Part shown: positions 1 to 64,000 of the stretch, one piece after another
Layout: each line of letters opens with the position of its first letter
How positions within the stretch are numbered: the first letter of the stretch is position 1
Assembly (NCBI GenBank): GCA_039679385.1
Contig: JBDKVB010000067.1
Coordinates: 62,001 to 126,000, forward strand
Direction of reading: 5' to 3'
Source: Armatimonadia bacterium
GTDB lineage: Bacteria; Armatimonadota; Zipacnadia; Zipacnadales; JABUFB01
Length of the DNA: 64,000 nt
Program-made: the position numbers and the translations under genes
The notes under the pieces: model-generated
What the model saw: only the letters and a program-made list of their open reading frames with translations
Told to the model about the DNA's origin: nothing
The model's database searches: none

Positions 1-1
1 G

Positions 2-631
2 GTTGAGGACTGCGCCAACAACCCCTTCGCGAGTTGCTGGGCGCGGTACTATGACCGTCTCCTGACGGCCCCGCTGATCGGCGCGATCCGTCACAGTGAG
101 GAGCGGACGCTTGCCGACCTCATGGCGCAGACGGTTCAGCCCACCGATCACGTGTTGGAGATCGGTCCGGGAACGGGGCACTACACGGTGTCGCTGTGTC
201 AGCAGGCCGCACAGGTAACGGCGGTGGAGCAGTCGGCGGAGATGCTCAGTCTGCTGGACAAGAGGCTGGAGGGTGTGGGGGCGACCAACTGCACGATGAT
301 TCGCGACGATTTCCTGCGCGTCGGTTTCGACGAGACCTTCGACGTTGTGGTGCTGATGGGGGTGCTCGACTACGTGACAGAGCCTGCGGAGTTCCTGTCT
401 GAAGCGGCCGCACTGGCCCGTCGTGCGCTGATCTTCACGACCCCGTTCTGTGGGTTCCTCGCCAAGGTACACCGCACGTGCAACCGCCTGCGTGGAGTCG
501 CCATCTCGACGTACACCCCCGGGCGCATCCGTTCGTACCTTCCCGACTTCGACGTGGACATCCAGGAGACAGGCCGCTGCAGTCGTTTGTGGCGGGGCAT
601 GACCCTGGCTTGCCAGGCAGTGCGTAGCTGA
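2..631 (+). CDS. Class I SAM-dependent methyltransferase (5' end outside window)
   Basis: The reading frame is open back to the window edge, so the start is missing; 209 residues are visible. A glycine-rich SAM-binding motif (VLEIGPGTGHY, about residues 51-61) is followed by an acidic residue ending strand 2 (VTAVEQS) and a motif II-like segment (DVVVLMGVLDYV). This is a Rossmann-fold methyltransferase. The text before the internal ATG at 122 (WARYYDRLL and so on) looks like genuine N-terminal coding sequence, so that ATG is probably not the start. The stop overlaps the next ATG by one base (TGATG), which implies translational coupling to the DedA gene. A lipid or quinone substrate is possible from the context but is not shown by the sequence. 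Confidence 0.8.
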   Translation, partial: VEDCANNPFASCWARYYDRLLTAPLIGAIRHSEERTLADLMAQTVQPTDHVLEIGPGTGHYTVSLCQQAAQVTAVEQSAEMLSLLDKRLEGVGATNCTMIRDDFLRVGFDETFDVVVLMGVLDYVTEPAEFLSEAAALARRALIFTTPFCGFLAKVHRTCNRLRGVAISTYTPGRIRSYLPDFDVDIQETGRCSRLWRGMTLACQAVRS

Positions 632-1311
632 TGGAGCATTTCTACACGACCTTGCTGGTGTGGGCCCAAGCCCATGGGATGAAGGCCGTCTTCGTGTTCA
701 TGGCGGTCGAGAACCTCGGCGTGCCCTGGCCGACGGAGGTCGGGTTCGTCGCCGCCCAGGGGCTTATCCGCGCGAAGGCTGTAAGCTACTGGTGGGCGTA
801 CGCGGTCATCACCCTGGGCCACCTCTTCGGCGCGGGCGTGTCCTACTACATAGGCCGCGCAGGCGACAGCGCCTTCGCACGGCACTTCACCCACAGCCCT
901 CGCCTGATGCGCGCCCGCGACAAGCTCCAACACTGGTATGAACGCTACGGGCCCTTCACCCTCCTGTTCGGGCGTCTCGTGGGCCAGGTGCGGCCCTGGG
1001 CCTCCATCGTCGCGGGAATGGCTCGTGTGCCCCAGCCGACCTTCTGGCTCTGGACCATCATTGGCTCGCTCGTCTACAGCGCCCTTGCCATGTGGATGAC
1101 CGCCTGGGGCTGGGGACTGTGGGAAAAGTACCCGCAGCTACGGACACCCGGCGTCGCTGGTGTGCTGCTGGTCTTCTACGGTGTGGCGCTGTACGCCGTC
1201 ACGGTGAAGCTTGTGCAGCGCGCCAAGCGCAAGAAGGCAGCAGCCAAGGCCCTACAGGAGAGCGCCACGGAGGACGAACCCGCGGAGTCAGCCAAGAGCG
1301 AGATGGAGTAA
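631..1311 (+). CDS. DedA-family membrane protein
   Basis: The 226-residue polytopic inner-membrane protein has the two DedA/SNARE-associated signatures: an acidic N-terminal motif (ENLGVPWPTE, residues 27-36) and the FGRLVGQVRPW..AG motif (residues 113-130) with its conserved Gly, Arg and Pro. DedA proteins are linked to undecaprenyl-phosphate or phospholipid flipping and to membrane homeostasis. The C-terminal tail is Lys/Ala/Glu-rich and cytosolic. The ATG overlaps the stop of the methyltransferase, so the two are probably one transcript. Family assignment is secure; the transported substrate is unknown. Confidence 0.9.
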   Translation: MEHFYTTLLVWAQAHGMKAVFVFMAVENLGVPWPTEVGFVAAQGLIRAKAVSYWWAYAVITLGHLFGAGVSYYIGRAGDSAFARHFTHSPRLMRARDKLQHWYERYGPFTLLFGRLVGQVRPWASIVAGMARVPQPTFWLWTIIGSLVYSALAMWMTAWGWGLWEKYPQLRTPGVAGVLLVFYGVALYAVTVKLVQRAKRKKAAAKALQESATEDEPAESAKSEME

Positions 1312-1389
1312 CCTGCCGCGGCAGTCACTGGCCTGGCTTTCCGTACCAGACCTGCATCATAGGCAAGACGTGCTGATCTGGAGGCAATC

Positions 1390-2730
1390 GTGAATATCCT
1401 GTTCATCGCCATCGACACGCTGAGGGCGGACCGGCTTGGCTGCTATGGTCACAGCCGCCCCACAAGCCCGCACCTGGATCGCTTTGCCCAGCAGGGCGTG
1501 GTGTTCGAGGAGTTCATCGCCCCGCACATCCCCACCCATCCGGGCTACACCACGATGTTCACCGGCGTGGATGTGTTCAGTCACCAGGTGGTCACCCAGG
1601 GCAGCAAGGTGGAGCTGCCGGAGAGCATCAAGACGCTCCCCCAGATCCTGCAGGAGCGAGGGTACTTCACCGCCTCAGCCTGCAATCTGGGCCGCTGGTT
1701 CCACCGGGGCTACGAGGTGAAGGAGAGCTACCGCTGGAGCGCCGATCCAACCCAGTCCTGGCGCAAGGCGGAGGCCGTCAACGAGGCGGCCTTCCGGGTT
1801 CTGGATGCCTGCGAGGGTCAGGACAAGCCCTGGTTCGCCTTCCTGCACTACTGGGACCCGCATACCCCGTACCTGCCGCCCGCTCCCTTTGACCGCATGT
1901 TCTACCACGACGACCCAACCGATGAGCGTCACACCAGCGCCCTGGAGATGATGACGAACTACCCGGCCTTCCAGTACTACTTCGACACCTGGATGCCCGG
2001 CACTCGTGACGTGGAGTTCCCGAAGGCGCAGTACGATGCCGCCATCGCCTACTGCGACGCCTGTCTGGCGAAGCTCTTCGATCGGCTGGAGAGCATGCCC
2101 GGGATCGAGGACACACTGATCCTGCTCACCGCCGACCATGGCGAGGAACTCGACGAGCACGAGATGTGGTTCGACCACCACGGCCTGTACGACACCAACC
2201 TGCATATTCCGCTGCTGATGGCCTACCCGAACCGGTTCCCGTCCGGGCTGCGTCTCGGCGGTCTTGCCCGCCATCTTGACCTGCCCGTGACGATCCTTGA
2301 TCTTGCCGGCGAGAGCGATGCGGCCGCGGAGAACGGGATGCAGGGCACGAGCCTGGTGCCGCTGATCGATGCGCGGAGTCATGCCGGGACCTGCGATGAG
2401 GTGTACATCACCGAGAATGCCTGGATGAAGAAGCGCGGCTTCCGCACGAAGACCTGGAAGTTCGTCGAGTGCCTGTACGATGAGCTGCACAAGCGGCCGC
2501 CCTATGAGCTGTACCACCTCACGACCGATCCCGGTGAGCAGCACAATCTGGCCGAGGAGTGTCCTGAGGTGCTCGAGGGCTTCAAGCAGCGGCTGCGCAA
2601 GCACATCGACAAGCGCATGGCGGAGACCGGCAACCCCGATCCGCAGAGCTACCAGGACATCACCCTGACGCAGGTCGGGAGCAACGTCAAGGTGGCTGTG
2701 CCGGAGAACCAGATACTCCAGAAGGACTAG
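1390..2730 (+). CDS. Sulfatase-fold hydrolase with Thr at the nucleophile position
   Basis: The 446-residue protein belongs to the alkaline phosphatase/sulfatase superfamily. The N-terminal metal site (IAIDTLRADRLGCYG, Asp9) and the second metal site (LLTADHGEE, about residues 248-249) are present. Where Cys-type sulfatases have C-x-P-S-R, this protein has THPGY (residues 49-53): no Cys or Ser is available to become formylglycine, and the Arg is missing too. Thr is the nucleophile in nucleotide pyrophosphatase/phosphodiesterase and phosphonate hydrolase relatives, so a phosphodiesterase or phosphonate monoesterase activity is more likely than sulfatase. It has no clear signal peptide. The start is an ATG after a modest GGAGGC-like site. 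The gene stands alone and ends at a strong terminator. Compare the canonical Cys sulfatase at 30838. Confidence 0.85.
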   Translation: MNILFIAIDTLRADRLGCYGHSRPTSPHLDRFAQQGVVFEEFIAPHIPTHPGYTTMFTGVDVFSHQVVTQGSKVELPESIKTLPQILQERGYFTASACNLGRWFHRGYEVKESYRWSADPTQSWRKAEAVNEAAFRVLDACEGQDKPWFAFLHYWDPHTPYLPPAPFDRMFYHDDPTDERHTSALEMMTNYPAFQYYFDTWMPGTRDVEFPKAQYDAAIAYCDACLAKLFDRLESMPGIEDTLILLTADHGEELDEHEMWFDHHGLYDTNLHIPLLMAYPNRFPSGLRLGGLARHLDLPVTILDLAGESDAAAENGMQGTSLVPLIDARSHAGTCDEVYITENAWMKKRGFRTKTWKFVECLYDELHKRPPYELYHLTTDPGEQHNLAEECPEVLEGFKQRLRKHIDKRMAETGNPDPQSYQDITLTQVGSNVKVAVPENQILQKD

Positions 2731-2762
2731 GTCCGGCCGCAACATCGGCTTCGTAGTCCCGA

Positions 2763-2800
2763 GGGCTCGCAGGCGATAGTCTTGCGAGCCCTTCTTCGTT
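2763..2800 (+). terminator. Rho-independent terminator after the sulfatase-fold gene
   Basis: The arms GGGCTCGCA (2763-2771) and TGCGAGCCC (2783-2791) form a perfect 9-bp stem with an 11-base loop, followed by TTCTTCGTT. Confidence 0.8.
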
Positions 2801-2869
2801 CTGTGGGGCCCTGGTGGAGCAGTGCCTCGGTCGAGGCACCTGGTCAACGAGATTCGTCCCGTTCCCCCC

Positions 2870-2898
2870 TTGACAAGAGGGCGCGGGACCACTATAGT
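2870..2898 (+). promoter_or_regulatory. Sigma-70-type promoter of the arsR operon
   Basis: TTGACA (2870-2875), a 17-base spacer and TATAGT (2893-2898) form a near-consensus promoter 33 bases before the arsR-like ATG. It is among the best promoters visible in the window. Confidence 0.85.
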
Positions 2899-2900
2899 AT

Positions 2901-2916
2901 TTTAGAAATTACTAAA
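2901..2916 (+). promoter_or_regulatory. Putative ArsR operator
   Basis: The inverted repeat TTTAG-N6-CTAAA sits just downstream of the -10 box, across the expected transcription start. It resembles AT-rich ArsR/SmtB operators. Binding of the repressor encoded immediately downstream would block initiation, so the operon is probably autoregulated. Confidence 0.65.
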
Positions 2917-2930
2917 CAGGTGAACGACCG

Positions 2931-3245
2931 ATGGACCCACGGGTCTTCGAGATGCAAGCCAACCTCTGTAAGGTCTTCTCCCACCCGAAGCGGCTGCAGA
3001 TCCTGTGCCTGCTGAAGGACGGCGAGAAGTCCTTCTCCGAGCTCCAGGAGGCTACGGAGCTGTCGAAGGCCAACCTGTCACAGCACCTGACGATCCTGCG
3101 CGAGCGGGATGTACTGCTGGCGCGGCGTGATGGTCAGCAACTCTTCCTCTCGGTGGCCAACCCCAAGATCACCGCTGCCTGCGAGCTGATGCACGAGGTG
3201 CTCTGCGAGCAGATCCAGGAGCGCCGACAGGCCACGGGTGTGTAG
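2931..3245 (+). CDS. ArsR-family transcriptional repressor
   Basis: The 104-residue winged-helix protein has the typical ArsR start (SHPKRLQILCLLKDGEKS) and recognition helix (SKANLSQHLTILRERDVL, about residues 45-62). It has Cys at 13, 26, 84 and 92. A Cys in the ILCLL segment plus one near the C terminus recalls the persulfide-sensing SqrR/BigR subgroup rather than the ELCVCDL metal site of classical ArsR/SmtB. The inducer is therefore possibly a sulfur species, a redox change or a thiophilic metal; this is inference. It is the first gene after a strong promoter with an overlapping inverted repeat, and lies 72 bases before the polyferredoxin gene. Confidence 0.88.
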   Translation: MDPRVFEMQANLCKVFSHPKRLQILCLLKDGEKSFSELQEATELSKANLSQHLTILRERDVLLARRDGQQLFLSVANPKITAACELMHEVLCEQIQERRQATGV

Positions 3246-3317
3246 CCCACGCCCACGGTCCTCTTCTGTTTCCCTGCGTGTTAAGCTGTTGCGCAACTAC
3301 TATATGAGGTGACGCCC

Positions 3318-4022
3318 ATGGCACACTCCCCCAGCGAGACAAAAGGCGGCTTCAACTACCACGAGTGGATCTGGTTGGTGTTGCTCGTAACGATCGGCGG
3401 CGGTTGGTTCTACCCCTGGCTGGGTCTTGCCGTTGCCTTCTGCTTCCTCGGCGCAGTCGTATCCGGGGCCTTCGTGGGGCGCAAGTGGTGCGGGAAGCTC
3501 TGTCCCCGTGGCAGCTTCAACGACCACCTGCTGAGCCGCCTGGTGCCGAAGAGGCACATGCCCGGCTGGGCCAAGCACCCGGCGACGCGGATTGGTGTTC
3601 TCGTGGTCATGATGACCGTCCTCGCGATCAGGGTCCCGGCGGCCTGGGGTGACTGGAACGCGGTCGGTCGGGTCTTCTGGGTGTTGCTCGTGGTGACGAC
3701 GGCAGTCGGCATTGCCGTCGGGCTCTTCACGCACCAGCGAGTGTGGTGCCAGGTCTGCCCGGCGGGGACCATGGCAAGCTGGATCGGTAGACTGCGGCGC
3801 CCCCGGCTGAAGCTTGACGAGAGCTCCTGCAAGAGCTGCAACGTCTGCGCAAAGGCCTGCCCGATGGCCCTGACCCCGGTTGAGGTTGCTCGTGGTGGCG
3901 AGGGAGCTGCCGACTGCCTCAAGTGCAGCGGCTGTGTCGCGAAGTGTCCCGTGGGTGCGCTCACCTTCAAGGAGAGCTGTGCGCTGAATCCGGAAACCGA
4001 CCAGGAGGCGAAGGTTGCATGA
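3318..4022 (+). CDS. NapH/NosR-like membrane polyferredoxin (4Fe-4S protein)
   Basis: The 234-residue integral membrane protein has about four helices and two juxtamembrane Cys motifs (CGKLCP at 58-63 and CQVCP at 144-148), as in NapH, NosR C-terminal halves and RdxA/CcoG. Two C-terminal 4Fe-4S clusters follow (Cys171, 174, 177, 181 and Cys200, 203, 206, 210). The family passes electrons across or along the membrane. I start at the ATG at 3318, six bases after GAGGTG, rather than the GTG at 3309 inside that site. The gene follows arsR and overlaps the next gene by ATGA, so it belongs to one operon. The electron donor and acceptor are unknown; no reductase partner lies nearby. Confidence 0.87.
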   Translation: MAHSPSETKGGFNYHEWIWLVLLVTIGGGWFYPWLGLAVAFCFLGAVVSGAFVGRKWCGKLCPRGSFNDHLLSRLVPKRHMPGWAKHPATRIGVLVVMMTVLAIRVPAAWGDWNAVGRVFWVLLVVTTAVGIAVGLFTHQRVWCQVCPAGTMASWIGRLRRPRLKLDESSCKSCNVCAKACPMALTPVEVARGGEGAADCLKCSGCVAKCPVGALTFKESCALNPETDQEAKVA

Positions 4023-4900
4023 AGACGCTAACTACGCTCACCGGAGCGCTGCTGTTGGTTGCCCTGATACCCGCTGCCAAAGCCACGCCGTGGTACACTC
4101 AGGATCCCCGGACCTTGCCGCAAGGCGGCTGGCGGGTTGAGGCGCACGTGCTGTACTCGGAGGTGGACAACTCCCTGGTCGACGGCGACAAGGGCCCGCT
4201 GCCAGGCGGAGTGACCGATGCCTCGGCGCTGGTGCTGCACAAACGGTTCCGCTACGGCCTCAGGGACGACTTGACCGTGTTTGTGGATGTGCCCTACGTC
4301 TCGAAGCGAGTGCACTTCGCCGACGGCGCAGTGAGGGACAACTCAGGGCTTGGCGATCTCAACCTCCTGGCCAAGTACAAGTACTCGGAGGACAAGAAGG
4401 CCGGCGAACGGAAAGCCGTCGCCCTCTTCTACAAGACCCATACAGGTGACTACCGTGGTCTTTCGGGGCTGCTGGCGACGGGAACCGGTCAGGACAACCT
4501 TGGGCTGCTGCACCTGTGGGAGTGGGACCGCGCGGATACGAACTGGTACGCGAACCTCGGCTACGTGTGGACCGGCGAGCGCAAGGACAACCACAAGAAC
4601 GGTGGCGACCTGGTGCTGTTCAACCTCGCGACGGAGCACTCGCTGGGCAAGACGAGCCCCTGGCGACTCGTCGGGGAGCTCAACGGCCAGTATGAAGGCA
4701 ACGGGAAGCAGGCAGGCGCGCCTGTTGCCGGGAGTGGCCCGACGGTGATCTCGGTCACGCCCGGAGTTCAGTACGCTGAGAAGCGCGGGAAGACGGCCAC
4801 AACCTGGGAGGCCGGAATCCAGGTTCCGGTGGTGAAGCGCGGCGACTTGCCGGCCCTGCAGGACTACCAGCTCTACCTGGGTACCTACACCGTATTCTAG
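4019..4900 (+). CDS. Outer-membrane beta-barrel protein (phenol-degradation MetA-like)
   Basis: The 293-residue product has a signal peptide (cut near AKA-TPWY, about residue 21) and then alternating strands. Motifs such as TVFVDVPYVSKRV and GLGDLNLLAKYKY and a C-terminal Phe (GTYTVF) fit an outer-membrane barrel of the MetA/transporter type. The start is the ATG at 4019, which overlaps the polyferredoxin stop (ATGA). An upstream in-frame extension is just the other gene read out of frame. As the last gene of the ArsR operon it may admit or export the compound handled by the polyferredoxin. The barrel call is good; the substrate is unknown. Confidence 0.75.
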   Translation: MKTLTTLTGALLLVALIPAAKATPWYTQDPRTLPQGGWRVEAHVLYSEVDNSLVDGDKGPLPGGVTDASALVLHKRFRYGLRDDLTVFVDVPYVSKRVHFADGAVRDNSGLGDLNLLAKYKYSEDKKAGERKAVALFYKTHTGDYRGLSGLLATGTGQDNLGLLHLWEWDRADTNWYANLGYVWTGERKDNHKNGGDLVLFNLATEHSLGKTSPWRLVGELNGQYEGNGKQAGAPVAGSGPTVISVTPGVQYAEKRGKTATTWEAGIQVPVVKRGDLPALQDYQLYLGTYTVF

Positions 4901-4937
4901 CGCACCGCCGGCACCTCCCAGCGCAGACCTTTGCAGG

Positions 4938-4975
4938 CGCCCCGGAACCCTCGTGGCTTCCGGGGCGTTACGTTT
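4938..4975 (+). terminator. Terminator of the arsR operon
   Basis: CGCCCCGGAA (4938-4947) and TTCCGGGGCG (4958-4967) form a perfect 10-bp stem with a 10-base loop, followed by TTACGTTTGTT. Confidence 0.75.
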
Positions 4976-4981
4976 GTTGGC

Positions 4982-5332
4982 ATGCACAGCACCTCGCTGC
5001 GGAAACCCAAGGCACAGCGACGACGCCCGGGGTCAGTCTCCCCGGTGCGTCTCCTTGTTCTGTTCCTGTGGCTGGTCGCCGTACTGGGCCCGCTTGGGCT
5101 ATCGCCCGGCATCGGCCACAACCACTCAGAACAGACTGCCGAGGACAGCCACTGCATCGCCTGCATGGCGCTGCGCTCGGGCTTCGAACCGACTGCGCCC
5201 TGCACCGTACCAGTCGTCACGGTCCTATGCCGCCCCCTGGCCGCACCGGCGACTGTAGCAACTCCGACCCGAGACACCTTCGGTCCGCGTCTCACTCGCG
5301 GCCCTCCCTGCGTCACCTCCTCCAGCATCTAG
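4982..5332 (+). CDS. Small membrane-anchored protein with His and HCxxC motifs
   Basis: This predicted protein has 116 residues. A basic N terminus is followed by one hydrophobic helix (about 22-42), then HNH (46-48) and HCIAC (57-61), and a Pro/Thr-rich tail. The layout recalls small DUF2946-like proteins, in which a HCxxC pair after a transmembrane segment is suspected to bind copper or another soft metal. No good ribosome-binding site is visible and the start is close behind the terminator stem, so expression and start are uncertain. It precedes the pseudopilin and follows the ArsR operon. Function unknown. Confidence 0.5.
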   Translation: MHSTSLRKPKAQRRRPGSVSPVRLLVLFLWLVAVLGPLGLSPGIGHNHSEQTAEDSHCIACMALRSGFEPTAPCTVPVVTVLCRPLAAPATVATPTRDTFGPRLTRGPPCVTSSSI

Positions 5333-5406
5333 CCGTAACCAGGCCCGTGGTTTCCCACGGAGCCGCCCATATGCACGTGCACTCATCCCACTGGAGGTGA
5401 CGTTCT

Positions 5407-6063
5407 GTGCTGCATCAGAACCGTCGGAACCGTCGTGCCTTCACCCTTATCGAACTCCTGGTAGTCATTGCCATCATCGCCATCCTCGCGGCCATCCTGT
5501 TTCCCGTCTTCGCACGGGCCCGCGAGAAGGCTCGTCAGACAAGCTGCCTGAGCAACCTGAAGCAGATTGGTCTAGCGCTGATGATGTACTGCCAGGACAA
5601 CGACGAGACGTACCTGCGGGTCGCCCGGGTACGGTATGACCAGAGCGGAAGCTGGGACACCGAGGTGTTCGCACCGTGGCGGCAGCCGCTCGAGCCCTAC
5701 ATGAAGAACAAGCAGGTGTTCTACTGCCCGTCGAAGTCCAACCGGAGCACGTACACTGCCAACGATGACACTGACTACGTGCTCAACGGCTACTTTGCCT
5801 GCGCCACACCGATGACGTACTTCCCGAGCCCTTCGGAGACGATCTGCTTCGGCGAGAGAAGCAACAACCCGGTTGACGCCGGAGACCTGGACTTCTGCAA
5901 GTACATCACCTACAGCCCCTGGGAGGCGGACTGCTTCTGGCCGCACCTGTGTACTGACCGGCACAACGAAGGAGCCAACTACGCCTTCGCCGACGGCCAC
6001 GCAAAGTGGATGAAGAGGGAGCAGACGCTGTCGCCCAGAAACATGCACGAGCCGGGGTCCTAG
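5407..6063 (+). CDS. Type II/IV secretion-like pseudopilin (DUF1559-like, ADGH C terminus)
   Basis: The 218-residue protein has a class III prepilin leader ([10 protein letters not shown]; cleavage before Phe12, Glu at +5), a hydrophobic helix, then [14 protein letters not shown] and a C-terminal motif in which His186 precedes Asp196-Gly197 (ADGHAKW). This is the abundant pseudopilin family of Armatimonadota and Planctomycetota, usually carried as many scattered copies. The GTG start follows GGAGGTGA by six bases. No assembly ATPase or prepilin peptidase lies nearby, so it must rely on genes elsewhere. The exact role (surface filament or secretion) is unknown. Confidence 0.9.
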
Positions 6064-6094
6064 TTGCGACCGGCAAGGAACCAGTGAATCGGAA

Positions 6095-6126
6095 GGGGGC
6101 AGCCCAGAAGGGCTGCCCCCTTTTCG
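6095..6126 (+). terminator. Terminator after the pseudopilin
   Basis: GGGGGCAGCCC (6095-6105) and GGGCTGCCCCC (6110-6120) form an 11-bp stem with an AGAA loop, followed by TTTT. It lies between convergent genes. Confidence 0.9.
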
Positions 6127-6163
6127 TTGTGTTGCTGCGGCGGAGCTTGCGGCGTAGACCAAC

Positions 6164-8092
6164 CTACTTCTTGGGCAGTGTGTAGCTGTACAGGTGGGAG
6201 CTGTTGCCGAAGTAGATTCGACCGTCCAGATAGTCGCCGCCGATCGTGACGGGGACCGGAGACTCTGCGAGCATAGTGATCTGGAAGGAGCCGGGCTCGA
6301 TCCTCGCGATGCCCTTGATGAACAGCAGGTAGATCGACCCATCCGGGGCCTTGACGAAGGCGCGGGTGCCCTGCTGGGACAGCGTCGGGCCGAACTTGGC
6401 GCTGACGTCCTCATCGTACACCACGCTGCGCTTGGCCGGATCGAAGACGAAGAAACGGCGCTGGTCGGCGATCCCGTAGACGAGACCGTCAGGCGCCATA
6501 GTCATGTCGATGTAGTTGCGTGCACCCGGGAAGACCGGGGCATGCCAGTCGAGCTTCTTGGTGGCCATGTCCAGGATGTAGAGCTCAGCCTGCGAGGCCT
6601 TGACCTCGCCGCCGGTTCCGGCCGCAATGGTGGTACCGCCCAGGAGCTTGCCGTCGGGCAGCGCAACGAGGCTCATTGTCGAGAGTTCCGGGATGATGTC
6701 GGTGTGCTCGAGCAGCACGCGGGTCTTGGTCTCGCGATCCCAAAACAGCAGTCCGCCGCCGGTGTACCCGTACTGCGGTGTGCCGCCCATGATGATTGTC
6801 TTGCCGTCGGGATGAGCCAGCAGCGCATGCGGACGGTGGATGGTCGGGGTGCAGTCGGTCAGGAACTGCGGGTTGCAGCCGTCCTTGCCCTTGACCGTCG
6901 GCACCCAGGGCTTGGTCGGGTCCCACTCGAGCAGGAAGCCGCCGCCATAGCCGCCGATGAAGAACCTGTCGCCCTGCATGACCACGGTGTTGTCCTGGCC
7001 GTAGGTGGCCTGGTTCATCCACGCGTCGGTTTTCGGGTTGTAGCTGAAGGTGCGCATCGGGAAGGCGGTGCCACCACTGATGGTGCCGTCCGGCGCGGCT
7101 GCGACGCCCATGATGTGGGCGCCTTCGCTGGTGTAGTCGAAGGGCACGCTGTTGGTCTTCTTCGTCTTGGCATCCTCGACGGTGAGCATGCGGTTCACAA
7201 GGTCGCAGTTCACCAGCTTGCTGCCATCGGGGAAGTTGCGGTAGAAGAGGCCCTGGCTGTCGGTGATGATGGGCTTGGGCGTGATCTTCGCAGGCTTCTC
7301 GATGCGGGTGCCCACGCCCTTGTAGAGCTCGTACCATCCATCCGCAGCGCCCGGGAGAGCTGCACCATATACCTTGCCGTTGACGTCACGGCACACGTAG
7401 GCATTGCCCCGCTTGCGCTCGGCTTCGGGCAGGATCGGCGTGCCCTTCCCGGTGCTGGGATCGAAGGCGATGATCTGGCTGGCGGTGTTCCCGAGGCCGA
7501 AGTAGACGTACCCCTGGTCATCGGCGGCTACGAAGCGCTGGTACTGGGCCCAGTTCTGCTTGTAGACGAGGCCATAGTCCTTGAACTCGCGCGTCTCGGG
7601 ATTGAAGGAGACAACACCGCTGTTGGGGTACGTGACGGACCAGATGGTGCCCTTGTCATCCTCGGTCATGCCCATGGCCATCTGCGGCGTGGTCTTGGAG
7701 AAGAAGGTGAACTCGCGCTTGACTGGATCGAACTCGCTAAAGTAGCTGTTGAAGTGGGTGTAGTACTTGTTCTTGCTCGACAGAAGGGAGGAGTAGGGGC
7801 AGTCGCCGCCCGGCGGGAAGGGGACCTTGAATTCCTCGCTCTTGCCCGTCTGGGCATCGATCATAAGCAGGGCGTAACCACCACGGAAGTCGAACAGCCA
7901 GACGAGCACCACGTTGCGGCCTTCGCCGTCGACGGTTGACACGGTTCCACGGTGGTTGCTGATAGGCGTCGCGACACCGTGATGCAGGAAGCCGTTGCCA
8001 AGGTCTTCGGTGACTGCGAGAGCGGCCTGAGTGAGGGCGAGCAGAAGCGGCACACTGACGATGAGCAACAGTCGGTTGGCACTTGCGTCCAT
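6164..8092 (-). CDS. Secreted beta-propeller protein
   Basis: The 642-residue product starts after GGAGG and has a signal peptide (cut near ALA-VTED, about residue 27). The rest is a run of short blade-like repeats with motifs such as IIAFDPSTGKG, VVSFNPETREF and LYILDMATKKL, the signature of seven-bladed or larger propellers of the SMP-30/PQQ-like and two-component-regulator propeller type. No catalytic signature stands out. It diverges from the heparinase-like gene at 8296 across about 200 bases, so the two could share regulation. It may be a binding protein or a lyase of propeller fold; substrate unknown. Confidence 0.7.
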   Translation of the reverse strand: MDASANRLLLIVSVPLLLALTQAALAVTEDLGNGFLHHGVATPISNHRGTVSTVDGEGRNVVLVWLFDFRGGYALLMIDAQTGKSEEFKVPFPPGGDCPYSSLLSSKNKYYTHFNSYFSEFDPVKREFTFFSKTTPQMAMGMTEDDKGTIWSVTYPNSGVVSFNPETREFKDYGLVYKQNWAQYQRFVAADDQGYVYFGLGNTASQIIAFDPSTGKGTPILPEAERKRGNAYVCRDVNGKVYGAALPGAADGWYELYKGVGTRIEKPAKITPKPIITDSQGLFYRNFPDGSKLVNCDLVNRMLTVEDAKTKKTNSVPFDYTSEGAHIMGVAAAPDGTISGGTAFPMRTFSYNPKTDAWMNQATYGQDNTVVMQGDRFFIGGYGGGFLLEWDPTKPWVPTVKGKDGCNPQFLTDCTPTIHRPHALLAHPDGKTIIMGGTPQYGYTGGGLLFWDRETKTRVLLEHTDIIPELSTMSLVALPDGKLLGGTTIAAGTGGEVKASQAELYILDMATKKLDWHAPVFPGARNYIDMTMAPDGLVYGIADQRRFFVFDPAKRSVVYDEDVSAKFGPTLSQQGTRAFVKAPDGSIYLLFIKGIARIEPGSFQITMLAESPVPVTIGGDYLDGRIYFGNSSHLYSYTLPKK

Positions 8093-8295
8093 GAGCGTCC
8101 TCCGTGCGCATAGCAGCAGATCGCCGTCGGCCCTGGGCCTTCGGCGTGCAGAGCGGATGAACGCTTCTTCCCCGCCCGAGGGATGTTGACCTGCCGCCCG
8201 TGCCGGGTTGCTCGGCCCGGCGCGGTAACTGTCACAGGACCCGGGAAGGGCATGGGGGCTTCAGCGGGGAAGTGGATCACATATGGAGGTGCAAC

Positions 8296-10653
8296 ATGAT
8301 GATAGCTCTACTGATAGCGGCGTGCGGTCTCGCCGCCGCCGACACACCGCAATTGTTGTTCACCAAGTCAGAACTCCCTGCCATCCAAGCCCAGACGCGG
8401 GAGCCCAACTGCGCGAAGGTCTGGGCTGAGATACTGACACGGGCCAACGCCATCACAGACAAGTCCTTGCCGGACTACGTGTCCCCAGACAAGGTCGATG
8501 CACCGCCGAAAGGCGAGGTGCGTGTTGAGATCCTCGGGCATCTGCTCGGTCGCCCGCTGACCCAGTGGTTCGAGACTCTCGGCTTCGCCTACCAAATCAC
8601 GGGGGACGAGCGATACGGTCGACACGGGGCTGCTCTGCTTGTTGAGGCCGCCCGACGGCTGCCGGTGACCGATCCGCGCATCGACAAGGGTTTCGCCGGC
8701 GCCAAGGGTGACATCATGCGGGCCTTCGCCCTCGGTTACGACTGGTTGGGCGAGATGATGACCCCCGAGGAGCGCAGGATCGTTGAGAACACCTGCGCCG
8801 GGTACGTTCGCCGAATTCTCGCTGATGCCGAGAACCCACGGTCCTGGTGGGTGCCGCACCACAACTTCATGGGCGTTGCCGTCGGGGCTGCCGGACTGCT
8901 TTCCCTCGACCTGCAGCAGGCTTTTCCCGAGGAGGCACCGGGGTGGCTCCAGAAGTGCACCGCAATCACCAGTCGCTGGTTCGATGAAGGCTTCGACGAA
9001 CAGGGAGCCTACTACGAAGGCACGGGCTACGGGCTCTATGGTCTCTCGAACGGCACACTGTTCTGCGCAGCCCTGAAGCACTGTGGCGGCCCGGACCTGC
9101 TCAACCATCCGCGGATTCGGCGCGTCCCGGAGTTCTACGCCCAGTCCCTGCTCCCGGGCGAGAACATCTTCGAGGCTCGCAATGATGCCAACTACGACGC
9201 CATCGGCGATCCGGCTATGCGCTACATCGCCGGAGACCTGGACAATGGCCTCGCGCAGTGGCTGTGGGAGACCTGCGGGAGCTCAGGCTCGCCGGTGCGC
9301 ATCATCTTCGAGAAGGGGCCTGCTCCGGCGCCGGTATCGCCTGTTGCCGCCAAGCTGCCTTTGGCTGAGCACTTCGTCGGCCGAGGTCTGTGCGTCTTCC
9401 GCACCGGCTGGTCCAAGGACGATGTGATGTACAGCATCGAAGCAGGCCCCTACTACCGGACCACCCACAACCAGGGCGACAAGGGGCACTTCGGGTTCTA
9501 TGGTCTGGGTCACCGCTGGGCGATCGACTCGGGCTACGGGAACAATCAGATTCCCGACGGCAGGGCCCAGACTGCAGCGCACAACTGCGTCATGATCGAC
9601 GGCAAGGGTCAGGCGCTTTCGGGTGCCGGTGCCGGGACCAACGGCACGATTGACGCCTTCGAGGACAACGCGACGGCCGGGTATGCTCTCGCCAACTGCA
9701 CGGAGGCCTACAACCGCAACGTCGGAGGGCAACCGGGCGCTGGAGCGAGGCGCGCCCTGCGGCACTCACTGTTTGTGCGGCCCTATGACGGTGCGCCGGC
9801 CTACGTCCTGGTCCTCGACGATATCCAGAAGGACGACGCCGACCATGACTACACCTGGATGATGCACACTGCACCGCAGAACATCGTGGCGCTGCAGCCC
9901 TGGGGTGCCGTGGTTGCCCAGGAGCCCGACGCCAACCAGTATGTCTGGACGCCGGTTGAGGCGACGGAGCGCGGGGAATGCAACTGGGACGTGAACGTGG
10001 CCGAGACCGGCGAGTACGTGATCTGGGCGAAGGTCCGGGCAACCGGTCCCGACCTCTCCAAGACCGACTCCTTCCTGATCCAGATCGACAACGGCCGGAT
10101 CACCCAGTGGCACACCGGTGCGACCAGCGCCTGGAAGTGGGGTAAGGTGGCCTCCGGCGTCGAGGGTTCGCCGGTGAGCTTCAACCTTCCGGCCGGTCGT
10201 CACACGGTGAAGTTCATGACCCGTGAGTCGGGCGCGCAGTTGAGCCGGGTGCTCGTGACCAGGGACGGCGCTGCTCAGCCGCCCTTCACAGCCGAGACCA
10301 AGGGTATCTGGCTGGAGACGACCGAGGCAACAGTGAAGGCGCCGATGGAAGTGGTGAGGACGGAGCCGCAGCCGAAGTCGAGCATGAGACTGTACCTGCA
10401 CGCCTCAGCGCCGATCAGCTTCACCACCGACGCCTATGAAGACCACCTGCGGATCAAGGGCCTCGTGAAGACCGTTGCTCCGGCCTTTGCGGCCCTGCTC
10501 GTGGCTCTTCCGCCGCAGATGGCTGCCCCAGAGGTCAGCTTCGCGGACGCCGCCGGCGCTTCGACGCTGACGGTCCGCTGGCCGACTCACACCGACCGCA
10601 TCCAGTGGCCGCGCCAGGGCACGGAAGTAGGACGCCCGGTGCTCAGCCGCTAG
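8296..10653 (+). CDS. Heparinase II/III-type polysaccharide lyase with C-terminal module
   Basis: The start is the ATG after GGAGGT; the product is 785 residues with a short signal peptide (MIALLIAACGLAAA). An alpha-toroid (about 30-360, with a conserved VPHHNFMGVA segment) precedes the beta-sandwich region carrying the family signature: THNQGDKGHFGFYGLGHRW, then IDSGYG and AAHNCVMIDG. These enzymes cleave uronic-acid glycosidic bonds (heparin, alginate, chondroitin types) by beta-elimination. Around residues 545-660 sits a beta-rich segment (YVIWAKVRA, DSFLIQIDNG, LPAGRHTVKFMTRESGA) that also appears in the proteins at 33712 and 36701. Exact substrate cannot be read from the sequence. Confidence 0.85.
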   Translation: MMIALLIAACGLAAADTPQLLFTKSELPAIQAQTREPNCAKVWAEILTRANAITDKSLPDYVSPDKVDAPPKGEVRVEILGHLLGRPLTQWFETLGFAYQITGDERYGRHGAALLVEAARRLPVTDPRIDKGFAGAKGDIMRAFALGYDWLGEMMTPEERRIVENTCAGYVRRILADAENPRSWWVPHHNFMGVAVGAAGLLSLDLQQAFPEEAPGWLQKCTAITSRWFDEGFDEQGAYYEGTGYGLYGLSNGTLFCAALKHCGGPDLLNHPRIRRVPEFYAQSLLPGENIFEARNDANYDAIGDPAMRYIAGDLDNGLAQWLWETCGSSGSPVRIIFEKGPAPAPVSPVAAKLPLAEHFVGRGLCVFRTGWSKDDVMYSIEAGPYYRTTHNQGDKGHFGFYGLGHRWAIDSGYGNNQIPDGRAQTAAHNCVMIDGKGQALSGAGAGTNGTIDAFEDNATAGYALANCTEAYNRNVGGQPGAGARRALRHSLFVRPYDGAPAYVLVLDDIQKDDADHDYTWMMHTAPQNIVALQPWGAVVAQEPDANQYVWTPVEATERGECNWDVNVAETGEYVIWAKVRATGPDLSKTDSFLIQIDNGRITQWHTGATSAWKWGKVASGVEGSPVSFNLPAGRHTVKFMTRESGAQLSRVLVTRDGAAQPPFTAETKGIWLETTEATVKAPMEVVRTEPQPKSSMRLYLHASAPISFTTDAYEDHLRIKGLVKTVAPAFAALLVALPPQMAAPEVSFADAAGASTLTVRWPTHTDRIQWPRQGTEVGRPVLSR

Positions 10654-10680
10654 GCAGGTACCAGAGTAGACAAGAACCAG

Positions 10681-10718
10681 ACAGGGCCGCCGGGATCCTC
10701 CCAGCGGCCCTGTGTTTT
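10681..10718 (+). terminator. Terminator between convergent lyase and GH16 genes
   Basis: ACAGGGCCGC (10681-10690) and GCGGCCCTGT (10704-10713) form a 10-bp stem, followed by GTTTTG on the plus strand. Confidence 0.8.
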
Positions 10719-10736
10719 GCTCCGCGACGATCGGCC

Positions 10737-11636
10737 TCAGTTCTCGGCGTGCTTCCAGGCCCGCACATACTCCACGCTGAAGGTGGAGGGCAGATTCTCG
10801 TCCTTCGGCAGGCCGAACCAGTCGGGCATGGTCTCGCTGTCGAAGTTGAGCGTCAGCGGCTGGTGCCAGTGCGTGTTGGGTCCCTTGCGGATCAGGACCC
10901 CGTCGATGAAGTACTTGATCTCCTTCTCGTCCCACTCCAACCCGTAGACGTGAAAGCCGGAGTCGAGGTCGAAGGGCGCAATCCACACCCCGCCCACACT
11001 CCAGTGCTTGTTCTCCAGCGGCGTGCGGAAGACGTGCACGTTCATGTTGACCTTCCGCTCGTAGCCCGGTGACCGCGCGCCGATCTCAAACACGTCGATC
11101 TCCGTCCACCACTCGGGAGTGCCGTCGTAGAACCAGAAGGAACTCGACCCCGCCGAACTCATGGGCCGGGCCTTCACCTCGAAGTAGCCATACTTCACGG
11201 TTGTCTTGCTCTTGACCGCGGCGCTGGTGTAGGTGTGATAGCCCTGGTCTTTCGGCATCTCGGGGACTTCCTGCTTGCGCATCGCCAGGTGAAGCTGCCC
11301 CTGCGAGACGGTGACATTGTCAGGCCAGAAGAAAGCCGGTTGGCGTCCCTTCCAGCCCGGGTTGTTGGGGTACCACTTCGTCGCGTCCAAGGTGTCGCCG
11401 GCGAACTCGTCGGTCATGGGATCGTAGCGAACCCACTTGCCCGCGTTGACCTGATCGGAGAGCGGGTAGGCGTCGGTTGAGGGCTTCACTGCGAGGGCGG
11501 CCAGGTCGGGCTTCAGGTCAATCCAGGTGGACTTGAGCACGTCCTTCGAGGGCATGGGCAACACCTCCTGAGCATGGGCGGTTACCGATAGCGCGCATCC
11601 CAGCAACATCACGGCAAGGGCAGTCTGACGCCACAT
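10737..11636 (-). CDS. Glycoside hydrolase family 16 protein (agarase/carrageenase-like)
   Basis: The 299-residue product has a signal peptide (cut near AHA-QEV, about residue 22) and a concanavalin-like fold. The GH16 catalytic motif E-[I]-D-x-x-E is present as EIDVFE (Glu179 nucleophile, Asp181, Glu184 acid/base). Surrounding text (YGYFEVKARPM, SSSFWFYDGTPEWW, FHVYGLEWDEKEIKYFIDG) matches the agarase/carrageenase side of GH16 more than laminarinases. It would hydrolyse beta-1,4 or beta-1,3 galactan or glucan outside the cytoplasm by a retaining mechanism. The ATG follows AGGAGGAA, and a clear promoter lies upstream at 11687-11715. Confidence 0.9.
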   Translation of the reverse strand: MWRQTALAVMLLGCALSVTAHAQEVLPMPSKDVLKSTWIDLKPDLAALAVKPSTDAYPLSDQVNAGKWVRYDPMTDEFAGDTLDATKWYPNNPGWKGRQPAFFWPDNVTVSQGQLHLAMRKQEVPEMPKDQGYHTYTSAAVKSKTTVKYGYFEVKARPMSSAGSSSFWFYDGTPEWWTEIDVFEIGARSPGYERKVNMNVHVFRTPLENKHWSVGGVWIAPFDLDSGFHVYGLEWDEKEIKYFIDGVLIRKGPNTHWHQPLTLNFDSETMPDWFGLPKDENLPSTFSVEYVRAWKHAEN

Positions 11637-11686
11637 GGGCGGTTCCTCCTGCGCAAGCCTGCTACGAGGTCTGTCACTGTGTGTGC

Positions 11687-11715
11687 AGGATACGCGGGCA
11701 CTCAGACACCGTCAA
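11687..11715 (-). promoter_or_regulatory. Promoter of the GH16 gene
   Basis: On the minus strand TTGACG (11715-11710), 17 bases and TATCCT (11692-11687) form a sigma-70-type promoter 50 bases before the start codon. Confidence 0.7.
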
Positions 11716-11837
11716 GCCCTCAGGCCGACCAGCTCTGGAGGGCTAGAGCAAGGCAAGGGGGAATAGCATACAGTGTTGGCGGTGTGGCACGAGGTGCGGA
11801 TCCAGCAAGCGTCACTCAGAACGGGACAGGATAGGCT

Positions 11838-13811
11838 ATGTGCGATTCACAGGGATTGATGATCTTCGCAGTGCTGCTGTGCTTGTCGATGGCTGTTGTC
11901 GCCCAGGGCGCGTCGATGACCGTCGAGGCCAGCGCCCAGGCAGTGAAGCGTGGAGACCCACTCACCGTGACCTGCAAGGTTGCCGATCGCGTGGAGGGTG
12001 ACCGCGTAGAGCACTACATGATCTGGACGCAAGGACAGCCGGTGCCCAATCCGCTGCGCGTTGAGGGGCCGAACTGCATCGTCGTCGACGGGAACCGCAC
12101 CGGGGTTTTCGACCTCGATGTGAGCCTGTGGCAAGATGCGACCTACGTGCTCCACCTGCGTGCCTACTACTACGCCTCCAAGGACGCCGTTCTCCAGCGC
12201 ACCGACGGCACAGTGACGGTGAAGGTCGCTGGAGGGACGCCGGCGCCTCAGCTTCAGGTGAAGGTAGAGAGTGAGCAGGTGACGGCGGGACAGCCGCTGA
12301 CGCTCTCGCTGGAACTGCTGAACGGCGAGCGGTACGGCGAGCTCGTGGAAACGACCCTCGTCAACCGCGGCCAGCAACTCACCGACGCTCAGCAGATACC
12401 CCTCGACCAGACTGAGGTGGTGGTCGATACCTGGAAGGGGCCGGGGACGCACTCGATCGATACCACCGGCTGGCGAGGACAGGTGCTGCGGTGCCTGGCG
12501 ATCCAGGCACGCTATCGGGTGGCCGGGCAGGAGCAGACGACTACCTGGACGGGAGCGGTGCCCAGGATCACGGTCATCGCCCCGGTCGCTGCGACCGATC
12601 CACGCCTCATGACGTCCTACCGGGGCAGTCGTCCGATCCACCTGATCACGAACGATGCCTACATGAACGCTTTCCCCTACCCCACCTGTCAGTCGTGGCG
12701 CAACAACGGTCGCGAGGTGTTCTTCGAATCCGATCGTCCGCGACCCGACGGCACGGTGGTCAAGGGCGAGCGGCAACTGATGATGGCGGACGTCGAGACG
12801 GGCAAGCTCACGCATCTGGCGACCCTGGGCGTGGAGGACACCTCGATCTATGGCGAGTTCCACACCGGTGGCTCCAGCCAGTACCACTCGGACTATGCCC
12901 CCGGCGCCGATCTGCTGGTCTACTACGACATGAGCAGCCACCACCTGTACACGCTGCGGCCCGGTGGAGCCCCCGTTGAGGTATTCCACGAGACTCAGGG
13001 CTACATCGGCGACCCACCGGCGATCTCTCGAGACGCCACCGAGATTCTGTACTACGTCATCTTCCCGGGGCCGAAGCAAAACCGCTACTTCGCCGGGATG
13101 ACGAGCGCGATCTTCACCTTGCGCATCGACCCGGCAACCGGCAAGGCGGTCGGCGAACCGCACATGGTGTACGCCTATCCCTGGCGCAAGGCACCCTTCA
13201 CTGACGCGCCACGGACAGCCAACAACTGGATCGGCCTCGACCACGTGCAGTTCTGCCCGACCGACACGAACCGCATCATGTACGCCCACGAGGGAGGCTA
13301 CTCCCGCAACGGAGAGCCTGAGAACACGCGGGTGTGGCACATCAAGGCCGATGGGAGTGACAACCGGTCGCTCGCGCCGGCCGAGGAGAAGGGCACCTAC
13401 TACACGCACGAGGTCTACGGCCCGCTGGGGCAGCATGTCTATGCTGTCTGGGGCGGCTCGGTGGCCCGATTTGAGGTGGACAGCGGACGCTTCGAAGCGG
13501 TCTACAAGATGGAGCGCCCCCTTGTGGCGGGGCACATTGGCGTGTCACCAGACGAGAAGTGGGTTGCCGCAGACATGCACGCCGGTTTCGGCCTCGACAA
13601 CGACGGCAACCCGATCGGTGGCCTGTTCCTGGTTGAGACTGCCACGGGGAAGGCCACCTTCCTGGCGGCGTTCCCGGCCGGGCCAGGGCATCCGCGGCAC
13701 ATCCATCCGAACTTCAGCCCGGACGGCACACGCGTGGGCTTCACGATGTCGGACGGACGCGGTGGATCGCAGCTTGCGTATGTGGAGGTCGCCGACCTGG
13801 TGAGGCCGTGA
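11838..13811 (+). CDS. PL22-like oligogalacturonate lyase propeller with N-terminal Ig-like domains
   Basis: The 657-residue product has a signal peptide (cut near AQG-ASM). Two related beta-sandwich domains (about 25-135 and 140-250) precede a propeller that matches oligogalacturonate lyases of family PL22: SIYGEFHTGGSSQYHSDY, HVQFCPTDTNRIMYAHEG, and HPNFSPDGTRVGFTMSDGR. In PL22 enzymes conserved His residues hold the metal; His residues are kept in these segments. Such lyases break unsaturated di- and tri-galacturonates, normally in the cytosol, so a signal peptide and extra domains are unusual. The ATG at 11838 has AGGATAGG before it; an ATG at 11859 is an alternative. Confidence 0.75.
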   Translation: MCDSQGLMIFAVLLCLSMAVVAQGASMTVEASAQAVKRGDPLTVTCKVADRVEGDRVEHYMIWTQGQPVPNPLRVEGPNCIVVDGNRTGVFDLDVSLWQDATYVLHLRAYYYASKDAVLQRTDGTVTVKVAGGTPAPQLQVKVESEQVTAGQPLTLSLELLNGERYGELVETTLVNRGQQLTDAQQIPLDQTEVVVDTWKGPGTHSIDTTGWRGQVLRCLAIQARYRVAGQEQTTTWTGAVPRITVIAPVAATDPRLMTSYRGSRPIHLITNDAYMNAFPYPTCQSWRNNGREVFFESDRPRPDGTVVKGERQLMMADVETGKLTHLATLGVEDTSIYGEFHTGGSSQYHSDYAPGADLLVYYDMSSHHLYTLRPGGAPVEVFHETQGYIGDPPAISRDATEILYYVIFPGPKQNRYFAGMTSAIFTLRIDPATGKAVGEPHMVYAYPWRKAPFTDAPRTANNWIGLDHVQFCPTDTNRIMYAHEGGYSRNGEPENTRVWHIKADGSDNRSLAPAEEKGTYYTHEVYGPLGQHVYAVWGGSVARFEVDSGRFEAVYKMERPLVAGHIGVSPDEKWVAADMHAGFGLDNDGNPIGGLFLVETATGKATFLAAFPAGPGHPRHIHPNFSPDGTRVGFTMSDGRGGSQLAYVEVADLVRP

Positions 13812-13911
13812 GGCCGTTGACTTAGGCTAAGGCCCTGTGGTAGGCTTGCTAAGTGATAGGACCAGCCACAGTTGGCTGACCTAAGGATTATCCTCCGGGA
13901 GGGGAACACCC

Positions 13912-14784
13912 TTGAGAGTGATCACCACCTGCTGTCTTGTCGTGCTTGCTGCCATGTCCGTCGCCTGGGCCGGAAGCGGCCCAATGCCGTCCGTGACCAT
14001 TGATGCAGCGATGCGAGGCAACACCTTCGTAGCCGACCCGGATGTCTCCGGCGCCTGGATCTACAACCCGGCCGCACTGGCGTCGCTCGCAGGCCTCCAG
14101 TCCAGCGATTCGGCCGGCCAGTGGAAGCACACCGCGTCGGCGACCTTCGAGGTCAAGGGCGATTCGGACCTCTTTGCAGTGAACTGGGGCGGCGTGAAGG
14201 CGGGCAAGGACTTCGGTCTCGGCGCAGGCTACGCGAAGGCCTGGGATGCGAAAGCCTATGGTGTCGGCCTTGGTAAGGCGTGGGCGGACAAGGGTATCTC
14301 CTGGGGTATCAGTTGGCAGCATATCGAGATGGACGAGTACGTTTTGCCGGACGCCGTTGACAGCGACTCCCAGAACCTGTTCGATCTGGGCATGCTGGGG
14401 CGTCTTCCGAGCGTCAAGGTGGCCGGGATCAGCAACGTACGGTACGGCGTTGTGCTGCGTGACCTGACCGACCAGTTCGAGCGCACCTGGGATCTCGGCG
14501 TCGCCTTCGATACCCCGGTGGGGATCGCTGTTGCGGTCGACATGGCTGACCTCACCAACGAAGTCGACCGTCGCTTCCGCTTCGGTGGGACGATGCGCCT
14601 CGGCGTGACCAAGGCCTGGCAGGTCGGCCTGGGGTTCGACGAAGGCGACCCGACTGCCGGTTTCGTGTATGATGGCGGCACACTGTGGCAGGGCGGCTCC
14701 TGGCGCTTCGGTGCAGCCTGGCAGAGCGCCGATCAGGGCGACGACAGCATCCTTGTGGGGGCCTACGCGAAGTGGGGTCTCTAG
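13912..14784 (+). CDS. Outer-membrane beta-barrel protein (PorV/UPF0164-like)
   Basis: The 290-residue product has a signal peptide (cut near AWA-GSG, about residue 20). It has an early segment (ADPDVSGAWIYNPAALASL) like that of barrel proteins that begin with a NPA motif, then repeated amphipathic strands rich in Gly and aromatic residues, ending in Leu (YAKWGL). The pattern fits small outer-membrane barrels of the PorV/conjugative-transfer TraF or UPF0164 kind. I choose the TTG at 13912, which follows GGGAGGGG; a GTG lies two codons later. Function unknown. It stands alone before a terminator. Confidence 0.6.
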   Translation: MRVITTCCLVVLAAMSVAWAGSGPMPSVTIDAAMRGNTFVADPDVSGAWIYNPAALASLAGLQSSDSAGQWKHTASATFEVKGDSDLFAVNWGGVKAGKDFGLGAGYAKAWDAKAYGVGLGKAWADKGISWGISWQHIEMDEYVLPDAVDSDSQNLFDLGMLGRLPSVKVAGISNVRYGVVLRDLTDQFERTWDLGVAFDTPVGIAVAVDMADLTNEVDRRFRFGGTMRLGVTKAWQVGLGFDEGDPTAGFVYDGGTLWQGGSWRFGAAWQSADQGDDSILVGAYAKWGL

Positions 14785-14812
14785 TCTTGCAGGACGTGAG
14801 CTTGTGAGGTAC

Positions 14813-14850
14813 GGCCTCGGGGGCCTGGTCGCTCCCGAGGCCATGTTCGT
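14813..14850 (+). terminator. Terminator after the barrel gene
   Basis: GGCCTCGGG (14813-14821) and CCCGAGGCC (14834-14842) form a 9-bp stem followed by ATGTTCGTTTGTTT. Confidence 0.65.
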
Positions 14851-14916
14851 TTGTTTGGGTTGGTGCGACTGCGGCCGGGGCAGCTCCGCCAGATCACCGT
14901 GGATGAGAGAACACAG

Positions 14917-15870
14917 ATGAGTGCACAGCGCCAGACAGGCGGCCCAGCAGGGCTTGAAGGCGGGGCCCTTGCAAGCAGCATTGCCGTCGGCGTTTGTGCG
15001 CTGGTGGGGCTGGTGTTCATGGCCATCCTTGGCTGCAGCACGACCGTCAGCACCGCGCCGGCGCAGCAACTCACACGCCAGGGCCCGGTCCCCAGCCTCA
15101 ACCTCCAGGTCAAGACGGCTCCCGTCAAGGCGGTAGCGGAGCCCTTGCCAACACCTCCACCCAAGGTCGACCCCCTGTGGGAGAACGCCAAGCGCGAAGC
15201 ACTCGAGCGCATCATCCCCTTCTACGTCCACAACAAGCCGGAGCTGATGCGCGGCCTCGAGCGCTACCAGATCGAGAGAGGGCTTCCCTGGTGCCGTGAG
15301 GTCGCGCTGACCTTCGATGACGGGCCACACCCGGAGTCCACACCGAAGCTGCTTGAGGTCCTGCGCAAGTACAACGCGAAGGCCACCTTCTTCGTGGTCG
15401 GCAGCATGGCCCGCAAGCACCCTGAGCTGGTCGCGGCCGAGGTTGCCGAAGGGCATGCGGTCGGCAACCACACCTACAACCATCGCAACATGACGTCGAT
15501 CTCGCCCGAGGAAGCCGCGATTGAGCTGAGGGCCTGCGGCGACGTGCTCCGTGATATCACCGGGGCTCCGACGCGCCTCTTCCGTCCCCCGGGTGGGCGC
15601 TACAGCCGCGAGACAGTGGCCCTGGCTCGAGCCGAAGGGTACACGACTGTCTTCTGGACCGTGAACACCGCTGACTACACCGAGCCCAGCGAAACGCGGG
15701 TCGCGCAGCGTGTCCTGTGGGGTGCCAGCAATGGCGCGGTCTTTCTCCTGCACGACGGCTACCAGGAGACCATCGATGCCCTGCCCAGGATCCTGCAGAA
15801 CCTCCAGTCGCGGGGCTACCGGTTCGTGACGGTGAACGACTTCATCGGCGACCGCCTGACCAAAATGTAG
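14917..15870 (+). CDS. Polysaccharide deacetylase (NodB/CE4), membrane-anchored
   Basis: The 317-residue product has one hydrophobic segment (about 20-38) ending in AILGCS, so Cys40 may be a lipobox, although it lies far from the N terminus. A Pro-rich linker (about 50-90) precedes the NodB domain: TFDDGPHPE (Asp134, Asp135), HTYNH (metal His185 and His189), RPPGGRYS, and the C-terminal LLHDG. CE4 enzymes remove acetyl groups from chitin, peptidoglycan or exopolysaccharide using a metal. An ATG at 14851 in the same frame overlaps the preceding terminator region, so I prefer 14917. The gene stands alone. Confidence 0.88.
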   Translation: MSAQRQTGGPAGLEGGALASSIAVGVCALVGLVFMAILGCSTTVSTAPAQQLTRQGPVPSLNLQVKTAPVKAVAEPLPTPPPKVDPLWENAKREALERIIPFYVHNKPELMRGLERYQIERGLPWCREVALTFDDGPHPESTPKLLEVLRKYNAKATFFVVGSMARKHPELVAAEVAEGHAVGNHTYNHRNMTSISPEEAAIELRACGDVLRDITGAPTRLFRPPGGRYSRETVALARAEGYTTVFWTVNTADYTEPSETRVAQRVLWGASNGAVFLLHDGYQETIDALPRILQNLQSRGYRFVTVNDFIGDRLTKM

Positions 15871-16173
15871 CCGGCCGCGGAAGACGCCTCCTGTCCCGGG
15901 TTCCCGTCCTCTGACACGAGCCTTCGTGACGCTTCTGACGTGGTGAAGGTCGTCTCCCTGGGCCTCGGTAGCGGGACTGGTCGCATCACCTGGCAGCAGC
16001 TCCACCGGCGTGACCTCTGCATGCCCTGATACGCAAAAGGGGCCAGGAGATCCTATCTCCTGGCCCCTTCGTGTTCTCGACTGGTTTCCTTCAGGGCGCG
16101 GGAAGCGGCCCCTTGCCCTGCGTCTGTGGCTGCCTCTTCCCCACGCTGCCGGTTGCCCAGTGTTGTCAGTCGG
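15871..16173. other. Intergenic gap between convergent genes
   Basis: I see nothing coding here. The only structure is the strong hairpin at 16037-16069; the long minus-strand reading frame across this gap is the antisense of neighbouring genes. Confidence 0.6.
16033..16069 (-). terminator. Strong terminator downstream of the Pro/Ala-rich protein gene
   Basis: AAGGGGCCAGGAGAT (16037-16051) and ATCTCCTGGCCCCTT (16055-16069) form a 15-bp perfect stem with a 3-base loop. The T-run (TTTTGC) lies on the minus-strand side, so it mainly serves the gene at 16174, but it can act both ways. Confidence 0.85.
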
Positions 16174-17382
16174 TTACTTCAGGCCCATCAGCGCCAGGGC
16201 GGAGTCAACGTACTGCTCGGCTTGATCGAACCGGTTCGCCGCATAGGCTGCCCGGCAGGCCGAGAGCAGGCCCTGGACGGGCTTGGCCGCAGTCGGGTCT
16301 TCCTTCTCCAGCGCGGTGTAGGGCTCGCGAGCCTTCTCAAGCTTCTCGCGGATGCGGTTCTTCTGCGGCACCTTGGCATAGGAGGGGTCGCCTTCCTTGA
16401 CCTTCGGAAGGTCGACGGCCGCAGGCCCAGTACCAACAAAGGAACCCGTCTTGGGCGCTTCTGCCGCAGGAGCAGCAGCGGGCTCGGTGGTGGCCGGAGC
16501 GGCAGCGGGCTCCGCAGTGGGAGCAGCGACCGGTGCGATCGGCTCGGCAGCGGGCTGTACGGTCTCGACCGGGGTCTCTACCGGAACAGCCGGTGCAGTC
16601 GGGGCTGCGGCTGCGGGAGCGCCGGCAACAGTCGGTACCCGCCCCGTGATGAAGGGCGTCAGGTCACTGATCAGGCTGCCGGCGAGTTCGTCGCGCTTGG
16701 CAGTGAACTCCTCTTCAGACAGCACGCGCACTGTATTGAAGGCCTCGCGCACCAGGAGCAGCGGGGCACCGATGGCAACTGGAGCTACTGCCGGAGTCTC
16801 AACCGTCGCCGTGGCGGCCGGGAAGGTGGCAGTCTCGACCGGAGTCACGGGAGCGACGGGAGAGGGCATGCCCGCTACCTGGGCCGACGGAGCCGGTGTG
16901 ATTGTCGGCTTCGGACCCGATCCTGCAGGCTTCGGTGCAGGCGCGACCGGTGCGGTGACCTTGGGGCCGAAGGCCGAGGCCGGGAGCTTCGAGCACGGGG
17001 TCGCCTTGGGCAGTGCGGTTGTCAGGTTCCGAGCCCATACCGCCGCGAGGCTCTTGGCCGGAACGTTGTTCGCCTTGGCTTCCGCCGGGTAGACGGCGGC
17101 CACCTTCACGGGGCCGACGTATACCGTCCACAGCCCCTTGGTCTCCTTGAGGGTGACCTTGGGGTGGAGGGTGTCCTGGGTGGAGATGACCTCGGTGATG
17201 GCCTTGTCGATCGACTTAGCCCGCTCGGCGAGGTTTGCGAAATCGCCCTTGTCGCGGATCGTGATGACTTTGCTACCGGCCAGGTAGATGGTCTCCACCT
17301 GCGCCTGCGCGACACTGACGGCCGAGACCGTCACGGCCGCGACCGCAAGCAGTACTGCGAAGAAGCTGCGTCCCTTCTGCAT
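16174..17382 (-). CDS. Exported Pro/Ala-rich protein of unknown function
   Basis: The 402-residue product has a signal peptide (cut near AQA-QVET, about residue 28). An N-terminal conserved-looking domain (YLAGSKVITIRDKG, LAERAKSIDKAITEV; about 29-145) is followed by long Ala/Pro/Thr/Val low-complexity linkers (about 145-340) around a short folded island (LLLVREAFNTVRVLSEEEF). A charged helical C terminus (about 345-402) may form helical-hairpin repeats. The N-terminal part resembles the segment that precedes periplasmic domains in some mechanosensitive-channel-like proteins of this lineage, but I cannot name a family. It has its own promoter and strong terminator. Confidence 0.75.
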   Translation of the reverse strand: MQKGRSFFAVLLAVAAVTVSAVSVAQAQVETIYLAGSKVITIRDKGDFANLAERAKSIDKAITEVISTQDTLHPKVTLKETKGLWTVYVGPVKVAAVYPAEAKANNVPAKSLAAVWARNLTTALPKATPCSKLPASAFGPKVTAPVAPAPKPAGSGPKPTITPAPSAQVAGMPSPVAPVTPVETATFPAATATVETPAVAPVAIGAPLLLVREAFNTVRVLSEEEFTAKRDELAGSLISDLTPFITGRVPTVAGAPAAAAPTAPAVPVETPVETVQPAAEPIAPVAAPTAEPAAAPATTEPAAAPAAEAPKTGSFVGTGPAAVDLPKVKEGDPSYAKVPQKNRIREKLEKAREPYTALEKEDPTAAKPVQGLLSACRAAYAANRFDQAEQYVDSALALMGLK

Positions 17383-17435
17383 GTCGGATCCTCCTCCGGC
17401 GTGCCCTGTACGGGGATCGTGCGGGATTGCTGGTG

Positions 17436-17464
17436 AGTATATGGCACATCCCGACCATCGTCAA
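17436..17464 (-). promoter_or_regulatory. Promoter of the Pro/Ala-rich protein gene
   Basis: On the minus strand TTGACG (17464-17459), 17 bases and TATACT (17441-17436) lie 54 bases before the start codon. Confidence 0.75.
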
Positions 17465-17612
17465 GCAAGGGACGACGGGCCAGGCGGTCGGGTCTGCACC
17501 CCTCGAATCCCTTGGACGAAAGGACCCGCGCGAACGTTTCACCTGCGGGAGGGATAAGCTCGCGGGCAGGGAAATGGCGTGTGGTCTGGCAATCTCAGCG
17601 AGGTGATCGCTC

Positions 17613-18569
17613 GTGTCTGAAGTTGTATGCCTCGGCATTCTGGTCGCAGACGTGTGGGGCAAGCCGGTCAATGACTGGCCCGAACGTGGACGGCTGTCCC
17701 TTATCACAGAAATGGGGATGGGTGTGGGCGGTTGCGCGGCAAACACCGGTCTCTCCCTGGTCAAGCTCGGGGGCGACGTGGCCATCATGGGCAAGGTGGG
17801 CGGCGACGGCTTCGGGGAGTTCGTCGTCAATACCCTCAGCGCACAGGGCGCTGATATCAGCGGCGTTTTGCGCGACCCCGCTGTCGGCACCTCCTCGACC
17901 ATGATCATGATCGACGATGCCGGCGAGCGCACTTTTCTACACTACATTGGCGCCAGCGCCTGCGTCCGGCCCGATGAGCTGGATATGGACCTGATCTGCA
18001 AGGCACGCGTCTTCCACCTTGGCGGCGCCCTGGTCATGCCGGGCTTCGATGGCGAGCCAATGGCCTCTGTGCTCCAGAAGGCCCAGGCCGCCGGCGTGAC
18101 GACCTCTCTCGACACGGTCTGGGACGCCAAGGGTCGTTGGATGGAACTGCTGGCACCGGTTCTGCCCTACACCGACCTGTTCCTGCCCAGCCTCAGCGAG
18201 GCCGTCGAGATCACCGGGCAGACCGAGCCCCGTGACGTGGCCGGTGTGCTGATGGACCACGGGGTGAAGGTCGTCGGGCTGAAGATGGGTGAGCGCGGCT
18301 CCTACGTGCGAACCGCTGACGCAGAGCTAACCGTACCGGCTTTCTCGATCGATGTCGTCGATGGTACAGGTTCAGGCGATGCCTATGTGGCGGGCTTCCT
18401 GCGTGGCTACCTGCTGGGCTGGGACCTCGAGCGGACGACGCGCTTTGCCAATGCCGTCGGCGCGCTGTGCACCACAGGCGTCGGGACGACCTCCGGCGTC
18501 CGGGACTTCGCGGGCACGATCCAGTTCCTGGCCGAGCAGGATGGGGAGAGCTGGCGAGAGCTGCTCTAG
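17613..18569 (+). CDS. PfkB-family carbohydrate kinase
   Basis: The 318-residue cytosolic kinase of the ribokinase/PfkB family has both signatures: the N-terminal glycine-rich segment (GMGVGGCAANTGLSLVKLGG) and the C-terminal catalytic block DGTGSGDAYVAGFL (about 249-262), in which the second Asp is the general base and GSG takes the place of the usual GAG. It would phosphorylate a sugar with ATP; candidate substrates are 2-keto-3-deoxygluconate, fructose or ribose. The many uronate lyases nearby make a keto-deoxy sugar attractive, but this is inference. The GTG start follows GCGAGGTG. It is followed by a structured leader and the gene at 18723. Confidence 0.9.
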   Translation: MSEVVCLGILVADVWGKPVNDWPERGRLSLITEMGMGVGGCAANTGLSLVKLGGDVAIMGKVGGDGFGEFVVNTLSAQGADISGVLRDPAVGTSSTMIMIDDAGERTFLHYIGASACVRPDELDMDLICKARVFHLGGALVMPGFDGEPMASVLQKAQAAGVTTSLDTVWDAKGRWMELLAPVLPYTDLFLPSLSEAVEITGQTEPRDVAGVLMDHGVKVVGLKMGERGSYVRTADAELTVPAFSIDVVDGTGSGDAYVAGFLRGYLLGWDLERTTRFANAVGALCTTGVGTTSGVRDFAGTIQFLAEQDGESWRELL

Positions 18570-18570
18570 G

Positions 18571-18722
18571 CCCCGGCGCGATGTAAACGCCCGGGGTCAG
18601 GGGAACTTCCGGCCGACCTCGGGCGTCTCTAGCAATAGACGCGCGGAGGGCAGCCACGACCAGAAGGTCGTGACCAAACGCGGCGGCACCTGCTCTGCAT
18701 ATCGCTGAGGAGGTGTTTTGTT
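18571..18722 (+). promoter_or_regulatory. Structured 5' leader that may hide the ribosome-binding site
   Basis: Four hairpins fall in 150 bases: CCCCGG/CCGGGG (18571-18596), GCGTCT/AGACGC (18623-18642), CACGACC/GGTCGTG with an AGAA loop (18655-18672), and CACCTGCTC/GAGGAGGTG (18687-18715, one mismatch). The last one pairs the GGAGG Shine-Dalgarno of the GTG at 18723. This looks like a translational switch or an uncharacterised RNA element. I could not match it to a known riboswitch class. Confidence 0.4.
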
Positions 18723-19463
18723 GTGCCTAAGTACTTGCCCTTCCTGTTCGTCTGGATGGCACTACTCACCCTTGGAGCCTGGGCGTCACTCAGCCCCGCC
18801 TCCGACACCACTGCCGTGACGCCCTCGGAGCCCGCTGAGCCGGCTCCCTCTTCCTCCCTGTCACAGGGCTCCGCGTCGGCTCCGCAGGTCGATGCCGAGA
18901 AGGCCAAAACCCTCGACGACGAACTCGCTGAACCCGCGGTCACCATCGACGAGGAGGCGCTTGCCGCAGAACTCGAGCAAGAGCGTGCCCAGTCCCTGTC
19001 TGAGAAAAGGCAGGAGTACGGGATCACGCAGCCCGAGGAGGAGGCCAGCGACCTTGGGCTGCGCCGCCGCTATGATGCGGAGGGCCGCTGCTGGCGCTTC
19101 GAACAGCGGGATGACCAGGGCCACTGGTCTCCCCTCTGGCCCGAGGCCGAAGCGGAGTCACAGGGCCTGAAGCCGGCCCTGCCCAGAGGTGTGCCCAGTG
19201 CGAGATGGCGGGACACGCCGGGGCTCGGAATCTACCCGTGGCGATCACTACAGGGGCGTGGTCTGGGGCGGTTCCGCGCGCCGGGTGTGAGGATCCTGCC
19301 ACGCTTGCGCCCGTGGCGCGACTTCGAGTATCATGGACCTTGGCCATGGGAGCGCGAGGAGAAGTCACCCGATACGAGCCACCGCAGCATCGGGGTGCCC
19401 TCGTCGCCTCTGCTGGAGCCTCCTGCTTCCAGCGTCCGGTCCGCTCCCGACATGCAGGCGTAG
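18723..19463 (+). CDS. Exported protein of unknown function
   Basis: The 246-residue product starts at GTG behind GGAGG and has a signal peptide or anchor (residues 4-22). Next comes a Ser/Pro/Ala-rich linker, an acidic helical stretch (EEALAAELEQERAQSLSEK), and an Arg/Trp/Pro-rich half with repeated GLGIYPWRSL, GLGRFRAPG and RPWRDFEYHGPWPW patches. The aromatic, basic half could bind a surface or glycan. I recognise no family. Its message begins with a structured leader (18571-18722). Codon use looks ordinary, so it is probably real. Confidence 0.6.
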   Translation: MPKYLPFLFVWMALLTLGAWASLSPASDTTAVTPSEPAEPAPSSSLSQGSASAPQVDAEKAKTLDDELAEPAVTIDEEALAAELEQERAQSLSEKRQEYGITQPEEEASDLGLRRRYDAEGRCWRFEQRDDQGHWSPLWPEAEAESQGLKPALPRGVPSARWRDTPGLGIYPWRSLQGRGLGRFRAPGVRILPRLRPWRDFEYHGPWPWEREEKSPDTSHRSIGVPSSPLLEPPASSVRSAPDMQA

Positions 19464-19595
19464 CCAACCCGGGACTTGGGCGTTCCGGACCCATTGATAG
19501 TCGACCCCTGGGATGTCCTCCTCTCATGCAGAGGGGGCGGGGCTGGCTGTGTGCTGCCACAAGACGTCGACTTGCGGCCGAGATGCCCCGGTCGC

Positions 19596-19624
19596 TTGCC
19601 AGTTGGATAATCACGTTATATAAT
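19596..19624 (+). promoter_or_regulatory. Promoter of the NifU-like gene
   Basis: TTGCCA (19596-19601), 17 bases and TATAAT (19619-19624) form a strong sigma-70-type promoter 35 bases before the start codon. Confidence 0.8.
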
Positions 19625-19658
19625 TGACCACATCACCTATCCCGCGGAGGATACCCCG

Positions 19659-19889
19659 ATGACACTCAAGGAGAAAGTCACAGCCGCCCTGGAGGACGTG
19701 CGACCGGCGCTGGAGGCCCATGGCGGCAACGTAACGCTGATCGATGTTACCGATGACGGTATCGTGCAAGTGAAGCTCGAGGGCGCCTGCAAGGGCTGCC
19801 CGATGTCTCAGATGACCTTGACCATGGGCATCGAACGCCACCTCAAGGAACAGGTCCCCGAGGTCAAGCAGGTACAGAACGTCCAGTAA
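19659..19889 (+). CDS. NifU-like C-terminal domain protein (Fe-S scaffold/carrier)
   Basis: The 76-residue protein consists only of the NifU C-terminal (Nfu) domain: RPALEAHGGNVTLIDV, then CKGCPMSQMTL with the cluster-binding Cys44 and Cys47. Nfu proteins hold a 4Fe-4S cluster between two subunits and hand it to client enzymes. The length is usual for stand-alone Nfu. The ATG follows GCGGAGG, and a very good promoter lies upstream. Clients in this window could be the polyferredoxin (3318) and GlcF (45675), though nothing links them physically. Confidence 0.93.
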   Translation: MTLKEKVTAALEDVRPALEAHGGNVTLIDVTDDGIVQVKLEGACKGCPMSQMTLTMGIERHLKEQVPEVKQVQNVQ

Positions 19890-19967
19890 GGTGCCCGCCT
19901 CCAGAAGGGGGACAGGGCCTGAACATGACGCCGAGCCACGCGCTGGCCTGGCAGCGAGGTGATAGTC

Positions 19968-20618
19968 GTGAAGTTTTTTCTGGACACCGCCAACCTCGAC
20001 GAGATCAGGGAGGCCCTGGCTTGGGGTCTCGTTGATGGCGTGACCACCAACCCCTCTCTGGTAGCCAAGGAGGGCAAGGAGTTTGAGCCGCTGGTAAAGG
20101 AGATCGCGTCCATCGTCGATGGCCCGGTCAGTGCCGAGGTCGTCTCAGTGACGGCGCCCGAGATGATCGAGGAGGCCCACAAGCTCGTCACCTGGGCACC
20201 CAACATTGTCGTGAAGGTCCCGCTGATCCCGGAGGGCATCAAAGCGGTAAAGGTCCTGTCCTCCGAGGGCATCAAGACGAACGTGACGCTGTGTTTCTCC
20301 CCGAACCAGGCTCTTCTCGCAGCCAAGGCCGGCGCCAGCTACATCTCCCCCTTCGTCGGACGGCTCGACGATAGCGGCTGGGATGGTCTCGAACTCGTCG
20401 AGCAGATCCTGACAATCTACGACAACTACGGCTACGACACCGAGGTCATCGTTGCCAGCGTGCGCAGCCCGCTGACAGTCGCCAGGGCGGCCGCCCTGGG
20501 AGCGGACATCGCGACGATCCCCTTCAAGGTCATGCAGCAACTGTTCAAGCACACGCTCACCGACACGGGTCTCGCCTCCTTCCTGGCAGACTGGAAGAAG
20601 TACCAGGAAGCCAAGTAG
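19968..20618 (+). CDS. Transaldolase-like fructose-6-phosphate aldolase
   Basis: The 216-residue cytosolic TIM-barrel enzyme is of the short (FSA/TalC) transaldolase type. [13 protein letters not shown] and DGVTTNPSL are the family's N-terminal motif, and the Schiff-base lysine is Lys83 in [10 protein letters not shown]. The length of about 215 residues fits FSA-type rather than full transaldolases. It makes or cleaves C-C bonds with dihydroxyacetone or sedoheptulose-type donors, linking pentose and hexose phosphates. I choose the GTG at 19968, eight bases after GAGG, over the GTG at 19959 that lies inside that site. A clear terminator follows. Confidence 0.92.
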
Positions 20619-20638
20619 CGTATCACCTGGTTGCACCC

Positions 20639-20674
20639 GGGGCGGTCACTCACAAGTGGCCGCCCCTTTCGTTT
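20639..20674 (+). terminator. Terminator after the aldolase gene
   Basis: GGGGCGG (20639-20645) and CCGCCCC (20660-20666) form a stem that extends inward imperfectly (TCACT/AGTGG), followed by TTTCGTTTGT. Confidence 0.8.
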
Positions 20675-20783
20675 GTCCTGCCGGTGGACCGGCTGAGGCT
20701 GGTTCGCAGGAGGTCTGCGTCGCGGTGCGAGGAAACCACCCAGGTCGCTTCGTTACCGACCCCAGTCAGACCGGGAGGCCTCC

Positions 20784-21647
20784 ATGTTCGCGCCGAAGAT
20801 CGCCTGTCAGACTCTCCCCTACTCCGAGTTTCCCTTCGAGCGTGCGGTGCAAGGCATCGCCGCCGCTGGATACCCCTACTTCTCCTTCGGAGTGACTCAC
20901 CAGGGCCAGGAGACTCCGTCGCCTCTGGACCCTGATGCCACCGTGCTGGGGTACGCGCAGCAAGTGCGCAATGCCGGGATGGAGCCGGTCATGATGTTCA
21001 GGCCCCGTGCAGAGCTGACTGGCGACGGCGGCATCGACCAGTTCAAGCGCCGGCTCGATCAGGCGAAGCTGATCGGTGTGGAGCAGGTGCTTGCCTGGGG
21101 GCCCTGGGGCTACAAGAGCTGGCCGGAGGAGCGATTCTCAGACGAGGAACTGGAGGCGCTTGCCGCACCATGGTATGAGGCGATGGCCCTTGCTGCGAAG
21201 CACGCAGAGGAGGTCGGCGTTACCATCGTGTTCAAGCCCCACACCGGGGTCACGGCGACCGCCGCTCTCTGCCGGAGAACCGTGGAGCGCATCGGTTCGC
21301 CCGCCGTGGCCGTCTGCTACGACGGCGGGAATGTGAGCTTCTACGAAGGCATCGACCCCGCCGAGGACCTCAAGGCCTGTGCCGACGTGACGCGTGCCCT
21401 GTGCGTGAAGGACCACGTGGGGCCTCGTGCGAACGCGCTGTTCCCCTGTCCCGGCGATGGCGAGGTTGACCACGAGTCGATGCTGCGCACGCTGGCTGCC
21501 TACGACTTCGCTGGACCGGTGGCCGTCGAGCGCTTCGAGGGGCACCACAAGAAGGCCGACATGTCCGCTGAACTGGTGGACAAGCTGGCAGCGAAGGCGT
21601 ACCAGCATCTGCGGACCGTTGTTGAGCGGGTCTCGGCGGAGCTCTAG
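20784..21647 (+). CDS. Sugar phosphate isomerase/epimerase-like TIM barrel
   Basis: The 287-residue protein has the xylose-isomerase-like (AP endonuclease 2) fold: KPHTGVTATAALC, VAVCYDGGNVSFYEG, VKDHVG, and GPVAVERFEG hold the His, Asp and Glu expected around the metal centre. Such proteins interconvert keto sugars, inositols or hydroxypyruvate. The segment FPCPGDGEVDHESMLRTL is the usual GEG(x)D-type motif of the family. The ATG follows GGGAGG. It is followed closely by the DUF362-like gene. Substrate unknown. Confidence 0.82.
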   Translation: MFAPKIACQTLPYSEFPFERAVQGIAAAGYPYFSFGVTHQGQETPSPLDPDATVLGYAQQVRNAGMEPVMMFRPRAELTGDGGIDQFKRRLDQAKLIGVEQVLAWGPWGYKSWPEERFSDEELEALAAPWYEAMALAAKHAEEVGVTIVFKPHTGVTATAALCRRTVERIGSPAVAVCYDGGNVSFYEGIDPAEDLKACADVTRALCVKDHVGPRANALFPCPGDGEVDHESMLRTLAAYDFAGPVAVERFEGHHKKADMSAELVDKLAAKAYQHLRTVVERVSAEL

Positions 21648-21710
21648 CGAGGAAACTCAGCGCGTTCTCGCCTGTCCTAGGTAGTAGGCAAGGAGAGGTT
21701 GAGACGCGCG

Positions 21711-22709
21711 ATGATGTCGCTTGGACGCAATTCACACAATCACAAAGGCTTCACCTACGCCCTCGTGGTGTGGGTGCTGATGGGTTCGCTGTGCGGGGTC
21801 GCAGCCGATCCCGGAAGGGAACCCGGACCGGCGACCGTGGCCGTCGTGACGGCGACGGGGTTCCTCGGCCCGGACAGCTTCCTGACGCCACAGAGCATCT
21901 ACCCTCTGGGCAAGCAAGACTACCGAACGGTCGCCCGGATGCTAGACCGGGCAGCCATGCTCGCCACCTCGACGACAAGAATCAGCGACGCCTGGGCGAG
22001 CCTGGTATCGTCTTCAGACCGGGTAGGCATCCTGATCGATGTTCAGCAGCCACCAGTCTCGCTGACGCTTCTGGACGCTGTGCTTGACCGCGTGACGGAG
22101 GCCGGCGTTCGGCCCAGTAACATCATCGTATGGGCTGAGGACGAGCGCTCGCTTTTCAGCGCGGGCCTGGCGCTCTGCACGGATACCGATGGTGTGCGAA
22201 TCCTGGGAGCGGAGTCTGAGGGGTTCAGGGACGGCCTCAGTCGCATCGTCCTGAACTACTGCGACGTGTTGATCAACGTGAGCCGTCTGCGGCCTGACCG
22301 CCGGATTGGGATGTGGGGTGCGACGGCAAATCAGACCGCGTGCGTGCCGCAGGTCGACCGTCTGCGGCTGTTGGCGAAGCAGCAGGAACTCCCTTCGGCG
22401 GCAGCACGCCCCTCTTGTCGCACCAAGTTCCGGCTGCATCTGGTCGATGCACTCCAGCCGTCCTATGAGCCCGGGGCGCAGAAGATGCCGCCCTACTGGA
22501 ACTGCGGCACTCTCCTGGCCTCCGCCGACTGTGTTGCGGTGGACGTGACCGGCAGGCAACTGCTCGAGGCCAAGCGCGGACAGGTGCATGGCGTCCCCTG
22601 GCCGCTGGATCCTGAACCCGTGTACCTCAAGTCGGCCTGCGAAGGCTACCGCCTCGGCCAGTGGAACCCACAGCTCATCAGCACCATCGAGTCCTCGGTC
22701 ACCAACTGA
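21711..22709 (+). CDS. Exported DUF362-like protein
   Basis: The 332-residue product has a signal peptide or anchor (about 14-34). The body resembles DUF362: VGILIDVQQPPVSLTLLDAVLDRV followed by GVRPSNIIVWAEDE is the usual alternating strand-helix start, and an LNYCDVLINVSRLRP segment follows. DUF362 proteins often carry ferredoxin motifs; none is present here. Cys are scattered, some in the NCGTLLASADCVAVD part. The best start is the ATG at 21711 or 21714, although AGGAGAGG lies 12 bases off. Function unknown; it may be part of the transcript starting at 20784. Confidence 0.65.
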   Translation: MMSLGRNSHNHKGFTYALVVWVLMGSLCGVAADPGREPGPATVAVVTATGFLGPDSFLTPQSIYPLGKQDYRTVARMLDRAAMLATSTTRISDAWASLVSSSDRVGILIDVQQPPVSLTLLDAVLDRVTEAGVRPSNIIVWAEDERSLFSAGLALCTDTDGVRILGAESEGFRDGLSRIVLNYCDVLINVSRLRPDRRIGMWGATANQTACVPQVDRLRLLAKQQELPSAAARPSCRTKFRLHLVDALQPSYEPGAQKMPPYWNCGTLLASADCVAVDVTGRQLLEAKRGQVHGVPWPLDPEPVYLKSACEGYRLGQWNPQLISTIESSVTN

Positions 22710-22739
22710 CGGCAGCGACGGACCTTCGGCTACAAGCGA

Positions 22740-22790
22740 ACGCGGCAGGAACGCCTGGGATCACCCAGAACGCGCCTGCCGCGTCTTGTT
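22740..22790 (+). terminator. Terminator between convergent DUF362-like and dehydrogenase genes
   Basis: ACGCGGCAGG (22740-22749) and CCTGCCGCGT (22775-22784) form a 10-bp stem enclosing a smaller CTGGG/CCCAG hairpin, followed by CTTGTTCG. Confidence 0.7.
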
Positions 22791-22813
22791 CGTCTTGTGA
22801 GTAGTGAGCGGAG

Positions 22814-23896
22814 CTACAGGGCTGCACAGATGGCGTCGGCCATCTGGCTGGTCCCCACTGCCGTCGGGTCGTCACGGTCGGCCTTCATGTCGTAGGTGAC
22901 GGTCTTGCCCTCCTTGATGACGGCCGCGACGGCCGCCTCAAGTCGGTCTGCTGCTTCGGCCTCGCCCAGGTGGCGCAGCATCAGCACACCGGAAAGAACG
23001 GTTGCCGTCGGGTTGACCTTGTTTTGGCCCTTGTACTTCGGGGCGCTCCCGTGGGTGGGCTCGAAGACCGCGCAACCCTCGCCGAGGTTCGCTCCGGGCG
23101 CCACTCCCAGGCCGCCGACCAGACCGCAGGCCAGGTCGCTGAGGATGTCACCGTAGAGGTTCGGAAGCACCAGCACGTCGTACAGTTCGGGCTTCTGCAC
23201 AAGCTGCATGCACATGTTGTCGACGATGCGGTCCTCGAACTCGATGCCGCTGTCGCTGTACTCCTCTTCCGCGATGCGCCGGGCGGTCTTGAGGAACAGG
23301 CCGTCACTGAACTTCATGATGTTGGCCTTGTGCACCGCGGTGACCTTGCGGCGGCCGTTCTTGATCGCGTACTCGAAGGCGAACCGGACGATGCGCTCCG
23401 TACCGAAGACGGAGATGGGCTTGATGCTGATCCCGGCGTCCTGGCGGATCTCATAGCCTGAGATCTCTCGGATGCCGTCGATGAGCTTGAGGCACTCGAG
23501 GGTACCCATCTCGAACTCGATGCCGGCATATAGGTCCTCTGTGTTTTCGCGCACGATCACCAGGTCGGCTTCGGGATAGCGCGACCGGACGCCTTCGTAG
23601 TACTTGCAGGGCCGCAGGCAGGCATAGAGGTCGAGTTCGCGGCGGAGTGCAACGTTGACGCTGCGGAAACCCTTGCCCACGGGCGTCGAGATCGGGCCCT
23701 TGATGGCGAGCTTATTGCGCCGGATGGATTCGAGCACTTCCGGAGGCAGGGGCGTCCCCTTCTCCTCCATGACATCGACGCCGGCCTGGACCTCTTCCCA
23801 CTCGATGTCGACGCCGGTGGCCTCGACGCACTGCTTCATTGCGTAGGCAACTTCGGGCCCGGTACCGTCACCGGGGATGAACGTGACCTTGTGCAT
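22814..23896 (-). CDS. NAD-type isocitrate/isopropylmalate dehydrogenase family enzyme
   Basis: The 360-residue beta-decarboxylating dehydrogenase starts at the ATG of [16 protein letters not shown]; the ATG follows AGGAGCGG. Upstream in-frame sequence is unrelated leader. [29 protein letters not shown] and [20 protein letters not shown] are family motifs. [19 protein letters not shown] with [12 protein letters not shown] points to the NAD-dependent isocitrate dehydrogenase (IDH3-like) group rather than LeuB. It would oxidise isocitrate to 2-oxoglutarate and CO2 in the TCA cycle. It is a single gene with a possible promoter at 24013-24042. Homoisocitrate or tartrate dehydrogenase activity cannot be excluded. 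Confidence 0.88.
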
Positions 23897-24012
23897 TGAT
23901 ACCGCTCCTGTCGAAGGGCAAGCTCGCGCGGGGCCAAGACTCGCCGGGTAATCCCGTGTCAGGCCGCCAGGCGACTGCAAGGCATCGTGGCCTTCAGCCC
24001 GGGGACCGCTAC

Positions 24013-24042
24013 ATAGTACCAAACAGGCGGTGAAGACGGCAA
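24013..24042 (-). promoter_or_regulatory. Possible promoter of the dehydrogenase gene
   Basis: On the minus strand TTGCCG (24042-24037), 18 bases and TACTAT (24018-24013) lie about 117 bases before the start codon. Confidence 0.4.
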
Positions 24043-24116
24043 GGACTCGGGCCAAGGGGTGCCGAAGAGTCTCAGGGAGTTTCCGCCCCAATCCTGGTAG
24101 AAGCGAGGCGCAACTG

Positions 24117-25205
24117 ATGACCTACTACGACAATGCCTTCGAAGCCAAGCCCGGTCTCATCAATCGCGGTCAGCAGGACCGCCAGCACCTGCTGCGCGTC
24201 GAGACCGAGGACTTCCTGCGAGGGCTTCACGAGGCCTACCCCGAGCGTCAGAGCGAGTACTGGCACCGCGACTACTCGTCGACCGAGGCCTTCCTACAGT
24301 CCGTGGAGCCGAACCGCGAGCGTTGGCTTGCCGCCGTCGGGGACTTCGGCACACCCGTCGCGGACATGAACCCGCTCCTCGAGCCCTGGCTCGAGAACGA
24401 CGACATGATCGGCTGGTGGGTCACCTTTGACCTGTACCCAGGCTTCCGCGGTCGTGCTACACTGGTGCTTCCGAAGAAGGCGCAAGGGCCGCTTCCTCTG
24501 GTGATCTGTCAGCATGGCATCGGCAGTTCGCCCGAGAGGGTCTTCGGGTTCCTCGATGACAGCTCGATCTACCACAGCTACGGTCAGGCGGTCGTTCGCG
24601 CCGGTTACGCAGTTGTGGCCCCGTGCAATGTCACCGAGGGAGCGCCCAGGGCTCGCTACACGCGCCTGTGCACCATGCTGGGCAAGACCTTGTGGGGTCT
24701 GGAGATCGCCCGCACCAAGCGGCTGCTGGACTACTGCGAGACTCGGCCGGAGATCGACACCTCGCGCATCGGCATGTGGGGCATCAGCCTCGGCGGCGCC
24801 TACACCATCTTCACCATGCCGCTGGAGCCGCGCATCAAGGCCGGGATCATCTGCGCCTGGTTCAACCACCGGATCAAGAAGATGGTGATCGACGACCCCC
24901 GGTACAGTTGCTTCCTGTCCGTCAACGAGGAGCACATCTTCATCCCCGGCTGGCTGCGGGAGTTCACCGACAGCGACCTGATCTCGCTGATCTGCCCGCG
25001 AGCGGTGATGTCGCAGACCGGGAAGGCGGACGGGATCTCCTGGTGGCCCTTCGTGCAGGAGGAGTTCGCAGCGTCGCGGGAGCACTACGACCGGCTCGGC
25101 TACGGTGACCGCATCGAGCTGGATCTGCATGAAGGAGGCCACGAGATCCACCTGGACGAGGGGCTGCGGTTCCTCGACAAGTGGCTCGTGCAGTCACCCT
25201 TCTAG
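24117..25205 (+). CDS. Alpha/beta hydrolase (acetyl xylan esterase/dienelactone hydrolase type)
   Basis: The 362-residue protein has an alpha/beta-hydrolase core: the nucleophile elbow [12 protein letters not shown] (Ser224) and a C-terminal His in [13 protein letters not shown], with an oxyanion-loop segment [12 protein letters not shown] earlier. The family (dienelactone hydrolase or acetyl xylan esterase/Abhydrolase_7) removes ester groups. No signal peptide is visible, so it would act on cytosolic oligosaccharides or other esters. The ATG at 24117 follows GAGGCG; the in-frame extension upstream has no coding character. It precedes the holA-like gene in the same direction. Confidence 0.78.
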
Positions 25206-25282
25206 CGCTCTGCGACGTGCCTGAACACACCCAGAACCTGGCTGAGCCTTTGCCGGCCTCATCACAGACAGGAGCTCTTGTC

Positions 25283-26362
25283 GTGCGGCAACCCAAGCCC
25301 GAGCAACTGAACACTTCCGCACCCATCACCCTCATCTACGGGTCCTCCGCCGCGCTGCGGGGAAGGCTGGTCGAGAGCATTATCGACGCCAACCTGCCCG
25401 GTGAGGAGCGCGAATGGGGGCTGGAGATCGTTGACGCACAGGAGATTGGGGCAGCCGGTGCCGCGGGTCAGCTTGCCGGCGGCTCGCTCATGGCGCAGAC
25501 CCGGGTCGTCGTCATCCGCAATGCGGAGAAGCTACCTGCCGCCCAGCAGGGGATCATCGCAAAGGCCCTGCAGAGACTGGCACCGGGAACGACGGTCGTC
25601 ATCGATGCCGCCTCTTCGGACGACTACCGCAAGAAGGGCGCACCCGTCTCCGCAGACCTGAGGAAGGCCGTCGAGGCCGCCGGGCAGATCTTCGAGGCCA
25701 CGACGCCCGGCGACCGCGACCTGCCGGGATGGGTCATCGATGAAGTCGCCACCCACGGGAAGAGGATGCCCATGGCGGCAGCGAGAGCCTTCGTGGACAC
25801 GGTCGGAGCGCAGGTGGATCAGGCTATCAACGAGCTCGACAAGCTGCTGACCTACGTTGGTCCCGAGCAGGAGGAAGTGACTGTTGCCGACGTGCGCGCC
25901 GTGGTCACCGGCGAGCGAGAGAGCACGGTCTTCGATCTCGTGGATGCCATCGGTCGGCGTGACGCACGCACGGCGCTCGAGGCTCTGCCCGACCTGCTTC
26001 CGGCAAGCGGCGCACAGGGAGCTGCAATGCCCCTACTGGCAATGGTCGCGCGGCAACTGCGGCTTGTCTGGCAGGCCAAGGCACTTCAGAACGCCGGGCT
26101 GAGCCTGGAGGACGCCAAGCGCCTGCCTGCCGACTGGTCTGACAAGCTCCCGGGGGAGCACAACTTTTTCGACTCCACGCGCGGCCGCAACTTCCTGACC
26201 CGCAAGTATGCTGAGCAGGCTCGCAACTTCAGCGACGTGCAACTCGTTCGCGCTTTCGCGAAGGTCTACGAGACCGACCTGGCACTCAAAGGCCAAACCC
26301 GCGAGCGGATGGATGACCGGCTGGCCCTCGAGATGCTCATCGTGGACCTGTGCCGTCTCTGA
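25283..26362 (+). CDS. holA: DNA polymerase III delta subunit
   Basis: The 359-residue protein is the clamp-loader delta subunit. An AAA+-like N-terminal domain has no Walker A motif, as usual for delta (ITLIYGSSAALRGRLVESI, then VVVIRNAEKLPA and TVVIDAASSDDYRKK). The middle segment AINELDKLLTYVGPEQEEVTVADV and the helical C-terminal domain (LVWQAKALQNAGLS, VYETDLALKGQTRERMDDRLALEMLIVDLC) are highly typical of HolA. It opens the beta clamp during replication. I start at the GTG eight bases after AGGAG; the longer reading frame upstream runs through the esterase stop. It overlaps the next gene by a few bases. Confidence 0.9.
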   Translation: MRQPKPEQLNTSAPITLIYGSSAALRGRLVESIIDANLPGEEREWGLEIVDAQEIGAAGAAGQLAGGSLMAQTRVVVIRNAEKLPAAQQGIIAKALQRLAPGTTVVIDAASSDDYRKKGAPVSADLRKAVEAAGQIFEATTPGDRDLPGWVIDEVATHGKRMPMAAARAFVDTVGAQVDQAINELDKLLTYVGPEQEEVTVADVRAVVTGERESTVFDLVDAIGRRDARTALEALPDLLPASGAQGAAMPLLAMVARQLRLVWQAKALQNAGLSLEDAKRLPADWSDKLPGEHNFFDSTRGRNFLTRKYAEQARNFSDVQLVRAFAKVYETDLALKGQTRERMDDRLALEMLIVDLCRL

Positions 26363-28524
26363 CAGCCCTGGAAACCGAAGCCATGACCGCGACCTACTTC
26401 GCCCCTCTTCTGTACGTGCTCCTCAGCGCCGCCGCGCTGCTTCTCGGCCGGGCGGTGCTGTGCCTGCTCCGCCTGGACATGGCGGATGCCCCGCGGCGCG
26501 CCCTGTTCCAGTTGGCCCTTGGCTACCTGATCGTGGCCTACGTCGTCGCCGCGATCGGGCTAGCCGGGAAGCTCTCCGTGGTGAACGTCATCGGGCTTCT
26601 TGTGGCAGGCGCCATCGTTGGGTTGCCCTTCGGACGGCGCCTCACACGCGACCTTGGCCAGGCTCTGCGGCGGCTCTGGGTAGCGCTGTCCGGGCGCTCG
26701 GGAGCAGCGCCCCTCGTCGGCCTGGCCGCCACAGTGGGACTGGTGTTCAGCGCCGCCATCTACGGGAGCGGCCTGGCGTCAGCCGCCGCTCTCCTCGTGG
26801 CCGGGATCTGTCTTCTGGCCCTGGCAGCGCTCATCGTGCACCGTCCCGGGGCCGGGCTGGCCTGGTTGCTGCTGGCGTGGTGCCTGGTCACCTTCCTGGC
26901 TGCCCTCGCGCCACCCACAGACAGCGACTGGGACGGCCTGGCCGAGCACCTTGCCCAGGCCAAGGTCTACGCCACCGAGGGCCGCTACGAGCCCCTGTGG
27001 TATGACCACCACTCGCAGTTCCCGGCGCTGGTGCAGATGCTGTTCACGGTGGGGATGCTGCTCCAGGGCCCTGCGCTGGCCAAGCTCTTTCACTGGGGCT
27101 TTGCGATGCTCAGCCTGGGTGCGGTCTACGTGATCGGCGACCGCTTCTGCCGGCGAGGCAGCGGCAAGTGGTCCGCTATGGTGCTGGCCACAACGCCCAT
27201 CATGGGCTGGCTCGCGCAGGTAGGCTACGTGGACCTAGGCACGACGGCCTACGGACTGCTGGCGGTCCTCGCCTTCCTGGACTGGCGGCAGACCGGCGGA
27301 CGACGCAAGGCTGCCCTGAGCGGCGTCATGTGTGGCGCGATGATGGCGACGAAGATGCAGGGGATCCCCTTGTTCGGGCTGCTGGTCTTCGCGGCGCTAC
27401 TGATCTGGCGGCGTCGCAGGGCTGCGCGTCCCTGGGCCCTCTCGACTGTGGTCGCTCTCGGGCTTACCGGGGCGGTCATCGCCTCCCCGTGGTACCTCAA
27501 GACCTGGTACCTGACGGGCAATCCCGTCTACCCCTTCGCCTATGGGGTCTTCGGCGGCAAGGACTGGGGACCCCAGGAGGCGGCCAGCTACGACTACGAC
27601 CAGAAGCAGTTCGGAGTTGACCACCTTCCGCCGCCCGAGGAGTACTGGAAGCTACCCAGGCTGAAGAGGCTGTTCACCGGACCGCGCTCGCCCAAGAACC
27701 TGCTCCTGGCGCCCGTGAACCTCACAGTGAACCCCGTCCCCTTTGCGGCGCAGTGGCGGAATGGTCCGGCAGCTTTGGTGCCGACGCTGCTGATGAGCTG
27801 GGTCGGCCCGGCGTACCTGATCGGGCTTGTGGCCCTTGTGGTGATCTGGCTCGCGAGACGGCGCGGACACCCAAGCGAAGCGCCGGGGCGTCCGTTCTCC
27901 CCGGTGCCGACAGCAGTCGCCCTACTTCTGTGGCTGTTCCTGCCCCTCTGGCTCTGGTGGCTGATGTCAATGCAACTCGACCGGTACTTGCTCCCATCGC
28001 TGGCGATCCTGGCGCCGGTGGTCGGCTGGGTCTGCTGCCAGGGTGAGGGAACGTGGTTGCGAGGGCTCCCGGCACTGTGGGCTGCCGTCGCACTGGGGCT
28101 GGTCACCTGCGTTGCCGTGCCTTGCTTGCTGTATACGTCGGGGATGGTCGACCGGGAGCAGTACCTGTCCTCGCTGTGCGAGGTCTATGAGCCGAGTGTC
28201 CAGCTCAACCACCTGGTGCCGGCCGGCGGCAAGGTGATCCTCTACGGTGAGCCGCGTGGTTTCTACCTGGACTGCGCGTACATGTGGGGCGACCCGGGGC
28301 ACCACCGGCTCATCCCCTACGAGTGTCTCACCACGCCCCAGGCACTCGTAACCCACCTGCGGGGCATGGGCTTCACTCACGCGCTCCTCAACCAGATGCA
28401 GGCCGGATCGCTGTCCCCCGGTACCCCACCACCTGTGGGGCTACTCGCCAAAGCAGCCCAGGAGGGCCTTATCCGGGTCATCGCACGGCGGCACCAGTAC
28501 GTGATCTTGGACCTTGCACCCTGA
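26350..28524 (+). CDS. Polytopic membrane glycosyltransferase-like protein (GT-C/PMT type)
   Basis: The 724-residue protein has about 12-14 hydrophobic helices. An early extracytoplasmic loop carries acidic residues (PPTDSDWDGLAEHLAQAK), followed by YDHHSQFPALVQM. A long periplasmic loop (about 410-480, DYDQKQFGVDHLPPPEEYW) and a C-terminal soluble part (EYLS..LVPAGGKVILYGEPRGFYLD) follow, as in GT-C/PMT_2 (GT39 or ArnT-like) enzymes that take sugars from lipid-linked donors. The start may be the GTG at 26350, overlapping holA by 13 bases, or the ATG at 26383; neither has a good Shine-Dalgarno. A terminator follows. Acceptor unknown. Confidence 0.7.
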   Translation: MPSLTALETEAMTATYFAPLLYVLLSAAALLLGRAVLCLLRLDMADAPRRALFQLALGYLIVAYVVAAIGLAGKLSVVNVIGLLVAGAIVGLPFGRRLTRDLGQALRRLWVALSGRSGAAPLVGLAATVGLVFSAAIYGSGLASAAALLVAGICLLALAALIVHRPGAGLAWLLLAWCLVTFLAALAPPTDSDWDGLAEHLAQAKVYATEGRYEPLWYDHHSQFPALVQMLFTVGMLLQGPALAKLFHWGFAMLSLGAVYVIGDRFCRRGSGKWSAMVLATTPIMGWLAQVGYVDLGTTAYGLLAVLAFLDWRQTGGRRKAALSGVMCGAMMATKMQGIPLFGLLVFAALLIWRRRRAARPWALSTVVALGLTGAVIASPWYLKTWYLTGNPVYPFAYGVFGGKDWGPQEAASYDYDQKQFGVDHLPPPEEYWKLPRLKRLFTGPRSPKNLLLAPVNLTVNPVPFAAQWRNGPAALVPTLLMSWVGPAYLIGLVALVVIWLARRRGHPSEAPGRPFSPVPTAVALLLWLFLPLWLWWLMSMQLDRYLLPSLAILAPVVGWVCCQGEGTWLRGLPALWAAVALGLVTCVAVPCLLYTSGMVDREQYLSSLCEVYEPSVQLNHLVPAGGKVILYGEPRGFYLDCAYMWGDPGHHRLIPYECLTTPQALVTHLRGMGFTHALLNQMQAGSLSPGTPPPVGLLAKAAQEGLIRVIARRHQYVILDLAP

Positions 28525-28561
28525 CGAGGCGGTCGTCTCCGGCCACGCCACGCAGCAGGAA

Positions 28562-28596
28562 GCCCGGCGCCTCCTGAGGAGACGCCGGGCCTTTGC
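28562..28596 (+). terminator. Terminator after the membrane glycosyltransferase gene
   Basis: GCCCGGCG (28562-28569) and CGCCGGGC (28583-28590) pair, extended by CTCC/GGAG with one bulge, followed by CTTTGCC. It lies between convergent genes. Confidence 0.7.
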
Positions 28597-28631
28597 CTAC
28601 CGTTACCGGCGATTCGCCATGGACGGAGGTG

Positions 28632-28889
28632 CTACAGCGACATGCTCTTGGCGCAGATCCCGGCCAGTGCGTTCAGATCGCCGACCAGGGCCTTGATGTC
28701 ACCCTCGGCGCCGCAGCAGTGGAGGATGATGACGCCGAAGTTGGCGCAGTTATCCTTGGAGGTATCGTGGAGCCCCAGACGCGCCCCTATGATGCAACCG
28801 TACTTGGTGAGCACCTCCTGCACCTTAGCCGCGTTCTCCACACGGCCGTCCAGCTTGAAGGCGACAATCGATCCGCAGGACTCATTCAT
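28632..28889 (-). CDS. TM1266-like small ACT/ferredoxin-like protein
   Basis: The 85-residue protein has a beta-alpha-beta-beta-alpha-beta pattern: IVAFKLDGRVENAAKVQEVL, a GCIIGARLGLHDT turn, FGVIILHCCGAEGDIKALVGDL and NALAGICAKSMSL. This is the layout of TM1266-family proteins (named iron-only hydrogenase system regulator after gene neighbourhood), which resemble the NikR/ACT fold. It has five Cys, including an adjacent pair. No hydrogenase maturation gene is nearby, so the role is unclear; a small-molecule or metal sensor is possible. It stands alone on the minus strand. Confidence 0.7.
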   Translation of the reverse strand: MNESCGSIVAFKLDGRVENAAKVQEVLTKYGCIIGARLGLHDTSKDNCANFGVIILHCCGAEGDIKALVGDLNALAGICAKSMSL

Positions 28890-28990
28890 CGTTGACCCTC
28901 CTTATGGTCTGTCTGTCGACATGCGCAACCTGATATTCGCCGATCGCACGCGGAATCCTGCCACCGCAGCGAGGGCCGGGGCAGCCGAAG

Positions 28991-29509
28991 CTACCCCTGG
29001 TACTTCTCCTTGCCAAGTATCGCGGCCGGAAGCCACACTCGATGAAGGATGGTTAGCCCCGAGCCATACCACCTGTGGTCGTCGAGGCGCTCCACACCCG
29101 CGACGCACTCCCCTGAGTACTGGATCACGCGCCCTCGCTCGTACCGGAGAGCAGGAGACAGAGGCACATAGGGCGTGGACACGTATCTGACCGCCTCGTA
29201 TCCGGACACGGTCCGCAGATCGCAGGCCATGAACTCCGCGACCTCGGCTGAGATTCTCTGCGGCAAGCCGACGCAGAAGTGATCGCCATGCTCGCCGGCC
29301 CAGATCGTGAAACACCGGTCGCGCAGTCTCTTGCGCGGCGACTCCGACAACGTCCTCAGCGACCTGAGGACTGCCGTGAGGACCGGACGCATCGGGAAGA
29401 GAGGGCACTCCCTCTCAAGGGCGTCCAGAGAGTATTGCCAGCAAACCAGGTCCTGCTCTTCTGCAATGAAGTCTGTGTGCCCTAGCCAGTTCTCGCTGCG
29501 GTCAACCAT
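28991..29509 (-). CDS. Protein of unknown function
   Basis: The 172-residue soluble product has sensible composition and mixed alpha/beta character: RSENWLGHTDFIAEEQDLVCW, TIWAGEHGDHFCVGLPQ, then FMACDLRTVSGYEAVRYVS and VIQYSGECVAGVERLDDHRWYGSGL. I recognise no family. The ATG at 29509 directly abuts GGAGG, which is too close for normal initiation, so the start may differ; the longer frame to 29614 overlaps the secretin gene. A shorter overlapping minus-strand frame (28902-29408) is a shadow. It follows the secretin gene in the same direction. Confidence 0.5.
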   Translation of the reverse strand: MVDRSENWLGHTDFIAEEQDLVCWQYSLDALERECPLFPMRPVLTAVLRSLRTLSESPRKRLRDRCFTIWAGEHGDHFCVGLPQRISAEVAEFMACDLRTVSGYEAVRYVSTPYVPLSPALRYERGRVIQYSGECVAGVERLDDHRWYGSGLTILHRVWLPAAILGKEKYQG

Positions 29510-29591
29510 CCTCCGGTTCCCCCCGTTTGACGCGTCTGCTGGCAGATGCGGGCCTCCCTGAGGGCCGCCGCTCGACTTCCGTGACGCAGGG

Positions 29592-30695
29592 CTACTGCCC
29601 CAGCTCCGGCACATCGCGTATGATATGCGGCGTCACGAAAAGCCTCGGGTGAGAGTAGGTGCGGGAGTCGCGCCCACTGAGCAATCCCCCGAAGCGCGTA
29701 CTGTACTCCTGGCGACTGCGCTCGAAGCCGCCAATCTGGATTGTCTGGCCATCGGGCACGGTGACGACGGTCTGCGTGGAGACCGTGTCTGTGATCGGCA
29801 GGGACACTCCGTTGGGCGCAATCAGCGTGCCGGCGGCCTCGATGAAGGTCGGGCGCAGGACCATGGTGACGCTGTCGTCGCCGTTGATCCGCGGCTGCAC
29901 GAAGAGCTCGCTACCGATGAAGACGGCATCGGTCTCGTAGGTCACCGACCGGTTGCCGTAGTAGTCATAGCTGACCTGCGTGTTGGTGTAGGGCAGCATC
30001 CGGCCCACACTCAGCACAGCAGGGATGTTGTTGGTTGTCGTCACGCTGGCCGCAGTCAGGGTCTGGCCCTGGCTCGTCTCACGGTTCCAGCCACCGACGA
30101 CCCTCGTGTTCCCCCGACGGTATGCGCCCTGCAAACCACTGGCCGGGGCAGCCCCGACCCGGGCGATGAGCAGGTTCCCCACCTGGGTGGCGAAGTCGAC
30201 ACCCCACTCATCGGTCACGCTGGTGGGGCTGTCCAGCAAGGTGGCCTCGATGCTCACCATCCGCGGCTTCACATCGAGCATCGCCAGAACCTCGCGGAGT
30301 TGGTCGATGCCGGCCGCAGTTCCACTCACCAGCAGGGCGTTCTGCGCCTCGATTGCGACGATGCTGTCGACGCCTCGCGGTCGTAAGGCCGCGAGGTTGC
30401 CCTGATTGCTGATCTGCTCGCGTGGAGCGACTGCCAGGGTCGAGGCGTAGTACCAGTTCGGGCTGACGCCATCCAGATTCCTGGGGAGGGCCCGCGCTAC
30501 ACGTGCCCCAAAGCCGTCGACCCAGCGCTGACGACAGGCATGTAGCTCCTCAGCCGGTGGCGGCTGCTCGTTGTTGAGCAGGGCCGCCGTCAGGGAGGCA
30601 TCAGCCCAGCGTAGCGTGATCAGCGTCGGGTTGTTCTGGGCCAGTGCGGGGAGCGACGCGACGACCACCACACAGGCAAGGGCAAAAGCACGCAT
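29592..30695 (-). CDS. Secretin-domain protein (type II/III secretion, GspD-like)
   Basis: The 367-residue product has a signal peptide (cut near ALA-QNN). One N-domain-like segment (IVAIEAQNALLVSGTAAGIDQLREVLAMLDVKPR, about 115-148) precedes the secretin beta-domain (MVSIEATLLDSP, VPDGQTIQIGGF, and LFVTPHIIRD near the C terminus). Secretins form outer-membrane rings for pilus or protein export. At 367 residues it lacks most of the N0-N3 domains of GspD and PilQ, and no other secretion gene is adjacent. It could serve the scattered pseudopilins. The ATG at 30695 lies six bases after GGAG; a GTG one codon earlier is possible. Confidence 0.8.
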   Translation of the reverse strand: MRAFALACVVVVASLPALAQNNPTLITLRWADASLTAALLNNEQPPPAEELHACRQRWVDGFGARVARALPRNLDGVSPNWYYASTLAVAPREQISNQGNLAALRPRGVDSIVAIEAQNALLVSGTAAGIDQLREVLAMLDVKPRMVSIEATLLDSPTSVTDEWGVDFATQVGNLLIARVGAAPASGLQGAYRRGNTRVVGGWNRETSQGQTLTAASVTTTNNIPAVLSVGRMLPYTNTQVSYDYYGNRSVTYETDAVFIGSELFVQPRINGDDSVTMVLRPTFIEAAGTLIAPNGVSLPITDTVSTQTVVTVPDGQTIQIGGFERSRQEYSTRFGGLLSGRDSRTYSHPRLFVTPHIIRDVPELGQ

Positions 30696-30837
30696 CACGG
30701 TCTCCGCCTCTCACCCCGGCTCGCAGACACAGAGCCGGGCAACTACCCTCCGTAGTGCGGTATGACACCACCACTGCCCCAAGGTTCCCGGGAGCTACCC
30801 TCGCGCCGGCAGTCAGAGACCGGCGCGAGTGCCGGTC

Positions 30838-32295
30838 CTACTTCCCCTTGCCGTGGCGAGCTTCAAGCGCGTCGGCATGGTGCGCCCGTCCCGTGGCGCG
30901 AAGGCGCTCGCTGTAGCGCTCGAGTTGCCCGCGAGTGTGCAACGGGCCTCCCTCCGAGATGACCTGGAACAGGGGGTCGATGCCGCTCTTCGACGTGAGC
31001 ATCATCTGGCCCTGCCACTCCGCCAGACGCGCCAGGCCCTGGCTCACGACCTCAGGTCGCTCGGCGGCGAGGTTCCTCGTCTCGTGCGGGTCCTCCAGGG
31101 CGTTGAAGAGCATGATCGGCGGGAAGTTCTTCAGGCCGTCGTGGTAGGTGTTGATGAGGCACCAGTTGTCCCAGAGGACGGTGCGCTGACAGCTCCAGGC
31201 AGCTTGCTCGACCACAAGGTAATCGCGACCGGTCTCCTGGTTGGCGCGGAAGGCCGAGGCGAAGCTGCTAACATCCCAGCAGGCCGGGACCTCTCCCCCA
31301 AGGACCTCGACCATCGTTGCAGCCCAGTCGCCCTGATAGTGGAAGCCGGTATCGACGCGCGGCTGCGTGATGCCCGGCCAGCGAACAAGCAGGGGGACAC
31401 GCGAGGTGATCAGGTCTGCGGTCTGATGGTCACCGTAGACGTTCAGCTCGCCCTGGTTCTCGCCATGATCCGAGCTAACCATGATGACCAGATCGTCGAG
31501 CACTCCAGCCTCCTCCAGGGCGTCCAGCAGCATGCCAAGGTGGCTGTCCATGTAGCGGATGCCGCAGTCGTAGCCGTCGATCCACCTCTTCCAGGCCTCC
31601 ATGCTGTCAATCCGGCACACGTGTCGCGGCCACTTGTTCGGCGAATCGTCGAAGTGGGTCACCTCGTGGGCGGAGTGAGGCCCGTAGCTGTCCCAGTTCG
31701 CCTGGCGAATCTCCTCGGTGTGCCACTCCGGAGCCGGCGAATCGGCGAAGGGGTTGCCGAAACCCTCGGGCGCCCGGTAGGGAGTATGTGCATCCCAGTA
31801 GTTCACGTGCAGGAACCAGTCATCGCGCTGCGCGGCGTTGTTGCGGATCCAGTTGAGGGCATAGGGCGTGACTTCCTCGGCACTCTCCAGCCCACCCTTG
31901 CCGGGATTGAAGATCTCGCGGTAGCCGACCGTGGTCTGGAAGGCACTGTGTCGCTCCGAGAAGGAGCTCACCCAGACCGGGTACATCCCCTGGCGACGCA
32001 GGCAGGGAATCCAGCCCGTGCGATCGAGGCGCTGGCGGAAGGCCCGGGAGGGTCCCTCGGCCACCGGGTCGGCATTGATGCCGCCGTGGTTGATGACGTT
32101 GTTGTGGATCCCGAACTGGCCGGTAAACAGCGCGCTTCGTGAGGGCAGGCAGGGCGCATTGGGCACGTAGCAGCGGTCGAAGCGCACTCCCTCCGACGCG
32201 ATGCGGTCCAGATTGGGTGATGTGTCCCGATGATATCCGTAACATCCCAAGTGGTCAGGACGCAGAGTGTCCAGGTCCAGGTACAGGATGCGCAT
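30838..32295 (-). CDS. Cys-type sulfatase
   Basis: The 485-residue sulfatase has Asp9 of the calcium site (DLDTLRPDHLGCYG), the formylglycine motif CLPSR (Cys49-Arg53, with the conserved SALFTGQ after it) and a SSDHGE segment. Cys49 must be converted by a formylglycine-generating enzyme (or anaerobic maturase) that is not seen here. It has no signal peptide, which favours cytosolic removal of sulfate from imported oligosaccharides, or export by a route not visible. The ATG follows GAGGTGA. The WbsX-like gene upstream (gap 82) and the secretin downstream run in the same direction. Confidence 0.92.
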   Translation of the reverse strand: MRILYLDLDTLRPDHLGCYGYHRDTSPNLDRIASEGVRFDRCYVPNAPCLPSRSALFTGQFGIHNNVINHGGINADPVAEGPSRAFRQRLDRTGWIPCLRRQGMYPVWVSSFSERHSAFQTTVGYREIFNPGKGGLESAEEVTPYALNWIRNNAAQRDDWFLHVNYWDAHTPYRAPEGFGNPFADSPAPEWHTEEIRQANWDSYGPHSAHEVTHFDDSPNKWPRHVCRIDSMEAWKRWIDGYDCGIRYMDSHLGMLLDALEEAGVLDDLVIMVSSDHGENQGELNVYGDHQTADLITSRVPLLVRWPGITQPRVDTGFHYQGDWAATMVEVLGGEVPACWDVSSFASAFRANQETGRDYLVVEQAAWSCQRTVLWDNWCLINTYHDGLKNFPPIMLFNALEDPHETRNLAAERPEVVSQGLARLAEWQGQMMLTSKSGIDPLFQVISEGGPLHTRGQLERYSERLRATGRAHHADALEARHGKGK

Positions 32296-32377
32296 GCTCT
32301 CACCTCATAGTCAGGATGCGGTGCACCCAGGTGCTTGTACTTGGCAAGATCGCGGCTAGCCTATGCAGGAAGCCTCG

Positions 32378-33505
32378 TCAGCGTCCGAAGACGTCGCGGA
32401 TCGCCTCGAGGTAGCCCATGCCGAAGTGCGTGTCAGGCTCCAGGTAACTACCTTCCGTCCACTCATTCCAGGCATTGATGTTCAATATCCGTGGCGCCGG
32501 TCTGCCCGTCAGCCGGTCCTTCACCTTCTGCAGAGCCGTCCGGAAGGCCTCCGGAGTGTTGCCCTCCAGCGACGGCGTGAAGGGGTACCCCACCAACTCA
32601 AAGGCATCAGACTGCACGGTACGTGGGCTCGAATCCCACCCCATCGTGACATTGGGGTAGTAGGGCAGCGCGCACTCGGCCTCAGCCTGGAGCCAGTAGG
32701 CGAGGTAACCATCGCACACCCGCGTATAAGGTGTGAGCGGGAACTGGTCCATGCCCACGTGGTGAATCCACACGTAGGAGGTGAAGCTGTCGAAACCGAG
32801 CTCCTGGATCAGCTCAAGGCCGTTCACAGGGGTCTGCTCGCCTGGGAGAACCGGCCTCCCCCACACCACGGCATTCAGGTGCAAGTCCGGGAAGCCCGCT
32901 GCTTTCGTCATGGCGCGGAAGTCCGCCAGCGCCTCCCGCGTCTGAGCCACTCCGCCGAAGCTTGCCAGAAGCTTGCTCAGCTCGTAGATTGAGAAGTAGG
33001 GTGCGCCCTGGACCGTGAAGTGCGCGGGATGGCTGAAGTACCGGTCGATGACGTGCCGGCAGATGGTCTCGAAGGTCTGCCGGGTGACCGTTCCCGGGTA
33101 CAGCAGTCGCCGCGGATCGCGCAGTTTCGCCGGATGGATGTCCAGCCAGTCGTGGTTGGCCCACATGCAACAGAACTTCACGCGCTCGTTGTTGGCCGCC
33201 CGCAGGTACCCTTCCTCGAGGCAGCGGTTCAGGTACGGGCCGTCGTCATACCAGTACCAGTCGAAGATCCAGTAGTCGAGGCCGTGGTCGGCGGCGGCAT
33301 CGATCTTGGCCTCCATGACGCGGGGATCAGCCTCGTCGCCATATCCCCACAGCGGCGAGCGCGGTTGGCGATGGCCCTCAAAGCGCGGTCGAGCAGTCTT
33401 GACCAGCTCCCATTCGGTCCAGCCGTGGCCATGGACCTGCTCGTTGCGTGGATCGACGTGGTAGTTCGGGAAGTAGTAGGCGCCAACCTGATAGTCGCCG
33501 GGCAT
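32378..33505 (-). CDS. WbsX/GH99-like domain protein
   Basis: The 375-residue protein matches the WbsX (glycosyltransferase WbsX-like, GH99-related) family: YYFPNYHVDPRN, GWTEWELVKTARPRFEGH, DYWIFDWYWYDDGP, MWANHDW, and NAWNEWTEGSYLEPD near the end. The family appears with polysaccharide biosynthesis and degradation and has a TIM-barrel endo-mannanase-like fold. No signal peptide is seen. The ATG at 33505 lies after GAGG. It sits upstream of the Cys-type sulfatase, probably co-transcribed, so a joint role in handling a sulfated glycan is plausible. Activity uncertain: hydrolase or transferase. Confidence 0.8.
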   Translation of the reverse strand: MPGDYQVGAYYFPNYHVDPRNEQVHGHGWTEWELVKTARPRFEGHRQPRSPLWGYGDEADPRVMEAKIDAAADHGLDYWIFDWYWYDDGPYLNRCLEEGYLRAANNERVKFCCMWANHDWLDIHPAKLRDPRRLLYPGTVTRQTFETICRHVIDRYFSHPAHFTVQGAPYFSIYELSKLLASFGGVAQTREALADFRAMTKAAGFPDLHLNAVVWGRPVLPGEQTPVNGLELIQELGFDSFTSYVWIHHVGMDQFPLTPYTRVCDGYLAYWLQAEAECALPYYPNVTMGWDSSPRTVQSDAFELVGYPFTPSLEGNTPEAFRTALQKVKDRLTGRPAPRILNINAWNEWTEGSYLEPDTHFGMGYLEAIRDVFGR

Positions 33506-33711
33506 CGCAAAGTCCTCTTTCGTTGCGGGTCGCCGCAAGAGGGAAGGCTGCGGCGGCAAAGGCCAGACCTTCCTTCCCCAAAACAGCCTGGGGCACCTCT
33601 CTAGCTTCTGGACATCGTGGCCACTTTGCAGGAGTTGGGCGCAGGACGCGTCACCTTCTGCATCGAACTACCCGCATGTTCACACCCTATGCCGCGGCTG
33701 GAGGGAAGGTA

Positions 33712-36570
33712 ATGCTTCGGCCTCTTGTCGCTGCCGTTGCCCTGGTCCTTGCCACAGGTTGCCTGGCCGCCTCCGACTTCGTGATCGTCGGGAACGGGTT
33801 TCCCGACGCCCTGATCCTGCTTCCACCTGGAACGCCGACTTGCCTTCAGTACGCTGCCCGCGATCTGATCCAGGACTGCTACGAGGCGACTGGCCGGCGC
33901 CTGCGTGTTGTCTCCTCGGTCTCCGGTGAGGCGCGAGCGGTGATCTGCCCCCTGGTGGTCGATCAGAGTGACCTCCTGACCCGACTGGAGCGCAAGGGGC
34001 TGCTCACGTGTGCCCCACTGCGCGGCAAGTGGGAGACCTACCTGCTGCAGCCTCTCCCCCATCCCTTGCCAGGAACTGGCTCGATGCTTGTCGTTGCCGG
34101 GAGTGATCCCCGCGGCGCCATGTATGGACTGTACGAGCTCTCTGAACGAGCCTTCGCCACCGACCCCATGAAGCTCTGGACCGGGCATCGCCCGACTCCT
34201 CGCAGCCGAGCCGTATTCACAGGGACACTGCTGGAGGGCCCGCCGACCTTCAAGTACCGGGGCTTCTTCATCAACGACGAAGACTTCCTCCGCGGCTGGC
34301 TCAAGACCAACACGGACTACCGCGTCCTCGAACACGCCGCGTACGAGCAGATCCTTGAGACGATCTGCCGCTGCAAGGGGAACCTGCTCGCACCGGCGAT
34401 GCAGGCCGACTACATGTCAGCGGAGACGCGGAAGCTGGTGAGCGACAGGGGTCTCGTCTACACGGCCTCCCACCTGGAGACGCTGCTGAGCAACCCGCAG
34501 AACTACTGGCGGCGCTACTGTGCCGAGCACTGGGGCGGCTACGTGGACTACTCCTACGGCACTCAGCGTGCCCGGATGGAGCAGTTCTGGCGCGACTCGG
34601 TGCGGTACCATCGACCTTACGAGAGCATCTGGCCGCTGGCCCTGCGTGGACTGGGTGACACTCCCTTCTGGACTAACGACCCCTTCGCGCCAAAGGACTC
34701 AGCGGCTCGGGCAGAGCTGACTTCCCGCGCCGTGACCGACCAACTGCAACTGCTCAAGAGCGAACTCGGACCGGAGGCAAAGCCCCTGACCTCCTGGACG
34801 ATGTATAACGAGGTTCTCGACCTCTACCGGACGGGCAAGCTCAAGGTCCCTGACGAGGTCATGCTGATCTGGCCGGATGACAACCACGGGCACCTGCGAA
34901 GCCTCCCCGGGCCTCAGGAGCGCCAGCGTTCCGGGGGCAACGGCGTGTACTACCACCTGACCTTCTGCGACAACCAGTGGGTGCAGTGGATTCCGCTCGA
35001 GATGATCCGCGACGAGTTCAAGGCCGTGGTGGACTCCGGCGCGACCGACTACGTGCTGCACAACGTGGGCGACCTGCGGGAGGTACCCCTGAGCGTTGCT
35101 GCGGCAATGGACCTGGCCTGGGATGCCACACCGTGGCTTGCTGATCGCCAGACGCCGGGGCGTTACCTGCGCCAGTGGACGGCCTACCACTTCGGGGGCG
35201 ACGCAGCCCGACAGGCAGCGCACCTGTACCGGCGCTTCTACGAGCTCGAGCGGCAGGCCTTCTCGCAGCCGACGCTCACCCGCGCCTGGCAGCAACTAGA
35301 CGCACTCGTGCAGCTCGCGGAGGCGACCGGCGTACCTGCGGCGTTGGGAGGCTTCGGGCCGGGCAGCGCGTCCTCGGGCTCGTCGGCTCTCTACGCACGT
35401 CTCGAGCAGCTACGACCGCGCTGGGACGCGCTGTACAGGCGGGCCCTGGCTCTTGGGGACCAGGTGAGCGATGACGGTCGGCAGTTCTACCACGACGACC
35501 TGCTGCTGCAAGTCCAGACTTCGCGACTTGTCAATGCCTGCTCGCTTGCCCTCAGGGACGCCCAGCAGGCTCTCAGCGAGGGTTCCCCGACACGAAGCGC
35601 TGCGCTTCTTGAGAGGGCCGCGGGATGCATGGACACGATCGCTCGTGAACGCGAGGAGGCGCGTCACGGCAAGTGGCAGACCTGGTATGCCCACGAGTTC
35701 GCCAGCGATTGGGGCCTGCGTCCAGCCTGGCGTGCACAGCGGCTGCGGCAGATCGCGGAGCTTGTTCGGAACGCCGCCCAGACGGCCGCCGGGGCACAGG
35801 TCCTGCGACTGAACCCGAGTGTCTTCGATGTGATGGGCCCGGTGGGAACGCACTGCGACTGCACGGCGACCCTCGCGACAGCTCCCGGCGCCCAGGACAG
35901 CGCCGTCCTGTACGTGATGGCCTACGACACCGACTCGCCGGAGGAGGCGGCGGTGACCGTCAACGGCGTGCAGCACCCACTTGGCGAGACAGGGGACTCG
36001 AAGACACAACTGATGGCCCTGACGATTCCCTCCTCGGAGCTGCGGGCGGGCGAGAACGTGTTCTCCTTCGTGTTCAGGGACAGCCTGGGTGGCTCCACGC
36101 GAGGTTTCTCAGTCTATGGCGCGGCGCTGGCACTCCAACCGGTCGCAACCGTTCTGGAGGTCGAGGCCGAGCGTCCGACGCGGCTGATCAGCCCAATGGT
36201 CCTTGAGAAGCGGGAGGATGCCTCCGGCGGAGCCTGCCTGCTGATTCCCCAGGGGGTCGGTGGTGAAGGTGGCGAAGGTGGTCCAGGCGCGGCCGAGTAC
36301 AGATTCGAGGTCGAGAGGGCAGGCGGATACTTGGTCTGGGTGCGTGCGTGGTGGGAGGATGGTGCGGCGAACTCCTTCCTCGCGAGCATCGACGGGGAAG
36401 GTAAGTGGACTCTGGGCAACACCAACGATTTCAAACATTGGGTCTGGGTGGCCTCGGGACCCAGGAGGCTGACGGCCGGACGGCACCTGCTCCGGCTGAG
36501 CAACCGTGAGGATGGTGCACGGGCAGACCGCGTGGTGATCACAACCTCACGAACGCCGCCGGCGCCCTGA
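33712..36570 (+). CDS. Glycoside hydrolase family 115-like alpha-glucuronidase with C-terminal module
   Basis: The 952-residue product begins with a signal peptide (MLRPLVAAVALVLATGCLAA; Cys17 might be lipidated, or cleavage may be after CLAA). GH115 features follow: an N-terminal alpha/beta domain (about 20-150), a barrel with FKYRGFFINDEDFLRGW, CRCKGNLLAPAM, VMLIWPDDNHGHLRSLP and NGVYYHLTFCDN, then a helical domain. GH115 enzymes remove 4-O-methylglucuronate from xylan side chains. The C-terminal 140 residues or so form a beta-rich module (GYLVWVRAWWEDGAANSFL, LTAGRHLLRLSNREDGARAD) shared with two other proteins here. The ATG follows GGGAAGG. It faces the gene at 36701. Confidence 0.85.
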   Translation: MLRPLVAAVALVLATGCLAASDFVIVGNGFPDALILLPPGTPTCLQYAARDLIQDCYEATGRRLRVVSSVSGEARAVICPLVVDQSDLLTRLERKGLLTCAPLRGKWETYLLQPLPHPLPGTGSMLVVAGSDPRGAMYGLYELSERAFATDPMKLWTGHRPTPRSRAVFTGTLLEGPPTFKYRGFFINDEDFLRGWLKTNTDYRVLEHAAYEQILETICRCKGNLLAPAMQADYMSAETRKLVSDRGLVYTASHLETLLSNPQNYWRRYCAEHWGGYVDYSYGTQRARMEQFWRDSVRYHRPYESIWPLALRGLGDTPFWTNDPFAPKDSAARAELTSRAVTDQLQLLKSELGPEAKPLTSWTMYNEVLDLYRTGKLKVPDEVMLIWPDDNHGHLRSLPGPQERQRSGGNGVYYHLTFCDNQWVQWIPLEMIRDEFKAVVDSGATDYVLHNVGDLREVPLSVAAAMDLAWDATPWLADRQTPGRYLRQWTAYHFGGDAARQAAHLYRRFYELERQAFSQPTLTRAWQQLDALVQLAEATGVPAALGGFGPGSASSGSSALYARLEQLRPRWDALYRRALALGDQVSDDGRQFYHDDLLLQVQTSRLVNACSLALRDAQQALSEGSPTRSAALLERAAGCMDTIAREREEARHGKWQTWYAHEFASDWGLRPAWRAQRLRQIAELVRNAAQTAAGAQVLRLNPSVFDVMGPVGTHCDCTATLATAPGAQDSAVLYVMAYDTDSPEEAAVTVNGVQHPLGETGDSKTQLMALTIPSSELRAGENVFSFVFRDSLGGSTRGFSVYGAALALQPVATVLEVEAERPTRLISPMVLEKREDASGGACLLIPQGVGGEGGEGGPGAAEYRFEVERAGGYLVWVRAWWEDGAANSFLASIDGEGKWTLGNTNDFKHWVWVASGPRRLTAGRHLLRLSNREDGARADRVVITTSRTPPAP

Positions 36571-36610
36571 GGCTGGAGTTGAGCCGGGCTGACCGAACCA
36601 GAACTGACCG

Positions 36611-36651
36611 GGCGGGACCCCGTAACCCTTGCTGGTCGGGTGTCCCGCCCG
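36611..36651. terminator. Hairpin between convergent GH115 and unknown genes
   Basis: GGGCGGGAC (36611-36619) and GTCCCGCCC (36643-36651) pair perfectly with a 23-base loop, but no T-run follows, so terminator function is only likely. Confidence 0.4.
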
Positions 36652-36700
36652 AACTGTGACTGCTCGTGGCCGGGCCTTTCAGCGCCCGGTCAGGAAGGTG

Positions 36701-39037
36701 CTACTCCGGCTTTGCGTTCGGGTCCGTCGTGACGAAGAGGCGGTCGATCGCAGCCCCATCCTCGCGACAGGTGAGCTCGAAGTACACATCACCCGCGGGG
36801 AGCTTGACGCTCATCGGGGGCTTCTGGCCCTCCCAGGCCATCGGCACCCACTCCCACTGCGTGTGGGTATTGAGCGGCCAGTACTCGATGCCCGTGAGGT
36901 CTCCCGCGTCGCGCTGGTAGGCACGGAAGAAGAAGGAGTCATCGTCGGGAGTCGGAGACAGCACGCGACCCCACACGTAGTACTTGCCTTCGACCGGGGT
37001 CTGGAACCGCCACGTCACAGAGCCCACACCCACAGGGCCGATCTCGCCCGGCTTGCCGGGCGTCCACACGAACTTGCCTCCCGAAGATAGGGGATCCTCA
37101 GCGACGACGAACTTGGGATCCACAAAGCCGGCCTCGGCCTCGACATAGGCGCCACCAGTCTGCGGAATCACCGTGGCAGGCAGCGTGGGGAGCGGAGGCA
37201 GTGGCGGCCGGACGGGGTCCATGATCTCGCCACCGATGTCCTTGCCGTCGAGAGCCAGGATCGACTTCGTGGGCTTTGGATCGCAAACCGTCGCTCGTGC
37301 CCAGGGGGCTTCGGAGGCTACGGCAACCGGTCCGTCGACGCCCTGCACCCGGAAGGAGGCCTTCCCTGCATCGGCCTGCACCTCCGCTGAGGCCGAAGCG
37401 AACTGCTTGCGCCAGGTGTCGAAGGCCGCGTCGTCCTGCAGGCCACTGCCGATGCGGACCCACAGGGCCACTGCCGGAGTCTGTGCGGGTAGCGGAACCT
37501 GTTCGCCCGAGTAGTGCGTGACCGTCAGGCGGGCACACCCGTAGCCGTTCCCATCGTACACGAGGTTCGTCGGTGCGTCAGCGCCCTGCACGCCTCGCGC
37601 CCACAGCACACGGATGCCCATTGCGGTCGTGCCCCTGCGCATGACTACCGCCGTCCCGGTCGGCACGGGGTAGCTCACGGCGTCCTTGCCGTCGAGGGCG
37701 ACCTTCTGATCGCCGATCCAGAATCCGTCGGACTTGCGTGGCATGACGAAGTGGGAGGCCAGAACCTTGGTCGCGGCCGGAATATCCTTGTCCCTGTAGA
37801 TCGCCATTCCCACGGCGTCTACGGTGCGCTGGTTGCCGGTCCAGAAGGGCTGCAGGTGGAAGGTCTTCTTGTGAACGTCACCGGCAGCGATCACGGTCTT
37901 GCCGTAGGGGTCTTCGCGTCCGTCGGGGATGAAGTAGCAGCGCGGATCGTTACGGTCGCCGGCGACATCGACGGTCAGCGGCATGTCCATCCAGCCGCCG
38001 TAGGGTGATCCCAGGACGCTGAGGCTGATATCCGACATCATGTACTGAATCCGGAAGTTGTCGCGCGACGGTCCCCAGGTCTGCTCAACCAACCGCGGGA
38101 AGCGCGTCTGATTCAGCACGCGGAGCGCGTCCGGCGGCTGCCAGTAGCCGTAGCCCTTGTACAAAGTCTGGTTCGGCCGCGGGGCAACCCAACCGGCGCC
38201 CAGGATGCGGTTCTCAAGGCCGCCGAGACCGCGCGCGTAGTCGTAGGTGCGGCTCTGTGCTCCGCCGAGTTTGTTCGCGGCGGGGAACCAGTTGCAGGCC
38301 ACGTCGGTCCACAGAAGGGTCAGCATGGCACGCGCTTGCTCGCGCTCAGTGTCACGCTTGCAGAAGGCCTCCAGGATCGACAGGTCCAGGAGGTCGACCT
38401 CATAGTAGGTGGGGCTGCAGAACTCGTGGGTGCCATAGCGGCAGGTGTAAGCCACTGCCGCCTTCAGGCGTACGTAGCCTTCCTCGGCCACCTTCGGCAG
38501 GTCCAGGTTCTCGCCCAGCAGGATCAGGTTGCAGGCGTTCATGAAGACGATGTTGGTGTAGTTGACCGCGACGTTGTGCCGCAGCGATCCCTCGATCGCA
38601 TAGTCCAGAGTCTCGCGGAACACCTTCATTGCAGGCTGGGGGACCCAGTCACGGTGCTTGATCCAGATCAGGACGGCGGTCTGCATGCAGAAGTCGACGG
38701 AATTGTAGTCACCCACGAACCCGTCGGACCAGTTCCACCAGAAGTTGCCGTAGCTGCGGCTGTCGGGGTCACGGTCCTGCATCTTGGCACCGACTTCGAA
38801 CAGCGTCTGCAGCCGCTCGGGATGCACCCGGGCTTCGCAGTAGTTGAGGGCTGCGGAGTACAGGTCCCGCGAGGTGATCGGCGGCGGAACGGCGATGGCG
38901 CGGGTATAGATGCGATCAGCCCAGGCGACCGCTCCGGCGAGACCAGGATCCATCGTCTGCTCCTGACAGAGGGCGCTGGTGCAGAACGACAGGAGGATGG
39001 CCAGTGCTGCAAGGGTCAGTGCGGCGGGTCTCGACAT
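36701..39037 (-). CDS. Large exported protein of unknown fold, possible alpha-toroid enzyme
   Basis: The 778-residue product has a signal peptide (cut near CTSALC-QEQ, about residue 24). About 450 residues of Trp/Tyr-rich helical repeats (YGNFWWNWSDGFVGDY, HNVAVNYTNIVFMNACNL, TYDYARGLGGLENRIL) suggest an alpha/alpha toroid as in polysaccharide lyases. Two beta-domains follow, the last (KYYVWGRVLSPTPDDDSFFF, LPAGDVYFELTCREDGAAID) being the module seen in the GH115 and heparinase-like proteins. I cannot assign a family or active site. The ATG at 39037 follows GGGAGAG. It converges with GH115, with which it may share a substrate. Confidence 0.7.
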   Translation of the reverse strand: MSRPAALTLAALAILLSFCTSALCQEQTMDPGLAGAVAWADRIYTRAIAVPPPITSRDLYSAALNYCEARVHPERLQTLFEVGAKMQDRDPDSRSYGNFWWNWSDGFVGDYNSVDFCMQTAVLIWIKHRDWVPQPAMKVFRETLDYAIEGSLRHNVAVNYTNIVFMNACNLILLGENLDLPKVAEEGYVRLKAAVAYTCRYGTHEFCSPTYYEVDLLDLSILEAFCKRDTEREQARAMLTLLWTDVACNWFPAANKLGGAQSRTYDYARGLGGLENRILGAGWVAPRPNQTLYKGYGYWQPPDALRVLNQTRFPRLVEQTWGPSRDNFRIQYMMSDISLSVLGSPYGGWMDMPLTVDVAGDRNDPRCYFIPDGREDPYGKTVIAAGDVHKKTFHLQPFWTGNQRTVDAVGMAIYRDKDIPAATKVLASHFVMPRKSDGFWIGDQKVALDGKDAVSYPVPTGTAVVMRRGTTAMGIRVLWARGVQGADAPTNLVYDGNGYGCARLTVTHYSGEQVPLPAQTPAVALWVRIGSGLQDDAAFDTWRKQFASASAEVQADAGKASFRVQGVDGPVAVASEAPWARATVCDPKPTKSILALDGKDIGGEIMDPVRPPLPPLPTLPATVIPQTGGAYVEAEAGFVDPKFVVAEDPLSSGGKFVWTPGKPGEIGPVGVGSVTWRFQTPVEGKYYVWGRVLSPTPDDDSFFFRAYQRDAGDLTGIEYWPLNTHTQWEWVPMAWEGQKPPMSVKLPAGDVYFELTCREDGAAIDRLFVTTDPNAKPE

Positions 39038-39281
39038 GTTGCTCTCCCTTCGTGTCATACCACGGTCCGTCGTACCGCAGGAGCCGTGAATCCCCGCGGC
39101 GAAGTGGGGCATGTCGAGTGGGATTCGGCAGCGCCATCGGGAACACAGCCCCAACTCGAGAGGTTGTCCTCTCTGTACGCAGTCGTGTCCCTGCGGCATA
39201 CCCCTATCTGCTATTCGTCCTGCGTCGGCCAGGACCTTCGTCATGTGTCCGAGCGGAGGACCGACGGGAAAGGAAGAGGCT

Positions 39282-40553
39282 ATGGCCTCTGAACCTCTGC
39301 CGCACCTAACGGAACTCGTTCCCAGGGAGACCCTGGAGCGTCAGCTCCAATTGTTCGAGGCCTTGACGGGCATACCCATGGTGATGGTCGACGCCACCGG
39401 CGTGCCGATTACCGCGCTCACTGATCCCCTGCGCTTCTGCGGAACGCTCGTGAGGGACCCGGAGGGCCGCACGGTCTGTCTCCGACGCAAGAAGTGGGAC
39501 GTCGCGGAGGAGCAACTCGAAAGGGAGCTCCTCGGTCAGCATGGGGGCGAGAAGCCTGTCGCCCACCGTTGTCTTGGAGGGTTTCGCGACACGGCGGTGC
39601 CCATCCTCGTGGAGGGACAGGTGGTTGGCTATGCGGTGTTTGCACGCTCGCTGACCGACCCGCCGGATCTGCAGGCCTTCCGCGGAATGGCCGCTGCAGC
39701 CGGGATGGACCCCGAGATCGGCGAGCAGGTGGCCCGCAAGGCCCTCGTGATGCCTTCGGAACGTATCCGCGACGTGGCCGAGTACGTTGCCCTCATAAGT
39801 GGCCTCGTCGCCGCTGCAGCTCACACAGAGCTGAAGGCACGCAAGGTTCTCGAGTTGGAGGGACTGCGCGACGACCTGACGCACATGATCGTCCACGACC
39901 TGCGCACTCCGCTCACCTCGGTCATCGGCGGCCTGCAGACTATCCTCGACACCGAGTTCGATGAGGACATCACCCACGAGTTTGTGCCCCTGGCCCTGTC
40001 CTCCTCCAACACGCTGCTGGAGATGGTCAACATGCTGCTGGACATCAGCAAGTTTGAGGGCGGCGAGATGACCCTCAACCGCGTGCCCGTGGACTTCGGC
40101 GAGGTTGCCCAGGTGGCGCTGGAGCAGGTGGAGGGCCTTGCCCGAACGAGGAACCAGGAACTCCTCTCGGACCTCGACCCTAACTGCGGCGAGGTGTCGG
40201 CTGACCGGGAGTTGCTCCGTCGCGTGGCGGTGAACCTCCTGGGCAACGCGATCAAGTTCACCCAGGACGGCGGCACGATCCGGCTTGGCTCGCAGTGTGA
40301 CCAGGGAGGTTTGACCTTCTCCGTCGCCGACAACGGACCCGGGATCCCCCCTGAGTTCCACCAGCGCATCTTCGAGAAGTTCGGTCAGGTCGAGTCGCGC
40401 AAGGCCGGGCGCAAGAACTCCACGGGCCTCGGCCTCACCTTCTGCAAGATGGTAGCCGAAGCCCATGGGGGTCGCGTCTGGCTTGAGAGCGAGGTCGGCA
40501 AGGGGACCACGTTCTTCGTCTGGATCCCACGGGCCGGGAGCGCCTCTGGTTAG
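39282..40553 (+). CDS. Sensor histidine kinase with PocR domain
   Basis: The 423-residue kinase has no membrane segment. A PocR-like sensor domain (about 8-185; LFEALTGIPMVMVDATG, RFCGTLV..., a second Cys, and HRCLGGFRDTAVPI) is followed by a short coiled linker. The HisKA box has phospho-His205 (HMIVHDLRTPLTS), and the ATP domain has LLGNAIKFTQDGG, VADNGPGIPPE and STGLGLTFCKM. PocR domains bind small hydrocarbon-type ligands such as propanediol. No response regulator is adjacent, so its partner must be elsewhere. The ATG at 39282 follows AGGAAGAGG. Confidence 0.9.
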   Translation: MASEPLPHLTELVPRETLERQLQLFEALTGIPMVMVDATGVPITALTDPLRFCGTLVRDPEGRTVCLRRKKWDVAEEQLERELLGQHGGEKPVAHRCLGGFRDTAVPILVEGQVVGYAVFARSLTDPPDLQAFRGMAAAAGMDPEIGEQVARKALVMPSERIRDVAEYVALISGLVAAAAHTELKARKVLELEGLRDDLTHMIVHDLRTPLTSVIGGLQTILDTEFDEDITHEFVPLALSSSNTLLEMVNMLLDISKFEGGEMTLNRVPVDFGEVAQVALEQVEGLARTRNQELLSDLDPNCGEVSADRELLRRVAVNLLGNAIKFTQDGGTIRLGSQCDQGGLTFSVADNGPGIPPEFHQRIFEKFGQVESRKAGRKNSTGLGLTFCKMVAEAHGGRVWLESEVGKGTTFFVWIPRAGSASG

Positions 40554-40563
40554 CGGCGCTCCC
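40536..40563 (+). terminator. Hairpin at the end of the histidine kinase gene
   Basis: GGGAGCGCC (40536-40544) and GGCGCTCCC (40555-40563) pair around the stop codon. No T-run follows; it lies between convergent genes. Confidence 0.4.
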
Positions 40564-40598
40564 AGCTCTGCCGAGTCAACTCAAGACCCTTTGCTCTG

Positions 40599-42785
40599 TT
40601 ACTCCGCGGTGGCGAGGATCCCCACCTGCGGGGTCACGGTCTCAGTGAGTGGCTGATCCATCGTCACGCCAGGCCCCTGTAGCTTGAGGTGCCCGCCGAG
40701 TCCTCCCTGCGTGTTGAAGGTCACTTCCCAGGTCTTGTCGCCGCTCTTGAGGCACACACCGACCCGGTCGCCGTCACGCACCAACTCCGTCGCGTCCATC
40801 TGCGCGAGGCCCTGATCGCCGACCTGGATCACATGGAGGAACACGTCCTCCTGTCGCGCGGCTCCCGGACTGACCTCCATCCGCCACTGCCCCATCATCG
40901 CCAGTTGCTCCGGCTTCAGCTTCCCCTTCTCGATGTCCCAGTTGCGTCCGGCCGACCAGAACTCCTTGCCCGGTCCTCCGACCGGAGTGAGTACCGCGTC
41001 CTCGGGCAGCAGAGTCCGGCAGAACATGCGCCCCTGGAGGTGGTCGGCGTGCCATGTCTTGCCGTCCACTACCGGCTCGTAGGCGGTGTGAAGCAGCCAG
41101 TCCTTGCGGTAGCTCGGGTCGGTGGCGTTGACGCGGTCGAAGATCACGAAGTGGTTCGGCATCAGGAACACAAGCTGGCGGGTGACCAGGCTGACCTTCT
41201 CGCCGAGGTCCGGTTGTCCCGTGCGCTTGACGATACCGTGCTGGTAACTGGGGGTCGCATCCCCGGCGACATAGACGAAGCGGTCGTTCGTCTCGAAAGC
41301 CTTGACCGCCGAGCCTAGCTGGTGGTACTGGCCGCCGTCATTGACCTGCACCGCCGGACCCGTTCCCCAGTAGTTCGCCGGTGGCTCGCCGGGCTGATGC
41401 ACCAGGACGCAGTTGTGGGCCACGGTCTGCGCGAAGTAGCACTTGAGGTGCTGGCCGTTGATCTCCTCGTCGTACCGGGTCCCACTGTCGAGGGCCAGGT
41501 GACCACCGTGGTAGATCACGAAGTTGAGCGCATCGAAGTGGCGGTGCTGGTCGAGGATGCCGCCACAGGTGAAGAGACAGTAGGTGTCCTCGGGGCCCGT
41601 GCCCGAGCGCATGTAGAGCTGCCCCAGGGTCTCGAAGTTGCGGGCCTGCGGGAGTCGCTCGGGATGGAAGGGCTCCGGCGAGCTCTCCAGGTTCGTCAGC
41701 AGGAAGGGGTAGATGAACCAGGTGTTGGCGTAGTTCTTGTTCGGCACGATCTCCTGCAGGTAGCGGCCCAGCGCCGACGCCTCCGGAGCCACCTTACCAT
41801 ACAGATGCCGCACGTTGGCCATGTGCGTGTAGACCTGACCAATCGGCAGGAGGTTGTCGGTGTGGGGCGTGTCCCCGTAGCCGAACTCCAGTGGAGCCTT
41901 CCCTGTCTCGATCCAGGTCCATAGGATGTAGTTGGCGAGCCACGCGCTGTGAGGCCAGTTCGGCGCGATGTTCTCGCCCGTCGTGCTGAGCCAGGTGTAG
42001 AAGAAGTTCTGCTCCGACCAGGGGTAAGCGGCGAAAGCATAGCCCACGGTCGGCGAGGCCGATCCGCCGTCATCGCCGCAGGACTTTGCCCGGTGAGCCA
42101 GCATCTTCATGTTCTCGTTGTAGCCCTTCACCAGCCACTGCTTGACCAGCTGCTCCTCGATGCCCGCTCCGAGCGCCGCACAGCCGACGTACCACTGGCA
42201 GTTCGTTACGCCGTAGTAGCCGGTGTTGTAGCCGCTCTGGTTCTCGCGGTAGATGGCCGGTCGGGTGGTGTAGACCTTGTTGAGCACCTGCACCATCCGG
42301 GTCATCATCTCCCGCCGCTCGGCCTCCGGCAGCTCCTTGTAGAGCCAGTCCCAGGCCAAGACCCAGTGCACGCGCGAGGTCGAGTACCAGTTCACGGTCT
42401 TGCGTTCCTCATAGCACTTCTCGTAGAAGGCCAGGCTGAGCTGCATGGCCCACTTCGCCAGGTCCAGGTACTGCTTGTCATCGGTGACCCGGTAGACGAA
42501 GGCCGCCTGCGCTGCCTCCGGGCCGAGATCCCTGGGGTCTTGCGCGGGCGTCTTGACCTTCTGCTGGAGCAGGTTGTCGGTCCGCTTCTTGACGTAGTCA
42601 TACCAGGGCTTCTCAGCCCCGAGCGCCCGGGCCTTGACGGTCGGCCAAGTATCGCTGTTGAAGAACAGGCGCGGATGGTCGGTGCGGATCTTGCTCGCCC
42701 AGTCGGGCAGCTCCTGTGCGCTGCACACGACGCTCAGCGTCAGCACAAGACAGACCGACAGGCACACCCAGGACAGCTCCTGCAT
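40599..42785 (-). CDS. Heparinase II/III-type polysaccharide lyase
   Basis: The 728-residue product has a signal peptide (cut near CSA-QELP, about residue 23). The helical toroid (about 90-390) begins HPRLFFNSDTWPTVKARAL and contains NTGYYGVTNCQWYVG. The beta-domain carries the family signature LDQHRHFDALNFVIYHGG, then LALDSGTRY and QTVAHNCVLVH. This places it among PL12/PL15/PL21-like lyases, which act on heparin, alginate or similar polyuronates by beta-elimination using His and Tyr residues. The ATG at 42785 follows AGGAGGAG. It is a second copy relative to the one at 8296, only distantly similar. The divergent gene at 42987 starts about 200 bases away. Confidence 0.88.
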   Translation of the reverse strand: MQELSWVCLSVCLVLTLSVVCSAQELPDWASKIRTDHPRLFFNSDTWPTVKARALGAEKPWYDYVKKRTDNLLQQKVKTPAQDPRDLGPEAAQAAFVYRVTDDKQYLDLAKWAMQLSLAFYEKCYEERKTVNWYSTSRVHWVLAWDWLYKELPEAERREMMTRMVQVLNKVYTTRPAIYRENQSGYNTGYYGVTNCQWYVGCAALGAGIEEQLVKQWLVKGYNENMKMLAHRAKSCGDDGGSASPTVGYAFAAYPWSEQNFFYTWLSTTGENIAPNWPHSAWLANYILWTWIETGKAPLEFGYGDTPHTDNLLPIGQVYTHMANVRHLYGKVAPEASALGRYLQEIVPNKNYANTWFIYPFLLTNLESSPEPFHPERLPQARNFETLGQLYMRSGTGPEDTYCLFTCGGILDQHRHFDALNFVIYHGGHLALDSGTRYDEEINGQHLKCYFAQTVAHNCVLVHQPGEPPANYWGTGPAVQVNDGGQYHQLGSAVKAFETNDRFVYVAGDATPSYQHGIVKRTGQPDLGEKVSLVTRQLVFLMPNHFVIFDRVNATDPSYRKDWLLHTAYEPVVDGKTWHADHLQGRMFCRTLLPEDAVLTPVGGPGKEFWSAGRNWDIEKGKLKPEQLAMMGQWRMEVSPGAARQEDVFLHVIQVGDQGLAQMDATELVRDGDRVGVCLKSGDKTWEVTFNTQGGLGGHLKLQGPGVTMDQPLTETVTPQVGILATAE

Positions 42786-42986
42786 CGTCAACTCCTCCTT
42801 ACTCGTGCGGCTATCAAGGCTCGCGGGGCCGACCCCGAAGGCACTTCCCGGCTCGTGCTCTCGTCGTCCCCAGGACGGGACTGCCCACACACTAAGCAGG
42901 TCTGTTCGCCGGCGATGATGAACCCACCTACCCGACGAGCTCATCACGGGCAGCCAAGAGGCTGCCGCCCCCGGCAGGAGACCCCC

Positions 42987-43673
42987 ATGATTCTGATAGC
43001 CAGCATGGCTGAACCGGATGGGTACCGCAGCTCAGGTGGCGGTTGGAGCTGCAAGACGCGCTTCGAGGAGATCACCGGACACCCGGCCCTCCTGATGCAC
43101 TACAGTAAGGTGAACCCGGAGTTCGTCGAGCGCTACGGGTTCAAGGCGATGTTCATCACCGGCTTCGGCTACGGGTGGGGCAAGGTGCCGCCCGAGGCCA
43201 CCTACGGGATCAGCGACGTGCTGCACAACTGCTCGCTCCCGGTTCTGGGCGCCTGTGGCGGTCACCAGCTCATCGGCTGGCTCTTCAACCACAACGTCCG
43301 CAAGCTCAAGTCCTTCTGCGATGAGCCCATCCGTAAGCTGCGTCCCGGCGAAGCCGACTACAACCCCGGCTACCATCCGGGCTACTACACGGAGACGGGA
43401 ATGCAGACCGTGCAGATACTCCAGCGCGACCCGATCTTCGCGGGCCTGCGGAAGAAGCTGGTGGTCACAGAGGCGCACTACTGCGAAGTCAAGCGAGTGC
43501 CACCGGGCTTCGTACACCTGGCGCGCAACGAGAACTGCGAGATCCAGTGCATCCGACACGCGGAACGGCCCCTGTATGGCGCGCAGTTCCATGCCGAGAA
43601 CTGGACCGACTGCTATGCCGACGGCAAGACCTTCATCACGAACTTCTTCCGCATCGCCGGGCTCCTGGACTGA
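42987..43673 (+). CDS. Class I glutamine amidotransferase-like protein
   Basis: The 228-residue protein has the GATase1 nucleophile elbow (LPVLGACGGHQLIG, Cys90) and a His in YGAQFHAENW where the family has FHPE. The third residue of the triad is Glu rather than the usual PE context, because Ala replaces Pro. The stand-alone domain may hydrolyse gamma-glutamyl bonds or glutamine, or act as a transferase subunit. The ATG follows GGCAGGAGA. The sugar isomerase gene lies 94 bases downstream in the same direction, and the heparinase-like gene diverges upstream, so a role in carbohydrate or amino-sugar use is possible. Confidence 0.75.
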   Translation: MILIASMAEPDGYRSSGGGWSCKTRFEEITGHPALLMHYSKVNPEFVERYGFKAMFITGFGYGWGKVPPEATYGISDVLHNCSLPVLGACGGHQLIGWLFNHNVRKLKSFCDEPIRKLRPGEADYNPGYHPGYYTETGMQTVQILQRDPIFAGLRKKLVVTEAHYCEVKRVPPGFVHLARNENCEIQCIRHAERPLYGAQFHAENWTDCYADGKTFITNFFRIAGLLD

Positions 43674-43767
43674 CCGGCTGCGGAAGGTCACCAGACCCTT
43701 GGGGCGGAATATGCTTTCAGTCTGACGAGACCAGTACGACGAGAACCTAGTCTGAGAGGTGACGGAC

Positions 43768-44601
43768 ATGATCAGGCCCATGGAGATCGGCGTCTTCGTC
43801 CATTCGACCGGAATCGAAGACCCCTTTGAGTCCATCAAGACCATCGGGGAGTGGGGGTTCCGCTGCACCCATCTTGGCGTTGTCGCGCCCGACTTCCACA
43901 CCGCTGAGAACGTAGACAAGATCAAGTCCGCCGTCGCCGAGTACGGCGTCGAGCCCGTCGGCTGGTTCGTCGGCTTCCCCGGCGAGAGCTATGCGAGCAT
44001 GGCAGACGTGGGCCGGACCGTGGGCTTCGCCTTCCCCGAGAAGCTTGCGGAGCGTATGGATATCATGCGCATGTCCATCGACTTCGCCAGCAAGTGCAAA
44101 GTCCCCGGCGTGCTGGTGCACATGGGCTTCCTGCCCAACGACGAGAACAGCCCGATCTACGCCCAGATGATGGGTGCCATGGAAGAGTGCGCGGACCTGT
44201 GCCTGAAGAACAAGATGTACCTGGGGCTCGAGACCGGACAGGAGCAGGCCGACCACCTGGCCCACTTCCTGACCAAGCTCGGCCGCTGGAACGTCTTCGT
44301 GAACTTCGACCCGGCCAACCTCATTCTCTACGGTAAGGACAAGCCGGTCGAGGCCTTCCGTAAGATCGGCAATCACGTCATCTCCTGCCATGCCAAGGAC
44401 GGCGTGTGGCCGACGCAAGAGGGGCAACTGGGCAACGAGGTGCCGGTCGGACAGGGCCAGGTCACCTTCCCCGATTTCGTCCAGGCACTCAAAGACATGC
44501 GCTTCAAGGGCCCGATCGTCATCGAGCGCGAAGCCGGCGATACGCGGAAGCAGGACATATTTGCAGCCCGCGAACTGCTCGAGAAGCTCATCTACGGGTA
44601 G
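43768..44601 (+). CDS. Sugar phosphate isomerase/epimerase-like TIM barrel
   Basis: The 277-residue xylose-isomerase-like protein has an MEIGVFVHST start, LGLETGQEQADH and VFVNFDPANLILYG (metal Glu and Asp), ISCHAKDGVW (His) and PIVIEREAGD near the end. Keto-sugar or inositol isomerases share this pattern. The ATG at 43768 follows GAGAGGTGA; a GTG at 43759 in the same frame lies inside that site and is unlikely. It is not closely similar to the isomerase at 20784. Likely co-transcribed with the amidotransferase-like gene. Substrate unknown. Confidence 0.85.
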   Translation: MIRPMEIGVFVHSTGIEDPFESIKTIGEWGFRCTHLGVVAPDFHTAENVDKIKSAVAEYGVEPVGWFVGFPGESYASMADVGRTVGFAFPEKLAERMDIMRMSIDFASKCKVPGVLVHMGFLPNDENSPIYAQMMGAMEECADLCLKNKMYLGLETGQEQADHLAHFLTKLGRWNVFVNFDPANLILYGKDKPVEAFRKIGNHVISCHAKDGVWPTQEGQLGNEVPVGQGQVTFPDFVQALKDMRFKGPIVIEREAGDTRKQDIFAARELLEKLIYG

Positions 44602-44635
44602 CCCTCGCGACCTCTAGACGCAGACAGCCTTCCAT

Positions 44636-44676
44636 GCCCGGCCGCCGGTTGTCCCTCGGTGGCCGGGCTTTCTGTG
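44636..44676 (+). terminator. Terminator after the second sugar isomerase gene
   Basis: GCCCGGCC (44636-44643) and GGCCGGGC (44661-44668) form an 8-bp stem followed by TTTCTGTGT. Confidence 0.75.
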
Positions 44677-44792
44677 TCTGGTCCGTCGCCAACAGGCGCA
44701 CATCAAGGGTGCTGTGGGTTTTGGGACAGAGGCGCAAGAGGTCAGTCTCAAGGGCCTGAGGAGAGGGCGGTCTGGGGAGGTACTCGCAGGCA

Positions 44793-44842
44793 CGAAAAGA
44801 GGCGTCCCAGAGCGGACGCGTGATTCCACGCTCTGGGACGCC
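44793..44842 (-). terminator. Terminator after the repeat lipoprotein gene
   Basis: On the minus strand GGCGTCCCAGAGC (44842-44830) and GCTCTGGGACGCC (44813-44801) form a 13-bp stem, followed by TCTTTTCGT. Confidence 0.85.
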
Positions 44843-44872
44843 TAATCGCACCAGTTTGGTGCTGTAGCTGCC

Positions 44873-45544
44873 CTACTCTTCGCGGGCCTTGAGCCGCTTG
44901 ACGGCTGCCTTGGCAGCCTGGAGCCGCTTCGCATCGAGGCCGAGCTTCATGGTCCGCTCGAACTGGCCGATGGCGAGAGCGGTGTCCTGCTTCGAAGCGA
45001 GGATCCAGGAGGCCGTCCAGTTGGCGTCGACGCTCTGGGGCCGTGCCGCGAGGACCTGGCTCACGAGCTTGAGCGCTTCGTCGAGGTTGCCGCTTGCCTT
45101 GGCTGCCTGCGCCTTGGCCAGCGTGCCCTTAACCTCGTCGTCCGTCATCTTCGGGGCCTGCTCCTGCGGAGCAGGAGCTGCTGCCGCGGTTGCACCCGGA
45201 GCCGGAGCAGCGGCGCCACCAGGTCCAGCGGGAGCACCGGCCGGAGCACCGGGGCCACCAGGAGCACCAGACGGGGCGCCTGCTTCTGCGCCACCGGGGG
45301 CACCAGACGGCGCTCCTGCCTCTGGGCCACCAGGAGCGCCGGACGGGGCGCCTGCTTCTGCGCCACCAGGACCCGCGGGAGCACCGGCTTCGGCCGGAGC
45401 GCCGGCCTCAGTCGGAGCGCCGGCCTCAGGGCCACCGGCTGCGTTCTCCCCCTCGCCACCCTTCTTGCCACATCCCGCGAGCGCGGAGCAGACGACAATG
45501 AGTGCCAACAACGAAATCACGACTAGGATCTTGCGAGAGCTCAC
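44873..45544 (-). CDS. Lipoprotein with Gly-Ala-Pro repeats and TPR-like C terminus
   Basis: The 223-residue product has a lipobox (SALAGC, Cys25), so it is a membrane lipoprotein. Residues about 38-125 are Gly/Ala/Pro/Glu-rich and include three tandem 12-residue units (xEAGAPSGAPGG, residues 62-97). The C-terminal region (about 132-223; GTLAKAQAAKASGNLDEALKLVSQVL, then a second similar helix pair) resembles TPR repeats and probably binds another protein. The GTG start follows GGGAGGGT. The linker presumably spans the periplasm or cell wall. No family for the whole protein; function unknown. Confidence 0.78.
   Translation of the reverse strand: MSSRKILVVISLLALIVVCSALAGCGKKGGEGENAAGGPEAGAPTEAGAPAEAGAPAGPGGAEAGAPSGAPGGPEAGAPSGAPGGAEAGAPSGAPGGPGAPAGAPAGPGGAAAPAPGATAAAAPAPQEQAPKMTDDEVKGTLAKAQAAKASGNLDEALKLVSQVLAARPQSVDANWTASWILASKQDTALAIGQFERTMKLGLDAKRLQAAKAAVKRLKAREE
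45254..45361 (-). repeat. Three tandem 36-bp coding repeats
   Basis: Each 36-bp unit encodes xEAGAPSGAPGG in the repeat lipoprotein. The near identity of the copies in DNA suggests recent unequal exchange, so the copy number is likely variable. Confidence 0.7.
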
Positions 45545-45674
45545 AAGTGACCCTCCCTGTGGTCAGTGCAGTCCTGTGATGGATACTGCGTTGTGCCCGT
45601 GTGGAGACCAGCTAACGCCCACGGACCGGCGTTGCGCGCATTTCCGCATCGCAACCACTTCACCTTCCCCACCC

Positions 45675-46994
45675 TCACGGCTCCAGATCAATCCCCAACC
45701 CCTCGGCCATCAACTCGGCAACGTGTGACACAGGCTTGCTCGGCCCGAACTTGCGCGACCCATAGCGCAACTGGAGCACGCAGGAAGGGCACGCCGACGC
45801 TACACCTTCAGCGCCCGTGTCTGCCACTCGCCCCATTTTGCGCTGCAGAATCTGCAAGGAAAGCTCTGGATGCGCCAGGTTGTAGGACCCCGCACCACCA
45901 CAGCACCAGTCGGCTTCGGTAAGCTCGCAGACCTCCAGCCCGGCCACGTCGCGCAGCAGTTTCCGCGGTTGTTCCCGGATTTCCTGCCCGCGTCCAAGAT
46001 GGCAAGGGTCGTGGTAGGTCACAGTTCCACGCGTCTTCCCTGCCGACGGCAAAGATAGCTCCGGCAGCAACTCCATGAGGTCCTTCACGCGACCCGCAAG
46101 CTCCTGAGCCTGCGCGGCGCACTCCTCGCCCTCCAGCAACTGCGGCCACTTCTTCAGAAAGGCGCTGCAGCTTCCACATTCCGTGACCACGAGGTCGCAG
46201 GACAGGTCGCCGAGGATCTTGAGGTTGCGCCGTGCCAGGTTTCGGGCGGCCTCGAGATCACCGTAGGAATAGGGCGGCAAGCCGCAGCACACGTTCGGCG
46301 CGACTACCACCTCGCACCCCGCGTGCCACAGCAGCTTCAGCGCCGCCTCGCCCTGGCGCGGGAGCTGGTAGTTCGTCCCGCAGCCAAGGAAGACCAGGAC
46401 CTTCGGAGCGCCCTCAGGGGCCTCGGTACGTCGTGGCCAGACCCAGACGCCGACACCGCTGTCGGTCTGTCGCTGGAATCCCATCCCGGGAAGCCGATCG
46501 CGCAGGAAGCGCCGGGGCATGGTCTCAACCAGCCCGTTAGCGCCCTCCAGAGTCGCGTGGATCCAGCGCAGAAGCCCCAGCCGGTGCGCGATCTCACCCA
46601 GGCCTGAGCGCTTGCCCAAAGACAGCATCCGCATGAGCGCTGTCAGCCGACGCGGGTACCCCAGGAGTTCGTCGAAGATGAGCTTTTGCGCTACCGGGCG
46701 TCCCTTCGCCTCGACCAGGGCCTGCCGCGCTCGAACCATGATCTCGTTGGTCTGGACCTTGCCGAAGCAGGCCTGGGTGCACGCTCCGCACAGCAAACAC
46801 TCTGAGATGGGCGTCAGCCGGTCGCCCTCCGCCGGGACACCGTCACCCAGAGTGCGCACCAGCTCGTTGCGCCCACGGGCCACACTGCGCTCGCTGCGAG
46901 TGACGCGGTACGTGGGGCATGTCGCCATGCAGTACCCGCACCGGTTGCAGCGCAGTAGTTCGGTCTCCACGAAGCGTTGTTCGCTGGCTCCCAT
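45675..46994 (-). CDS. glcF: Glycolate oxidase iron-sulfur subunit
   Basis: The 439-residue protein has two 4Fe-4S motifs (Cys16, 19, 22, 26 and Cys66, 69, 72, 76; the second ends CFG instead of CP) and two CCG domains (FLGCGTNY with CCGLPPYSYGD; YHDPCHLGRG with CCGGAGSYN). These are the usual order in GlcF/LutA/HdrB-type electron carriers. With the GlcD-GlcE fusion upstream (53-base gap, same strand) it forms glycolate dehydrogenase, which oxidises glycolate to glyoxylate and passes electrons to the respiratory chain. The ATG lies just after GAGG. GlcF is chosen over lactate or glycerol-3-phosphate homologues because of this context. Confidence 0.88.
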   Translation of the reverse strand: MGASEQRFVETELLRCNRCGYCMATCPTYRVTRSERSVARGRNELVRTLGDGVPAEGDRLTPISECLLCGACTQACFGKVQTNEIMVRARQALVEAKGRPVAQKLIFDELLGYPRRLTALMRMLSLGKRSGLGEIAHRLGLLRWIHATLEGANGLVETMPRRFLRDRLPGMGFQRQTDSGVGVWVWPRRTEAPEGAPKVLVFLGCGTNYQLPRQGEAALKLLWHAGCEVVVAPNVCCGLPPYSYGDLEAARNLARRNLKILGDLSCDLVVTECGSCSAFLKKWPQLLEGEECAAQAQELAGRVKDLMELLPELSLPSAGKTRGTVTYHDPCHLGRGQEIREQPRKLLRDVAGLEVCELTEADWCCGGAGSYNLAHPELSLQILQRKMGRVADTGAEGVASACPSCVLQLRYGSRKFGPSKPVSHVAELMAEGLGIDLEP

Positions 46995-47047
46995 ATTCCT
47001 CAAGGACGCCGGTGCAGGCAGGCGTCGCGCTTTCGATGGTATCAAAG

Positions 47048-49696
47048 TCAGGGCAGGGACGGTAGAACGCCCTCGGGGTCGTAAGTGTCCTTGATCCGGC
47101 GGCACAAGGCTGCATAGGGGCCCTGCGGGAGCGGGTTCATGGCGCCTTCGCGCAAAGGAGGCAGCCAGTGGAAGGCCCCGCCACGACAGGAAGCCAATCC
47201 TTCGAGCTTGGCCGTCAGGGCCTCCAGGTCGGCCTCCTCCGGCATCGCCCGGCCAAAGCCCACGACTCCGGTTCCGAGTCCGGCGCGTACCAGTGTGCCC
47301 GCTTCCGAGACCCGCTGCAACTCGCCCGCGACGTCCATCACGTCGGCGATTGTGCAGGTGCACTGCCCGCGGACCCCGGACAGGTCGGTCACGGCCTTCC
47401 AGAAGGCTTGATGGGCGCCGTCCTCCAGGCGAGCGGCGACCGTCAACCCCTCTTCGGCGGCCCACTCGGTCATCGTCGCCGTCATCTCCTCCACCTCTTC
47501 GACCAGCCCCTCAAGGGCGACGGCGGGAACCCAGCCCTCCTGCACGGACGCCGATGTACCAGAGGCTTCGGCCGCCCTTCGGAACAGGCCTGCAGACAGG
47601 GCTTCGAAGGCCGAGGGGATCAGGTGACTGGCCAGGACCCTGGCTCCCAGCTTCCTGACTGCCGCCGTCCCATCGCCTGTCGATGGCGCCAGGCACAGGG
47701 TCAGCACATGCTCCGGCAAGGGTCGCGTGCGGAAGGTGACCTCGACGATGCAGCCCAAGGAGCCGTGCGACCCGATCATCAGCTTGTCCAGTGCATAGCC
47801 TGAGACGTTCTTGACGCAGCGACCGCCGACCTGCGCCACCTCTCCTGCGGGCAAGGCAAAGCGCATCCCCAGCACCAGGTCGCGGCAAGTCCCGTGCAGC
47901 AGGCGGTACGGTCCGCTCGCGTCCGTGGCAACCACTCCGCCGACTGTCGCCTTATCGCTGTGAGGCGGCCAGAGCGGGACGACCTGCCCGTGCTCCCGAA
48001 CCGCGGCCTGGAGGTCGGACCAACTCAGGCCGGCCTCGACGCTGACCGTCATGTTCTCGGCGTTCACGTCGAGGACCCGGTTCATAGCCGTGGTGCAGAC
48101 CACCGGGGTGTCCGCCGTGTCGCCCAGTTTCGACCCGTTGCCCCGCAGCAGGACCCGTGTGTGCTCTCGCGACGCCACTGACAGGAGCTTCGCCGCCGCC
48201 TCGGCGTCGTAAGGGTAACTCGCGCCGCCCTCAGTCCGTGCCAGACGCGGAGCAACAGCCGCAAACCCACCCTCAGGCAGCAGTGGCGGTTCAGGCGTCT
48301 GGAGCTCGTCGCGTTCCGGCAAGACCTTCGCGGGATTCAGCAAGCCCTTTGGGTCGAAGGCGTCCTTGAGGCCCCAGAACCCGCGCAGACTGGCCTCAGG
48401 GAACATCAAGCTCATGTACTTGCGCTTGCAGCAGCCGATGCCATGCTCACCGGTCAGGACGCCCCCGGCCTGCACAGCAAGGCGAGTGATCTCCTCATCC
48501 ATGGCCTGCGCCCGGGTTACTTCGTCGGGGTCTGCCGGATCGAACATCACCTGCGGATGGAGGTTCCCGTCACCGGCATGGAAGACATTGCCGACCCGAA
48601 GATTGTACTTGGCCCCCAAGTCCATGATGGCCGACAGGACCCGCGGCAGCTCGGTTCGCGGAACGGCCACGTCGGAGCACAACCGACCCGGGGTGATGTT
48701 GGCGACTGCGCCGAAAGCTCCCTTGCGTCCGCGCCAGAGGCGAGCCCTGGCGCCTGGATCCGTAGCCCACTCGAAGTTCCGGGCACCGTGCGCCGTGCAG
48801 ACTTCTTCGATGCGCTGTACCTGGCGGTCCATCCCCGCCCGCAGACCGTCGATCTCGATGATGAGAACGGCCTGGGCCTCCTCGGGGTACCCGGCATCGA
48901 AGGCCATCTGGACCGCGTGCATCATGGGCTGGTCCATCATCTCCAGGGTTGCGGGAAGCAGCCCTGCGCCGATGATCCCCGACACGGCCCGGCTGGCGTC
49001 CTCCAGGCTATCGAAGACCGCCAGCATGGTTGTGATGGCCTCGGGGAGCGGCTGGAGGCGACAGGTGATCTCGGTGACGATCCCGAAGGTGCCCTCGCTG
49101 CCCATGATGACGCCGAGAAGGTCATAGCCCGAAGGGTCGAGGGCCTTGCCACCGGCCTGCAGCACCTCACCGTCGGCCAGCACCATCTGCACGCCGGTGA
49201 TGTGGTTCGCGGTTACGCCATACTTGAGGCAATGGGGGCCACCGGAGTTCTCGCCGACATTGCCGCCGAGAGTGCACACCGATTGACTGGAGGGGTCCGG
49301 GGCAAAGAGGAAGCCTCGCGGCTCCAGGCTATTGACCAAGTCGAGGTTGATGAGGCCCGGCTGAACGACCGCGCGTTGGTTCGGCAGGTCGACCTCAAGC
49401 AGCCGGTCCATGCGTGTGAGGGCGACAACGATCCCGCCTTGGGTCGGCACGGGACCGCCGGAGAGACTGGTGCCGCTGCCACGGGCCGTGACCGGAAGGC
49501 CCTCTTCACGGGCCAGCCGCACCACACCGGCGACCTCCTCGGTGCTGCCGGGCAGGACCACCACGTCGGGGCGGCCCGTCAGGAGGGTCGCATCGTAGCT
49601 ATACAGCGACAGGTCGAGGTCCCGCTCCAGTACGTAGTCGGCGCCCACCAGGGAACGCAATTCGGACAGTAGCGAGTTTTTCACCGGCACTCTCAT
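47048..49696 (-). CDS. GlcD-GlcE fusion glycolate oxidase FAD subunit
   Basis: The 882-residue protein joins two FAD-binding oxidoreductase domains. Residues about 1-455 are GlcD-like (PVTARGSGTSLSGGPVPTQG, SVCTLGGNVGENSGGP, VGNVFHAGDGNLHP, LTGEHGIGCCKRKYM). Residues about 480-882 are GlcE-like (VLLRGNGSKLGD, TVGGVVATDASGPYRLLHG, RCVKNVSGYALDKLMIGS). In E. coli these are separate proteins (GlcD about 500 and GlcE about 350 residues). It should bind FAD in the GlcD half and oxidise glycolate or D-lactate. No stop or frameshift lies between the halves, so the fusion looks genuine. Confidence 0.9.
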   Translation of the reverse strand: MRVPVKNSLLSELRSLVGADYVLERDLDLSLYSYDATLLTGRPDVVVLPGSTEEVAGVVRLAREEGLPVTARGSGTSLSGGPVPTQGGIVVALTRMDRLLEVDLPNQRAVVQPGLINLDLVNSLEPRGFLFAPDPSSQSVCTLGGNVGENSGGPHCLKYGVTANHITGVQMVLADGEVLQAGGKALDPSGYDLLGVIMGSEGTFGIVTEITCRLQPLPEAITTMLAVFDSLEDASRAVSGIIGAGLLPATLEMMDQPMMHAVQMAFDAGYPEEAQAVLIIEIDGLRAGMDRQVQRIEEVCTAHGARNFEWATDPGARARLWRGRKGAFGAVANITPGRLCSDVAVPRTELPRVLSAIMDLGAKYNLRVGNVFHAGDGNLHPQVMFDPADPDEVTRAQAMDEEITRLAVQAGGVLTGEHGIGCCKRKYMSLMFPEASLRGFWGLKDAFDPKGLLNPAKVLPERDELQTPEPPLLPEGGFAAVAPRLARTEGGASYPYDAEAAAKLLSVASREHTRVLLRGNGSKLGDTADTPVVCTTAMNRVLDVNAENMTVSVEAGLSWSDLQAAVREHGQVVPLWPPHSDKATVGGVVATDASGPYRLLHGTCRDLVLGMRFALPAGEVAQVGGRCVKNVSGYALDKLMIGSHGSLGCIVEVTFRTRPLPEHVLTLCLAPSTGDGTAAVRKLGARVLASHLIPSAFEALSAGLFRRAAEASGTSASVQEGWVPAVALEGLVEEVEEMTATMTEWAAEEGLTVAARLEDGAHQAFWKAVTDLSGVRGQCTCTIADVMDVAGELQRVSEAGTLVRAGLGTGVVGFGRAMPEEADLEALTAKLEGLASCRGGAFHWLPPLREGAMNPLPQGPYAALCRRIKDTYDPEGVLPSLP

Positions 49697-49784
49697 AGCT
49701 CACCGCACAGAAGGTGACGCCTGGATCGGACCCATCGACCATACCCCGTGGCGAGAACGGCGCACGAACCCGCTCGAAGCTGCC

Positions 49785-50912
49785 TCAAGCGCCGTAGCCC
49801 TGAACTGCGAGGGCCTCCTGCAGCGCCGTCAGGAAGAGCGCCACGTTCTGGCGCAAGGAGGTGTAGCCCATCAGGCCGACTCGCCAGACCTTGCCCTTGA
49901 GTTCGCCGAGCCCGGCTCCGATCTCCAGGCTATACTCGCGGAGGAGATACTGCCGGACGGCTGCCTCGTCAATGCCCTCGGGGACCTTCACCGCGTTGAG
50001 TGACCACAGGGAGTACTGCTCCTCGGGCCACAGGCCGAGACCCATCTTCGCCAGCCCGGCCACCAGGAGATCATGGTTGGCCTTGTGACGTGCCCAGCGC
50101 GCCTCCAGCCCTTCCTCCAGGATCAGTTTGAGCCCCTCGCGGAGGCTGTAGATCATGTTCACAGGAGCCGTGTGGTGATAGGTGCGGTCCTGGCCCCAGT
50201 ACTTGCTGACCATGGTCATGTCCAGGTACCAGTTGGCGACCTTGGTCTTGCGGCCCAGAATACACTCCATCGCCCGCGGCGAGAAAGACACCGGAGCCAA
50301 TCCCGGCGGCACTCCAAGGCACTTCTGGGTGCCGGAGTAGCAGGCGTCGATCCGCCACTCGTCGACACGCACCGGGTGTCCGCCCAGCGAAGTCACTGTG
50401 TCAACGAGGAAGAAGGCGCCGGCGTCGTGCACGATCCGTGAGACTTCCTCGAGCGGCTGCAGGACGCCCGTGGAGGTCTCGGCATGGACGATGCCGACCA
50501 CCTTCGGGTGCTCGCGCTCCACGGCCTCAGCGATGGCCTGGACGGGGATTGCCTCGCCCCAGGGAGCCTCGACCGTCGAGACCTGCGCACCATACCGGCC
50601 TGCCACGTCGGCCATGCGCTGTCCGAAGACGCCGTTGATGCACACCAGGACGCGGTCGCCGGGCTCAACGAGATTGCACACGCAGGCTTCCATACCGGCG
50701 CTGCCGGTTCCCGATACCGGGATGGTCAGCTCGTTCTTGGTGAGCATGACCTCGCGCTGCATCGCCTTGGTCTCTTCCATGAGGGCGACGAAGTCGGGGT
50801 CCAGGTGGCCGATGCAGGGCAGAGCCATTGCCTGCAGGATCCGTGGGTGAACGTTGCTCGGGCCAGGGCCCATGAGCAGGCGCGGGGTCGGTGAAAGTTG
50901 CTGGTATGCCAT
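49785..50912 (-). CDS. Class V aminotransferase (alanine/serine-glyoxylate aminotransferase)
   Basis: The 375-residue PLP enzyme starts LLMGPGPSNVHPRILQAM. It has the PLP phosphate-cup and Asp segments (FFLVDTVTSLGG) and the catalytic Lys197 in YSGTQKCLGVPPG. HTAPVNMIYSLREGL and WRVGLMGYTS are also family motifs. It would convert glyoxylate to glycine with alanine or serine as donor. The gene lies directly upstream of the glycolate dehydrogenase genes on the same strand, which supports a glycolate to glyoxylate to glycine pathway. The ATG at 50912 follows GGAGGTC; the longer frame upstream is unlikely. Confidence 0.92.
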   Translation of the reverse strand: MAYQQLSPTPRLLMGPGPSNVHPRILQAMALPCIGHLDPDFVALMEETKAMQREVMLTKNELTIPVSGTGSAGMEACVCNLVEPGDRVLVCINGVFGQRMADVAGRYGAQVSTVEAPWGEAIPVQAIAEAVEREHPKVVGIVHAETSTGVLQPLEEVSRIVHDAGAFFLVDTVTSLGGHPVRVDEWRIDACYSGTQKCLGVPPGLAPVSFSPRAMECILGRKTKVANWYLDMTMVSKYWGQDRTYHHTAPVNMIYSLREGLKLILEEGLEARWARHKANHDLLVAGLAKMGLGLWPEEQYSLWSLNAVKVPEGIDEAAVRQYLLREYSLEIGAGLGELKGKVWRVGLMGYTSLRQNVALFLTALQEALAVQGYGA

Positions 50913-50986
50913 TGGCGCAGACCTCCAGACACGGTGCTCGCCCTTGGGACGAGACCGTGGATGCATGCCAGGTTCGGGATAGGTAC

Positions 50987-51154
50987 TCAGGACTGGGTCT
51001 TCATGGCAAAGAAGATGAGCAGGCCGAACACGACACCGGTGCCGGCCCCCAACCGCTGAGCCATCTCAGGGTCAGCCACCGAGAACTGCTCTCCCAGCGT
51101 CCAGCCCACGGCACCCAGAGCGATGATCACAGCCAGCGCGAGGAAGCCCTTCAA
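50987..51154 (-). CDS. Small two-helix membrane protein (55 residues)
   Basis: This unannotated small frame encodes 55 residues: a start helix (KGFLALAVIIALGAVGW), a polar loop (TLGEQFSVADPEMAQ) and a second helix (GTGVVFGLLIFFAM), ending KTQS. It begins at TTG, with GAGGCGGTGG just upstream, and ends in TGA. It lies immediately upstream of the aminotransferase gene. The two-helix hairpin topology and the good ribosome-binding site argue that it is real. Function unknown; I saw no homologous family. Confidence 0.5.
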   Translation of the reverse strand: MKGFLALAVIIALGAVGWTLGEQFSVADPEMAQRLGAGTGVVFGLLIFFAMKTQS

Positions 51155-51209
51155 GTGTCCACCGCCTCTGTCAGAGGGTACTGGCGTCTGTTCCCGGGTC
51201 GGCGGCGGT

Positions 51210-52475
51210 CTACCCCACTCCGGTCTCGGTAGCCGTTGCCTGCCCGGCGTCGTCGACCCGCTTCTTCAGCGCCTCGGCTCGATCCTTGAGGTGCTGCACT
51301 TCCACGCTGATCGCAGCCAGTCGCACCAGCGGCGTGCCGGAGGAGTCAGACATCTGGGCGTCGAGGTAACCCCACTCCTTCTGGATTTCCTCGAGCTCGC
51401 CCTTCAGGCTGTCCTTCGCCGCAGACGTCGGCAGCGCAGCCCAGGACTTCCAGGCCAGCGCGATCACACTCATGGTGTCATCCAGCGGGTCGCTGACGTC
51501 CGGAAGGTCGATCGGGTAGCCGACGGTGCGCCAGGTCGAGACGCCCTTGGCGTCCGTCACGGAGAGCATCAGCGTAGCGGGTCCACAGCGCCTCACCTTG
51601 TAGGGCACATAGACCTGCTCGCGGCCATGATTGGGGATGTCCTTCTTGACGGTGCCGAAGTAGTGACTGCGGCGGTCACGCCCGAGCACTACCACGTTCA
51701 CTTTGGCCGCCGCGGGTTGATCGCTTGTGTTGTACACGGTAGCCATCGCCAGGTTGTCGCCTTGCAGCCGGTTGCCAAGATCGTCGACCTGGGCAGTCAA
51801 GCCGGGAGTGCCGAAGACCATCTCGCCGAAAGCCTGGGGCTCGTGGAAGCCTCGCTCGTGTCGGCACCAGGTGCTCAACTCGGCCACACGCACGGCGTTG
51901 CGGCACACCGTCAGGTTCCACTTTTCCCCCGCAATCGGCGGCACGCCCTTGTCGAAGGGAAGCTCGATCTCAACCGACCAGCCGGTGGCGGTTACGGCAG
52001 CCACGGCGTTCCACTCGAAGTTCTCGGCCACGTCGTGGTCATACTCATCCAGCTTGGTGCCCAGGGGGTTGATGGCCAGGTGGGCGTAGTGCTGCCGGCT
52101 GCCCTCGGTATCGATGAAGACCTCGAGGCAGTCGTCCTCGGTCACCTTGCCGTCCCGTTTCGTGACGTTGGCAACCAGTGCCGAGGGGTTATCGTCGTCC
52201 ATCTGGGCCCCGAGGTAGAGAGCCTGCTCCGTGTGCATCACGTAGACGTGGGTTGGGAAGCGCGGCATCGCCTTCGCACCGAGCAGCACGAAGTCGGACA
52301 ACCGTCCGGCCCCTGCCCACTCCGTCGCATCAAGGCGTCCATCAAGCTGCGGCGCCTGGGATACCCGCGGGCAGAAGGCCACGGGCAGCTTGACCGCAGT
52401 AGTGGTGTCGGTCGCTGCGAGGGCCATGGTGCAACACAGTAGGAGCGCCGGTTTCAACAGGCGAAGAGTGGTCAC
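51210..52475 (-). CDS. Exported CBM9-like (DOMON) carbohydrate-binding protein
   Basis: The 421-residue product starts at GTG nine bases after GGAGGGGG and has a signal peptide (cut near ALA-ATDT). Residues about 30-230 match CBM9-like/DOMON domains: PQLDGRLDATEWAGAG, THVYVMHTEQALYLGAQM, EDDCLEVFIDTEGSRQ, and WSVEIELPFDKG. The rest has a beta-sandwich (NTSDQPAAAKVNVVVL) and an alpha-helical coiled tail (KGELEEIQKEWGYLD, VEVQHLKDRAEALKKRVDD). CBM9-like modules bind sugar chain ends, and DOMON relatives bind heme or sugar. It is probably a periplasmic or surface binding protein. A -10 box lies upstream. Confidence 0.75.
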   Translation of the reverse strand: MTTLRLLKPALLLCCTMALAATDTTTAVKLPVAFCPRVSQAPQLDGRLDATEWAGAGRLSDFVLLGAKAMPRFPTHVYVMHTEQALYLGAQMDDDNPSALVANVTKRDGKVTEDDCLEVFIDTEGSRQHYAHLAINPLGTKLDEYDHDVAENFEWNAVAAVTATGWSVEIELPFDKGVPPIAGEKWNLTVCRNAVRVAELSTWCRHERGFHEPQAFGEMVFGTPGLTAQVDDLGNRLQGDNLAMATVYNTSDQPAAAKVNVVVLGRDRRSHYFGTVKKDIPNHGREQVYVPYKVRRCGPATLMLSVTDAKGVSTWRTVGYPIDLPDVSDPLDDTMSVIALAWKSWAALPTSAAKDSLKGELEEIQKEWGYLDAQMSDSSGTPLVRLAAISVEVQHLKDRAEALKKRVDDAGQATATETGVG

Positions 52476-52588
52476 AGGGGATCCCCCTCCGGGAGGTTCA
52501 ACTGAGGCCTGGAGCCAACCCACACGCGCCGAAGGACCAGCGCATCACCGCCCCGGACTACCAGGCAGATTCGACGCCAAACGCGGCG

Positions 52589-52616
52589 ATTATAGCACGT
52601 TTGCCGAGCATGAGAA
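52589..52616 (-). promoter_or_regulatory. Possible promoter of the CBM9-like gene
   Basis: On the minus strand TATAAT (52594-52589) is preceded by a poor -35 match TTCTCA (52616-52611) with a 16-base spacer, about 114 bases before the start codon. Confidence 0.4.
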
Positions 52617-52745
52617 AGCACCCGGCAGGAGTTGGGCGGACACGTGATGAAGGTTGGAGGCGATGGCTTCGTGCGCCGTACCGACTCGCTTCAGCCTGCC
52701 AGGTCGGCGGTTCGCACCCTTACAGTAACCCCCGAGGAGGCTACC

Positions 52746-53423
52746 ATGTTCCGCAGAGCCTGGCTCCTGCTGACTGTCATCGTACTGGTATCACTGATGA
52801 GCGGCTGTCCGCGGACGACTACGGAGACCCCGCAACCCGCGCAGAACAGCGCTGAGGTCATCCAGGGCACTGCTTCCCCTGCCGGGGAGTCCCCTGAAGT
52901 CCAGAACGCTGAGCCGGCTCCTGCCGACGTGGTGACAGATCAGCCGGCCGGTGGCTCCACGAACGAAAAGCCGGCCACGAAGGCCTCCTCCGTCACTGAC
53001 TGGAAAACCTACACCGGCGCCTGGTTCAAGGTGCGGTACCCGGCGAGCTTCGAGGTCGTGGCTCGCGAGGAGAGCTCGACTTCCAGCGAAGGGAACGACG
53101 GCGTGTCCTTCGTCTCGCCTGACGGGTCGATCGAGTTCTACGTGTTCTCGCCCCAGTGGTCGGGAGAGTCACAGTGGATTCACGCAAAGGAGGGCGAGGC
53201 CAAGACCGAGAGCAGCACAGAGGCCGAAGGCTCGCAGACGACGACCTGGGTCACCCTTGCCGGACCCGACGGCGCCTATGAGCGATCCTACGCCGATACC
53301 TTCGACTCCACTCTCAACACACGGCATATCTTCGGCTTCCGCTACCCGAGCAAGGCCGCCTACGGCGAGTGGAAGGAGATCTACGTGAAGTTCAAGCAGT
53401 CCCTGGAGCAGTTCGCCGACTGA
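52746..53423 (+). CDS. Lipoprotein of unknown function
   Basis: The 225-residue product is a lipoprotein (VSLMSGC, Cys21). A Thr/Pro/Glu-rich linker (about 22-85) precedes a compact beta-rich domain (about 88-225): TYTGAWFKVRYPASFEVVA, GVSFVSPDGSIEFYVFSP, ERSYADTFDSTLNTRHIFGF, YGEWKEIYVKFKQSLEQFA. The domain resembles PsbP-like or DUF-type single-domain proteins that begin with a YPxxF motif. I cannot name it further. The ATG follows GAGGAGG. It is transcribed divergently from the CBM9-like gene. Confidence 0.65.
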   Translation: MFRRAWLLLTVIVLVSLMSGCPRTTTETPQPAQNSAEVIQGTASPAGESPEVQNAEPAPADVVTDQPAGGSTNEKPATKASSVTDWKTYTGAWFKVRYPASFEVVAREESSTSSEGNDGVSFVSPDGSIEFYVFSPQWSGESQWIHAKEGEAKTESSTEAEGSQTTTWVTLAGPDGAYERSYADTFDSTLNTRHIFGFRYPSKAAYGEWKEIYVKFKQSLEQFAD

Positions 53424-53450
53424 CGCCGACCTCCAGTCCCGAAGGTGTGC

Positions 53451-56054
53451 CTACCGGCGCTGCGCTACCTTCCGGTAGTAGGGAGCCTCATCGTCCGGAA
53501 GGGCGATGCGCAGGTCGAAGGGCTCATGATGCACCGCATCGAGCGCCTGCACCTCACTGACGGTCATCGAGCGCTGGGGCCTGATCGCAAAGCGCACGTA
53601 GCGGGCCTGCACGGGCTTCTCAGGTGCCAACTCGTACAGGTACCCCGTCGCCGTCTCCTCGTCGGGCATCATTTGGTTGATAGGGATGTCCTTGCGCCGA
53701 AGGTTCAGCGCGAAGAACCCCTGACTTGCGTACTGCTCGCCATCGGTGGAGGTGAATACCTGCACCGTGTCCTTCACCTGGCCCTTGAGGGCGTCCCACC
53801 ACGGATACCCGGCGCTCACGTGGATCCGGAAGGCCGCGCAGCTCTGCACAGAGCCCAGGTCGACCGTCACATCGGGCGTCTGGCCCTTCTCCCAGATCGC
53901 GGCACAACTGGGGCCGATGCCACCGGCATAGGGTGCTCCGACCACGCCGTCCGTCAGCCGCGTCAGGTCAGGATCCTTGGCTCCCCAGCGTTCGCCGGAG
54001 GGCACCGTGCAGGTGTAGGGCTTGCCCTCGGCCAGGTTCCTGCCGTAGGTGGCCCAGTCGTAGCGCCACGGTACTCCGCCCGCCTCCACGCCGTCTGAGT
54101 AACCATAGTGCGTGTCCGGGGTGGCCTCTTTCCGGGCGATCCGCAGCCAGTTCACGACCGGATGATCGACCCCGCCGACGTTGAGGGTGTAGCGGTAGGG
54201 GACCTGCGTGACAAGCTCCGTATGACTGCGCTCAACCAGAGAGTAGTCGGCCTGACGCTCGCTCCAGTTGAAGGTGACTTCCAGCGGCTTGAAGCCGGGG
54301 TCGGCCACCTTGTGGTTCACTTCCATCCGCACGGAATAGAGGCTGCAGCACTCAGGTCCGGCTGCCGAGCTGTTCAGCAGGTACTTGAACAGGACCGACC
54401 GTGTTCCCGCAGGTACCGGCTCCACCGTCTCGTAGCGCAACACGTCCCAGGGCGGCTTCGTGTCCGTGAGCGAGTAGGTCTTTGTCCAGGTTTCGCCTCC
54501 GTCGAAGGAATGAAGCAGATCGACATGGGAGCGCGGAGCACGGTTGTAGAAGCGACCGCCGTAGGTGACCCGGGTGATGTCAGCCGGAGCATCGACGCGG
54601 AACACCACGTAGGCGTCCTCCATGGCCTCCTGGGCATGCATCGGCCCCATGTAGCCGGGGTGCCTGGCCTCGCTGACCATGTTGTGCTCCTCCACCACAT
54701 AGGGCTTGTAGCTGGTCCCCCGCAGATCGGGCCAGACAACGATGGATTCCGTTGGATCACCGGCGCCCACGTAGATGGTGTTTCTACCCAGCAAGAGCTG
54801 TGGCTGCGTCTTCGAGTTCAGCATCGTGTTCGTCTCGAAGGAGATCTGCGTCAGTCGCGCGTCGGAGGCAGCCTTGCGTCCCAGCAAGGTGCAGCGGACC
54901 AGGACCTCATACGCCCCGCTCACTTCTGCCACCAGCTTCAGATCGACCTTGTTCTCCCCGGTGGCGCTGCTCTTCCAGACCGGGCTCCAGGTGAGGCCGT
55001 TGGTAGTGCTGATGGCCAGGTCTGCCTGGTCGTCCTCGGTGGCACGCTGGAGGGTAGCGCGGATGGTCAGGGCGGTGATCACGTTGGCGCCCTCGACCTT
55101 GAAGACGATCTCCCCGGGCTCCTGGGGCTTGGCAGGCTGCACGCCGGAGGGCTCGACCGCGACCATGCCCTGCAGTGACTGTGCGGACCGCAGCACGCCC
55201 GCCGGGGTCAGGTTCGGCGTGAAAGCCCGCACACCGTTCCCCCGCAGGTGGTAGCGCCGGTTCACCGCTTCCGGGTCCTTGCCCCCATTGGGCACGTAGT
55301 ATTCCGGCCCATCACCCAGCGAGCGGTAAGTGCGTGTGTAGACCTCACCGTCACGCAGGTTGAGGATGTAGCGGTGACCGCGGTCCCAGTCATAGTAGTA
55401 GTAGCGGTACTTGAGGCCGTTGGGGTTGAAGCAGCGGTACTCCTGGTCGAGGTCACGGGCGGTGTCTGCGCCGGTCAGGTACCCCTTGGCGCTGGTGGCG
55501 GTCAGGCAATGATAGCGGGCGATGTGCCCCTTCTCGACCTTGCCGCCCGAGGCAGCGCAGGCACCTTCTTTGCCGATGTCCTGCACCCCGGCGATCGTCT
55601 TGCCGTCACAGAGCGTGTACAGCGCCGAGAGGCTGTTATCGTACATGTGCCAGGCACCGTCGTACTCAACCTCCGGCACGGTGTGAAGGCTGATGTCCCA
55701 GTACTTGGTGCCGAAGCCCATCGCGTCCCAGATCGAGCAGTTGATCCCGGCGATGGTGCTGCACATGGTGTACCCGTAGTCGTTGAACTGGCGGATCGGG
55801 TCCGTGCAGGCCAGGCCGTGCAGTTGTATGGGAGCGGTCTGGCGCCGGGCGAGGTGGTTCCAGTACCACAGTGCCCAGCACTTGTCGGCCGGCGCCTCCC
55901 AGCGGCCGGTGATGCTGCGGATCATGCTGTCCATGTCGGAGTAGTCCGGTGAGGCGTCCGTCACGACCCTGAGGTTGCAGACTTGCGCAGGGGCAACCAC
56001 GGCTGCCCCCAGTGCCAGTCCGGCAATCACGACCATCGTCACCGCGATCCTCAT
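53451..56054 (-). CDS. Secreted transglutaminase-like protein with discoidin domain
   Basis: The 867-residue product has a signal peptide (cut near APA-QVCN). The N-terminal region resembles a transglutaminase/cysteine-protease fold with a Cys-His-Asp order: Cys98 in GYTMCSTIAG, His124 in SLHTVPEVEYDG, Asp139 in WHMYDNSLS. Middle regions are beta-sandwich. The C terminus (about 700-835) looks like a F5/8 type C (discoidin) sugar-binding domain: VTVDLGSVQSCAAFRIHVS and ARYVRFAIR. It may cut or crosslink peptide amides near a bound glycan. It precedes the gene at 56094 in direction of transcription (same strand, 39-base gap). Confidence 0.65.
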   Translation of the reverse strand: MRIAVTMVVIAGLALGAAVVAPAQVCNLRVVTDASPDYSDMDSMIRSITGRWEAPADKCWALWYWNHLARRQTAPIQLHGLACTDPIRQFNDYGYTMCSTIAGINCSIWDAMGFGTKYWDISLHTVPEVEYDGAWHMYDNSLSALYTLCDGKTIAGVQDIGKEGACAASGGKVEKGHIARYHCLTATSAKGYLTGADTARDLDQEYRCFNPNGLKYRYYYYDWDRGHRYILNLRDGEVYTRTYRSLGDGPEYYVPNGGKDPEAVNRRYHLRGNGVRAFTPNLTPAGVLRSAQSLQGMVAVEPSGVQPAKPQEPGEIVFKVEGANVITALTIRATLQRATEDDQADLAISTTNGLTWSPVWKSSATGENKVDLKLVAEVSGAYEVLVRCTLLGRKAASDARLTQISFETNTMLNSKTQPQLLLGRNTIYVGAGDPTESIVVWPDLRGTSYKPYVVEEHNMVSEARHPGYMGPMHAQEAMEDAYVVFRVDAPADITRVTYGGRFYNRAPRSHVDLLHSFDGGETWTKTYSLTDTKPPWDVLRYETVEPVPAGTRSVLFKYLLNSSAAGPECCSLYSVRMEVNHKVADPGFKPLEVTFNWSERQADYSLVERSHTELVTQVPYRYTLNVGGVDHPVVNWLRIARKEATPDTHYGYSDGVEAGGVPWRYDWATYGRNLAEGKPYTCTVPSGERWGAKDPDLTRLTDGVVGAPYAGGIGPSCAAIWEKGQTPDVTVDLGSVQSCAAFRIHVSAGYPWWDALKGQVKDTVQVFTSTDGEQYASQGFFALNLRRKDIPINQMMPDEETATGYLYELAPEKPVQARYVRFAIRPQRSMTVSEVQALDAVHHEPFDLRIALPDDEAPYYRKVAQRR

Positions 56055-56093
56055 GGCCCCGCCCTCCTACGCGCATCCCGGTCGGTTGTCTCA

Positions 56094-58496
56094 CTACTCC
56101 TTGCGCTCGGCCCTCACCAGTAGGTCATCGGCGACCGCAGGCAGATCGAAGCGCATCTTCAGGGTCTGCGCGTCCACCTGGGTCTCGCTGCTGCTGGTCA
56201 CGTCACCCGTCAGAGTGTCGACAAAGTCCACTTTCCACGTCCCGGCAGACATGCCGAGAACGCTGACGGCAGCGCCGGTCTTGGGGTCCTTGATCTCACT
56301 GCGATCCTCGGGGCCAAGGGCAGCCGGGTCGTGTACATAGAAGAACCCCAGGCGGTCGCTGGCCATGCCGGTGGCTCGCAAGGCATCGGCGCCCTCCACG
56401 AACACGTTGCGCAATCGCAGGTACTGGCCCCGGCGGTCATACCCGGCGAAGAGCTTCTGGAGCGGCTTCTGATACCGGAACAGCTTGTACTGCTCCCACT
56501 CCTGCGGGTACCAGAACATGCTGGAGGCGGCTGTGGGCATCACCGCCGAGGTCCAGAGTCCGACCCGGAAGCGATTGCGCCAGTCTGCGGGCTTCAGGCC
56601 CCGTATCTCCGCGGTCTTGGGGCCGTACTCGATGAACACAAAGGGCTTCTTGAAGAGCGCCTCGAAGTTGTTGCCTGGATTGACCTTCCCCGAGTAGGAC
56701 TGCAGCATCCCCATATCGCTGCGGCCGTCCTTCTTGTTGTCCCAGTAGGCGTCGGACTGCACGACCTCCATCTCCGGCAGCGTCCAGAGCTCGTTGCCGA
56801 AGCTCCAGAACAGACAGATGTGCGTCTGGATGATGTGCTTCCACGGGTCGGTGGCCTTGAGGTACTTGGCCATCTCCTGGTGCCAGGCCGCCACCGCCTG
56901 GGTATCGTAGTTCTCGACCAGGTCGACCTCGTTCCACAGGTCCCAGGACATGATGTTCCGGCTGTAGCCCCAGCGAGCGATGATGTAGCGGTACCGGTTG
57001 CGGAAGTCGCGCTTCACGTCGGGACTGGTGAAGAACTGGGCCGGACTGGCGACATATCCCCCATTGCGGGTGTTCCAGGGGCTGTAGGTCCACTCTTCGT
57101 CGAACTTGTCGCGCCGGGCCTGACCGTGGCTGTTGAAGGTGATCTCCAGGTACAGGTCGTACTGGCGCGCCAGGTTCACGCAGTAGTCCAGGCGCCAGGC
57201 GTTATACAGGTTGTAGCGTCCCACGCCATCGAAGCGCGAGTGGTACTGGTCGCTCCACTCGATGCCTCCCCACCAAGCGCACATCCACGTTCGCACGAAG
57301 TTGAGCCCCTCCTCGTGGAAGCGCTTGAAGAAGAGGTCGAAGTCGTAGGTGCCCTTCTGGTTGGTCGCGTCATCCCCACCATCGCGCATATTGATCCCGA
57401 TGGGCCAGTACCAGTCACCGTTCTCGAACTCGAAGTACTGTGGGTCCTTGGTGCTGACGCGGACATACCCCTGGGGCTTCACCGGCACTGTCGCAGTGAA
57501 CTTCGCCGGCGTGGAAGTGGCCTTGCCCCGGGCGTCCGTGATAGTCACCCAGTAGCGGTACTCGCCCGCCTCTTTGGCCGCAAAGCGGACCTTCCAGCAA
57601 GGCTTGCCCACCGGCGTCAGGCGCTCATAGCCCTCGGGTGTCTGCCCGCGCTCGTACTCCTGATAGCAGAATCCGGGGACCGTGATCTCCGCACCGGAGG
57701 GAGCCACGAAGTGCCCCTCGACGTCCACAATCTCAGGGTCGAAGGGGTTCTCGTACTGGGCATCCAGTGGGAAGGTCAGCTCGAACTTCTCATAGATGGG
57801 GACGGAGGAGGCACTGGCCAGGATCGTCAGTGGCCTGTTCGCAGCGGGCTTGTCGGCGACGAGCTTGCCCAGCGGAGACTGTCTGCCACTGAGCGTCACG
57901 TTGTCGAGGTAGACGACGCCCTCCCAGGGCTTCTTCCCGAAGAACCGCAGGCCGAACTCCCGGGGGCGGTGGAGAGCGTTGAGATCCCATAGATGCTTGT
58001 GGCCGCCAGGCTGCCAGATCGTCGATGTGGGCGAGATATCGAGGTCGAAGTGCTGCCAGCTATCGCCACGGAGCTTGACGGTCCGCTTCAGGGTCCGCGG
58101 ATCCTTGAGCAGCGGCGTCTGGTACCAGTAGTAGCTGCGGTCCTTGAGGTAGATCCAGCAGTCGAAGGCGTCGCCAAGCTGCGCGGCGCTTGCAGGCACC
58201 CACAGATCGAAGGACAGTCGCGTGTAGCCCTTCCAGTCCTGCCAGGGCAGGTAGGTGCACCCGAAACCCGCCGGAAGTGTGCCGTAGACCTTCAGGGACC
58301 GTGTGCCGGATTGCGCCTTCTCGTCGGTCACCCGCACGTTCTGTGCCGACCCGTCGAGCGGCGAGACCGTCCACTGCTCGTTGAGCGGCGAGTCGGGGTC
58401 CTCGAAACCCCAGGTGAGGTCGTCGACGCCGGCAGCACCGGCAACGGCCACGCAGGCCAAGAGCGCAAGGCAGGCGAGTCTCGAGCAGAGGGGCAT
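56094..58496 (-). CDS. DUF5060 / GH5-like glycoside hydrolase
   Basis: The 800-residue product has a signal peptide (cut near AGAAG-VDD). N-terminal beta-sandwiches (a CBM-like domain about 25-215 and a DUF5060-like domain about 230-350) precede a TIM barrel (about 365-710) with GH5/clan A features: FVRTWMCAWWGG, SWDLWNEVDLVE (acid/base Glu at about 521) and FVFIEYGPKT (nucleophile Glu at about 622). A C-terminal beta-domain follows. Clan A enzymes hydrolyse beta-glucans, mannans or xylans by retention. The ATG at 58496 follows GGGAGG. It is followed on the same strand by the transglutaminase-like gene, probably in one transcript. Confidence 0.82.
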   Translation of the reverse strand: MPLCSRLACLALLACVAVAGAAGVDDLTWGFEDPDSPLNEQWTVSPLDGSAQNVRVTDEKAQSGTRSLKVYGTLPAGFGCTYLPWQDWKGYTRLSFDLWVPASAAQLGDAFDCWIYLKDRSYYWYQTPLLKDPRTLKRTVKLRGDSWQHFDLDISPTSTIWQPGGHKHLWDLNALHRPREFGLRFFGKKPWEGVVYLDNVTLSGRQSPLGKLVADKPAANRPLTILASASSVPIYEKFELTFPLDAQYENPFDPEIVDVEGHFVAPSGAEITVPGFCYQEYERGQTPEGYERLTPVGKPCWKVRFAAKEAGEYRYWVTITDARGKATSTPAKFTATVPVKPQGYVRVSTKDPQYFEFENGDWYWPIGINMRDGGDDATNQKGTYDFDLFFKRFHEEGLNFVRTWMCAWWGGIEWSDQYHSRFDGVGRYNLYNAWRLDYCVNLARQYDLYLEITFNSHGQARRDKFDEEWTYSPWNTRNGGYVASPAQFFTSPDVKRDFRNRYRYIIARWGYSRNIMSWDLWNEVDLVENYDTQAVAAWHQEMAKYLKATDPWKHIIQTHICLFWSFGNELWTLPEMEVVQSDAYWDNKKDGRSDMGMLQSYSGKVNPGNNFEALFKKPFVFIEYGPKTAEIRGLKPADWRNRFRVGLWTSAVMPTAASSMFWYPQEWEQYKLFRYQKPLQKLFAGYDRRGQYLRLRNVFVEGADALRATGMASDRLGFFYVHDPAALGPEDRSEIKDPKTGAAVSVLGMSAGTWKVDFVDTLTGDVTSSSETQVDAQTLKMRFDLPAVADDLLVRAERKE

Positions 58497-58622
58497 GTAG
58501 GGGCCTCCCGACCTAGTTTCGTCCGCACGCAGCCACCCCTCGCGCACACTCTTGCATAAGGACAACCAGCCCTCTGAAAGGTTCAAGGCAAGAGCGGCTG
58601 CCACAGAGTGGCTGACGGTCTA

Positions 58623-58650
58623 TTGACACGCGGGCGCGAACTACTATAAT
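58623..58650 (+). promoter_or_regulatory. Promoter of the blaI-like operon
   Basis: TTGACA (58623-58628), 16 bases and the consensus TATAAT (58645-58650) form one of the strongest promoters in the window. Confidence 0.85.
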
Positions 58651-58657
58651 AAGTAGT
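58640..58657 (+). promoter_or_regulatory. Putative BlaI/MecI-type operator
   Basis: The dyad ACTACTATAATAAGTAGT has 6-bp arms (ACTACT and AGTAGT) and a 6-base centre. It resembles the TACTAC/GTAGTA dyad of bla and mec operators and overlaps the -10 box, so binding of the BlaI-like repressor just downstream would block transcription. Confidence 0.7.
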
Positions 58658-58761
58658 AACTTAACGAAACTTCCGTGCGACTGTGACGTCAGAACCAGTG
58701 ACAGGGGAAACGAGCCGGTCTACGGGCACACCACCACGGACGGCTGCAGGAGATGGGAAGT

Positions 58762-59205
58762 ATGAGTGACCGGTCAACGCCTCGGGTGTCGGTTTTCAGA
58801 CCTCGCAAGGACGGCCTCGAAAAGACCCTGGGAGCCCTTGAGGCCCAGGTCATGGATGCCATCTGGCAGGCCAAGGAACCGGTGTGCGTAGAGGATGTAC
58901 GGTCGGCACTGGCGACGCATGGCAAGGATGCCGCGTACACGACCATCATGACCACCCTCAGCCGCCTCAACAAGAAGGGGCTGCTGGCCCGCGAGATGCG
59001 AGGCAAGGCCTACTACTACTCCTCCCGGGTTAGCCGGAGTGAGCTGAGTTCGACGGTAACCAAGCAAGTGATCGACGGACTTCTGGCAACCTTTGCTGAG
59101 CCCACAATGTCTTACTTTGTGGAGGCCCTCAGCAACTCCGACCCGAACAAGCTGGCTTCCCTGGCAGAGATCATCGAGCGCAAGCGACAGGAGAGGCAGG
59201 ACTGA
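58762..59205 (+). CDS. BlaI/MecI/CopY-family transcriptional repressor
   Basis: The 147-residue winged-helix protein matches the Penicillinase_R family: GALEAQVMDAIWQAKEPVCVEDV, then the recognition region DAAYTTIMTTLSRLNKKGLLAREMRGKAYYY. The C-terminal dimerisation helices (TKQVIDGLLATFAEPTMSYF) include the region that BlaR1/M56 proteases cleave. I prefer the ATG at 58762 because AGGAG is nine bases upstream; the ATG at 58753 directly abuts it. The M56 protease gene follows after four bases. Promoter and dyad upstream argue for autoregulation. Confidence 0.9.
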   Translation: MSDRSTPRVSVFRPRKDGLEKTLGALEAQVMDAIWQAKEPVCVEDVRSALATHGKDAAYTTIMTTLSRLNKKGLLAREMRGKAYYYSSRVSRSELSSTVTKQVIDGLLATFAEPTMSYFVEALSNSDPNKLASLAEIIERKRQERQD

Positions 59206-59209
59206 ACGC

Positions 59210-60214
59210 GTGACGACGACGCTCGTGGCGATGGTAATGGTCTCCGCCGTCGCCACGACCCTCAGTCTACTGGTGTACCTCCCTGCCCTTGCAATTGCCG
59301 AGTCCATACCACCACGCCGCGCAGATTCTCGCGCGGCGGTTTGGTTTTGTGCGCTTCAGCTGCCTCTTCTGGCCGGCCTCGTCGGAGCCGCCGTCGGCCT
59401 GCACAGCCTGCTCATCGACCCCTACGGCTCACCCCATCTCACCCAGATCCGACCGCACCTTTGTTCTGCCTGGATTGCCCAGACCCCCGACGGTGCCTGG
59501 CTACTGGGCCTCGTCGGCACTGCGGTTGGCGCCGTCTATGCGGCAGCCCTGATTCGCCTCGTACTGGGCGCCTGGCGCTCACGAGAGGCCGTGCGCAGGT
59601 TCGCCTCGGCCACCCAGTCCACTGTGGTCACCGTTGACTACCCGCAGGCCTTCCTGGCAACCATCGGCCTCCTCAGACCCCTCATCGTCACAACCACCGG
59701 AACCTGCGAGATGCTGGCACCCAGCGAGTTGGAGGCCGCACTGACCCACGAGGCCGCCCACCTCAAGCGCCGCGACAACCTTCTCGATCTACTCGCCTCG
59801 GCGGCCATGACCTGTCTGATCTACGTGCCCACGGCTCACCTGTACCTGCGCTATTACCGCGAGGAGATCGAGCGCGCCTGCGATGACCAGGCCGCAGCGA
59901 AGGTGACCCCGGCGACCGTATCCTCCGCGATTCTGAAGCTTGCGAGCGTTGCCGAGGAGATCGCCCGCGAACGGATTCTGCCCTCGGTCTCCTATCGCGG
60001 GAAGCATGCCGCTGCAGACGTTCGACGGCGGGCAGCGCGCCTGACCACGCTCGGAGCGCGGCCTCCCGCACGTGCCGGCGGGTTCTCTCTTGCCGGCGCG
60101 GCGCTGGTGCTGGGCGCCCTCGCGGTCCTGGCCCTTACCATGGCCGCCACGCTGCAGCAGGTGACCGACACTCTCCGCTGCCTGGCCGAATCCCTGGTCC
60201 AGGTCCTCACCTAA
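59210..60214 (+). CDS. M56 (BlaR1-type) membrane metalloprotease lacking a penicillin sensor
   Basis: The 334-residue polytopic protein has about four helices. The gluzincin motif HEAAH (180-184) lies in the cytosolic part, with a downstream acidic stretch (YREEIERACDDQAA) that contributes the third zinc ligand. A final transmembrane helix (GAALVLGALAVLALTMAA) ends close to the C terminus. BlaR1 and MecR1 carry an additional ~250-residue extracellular beta-lactam sensor; here only about 20 residues follow the last helix, so the signal is not a penicillin bound by that domain. It presumably cleaves the BlaI-like repressor encoded just upstream. The GTG start follows AGGAGAGG. Confidence 0.85.
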   Translation: MTTTLVAMVMVSAVATTLSLLVYLPALAIAESIPPRRADSRAAVWFCALQLPLLAGLVGAAVGLHSLLIDPYGSPHLTQIRPHLCSAWIAQTPDGAWLLGLVGTAVGAVYAAALIRLVLGAWRSREAVRRFASATQSTVVTVDYPQAFLATIGLLRPLIVTTTGTCEMLAPSELEAALTHEAAHLKRRDNLLDLLASAAMTCLIYVPTAHLYLRYYREEIERACDDQAAAKVTPATVSSAILKLASVAEEIARERILPSVSYRGKHAAADVRRRAARLTTLGARPPARAGGFSLAGAALVLGALAVLALTMAATLQQVTDTLRCLAESLVQVLT

Positions 60215-60245
60215 CCCCTGTCTCCGGTGCTCTACGCTTCAGCCC

Positions 60246-61037
60246 TTACCGGGCAGTCCGGCTCGCCTGCCACGCACGCCACAGGACGTCAAGGAAGACC
60301 TCGGCGTCTGGCACGTCCTGGGGCTGCAAGGCCGGGAATCGGTGCCGGAGTCCCTCCGCCATGCGCTCGGCAACCTGACGTCGACTCTGTTCAGTGAGCT
60401 CGTCGCGCCGCTCGATGAACCGGCGCAGCGTATCGACTTCCTGCGGGCTGAGCGAAGCAAGATGAAGCATCGCCTGGGCCACCAGCGGGTCCTGGTGTTG
60501 CTCGAGTACCGCCGGGGTGCTCTCGGCCGGTTCGACTGCCTCCGGGGCCTCATACCGGCGGACCTTCACCACGATCGTCCCGGCGGCCAGATCACCGAGG
60601 CGCTTGCACTTGCGCGTAACCAGGATGGAGATCATCCCGATGGTGTAGTACACAGGGAGCAGGTCCACGATCCGCAGGATGTTGCGCACGGCTGACTCAG
60701 TGAGGCCAATCGGGCCGCCATCATCTCGGACGACGAGGAGTCCGGCCATGCGCTTGCCGGGACTCTGCCCACCCCAGGTCAGCTCGAAGATCATGTAGTA
60801 GGCGATGATGATCAGGAGCGAGGAGAACAGCAGAATCCCGCCGCTCATGAGCAGGCGCGTGGTATCGCCGGTCATGAGGGTTCGGAACAGGCCCAGCGCA
60901 AGACCCAGGGCGAGGATCACCAGCGCCTGAAGCAAGGAGTCGACGACACCCGCGAGGAACCTCGAGCCTACTCCTGCAAGCTCAAGGTCGATGCGGACCA
61001 GTTCAGGCGTCTCGAAGACGACGTGGTCTTCCTGCAT
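60246..61037 (-). CDS. RDD-family membrane protein
   Basis: The 263-residue protein has the RDD family features: GVGSRFLAGVVDSLLQAL with an Arg-Asp motif in the first helix, two or three further helices, and ELTWGGQSPGKRMAGLLVV. The soluble C-terminal tail (about 175-263) is charged and helical (TPAVLEQHQDPLVAQAML, QEVDTLRRFIERRDEL). RDD proteins are of uncertain function, proposed as transporters (Na+/H+ antiport in one case). It is divergent to the SpoIIM-like gene (about 80 bases between starts), a pairing often seen for RDD genes. Confidence 0.88.
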   Translation of the reverse strand: MQEDHVVFETPELVRIDLELAGVGSRFLAGVVDSLLQALVILALGLALGLFRTLMTGDTTRLLMSGGILLFSSLLIIIAYYMIFELTWGGQSPGKRMAGLLVVRDDGGPIGLTESAVRNILRIVDLLPVYYTIGMISILVTRKCKRLGDLAAGTIVVKVRRYEAPEAVEPAESTPAVLEQHQDPLVAQAMLHLASLSPQEVDTLRRFIERRDELTEQSRRQVAERMAEGLRHRFPALQPQDVPDAEVFLDVLWRAWQASRTAR

Positions 61038-61117
61038 TTCACCTACGCAGCTACTGTCTCCCGGTCTGTGCCGGACAAGCTCAACCGATCCGACAACTCA
61101 CACGTGCAGGTCACAGG

Positions 61118-62137
61118 ATGCGTGCCGGCTACTTCCTCAATCTGAACCGTCCCCACTGGGAGCGGCTCTCGGAGCTTCTCGACGTCGTCGAGAGCTCCGG
61201 GTTGTCCTCGCTCACGCCTGCACAGATCGACGAACTGGGGCGGCTGTACCGACGGGCTGCAACGAACCTCTCCGAGGCCCGCACCGGGCAGTTCGACTCG
61301 GAGACCCTCGGCTACCTGAACCAGCTTGTCTCCCGGGCCTACGCCCGAATCTATGCCGGTGGTGCGACCCGACGCTTCCGCGTGGGGTACCTATTCGCAT
61401 GCGAGATACCCCGTACCTTCCGACGGCAGGCCCGGTACCTGGCCGCCTCCGTCGGGGTCTCGCTGCTGGCGGTGCTGCTCGCCTATCTCGCCGTCCGAGC
61501 CGATCCACGCTGGGCTCCAGCTCTCACGAACCCCGCAGCGGTGGAGTGGTGGCGCGACTTCGCCCAGTCCTCCACACACGCCGGGGATTACTTCGCCGAA
61601 TCCGCCAAGGGCATGGGGGCACCCGAGTTCGCCGGGTTCCTGATGAGCAACAACCTCCAGGTCGCGCTCAAGGCCTTTGCCTTCGGGCTTTCGCTCGGGC
61701 TCGGGACGCTCTTTGTCCTGACGATGAATGGCCTGATGTTGGGAGCCTTCCTCGGTACCGGAGCCAACGCGGGCAAGCTCAGCCTGTTCACCGCGATTGT
61801 GGCGCCCCACGGAGTGGTTGAGCTATCCGCTATCTTCATCGCCGGTGCGGCGGGGCTGATGATCGGCTATGCCCTCGTCGACCCCGGGGACTACACCCGT
61901 CGTGATGCCTTGCGTGTGGCCGCCCTGGAGGCGGTCAAGCTTGTTCTCGGCACGATCCCCATGTTCGTAGTCGCCGGTCTGATCGAGGGGCTCATCAGCC
62001 CGCAGTCACAAGGGCTCTTCGCCGCCGATCTGCCCCGCATCCTCTTCGGCCTGACCCTCGGTGCCGCCTTCTGGCTGTACCTGTTCTTCGGCGATCGCCT
62101 CTGGGGCAGCGACGAGGCCGCCGAGACCCTTGGCTAG
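61118..62137 (+). CDS. SpoIIM-like (DUF95) membrane protein
   Basis: The 339-residue protein has an N-terminal helical cytosolic segment (RPHWERLSELLDVVESSG, SSLTPAQIDELGRLYRRAATNLSEAR) and about five or six helices including FLMSNNLQVALKAFAFG and GAFLGTGANAGKLSLF..., with HGVVELSAIFIAGAAGL. This matches stage II sporulation protein M-like (SpoIIM) proteins, which occur widely outside spore formers and are typically linked to RDD genes. Function in non-sporulating bacteria is unknown; a role in cell-envelope remodelling is suggested by SpoIIM. The start at 61118 has no obvious Shine-Dalgarno beyond CAGGTCAC. Confidence 0.88.
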   Translation: MRAGYFLNLNRPHWERLSELLDVVESSGLSSLTPAQIDELGRLYRRAATNLSEARTGQFDSETLGYLNQLVSRAYARIYAGGATRRFRVGYLFACEIPRTFRRQARYLAASVGVSLLAVLLAYLAVRADPRWAPALTNPAAVEWWRDFAQSSTHAGDYFAESAKGMGAPEFAGFLMSNNLQVALKAFAFGLSLGLGTLFVLTMNGLMLGAFLGTGANAGKLSLFTAIVAPHGVVELSAIFIAGAAGLMIGYALVDPGDYTRRDALRVAALEAVKLVLGTIPMFVVAGLIEGLISPQSQGLFAADLPRILFGLTLGAAFWLYLFFGDRLWGSDEAAETLG

Positions 62138-62149
62138 ACCTGCTTGACC

Positions 62150-63616
62150 CTAGGGATACAGTCGCCGCCAGAGGTCCTGGTAGCGCTGGTAGGCCGGCTC
62201 GTATTCCTCCGCCATCCCCCGGCACGGCTCAAAGGTCCGCTCGGTGTGGTAGAACACTTCCACGCTGTCCGAGATGCTCGCGAAGGCCCCGGCGCCTGTG
62301 GCCGCCAGCATCGCAGCACCCATCGTGGCGGCTTCGGTACAGGCTGGTCGATCCACCGGCAGCCCTGTCACGTCCGCCTTCATCTGCAGCCACAGGTCAC
62401 TGCGAGCGCCACCGCCAATCGACCGGATACGCTCGAGGGTGAAGCCGCTGCGCTGCATGAGCTCAAGGTTCTCCCGCAGGCTGAAGGTCAGCGACTCCAG
62501 CACCGCCCGGTACAGATCGCCCAGCGTATGCCCTAGATTGAGGTTGGCGAAGGCCCCGCGCACGGCCGGATCAGGACGAGGCGAGACGGTCCCGTCGAAG
62601 TGCGGCAGCACCGTCAGGCCGTGGCTTCCCGGCGGCACAGCGGCGGCCAACTCGTCCAGCTCGTGGTGACTGCGTCCGGGACTCAATTCGCGTTGCACCC
62701 AGTCCAGCACCAGTCCGGCGGTCTTGGCATAGGCCAGGGCAAACTGGTAGCGTCGGATCGGGAACCGTCCGCCCAGCAATCCCACAGGTAACGGGTCCGG
62801 CAATCGCTCGCTCAGCGTCACCAGCGCCAGACAGGTCCCCGAGGTCTCGGAGACGATCCCCGGGGCACTGTTCCCCGCGCCAAGAGCTCCGGCATACTGG
62901 TCATTCGTCCCGCACACTAGCAGCGTGTCGGGCTCCAGACCCCATTCCGCAGCAACCTTTGGCAGCACGTCCCGCAGGGGCTCTCCGGGCTGTGCGATCT
63001 GTGCCAACTGCTCCGGACGGATCTGCGCCGCCTCCAGCGCCGCCTGTGAGTAGCCTTGCGCATCCTCGCAGGCGAGGGCGGTGCTCATCGCGGTGTTGCC
63101 GTCGGTCGCTGGGGTGCCGGTCAGGCGATACGAGAGGTAATCGGGAAGAAGGAGGTAGCGGTCTGCCCGTGCCATGACCTCGGGAGCATGTTCACGCAGC
63201 CAGAGGATCTTGGGCCCCGTCGATATCGCCTGGACGACCGGTTTGCGTTCGGTTCCGGTGACCTGCGCAATCCGCTGCGACAGCCACTCAGCCTGCTCGG
63301 CTGCCCGGCTGTCGTACCACAGGATGGCGGGATGCAGCGGGCGGCCCTGCGCGTCGAGCGAGACGAAGGTCTGGCCCTGCGAGGCGACTGATAGGGCGCG
63401 GATCCGAACACCAGCCTGAGCGATGGCTCTCTGTGACGCCTCCCGCGCTGCCTCGTAGACCTCCTCAATCGGCACTTCGCTGTGCCCATCGGGAGTGGTC
63501 TGGATCGGCACGGAGACCTGCCCGAAGCCCAGGAGTTCGCCGGCGTCGCTGAAGACCCCGGCCTTGGCCCCGGAACCTCCCAGGTCTACCCCGAGATAGC
63601 CCACGGTCGGGCTCAT
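62150..63616 (-). CDS. FGGY-family carbohydrate kinase (xylulokinase-like)
   Basis: The 488-residue cytosolic sugar kinase shows the FGGY signatures: YLGVDLGGSGAKAGVF at the N terminus (phosphate-binding), VASQGQTFVSLDAQGRPL, ILWYDSRA, TNDQYAGALGAGN and RIRSIGGGARSDLWLQMKAD with TEAATMGAAMLAATGAG at the C terminus. Xylulokinase and gluconokinase/fuculokinase-like substrates all remain possible. The start ATG overlaps the stop of the amidohydrolase gene (ATGA), so the two form an operon. The 3' end lies 12 bases beyond the SpoIIM-like gene end (convergent). Confidence 0.92.
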   Translation of the reverse strand: MSPTVGYLGVDLGGSGAKAGVFSDAGELLGFGQVSVPIQTTPDGHSEVPIEEVYEAAREASQRAIAQAGVRIRALSVASQGQTFVSLDAQGRPLHPAILWYDSRAAEQAEWLSQRIAQVTGTERKPVVQAISTGPKILWLREHAPEVMARADRYLLLPDYLSYRLTGTPATDGNTAMSTALACEDAQGYSQAALEAAQIRPEQLAQIAQPGEPLRDVLPKVAAEWGLEPDTLLVCGTNDQYAGALGAGNSAPGIVSETSGTCLALVTLSERLPDPLPVGLLGGRFPIRRYQFALAYAKTAGLVLDWVQRELSPGRSHHELDELAAAVPPGSHGLTVLPHFDGTVSPRPDPAVRGAFANLNLGHTLGDLYRAVLESLTFSLRENLELMQRSGFTLERIRSIGGGARSDLWLQMKADVTGLPVDRPACTEAATMGAAMLAATGAGAFASISDSVEVFYHTERTFEPCRGMAEEYEPAYQRYQDLWRRLYP

Positions 63617-64000
63617 GAGGCACTCCGGCGTGCTTCGACTTCCGCCAGTTGCCGACCGTCGCGGACATGCTCGAGCAGACTCATACCGTTGTCGTAGAAG
63701 ATACCGTGCATCTCGGACTCGGTGAGGCCTGAGCGCTCAGCGGCCCGGCGGATGGCCAGGATGATCTCGTAGACCATGAAGCTGGCGCGGATTCCTTCCG
63801 AGGCGATCCGGTAGGCGCTCGCGGGATAGCCCTCCAGCACCATGTCCACCCAGTGGTCCATGACGTAGACGCGGCGCCCGCGCATCAGGGCAATGGGCAG
63901 GTCGGTAGCGTACACCAGGCGACTCGACGGGATCTGCTCCAGGACAATCTGCAGCACCGTCGGGTCCATCACCATCGCGGTGTCCAGGTACACGTTGTCC
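63613..64000 (-). CDS. Amidohydrolase-family protein (5' end outside window)
   Basis: This is the C-terminal part of a metal-dependent hydrolase, about 129 residues, running off the window edge. NVYLDTAMVMDPTVLQIVL followed by RLVYATDLPIALMRGR is the conserved amidohydrolase_2 C-terminal block with the catalytic Asp in TDLP. The rest is helical (ASFMVYEIILAIRRAAERSG, FYDNGMSLLEHV). In this family (uronate isomerase-like and decarboxylase-like TIM barrels), the members near FGGY kinases may process lactones. It is translationally coupled to the kinase. The N-terminal metal site is out of view, so activity is open. Confidence 0.75.
   Translation of the reverse strand, partial: DNVYLDTAMVMDPTVLQIVLEQIPSSRLVYATDLPIALMRGRRVYVMDHWVDMVLEGYPASAYRIASEGIRASFMVYEIILAIRRAAERSGLTESEMHGIFYDNGMSLLEHVRDGRQLAEVEARRSAS

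Follow-up and report, generated by a model that had tools for sequence, protein, structure and literature searches.

A conserved operon of an ArsR-family regulator, a membrane polyferredoxin and an outer-membrane barrel in Armatimonadota, with a possible response to sulfane sulfur

Within the genome of an Armatimonadia bacterium, in a stretch of 64,000 nucleotides (contig JBDKVB010000067.1) called here the window, positions 2870-4969 hold a single operon: a promoter and palindrome, then genes for an ArsR-family regulator, a membrane polyferredoxin and an outer-membrane barrel, and finally a hairpin. I propose that the operon is autoregulated and that it is derepressed by persulfide or other sulfane sulfur, its regulator being followed by an electron carrier and a pore. 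This account, with sulfur-responsive regulation as its core, is the one I favor on balance. The evidence comes from sequence: the anatomy of the operon, the conservation of its three genes, the exchange of one regulator for another, and the sulfur genes found at related loci.

The operon and its control region

A preliminary description of the window had seen an operon of regulator, membrane carrier and barrel, linked by overlapping codons, served by a near-consensus promoter and closed by a terminator. The operon itself is borne out, and the same order is also found in four other genomes. The overlap is real at one junction only. The polyferredoxin and barrel genes share an ATGA, in which the ATG of the barrel overlaps the TGA of the preceding gene, but they are the only overlapping pair, since a gap of 72 nt separates arsR from the polyferredoxin gene. 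The promoter is as described. It lies on the forward strand at 2870-2898, reads TTGACA-17-TATAGT, matches a sigma-70-like consensus at 11 of 12 positions, and is the sole such match within 2400-5400, where shuffled sequences give 0.4. The six loci compared all have TTGACA and a -10 box of the TATA type upstream of the regulator gene, and the DNA after the -10 box is AT-rich and partly palindromic. As for the terminator, there is a strong hairpin after the barrel gene (4936-4969, forward strand; -26.8 kcal/mol, z = -3.8 against shuffled sequence), but its T-tract is poor. The description was right, too, that no reductase is encoded within the three genes; indeed none of them encodes a catalytic subunit of any kind.

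Immediately 3' of the -10 box, between it and the start codon of arsR, lies an operator-like palindrome, TTTAG-N6-CTAAA (2901-2916; TTTAGaaattaCTAAA). It has no second exact match in the genome of 5.6 Mb, about 0.6 being expected from base composition. That its only match is at the promoter fits, though it does not prove, the idea of a putative dedicated operator, and so of autoregulation. Autoregulation had been claimed at the outset, and a predicted operator directly after the -10 box makes it likely. The counterpart in genome G007 has the same form, TTTAG-N6-CTAAA, and that in G016 is a related, imperfect palindrome, again AT-rich.

There is a further repeat in G007, where the -10/operator sequence CTGTATAGTAGTTTAG (L027:690-705) recurs as a perfect inverted copy of 16 nt (1094-1109) just before the start codon of the polyferredoxin gene. 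The window retains ACTACTATA at the equivalent place (3296-3304), and G012 does not have it. The inverted copy is possibly a second operator.

The surroundings of the operon say less. A sulfatase gene adjoins it in both the window and G007, and I considered this as a clue to sulfur, only to drop it, because it is one of about 45 sulfatase matches in the genome. After the terminator comes a small open reading frame (4961-5329) whose product has a hydrophobic stretch and the motif HNHS...HCIACMA. It matches no Pfam or NCBIfam family and is not seen downstream at the other loci. The prepilin encoded at 5407 has a sequence that may be typical of Armatimonadota.

Conservation of the three genes and exchange of the regulator

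A profile search with the barrel through 291 genomes of the phylum found close relatives in five of them and only distant ones in five more. Wherever there is a close barrel (the window's genome, G007, G012, G016 and G017), it adjoins this same polyferredoxin and an ArsR, the trio in G017 being divided between two contig ends. Co-occurrence in related genomes had been put forward as the check on the operon, and it was passed in five cases of five. The five genomes represent four families within one order, and a three-gene order that recurs in four genomes besides the window's is therefore not chance.

The regulator, however, is not the same throughout. The window's ArsR has no rhodanese domain, whereas in G016 and G017 the same operon position is taken by an ArsR-rhodanese fusion, as it is in G008, where the barrel is missing. 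The rhodanese loop of these fusions reads CRG(P/Q)YC. In G259, which belongs to another part of the phylum than the genomes with the trio, the order is ArsR-rhodanese, DsrE (PF02635, E = 7e-23), polyferredoxin and a NifS-type cysteine desulfurase. Among the neighbors of the phylum's remaining ArsR-rhodanese genes are SQR type III-like oxidoreductases, DsrE, MMPL transporters and a rhodanese-MBL protein partly similar to Blh. The function of the fusions may be read, with due caution, from these neighbors. Since sulfur genes surround the related loci, the signal is more plausibly sulfide or sulfane sulfur than a metal, and I consider it likely, by this association, that a sulfur signal controls the operon.

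The window's own operon holds no gene for a sulfurtransferase, a rhodanese or sulfur transport, and searches of its genome for partners in trans, with SQR-III-like and DsrE proteins, returned no match.

At three loci (L110:3426-7422, L109:463-3919 and L114) an ArsR-rhodanese gene stands beside an RND transporter of the MMPL/HAE3 type. In L110, a protein with a signal peptide, belonging to no family and barrel-like by eye, is encoded between the two.

The regulator

The first gene of the operon (2931-3245, forward strand) encodes a winged-helix repressor of the ArsR family (PF01022, E = 2.9e-13), which also matches the general metalloregulator model of NCBIfam. It was called thiol-rich, and it does have four cysteines (13, 26, 84 and 92) in 104 amino acids. 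The relatives with solved structures that match it best are HlyU, BigR, Rv0081, SqrR and YgaV. The hallmark of the persulfide sensors is a pair of cysteines, one in alpha2 and one in alpha5, that become joined by a bridge of polysulfide (PMC10509353). The window's ArsR has such a pair, as do SqrR, BigR and HlyU (SSN cluster 4): C26 and C92 align with C38 and C104 of HlyU, given that they fall on positions 42 and 108 of the 4k2e chain and that an offset of four to HlyU numbering is assumed. Against the NCBIfam equivalog for BigR, the protein scores 69 bits, far below the cut-off of 155. Judged by its sequence, then, it is related to BigR but is not BigR.

The main difficulty is that the pair does not persist in full in the two nearest orthologues. 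The ArsR of G007 has neither C26 nor C92, and that of G012 keeps C26 only, so the chemistry of persulfide sensing cannot be identical in all of them. Either sensing has moved to another pair of cysteines, or C26 and C92 do not read the sulfur signal at all. The three plain ArsR proteins (those of the window, G007 and G012) have just two cysteines in common, C13 and C84.

One might argue from this that the operon answers to hypoxia, peroxide or electrophiles, that is, to redox state or oxidants in general. The response would run through other thiols, C13 with C84; the carrier would relieve a quinone pool that is over-reduced or over-oxidized; and sulfur would be incidental. There is precedent for ArsR proteins with other cysteine sites, such as the peroxide-sensing RexT, but the RexT pair lies in alpha3 (PMC10509353), and the window's ArsR has no cysteine between 26 and 84. 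Moreover, this explanation gives no account of why ArsR should be exchanged for ArsR-rhodanese or why DsrE and desulfurase genes should be neighbors. I regard it as rather unlikely, even as the best of the alternatives.

The membrane polyferredoxin

The second gene (3318-4022, forward strand) encodes a protein of 234 amino acids with four transmembrane helices and with Fer4_5 and dicluster Fer4 domains. It has two cysteine loops, C58xxxC62P and C144xxC147P, and a two-cluster ferredoxin domain at its C-terminus, and 18 relatives keep all twelve of its cluster cysteines without exception. The AlphaFold2 model (pLDDT 79) shows four long helices, with the two positively charged loops and the C-terminal domain together on one side of the membrane. 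In that model, this side is presumably the cytoplasm.

The preliminary description called the protein NapH/NosR-type, of which NapH-type stands and NosR-type is too specific. It has the structural features of NapH: two CX2-3CP loops, four transmembrane segments and two C-terminal 4Fe-4S motifs. The best match in NCBIfam is the NapH/MauN model TIGR02163 (E = 1e-13). The protein thus resembles the NapH, MauN and NosR membrane ferredoxins in its four helices, its cytoplasmic CxxxCP and CxxCP loops and its C-terminal 2x[4Fe-4S]. It differs from them in scoring 51 bits, where the cut-off of that model is 213, and in belonging to an operon without napG, napA, napC, mau or nosZ; no nap genes at all were recognized beside it. 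A fold search with the model matched no solved membrane fold, and by sequence search only the ferredoxin domain matches a solved structure.

Polyferredoxins of this kind occur in 26 of the 291 genomes and are thus more widespread than the barrel. In their tree, rooted at the midpoint, all seven copies linked to ArsR are confined to one of the two sides, a split whose support is only 90/90. Many polyferredoxins that do not belong to this ArsR-linked clade are isolated, with unrelated genes around them, and the more distant ones have no evident sulfur neighbors. A search of plasmid records gave just two weak matches, and a scan of genome contigs only two distant polyferredoxins. One member, in G260 (L094:4577-6505), is a protein of 642 amino acids with the polyferredoxin domain at its start, followed by a long extension.

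The outer-membrane barrel

The third gene (4019-4900, forward strand) encodes a protein of 293 amino acids that begins with a signal peptide and ends in phenylalanine. It was taken for an outer-membrane barrel, rightly so: it is of the COG4313/PF13557 type, scoring 36.7 bits against PF13557 (E = 6.4e-9), above the gathering cut-off of 22. The AlphaFold2 model (pLDDT 79) has 12 strands, and Foldseek matches it to FapF (5o67, E = 3e-12) and to a COG4313 channel (4rl8, E = 7e-11). With FapF and the COG4313 channels (Pput2725, TcpY, SphA), it shares the 12-stranded barrel and the N-terminal segment (TM 0.7). It stands apart from them in its low identity, about 15-17%, and in having no genes for aromatic degradation, sphingosine or amyloid nearby. 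Plasmid records yielded one weak match only (Legionella, 23%).

Two groups of distant barrels deserve mention. In G065 (L054:3164-5024), a PF13557 barrel lies downstream of a repressor of the CsoR/RicR type, another thiol-based regulator. Those at L055-L058, from one family of the phylum, have an N-terminal ACSxCIAHxxG, and several are preceded by a small cysteine-rich membrane protein.

COG4313 channels have been proposed to carry hydrophobic molecules and have been linked to their uptake (PMC4493636). Together with the fold of the barrel, this raises the thought that the operon is for nutrition and not for defense, importing or secreting a hydrophobic sulfur compound (elemental sulfur, a sulfonated aromatic or an organic polysulfide), while the polyferredoxin would supply electrons to an oxygenase or reductase encoded at another locus. 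Against it, no catabolic genes were recognized beside any of the loci, and the adjacent sulfatase is uninformative. I think this explanation improbable.

A model for the operon

I return to the proposal that the operon responds to sulfane sulfur. ArsR would occupy the palindrome that overlaps its own promoter. Sulfane sulfur would bridge the cysteines of alpha2 and alpha5 (C26 and C92), ArsR would leave the DNA, and the three genes would be turned on. The polyferredoxin, in the manner of NapH, would probably connect the quinone pool with Fe-S clusters in the cytoplasm, and its electrons would go to, or come from, a sulfur-handling reaction catalyzed by an enzyme encoded outside the operon. The barrel, as a channel of the COG4313 type, would give passage through the outer membrane to a small, probably hydrophobic compound. 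What induces the operon, which way the electrons flow and what the barrel carries are inferred. The specific roles given to carrier and pore are doubtful, and the catalytic role is a presumed one.

The enzymes known from ArsR operons that respond to persulfide are sulfurtransferases, persulfide dioxygenases and sulfide:quinone reductases. The operon in the window is like those of SqrR, BigR, HlyU and YgaV (for instance bigR with blh and sqr) in the ArsR fold, in the alpha2/alpha5 pair of cysteines and in a putative operator that overlaps the promoter, and sulfur-handling genes lie near its relatives of the fusion type. It is unlike them in that the place of sulfurtransferase/dioxygenase, SQR or sulfur transporter is taken by a polyferredoxin and a barrel, and in that the pair of cysteines is not kept in the regulator's own orthologues. 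A more speculative version, to which I give still less credence than to those separate roles, makes the whole a module for reactive sulfur: the polyferredoxin would link quinones to the reduction or oxidation of sulfane sulfur, replacing SQR; the channel would move hydrophobic sulfur species; and ArsR and ArsR-rhodanese would be interchangeable sensors.

The first guess at function was a redox or sulfur/metal detoxification system. The sulfur part has gained ground, from the C26/C92 pair, the exchange with ArsR-rhodanese, and the DsrE, desulfurase and SQR-like genes at related loci. The metal or arsenic part has not. A CXC motif in alpha3 is the mark of the classical ArsR-SmtB sensors of As(III) and metals. 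Resistance to a metal or metalloid (As, Sb, Cu or Se), in which ArsR would sense the ion, the polyferredoxin feed its reduction and the barrel serve efflux, has in its favor the family of the regulator, its four cysteines and the CsoR-type repressor upstream of the distant barrel in G065, but I reject arsenic or metal sensing as very unlikely, because the window's ArsR has no CXC anywhere and because nothing of the ars, cop or czc kind, transporter or reductase, was recognized beside the loci, where the informative neighbors are sulfur genes.

Significance

None of the three components is new: ArsR operons that respond to persulfide are known, and so are NapH-like proteins and COG4313 barrels. 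The combined operon was not found described in a search of the literature on ArsR-rhodanese with NapH-like genes that left most subscription papers outside its reach. What the conserved operon offers is a persulfide-style switch that would drive a membrane Fe-S carrier of the quinone type and an outer-membrane pore. If the proposal is true, it gives a testable role to orphan NapH-like proteins that have no reductase, and likewise to COG4313 barrels of unknown substrate. The presence of ArsR in some genomes and ArsR-rhodanese in others, on one and the same operon, provides a natural pair in which to study how one sensing chemistry is exchanged for another.

Follow-up and report, generated by a model that had tools for sequence, protein, structure and literature searches.

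Pairs of a BlaI-type repressor and an M56 protease that have no beta-lactam sensor are easily labelled resistance regulators from their family names. One such pair is encoded in the stretch of Armatimonadota DNA analysed here (64,000 nucleotides, hereafter the window; G000:C67:62001-126000, from a genome of 5.61 Mb in 184 contigs), and it raises the question of which genes the switch controls and where its signal should be sought. A conserved set of exported-protein genes that shares the operator of the pair offers a concrete place to look.

The blaI-M56 operon

The first gene of the pair is the single match to the Penicillinase_R winged-helix domain (PF03965) in the genome and the second is the single match to PF05569, both above the cut-offs (Table 1). 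The description of the first product as a BlaI-like repressor in an earlier note on this DNA was therefore borne out. The nearest solved structure to BlaI was 2g9w (E 3e-12), which we take to be Rv1846c of Mycobacterium tuberculosis; the partner of that protein, Rv1845c, presumably likewise lacks a sensor. Defence-system models matched BlaI weakly only, and a role as a defence-system component was set aside.

The two genes are separated by 4 nt. The next gene downstream encodes an RDD family protein on the minus strand (60246-61037) and is followed by a SpoIIM-family gene; because the RDD gene is convergent, the operon consists of two genes, with no third gene and no sensor gene. The earlier note had stated that no beta-lactamase or target gene follows and had allowed that a downstream gene might supply beta-lactam recognition. 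The former statement holds, and our search for such a sensor gene after the M56 gene found none. On the other side of blaI lies a divergent gene on the minus strand (56094-58498 of the window) for a DUF5060 protein that looks exported. As its start codon, the ATG at 58498, is about 145 bp from the operator, a divergent effect may occur. Inspection by eye of the ORF listings showed no such divergent DUF5060 neighbour at the blaI loci of two related genomes (G001 and G003).

Table 1. Features of the blaI-M56 locus, with positions in the window and residue numbers of the M56 protein
Feature	Position	Strand	Remarks
blaI promoter	58623..58650	+	TTGACA 58623-58628, 16-nt spacer, TATAAT 58645-58650; 12/12 consensus, sigma-70-type
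Predicted operator TACTATAATAAGTAGTA (TACTAY-N5-RTAGTA)	58642..58658	+	exact match, 1 of 5 genome-wide
blaI-like repressor gene, 150 aa	58753..59205	+	PF03965 88.6 bits, cut-off 22.6; alternative start ATG 58762
M56 membrane metalloprotease gene, 334 aa	59210..60214	+	GTG start; PF05569 47.9 bits, cut-off 31
Predicted external loop EL1 DPYGSPHLTQIRPHLC, residues 70-85	59417..59464	+	contains H76, H83, C85
HEAAH zinc motif, residues 180-184	59747..59761	+	H, E, H invariant in 27/27 orthologues
E-x3-D second gluzincin motif, E221 and D225	59870..59884	+	27/27 orthologues
C324, short C-terminal tail	60179..60181	+	25/27 orthologues; predicted on outer face shared with C85

The operator in the blaI promoter

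The blaI promoter is the sole promoter with a full consensus score in positions 58400-60500, where shuffled sequences give an expectation of 0.3, and its -10 hexamer lies inside the operator. The earlier note had reported both the consensus promoter and its overlap with a dyad, and these parts of its description stand; the frame that it gave to the dyad, ACTACT-N6-AGTAGT, does not. Comparison of the window with near-matches on contigs C53 and C100 yielded the common frame TACTAY-N5-RTAGTA, in which the window site reads TACTAT-AATAA-GTAGTA and is centred 1.5 bp to the right of the dyad as first drawn. This pattern occurs at five exact places in the genome and at just five with one mismatch. 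The chance expectation of exact sites per 5.61 Mb is 0.14 from base composition and 0.02 from a first-order Markov model of the window sequence. At target B (described below; C100:27742), the -35 hexamer TTGACA lies inside the operator and TATAAT follows 17 nt further on.

The genome scan with ACTACT-N6-AGTAGT that the earlier note had proposed returned a single exact match, the window's own, and its mismatch matches were mostly background. At up to one mismatch it recovered 3 of the 5 operators, missed C100:27068 and C179:1492, and added a place on contig C164 that we rejected, since it departs from the N5 motif at more than one position. With two mismatches allowed there were 97 matches versus 390 for the reversed control, which makes this frame unusable as a regulon probe. 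A guessed motif, TACTA-N3-TAGTA, found nothing at locus L003, and a search for TACTAC and GTAGTA with a gap of 3-9 found three sites and missed that of the window, so the N5 frame was adopted. Thus the original observation is real, and it is in its re-framed form that the operator serves as a handle for finding targets and defines a predicted, conserved regulon.

The label of a bla/mec-type dyad was loose. A TACA/TGTA core is reported for CopY, BlaI and MecI operators (PMC7253601), and the window site, which reads TACTATAATAAGTAGTA, does not contain the bla/mec/cop operator core TACANNTGTA given there. In half-site and spacing it is nearer to the BlaI site of Clostridium thermocellum, described in PMC8457756 as an inverted repeat of GTCTAT with the halves 5 nt apart. 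A second site with 11 of 12 matching positions, TACTATCGTCAATAATA, lies 39 bp past the first in the blaI promoters of the relatives G001-G003 (loci L063, L064 and L065) and is absent from the genome of the window.

Predicted targets in four related genomes

We compared the genome of the window with three relatives from its own family (G001, G002 and G003), which together form the family set. The BlaI proteins of the relatives are 67-69% identical to ours by alignment, and the M56 proteins encoded after blaI are 42-48% identical. Exact operators number 5 in our genome and 5, 5 and 7 in the others, and the reversed pattern occurs in none of those three. All 22 sites precede either blaI or genes for exported proteins, export being called from the N-terminal sequence by eye and with a hydrophobicity rule, without a signal-peptide program. 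Five targets, each with an operator in all four genomes, account for 20 of the 22 sites. Target A is the blaI-M56 operon itself. Target B, exported and about 165 aa long, contains the motif WYRGYFDG; target C, whose gene adjoins that of B and has its own operator, is likewise exported, has about 170 aa and carries GYxDG repeats. Target D is a lipoprotein of 203-233 aa. Target E, again exported, ranges from 482 to 668 aa, with two of its copies running off the contig end. All four genomes have orthologues of B, C, D and E, the proteins of our genome being 52-58% (B), 55-62% (C) and 44-49% (D) identical to their orthologues, and E 36% identical to that of G001. G003 accounts for the two sites left over, one an additional operator in front of D and the other in front of the gene for one more exported protein.

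None of the four non-self targets of our genome was recognised as a beta-lactamase, a transpeptidase or a penicillin-binding protein, so the control of a beta-lactamase or resistant PBP gene that characterises BlaR1/MecR1 systems was not seen in these targets. Pfam gave no match to the target families of our genome except Yae1_N-like repeats in C; we read these, together with a FliH match of the same protein, as driven by composition. The output of the switch thus appears to be a few exported, mostly uncharacterised proteins. The earlier note had called both the signal and the regulated genes unknown: a conserved list of exported-protein genes now replaces the second half of that statement.

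Two features of these loci were noted in passing. Targets D and B each have a neighbouring gene for a DUF6785/DUF6784 membrane protein (L013:3469-5436 and L014:7966-9927, on C53 and C100 of our genome); the two proteins share 34% identity, and the gene beside B is divergent from the B operator. A short motif resembling G-E-V-I-G, G-L-I-E-G or G-L-I-T-G recurs, by eye, towards the C-terminus of targets D and E (L013:5559-6203, L049:5946-7949, L057:3-1970).

Distribution across the class

The class Zipacnadia (Armatimonadota) has been described from hypoxic and anoxic settings (PMC10290634). The named relatives found in the BlaI profile search were MAGs labelled Candidatus Zipacnadia and Armatimonadetes, which would place the genome of the window there as well. 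We surveyed 46 genomes of the class, 34 of which have a BlaI match; 31 of these matches are orthologue-like (E < 1e-38), and the other 15 genomes have no orthologue. The 31 genomes with an orthologue contain 160 exact operators versus 28 occurrences of the reversed pattern, with at least 3 sites in 30 of the 31, and the 15 without it contain 8 versus 9. The number of sites differs between the two groups with p 7e-8 (Mann-Whitney, genomes counted regardless of relatedness). Individual genomes depart from this pattern: G044, one of the 15 and 79% complete, has 4 sites with BlaI undetected, and exact sites are outnumbered by control sites in G009 (1 versus 3) and G025 (3 versus 4).

Thirty blaI loci were examined, and 29 entered the operator count after omission of L070, for which there is no upstream sequence. 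An operator with at least 11 of 12 matching positions lies upstream of blaI in all 29 (12/12 in 24), a result that 0 of 200 shuffles reach per locus; binding of BlaI to this inverted repeat at its own promoter, as is typical of the BlaI family, is predicted. In 25 of the 29, a -10/-35 pair scoring at least 9/12 overlaps the operator, and the -10 box starts at operator position 4 in 24 of those 25. In family f5 (L074 and L076), the blaI operator has 11 of 12 matching positions, and a search for an overlapping promoter found none. The M56 gene follows blaI in 28 of the 30 loci, and one of the other two is at a contig end.

For the export test we used the 71 non-blaI sites that were listed among the 160 exact ones in genomes with an orthologue; blaI loci and L115-L117, which come from genomes without one, were excluded. 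An exported-like ORF starts within 200 nt of 56 of these 71 sites, as compared with 83 of 3016 random positions, and an exported-like N-terminus was found in 58 of 189 genes of the same loci. The automatic rule left 15 of the 71 listed sites without such an ORF; by eye most of them have one, L133 and L153 excepted. The targets examined included no recognisable beta-lactamase or penicillin-binding protein. Proteins of families B, C and D are again targets in other families; the remaining targets are lineage-specific and in many cases of low complexity. The set of targets changes from family to family, and f5 and f7 have neither B nor D. Target D is present in 22 of the 31 genomes with a BlaI orthologue and in 1 of the 15 without (E 8.8e-4), and target B in 23 of 31 and 7 of 15, which argues against an obligate link of B to the switch.

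Among the other operator-linked genes, an exported family recurs in family f3 (L138, L143 and L148, with TPR repeats in L143), and the operator of L142 is accompanied by an exported CsgG-like protein. Genes for large exported proteins begin close to operators, in divergent orientation, at L142 (G015) and L147 (G017), the product at L147 matching GHL10 and DUF4350. Outside the class, the TACTAY-N5-RTAGTA operator was absent from the relatives examined (L161 and L162 of Chloroflexi; L163-L165). The two Chloroflexi loci have BlaI-M56 pairs with 39% BlaI identity.

The M56 protease and its predicted outer face

The PF05569 match covers residues 97-234 of the M56 protein. The Pfam search returned M56 and M48 matches only and no penicillin-binding domain, the protein ends about 20 residues beyond its last hydrophobic segment, and the NCBIfam model blaR1_generic scored 19.6 bits against a cut-off of 400. 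The C-terminal penicillin-binding sensor of BlaR1 and MecR1 is therefore missing, as the earlier note had read from the sequence. We aligned 27 complete orthologues from the 30 loci, having dropped L083 and L086 (no M56 found) and L079 (off contig). Domain, HExxH and ExxxD place the protein in the M56 family, and the ExxxD motif corresponds to E242xxxD of BlaR1 (PMC9834060).

An AlphaFold model built with 8 sequences had a mean pLDDT of 81. BlaR1 was its best Foldseek match (E 0.017, probability 1.00), residues 8-269 of the model superimposing on BlaR1 1-294 with Z 13.3 and rmsd 4.1 over 220 residues, and the second fold match was ZMPSTE24 (Z 7.8). A sequence search of solved structures with the M56 profile gave just a weak match to HtpX (E 0.3), and the fold search decided the matter. 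Because the model best fits BlaR1 1-294, the membrane and protease parts are predicted to be BlaR1-like, with the sensor domain missing.

By analogy with BlaR1, EL1 would be located outside. Two conserved spots in the 27 orthologues, SPHL..RPHLC and DSLYC, fall where BlaR1 has EL1 and its external C-terminal part. In EL1, H76 is kept in 24 of 27 sequences, H83 in all 27 and C85 in 25. C85 and C324 occur together in 25 orthologues and are jointly missing from the other 2 (L074 and L076); as these belong to one genus, the loss was perhaps a single event. EL1 is reported to be active in BlaR1 signalling (PMC9834060), which, together with the conserved outer-face spots, makes a disulfide or a metal site a fair guess, although EL1 is modelled with a pLDDT below 50. 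The cysteine pair is thus a candidate sensor. If it is one, it would show an M56 receptor working without a dedicated sensor domain, and would bear on the evolution of BlaR1-type receptors and on the role of EL1. The two loci without the cysteines show no recognisable promoter at the blaI operator either; their genomes nevertheless contain 9 and 10 exact operators.

A proposed switch and its alternatives

We consider it likely that the pair, a cytoplasmic repressor with a membrane protease, forms an autoregulated switch that governs a small group of exported proteins and responds to an extracytoplasmic signal read without a penicillin-binding domain. A BlaI dimer would occupy TACTAY-N5-RTAGTA, which covers the -10 box at blaI and the -35 box at target B; from this placement we propose that bound BlaI blocks RNA polymerase. 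An extracytoplasmic signal would activate the M56 protease, which would then remove BlaI, and in our genome the operon and the four unlinked exported-protein genes (B, C, D and E) would be expressed. DNA binding, repression, BlaI cleavage and membrane topology are here those expected from the BlaI/BlaR1 family. How the signal is read is a guess: the external loop and C-terminal tail, through the cysteine pair and possibly the two histidines, may respond to a thiol or redox cue, a metal or a protein partner. More doubtful, and offered tentatively, is the wider idea of an order-wide envelope- or surface-remodelling regulon of Zipacnadia, in which the minimal M56 protein would sense through an RPHLC and DSLYC disulfide or a His/Cys metal site that replaces the penicillin-binding domain.

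The same switch might instead take a metal signal, as in PetR/PetP, with H76, H83, C85 and C324 binding copper or zinc and setting protease activity. In that system the BlaR-type protease PetP degrades PetR in the presence of copper (PMC7896320; PMC12292863), the outer-face residues are kept as counted above, and CopY_TcrY (TIGR02698) is the best NCBIfam match of BlaI. However, that match reaches 46.3 bits against a cut-off of 121.95, BlaI lacks the C-terminal Cys-X-Cys of CopY/TcrY, H76 is missing in L089 while both cysteines remain, and Pfam recognised no copper protein among the targets of our genome; we therefore regard this explanation as unlikely. A response to beta-lactams or cell-wall damage, with M56 informed by a peptidoglycan fragment or by a penicillin-binding protein distinct from it, would fit the exported targets and the BlaR1 fold, the closest solved one, and the C. 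thermocellum BlaI operons with BlaR1 were taken by their authors as beta-lactam responses (PMC8457756). The absence of recognised beta-lactamase, transpeptidase or penicillin-binding protein genes from the operon and the four non-self targets, and the blaR1_generic score, make it quite improbable, and it was rejected as the main explanation.

Similarly small is the chance that the M56 protein is a housekeeping quality-control protease of the M48/HtpX type, with BlaI left uncleaved and released by another cue. The protein does have an M48 match of 30.1 bits, and NCBIfam HtpX models outscore those for BlaR1, all far under their cut-offs; the position of its gene after blaI in nearly all loci and the rank of BlaR1 over ZMPSTE24 in the fold search argue against this role. 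Finally, since binding of BlaI to the operator is a prediction, the sites could belong to another repressor with blaI merely one of its targets. This is very unlikely: site number follows the BlaI orthologue over the 46 genomes, autoregulation is common in the BlaI family, and half-site and spacing resemble the experimentally derived BlaI site of PMC8457756.

The preferred reading, a BlaI/M56 switch without a beta-lactam sensor, agrees with that of the earlier note and is supported by the lack of a penicillin-binding domain and of any sensor or beta-lactamase gene following the pair. As the regulon is defined from sequence alone and kept across several families, both its output and its likely sensing surface are testable.

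Comparison with known systems

The switch is a variant of the BlaI/M56 type, and PetR/PetP is already a precedent without beta-lactam sensing. We found no report of a BlaI/M56 system in Armatimonadota or of a TACTAY-N5-RTAGTA regulon in the open-licence literature searched. PetR/PetP of Synechocystis sp. PCC 6803, where such a pair serves copper (PMC7896320; PMC12292863), likewise joins a BlaI-type regulator to a BlaR1-type protease encoded next to it, is not dedicated to beta-lactams, and controls very few proteins, four according to PMC7896320, some of them without known function. It differs in that plastocyanin/cytochrome c6 make up its regulon and that PetR acts as an activator as well, whereas here the promoters are those of exported proteins and only repression is predicted. 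BlaR1-BlaI and MecR1-MecI of Staphylococcus and Bacillus licheniformis share with our system a BlaI-family repressor, an M56 protease with HExxH and ExxxD, EL1, an operator over the promoter and autoregulation, which is here predicted. Unlike them, the present system has no beta-lactam sensor domain, no recognised beta-lactamase or PBP2a target, a different operator, and a two-gene operon with the repressor first.

M. tuberculosis BlaI (Rv1846c; PDB 2g9w) is the nearest solved relative of the window BlaI. It too has targets beyond beta-lactamase (PMC12565901), although the targets themselves are different. In C. thermocellum, DAP-seq of BlaI_0696 and BlaI_1845 gave half-sites GTCTAT/GACTAT and small autoregulated regulons (PMC8457756), and the BlaI_0696 site is an inverted repeat with a 5-nt gap, as is the window operator. 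The same study describes two inverted-repeat pairs per target, whereas one site per promoter is typical in our family set; the exception is target D of G003, which is preceded by two.
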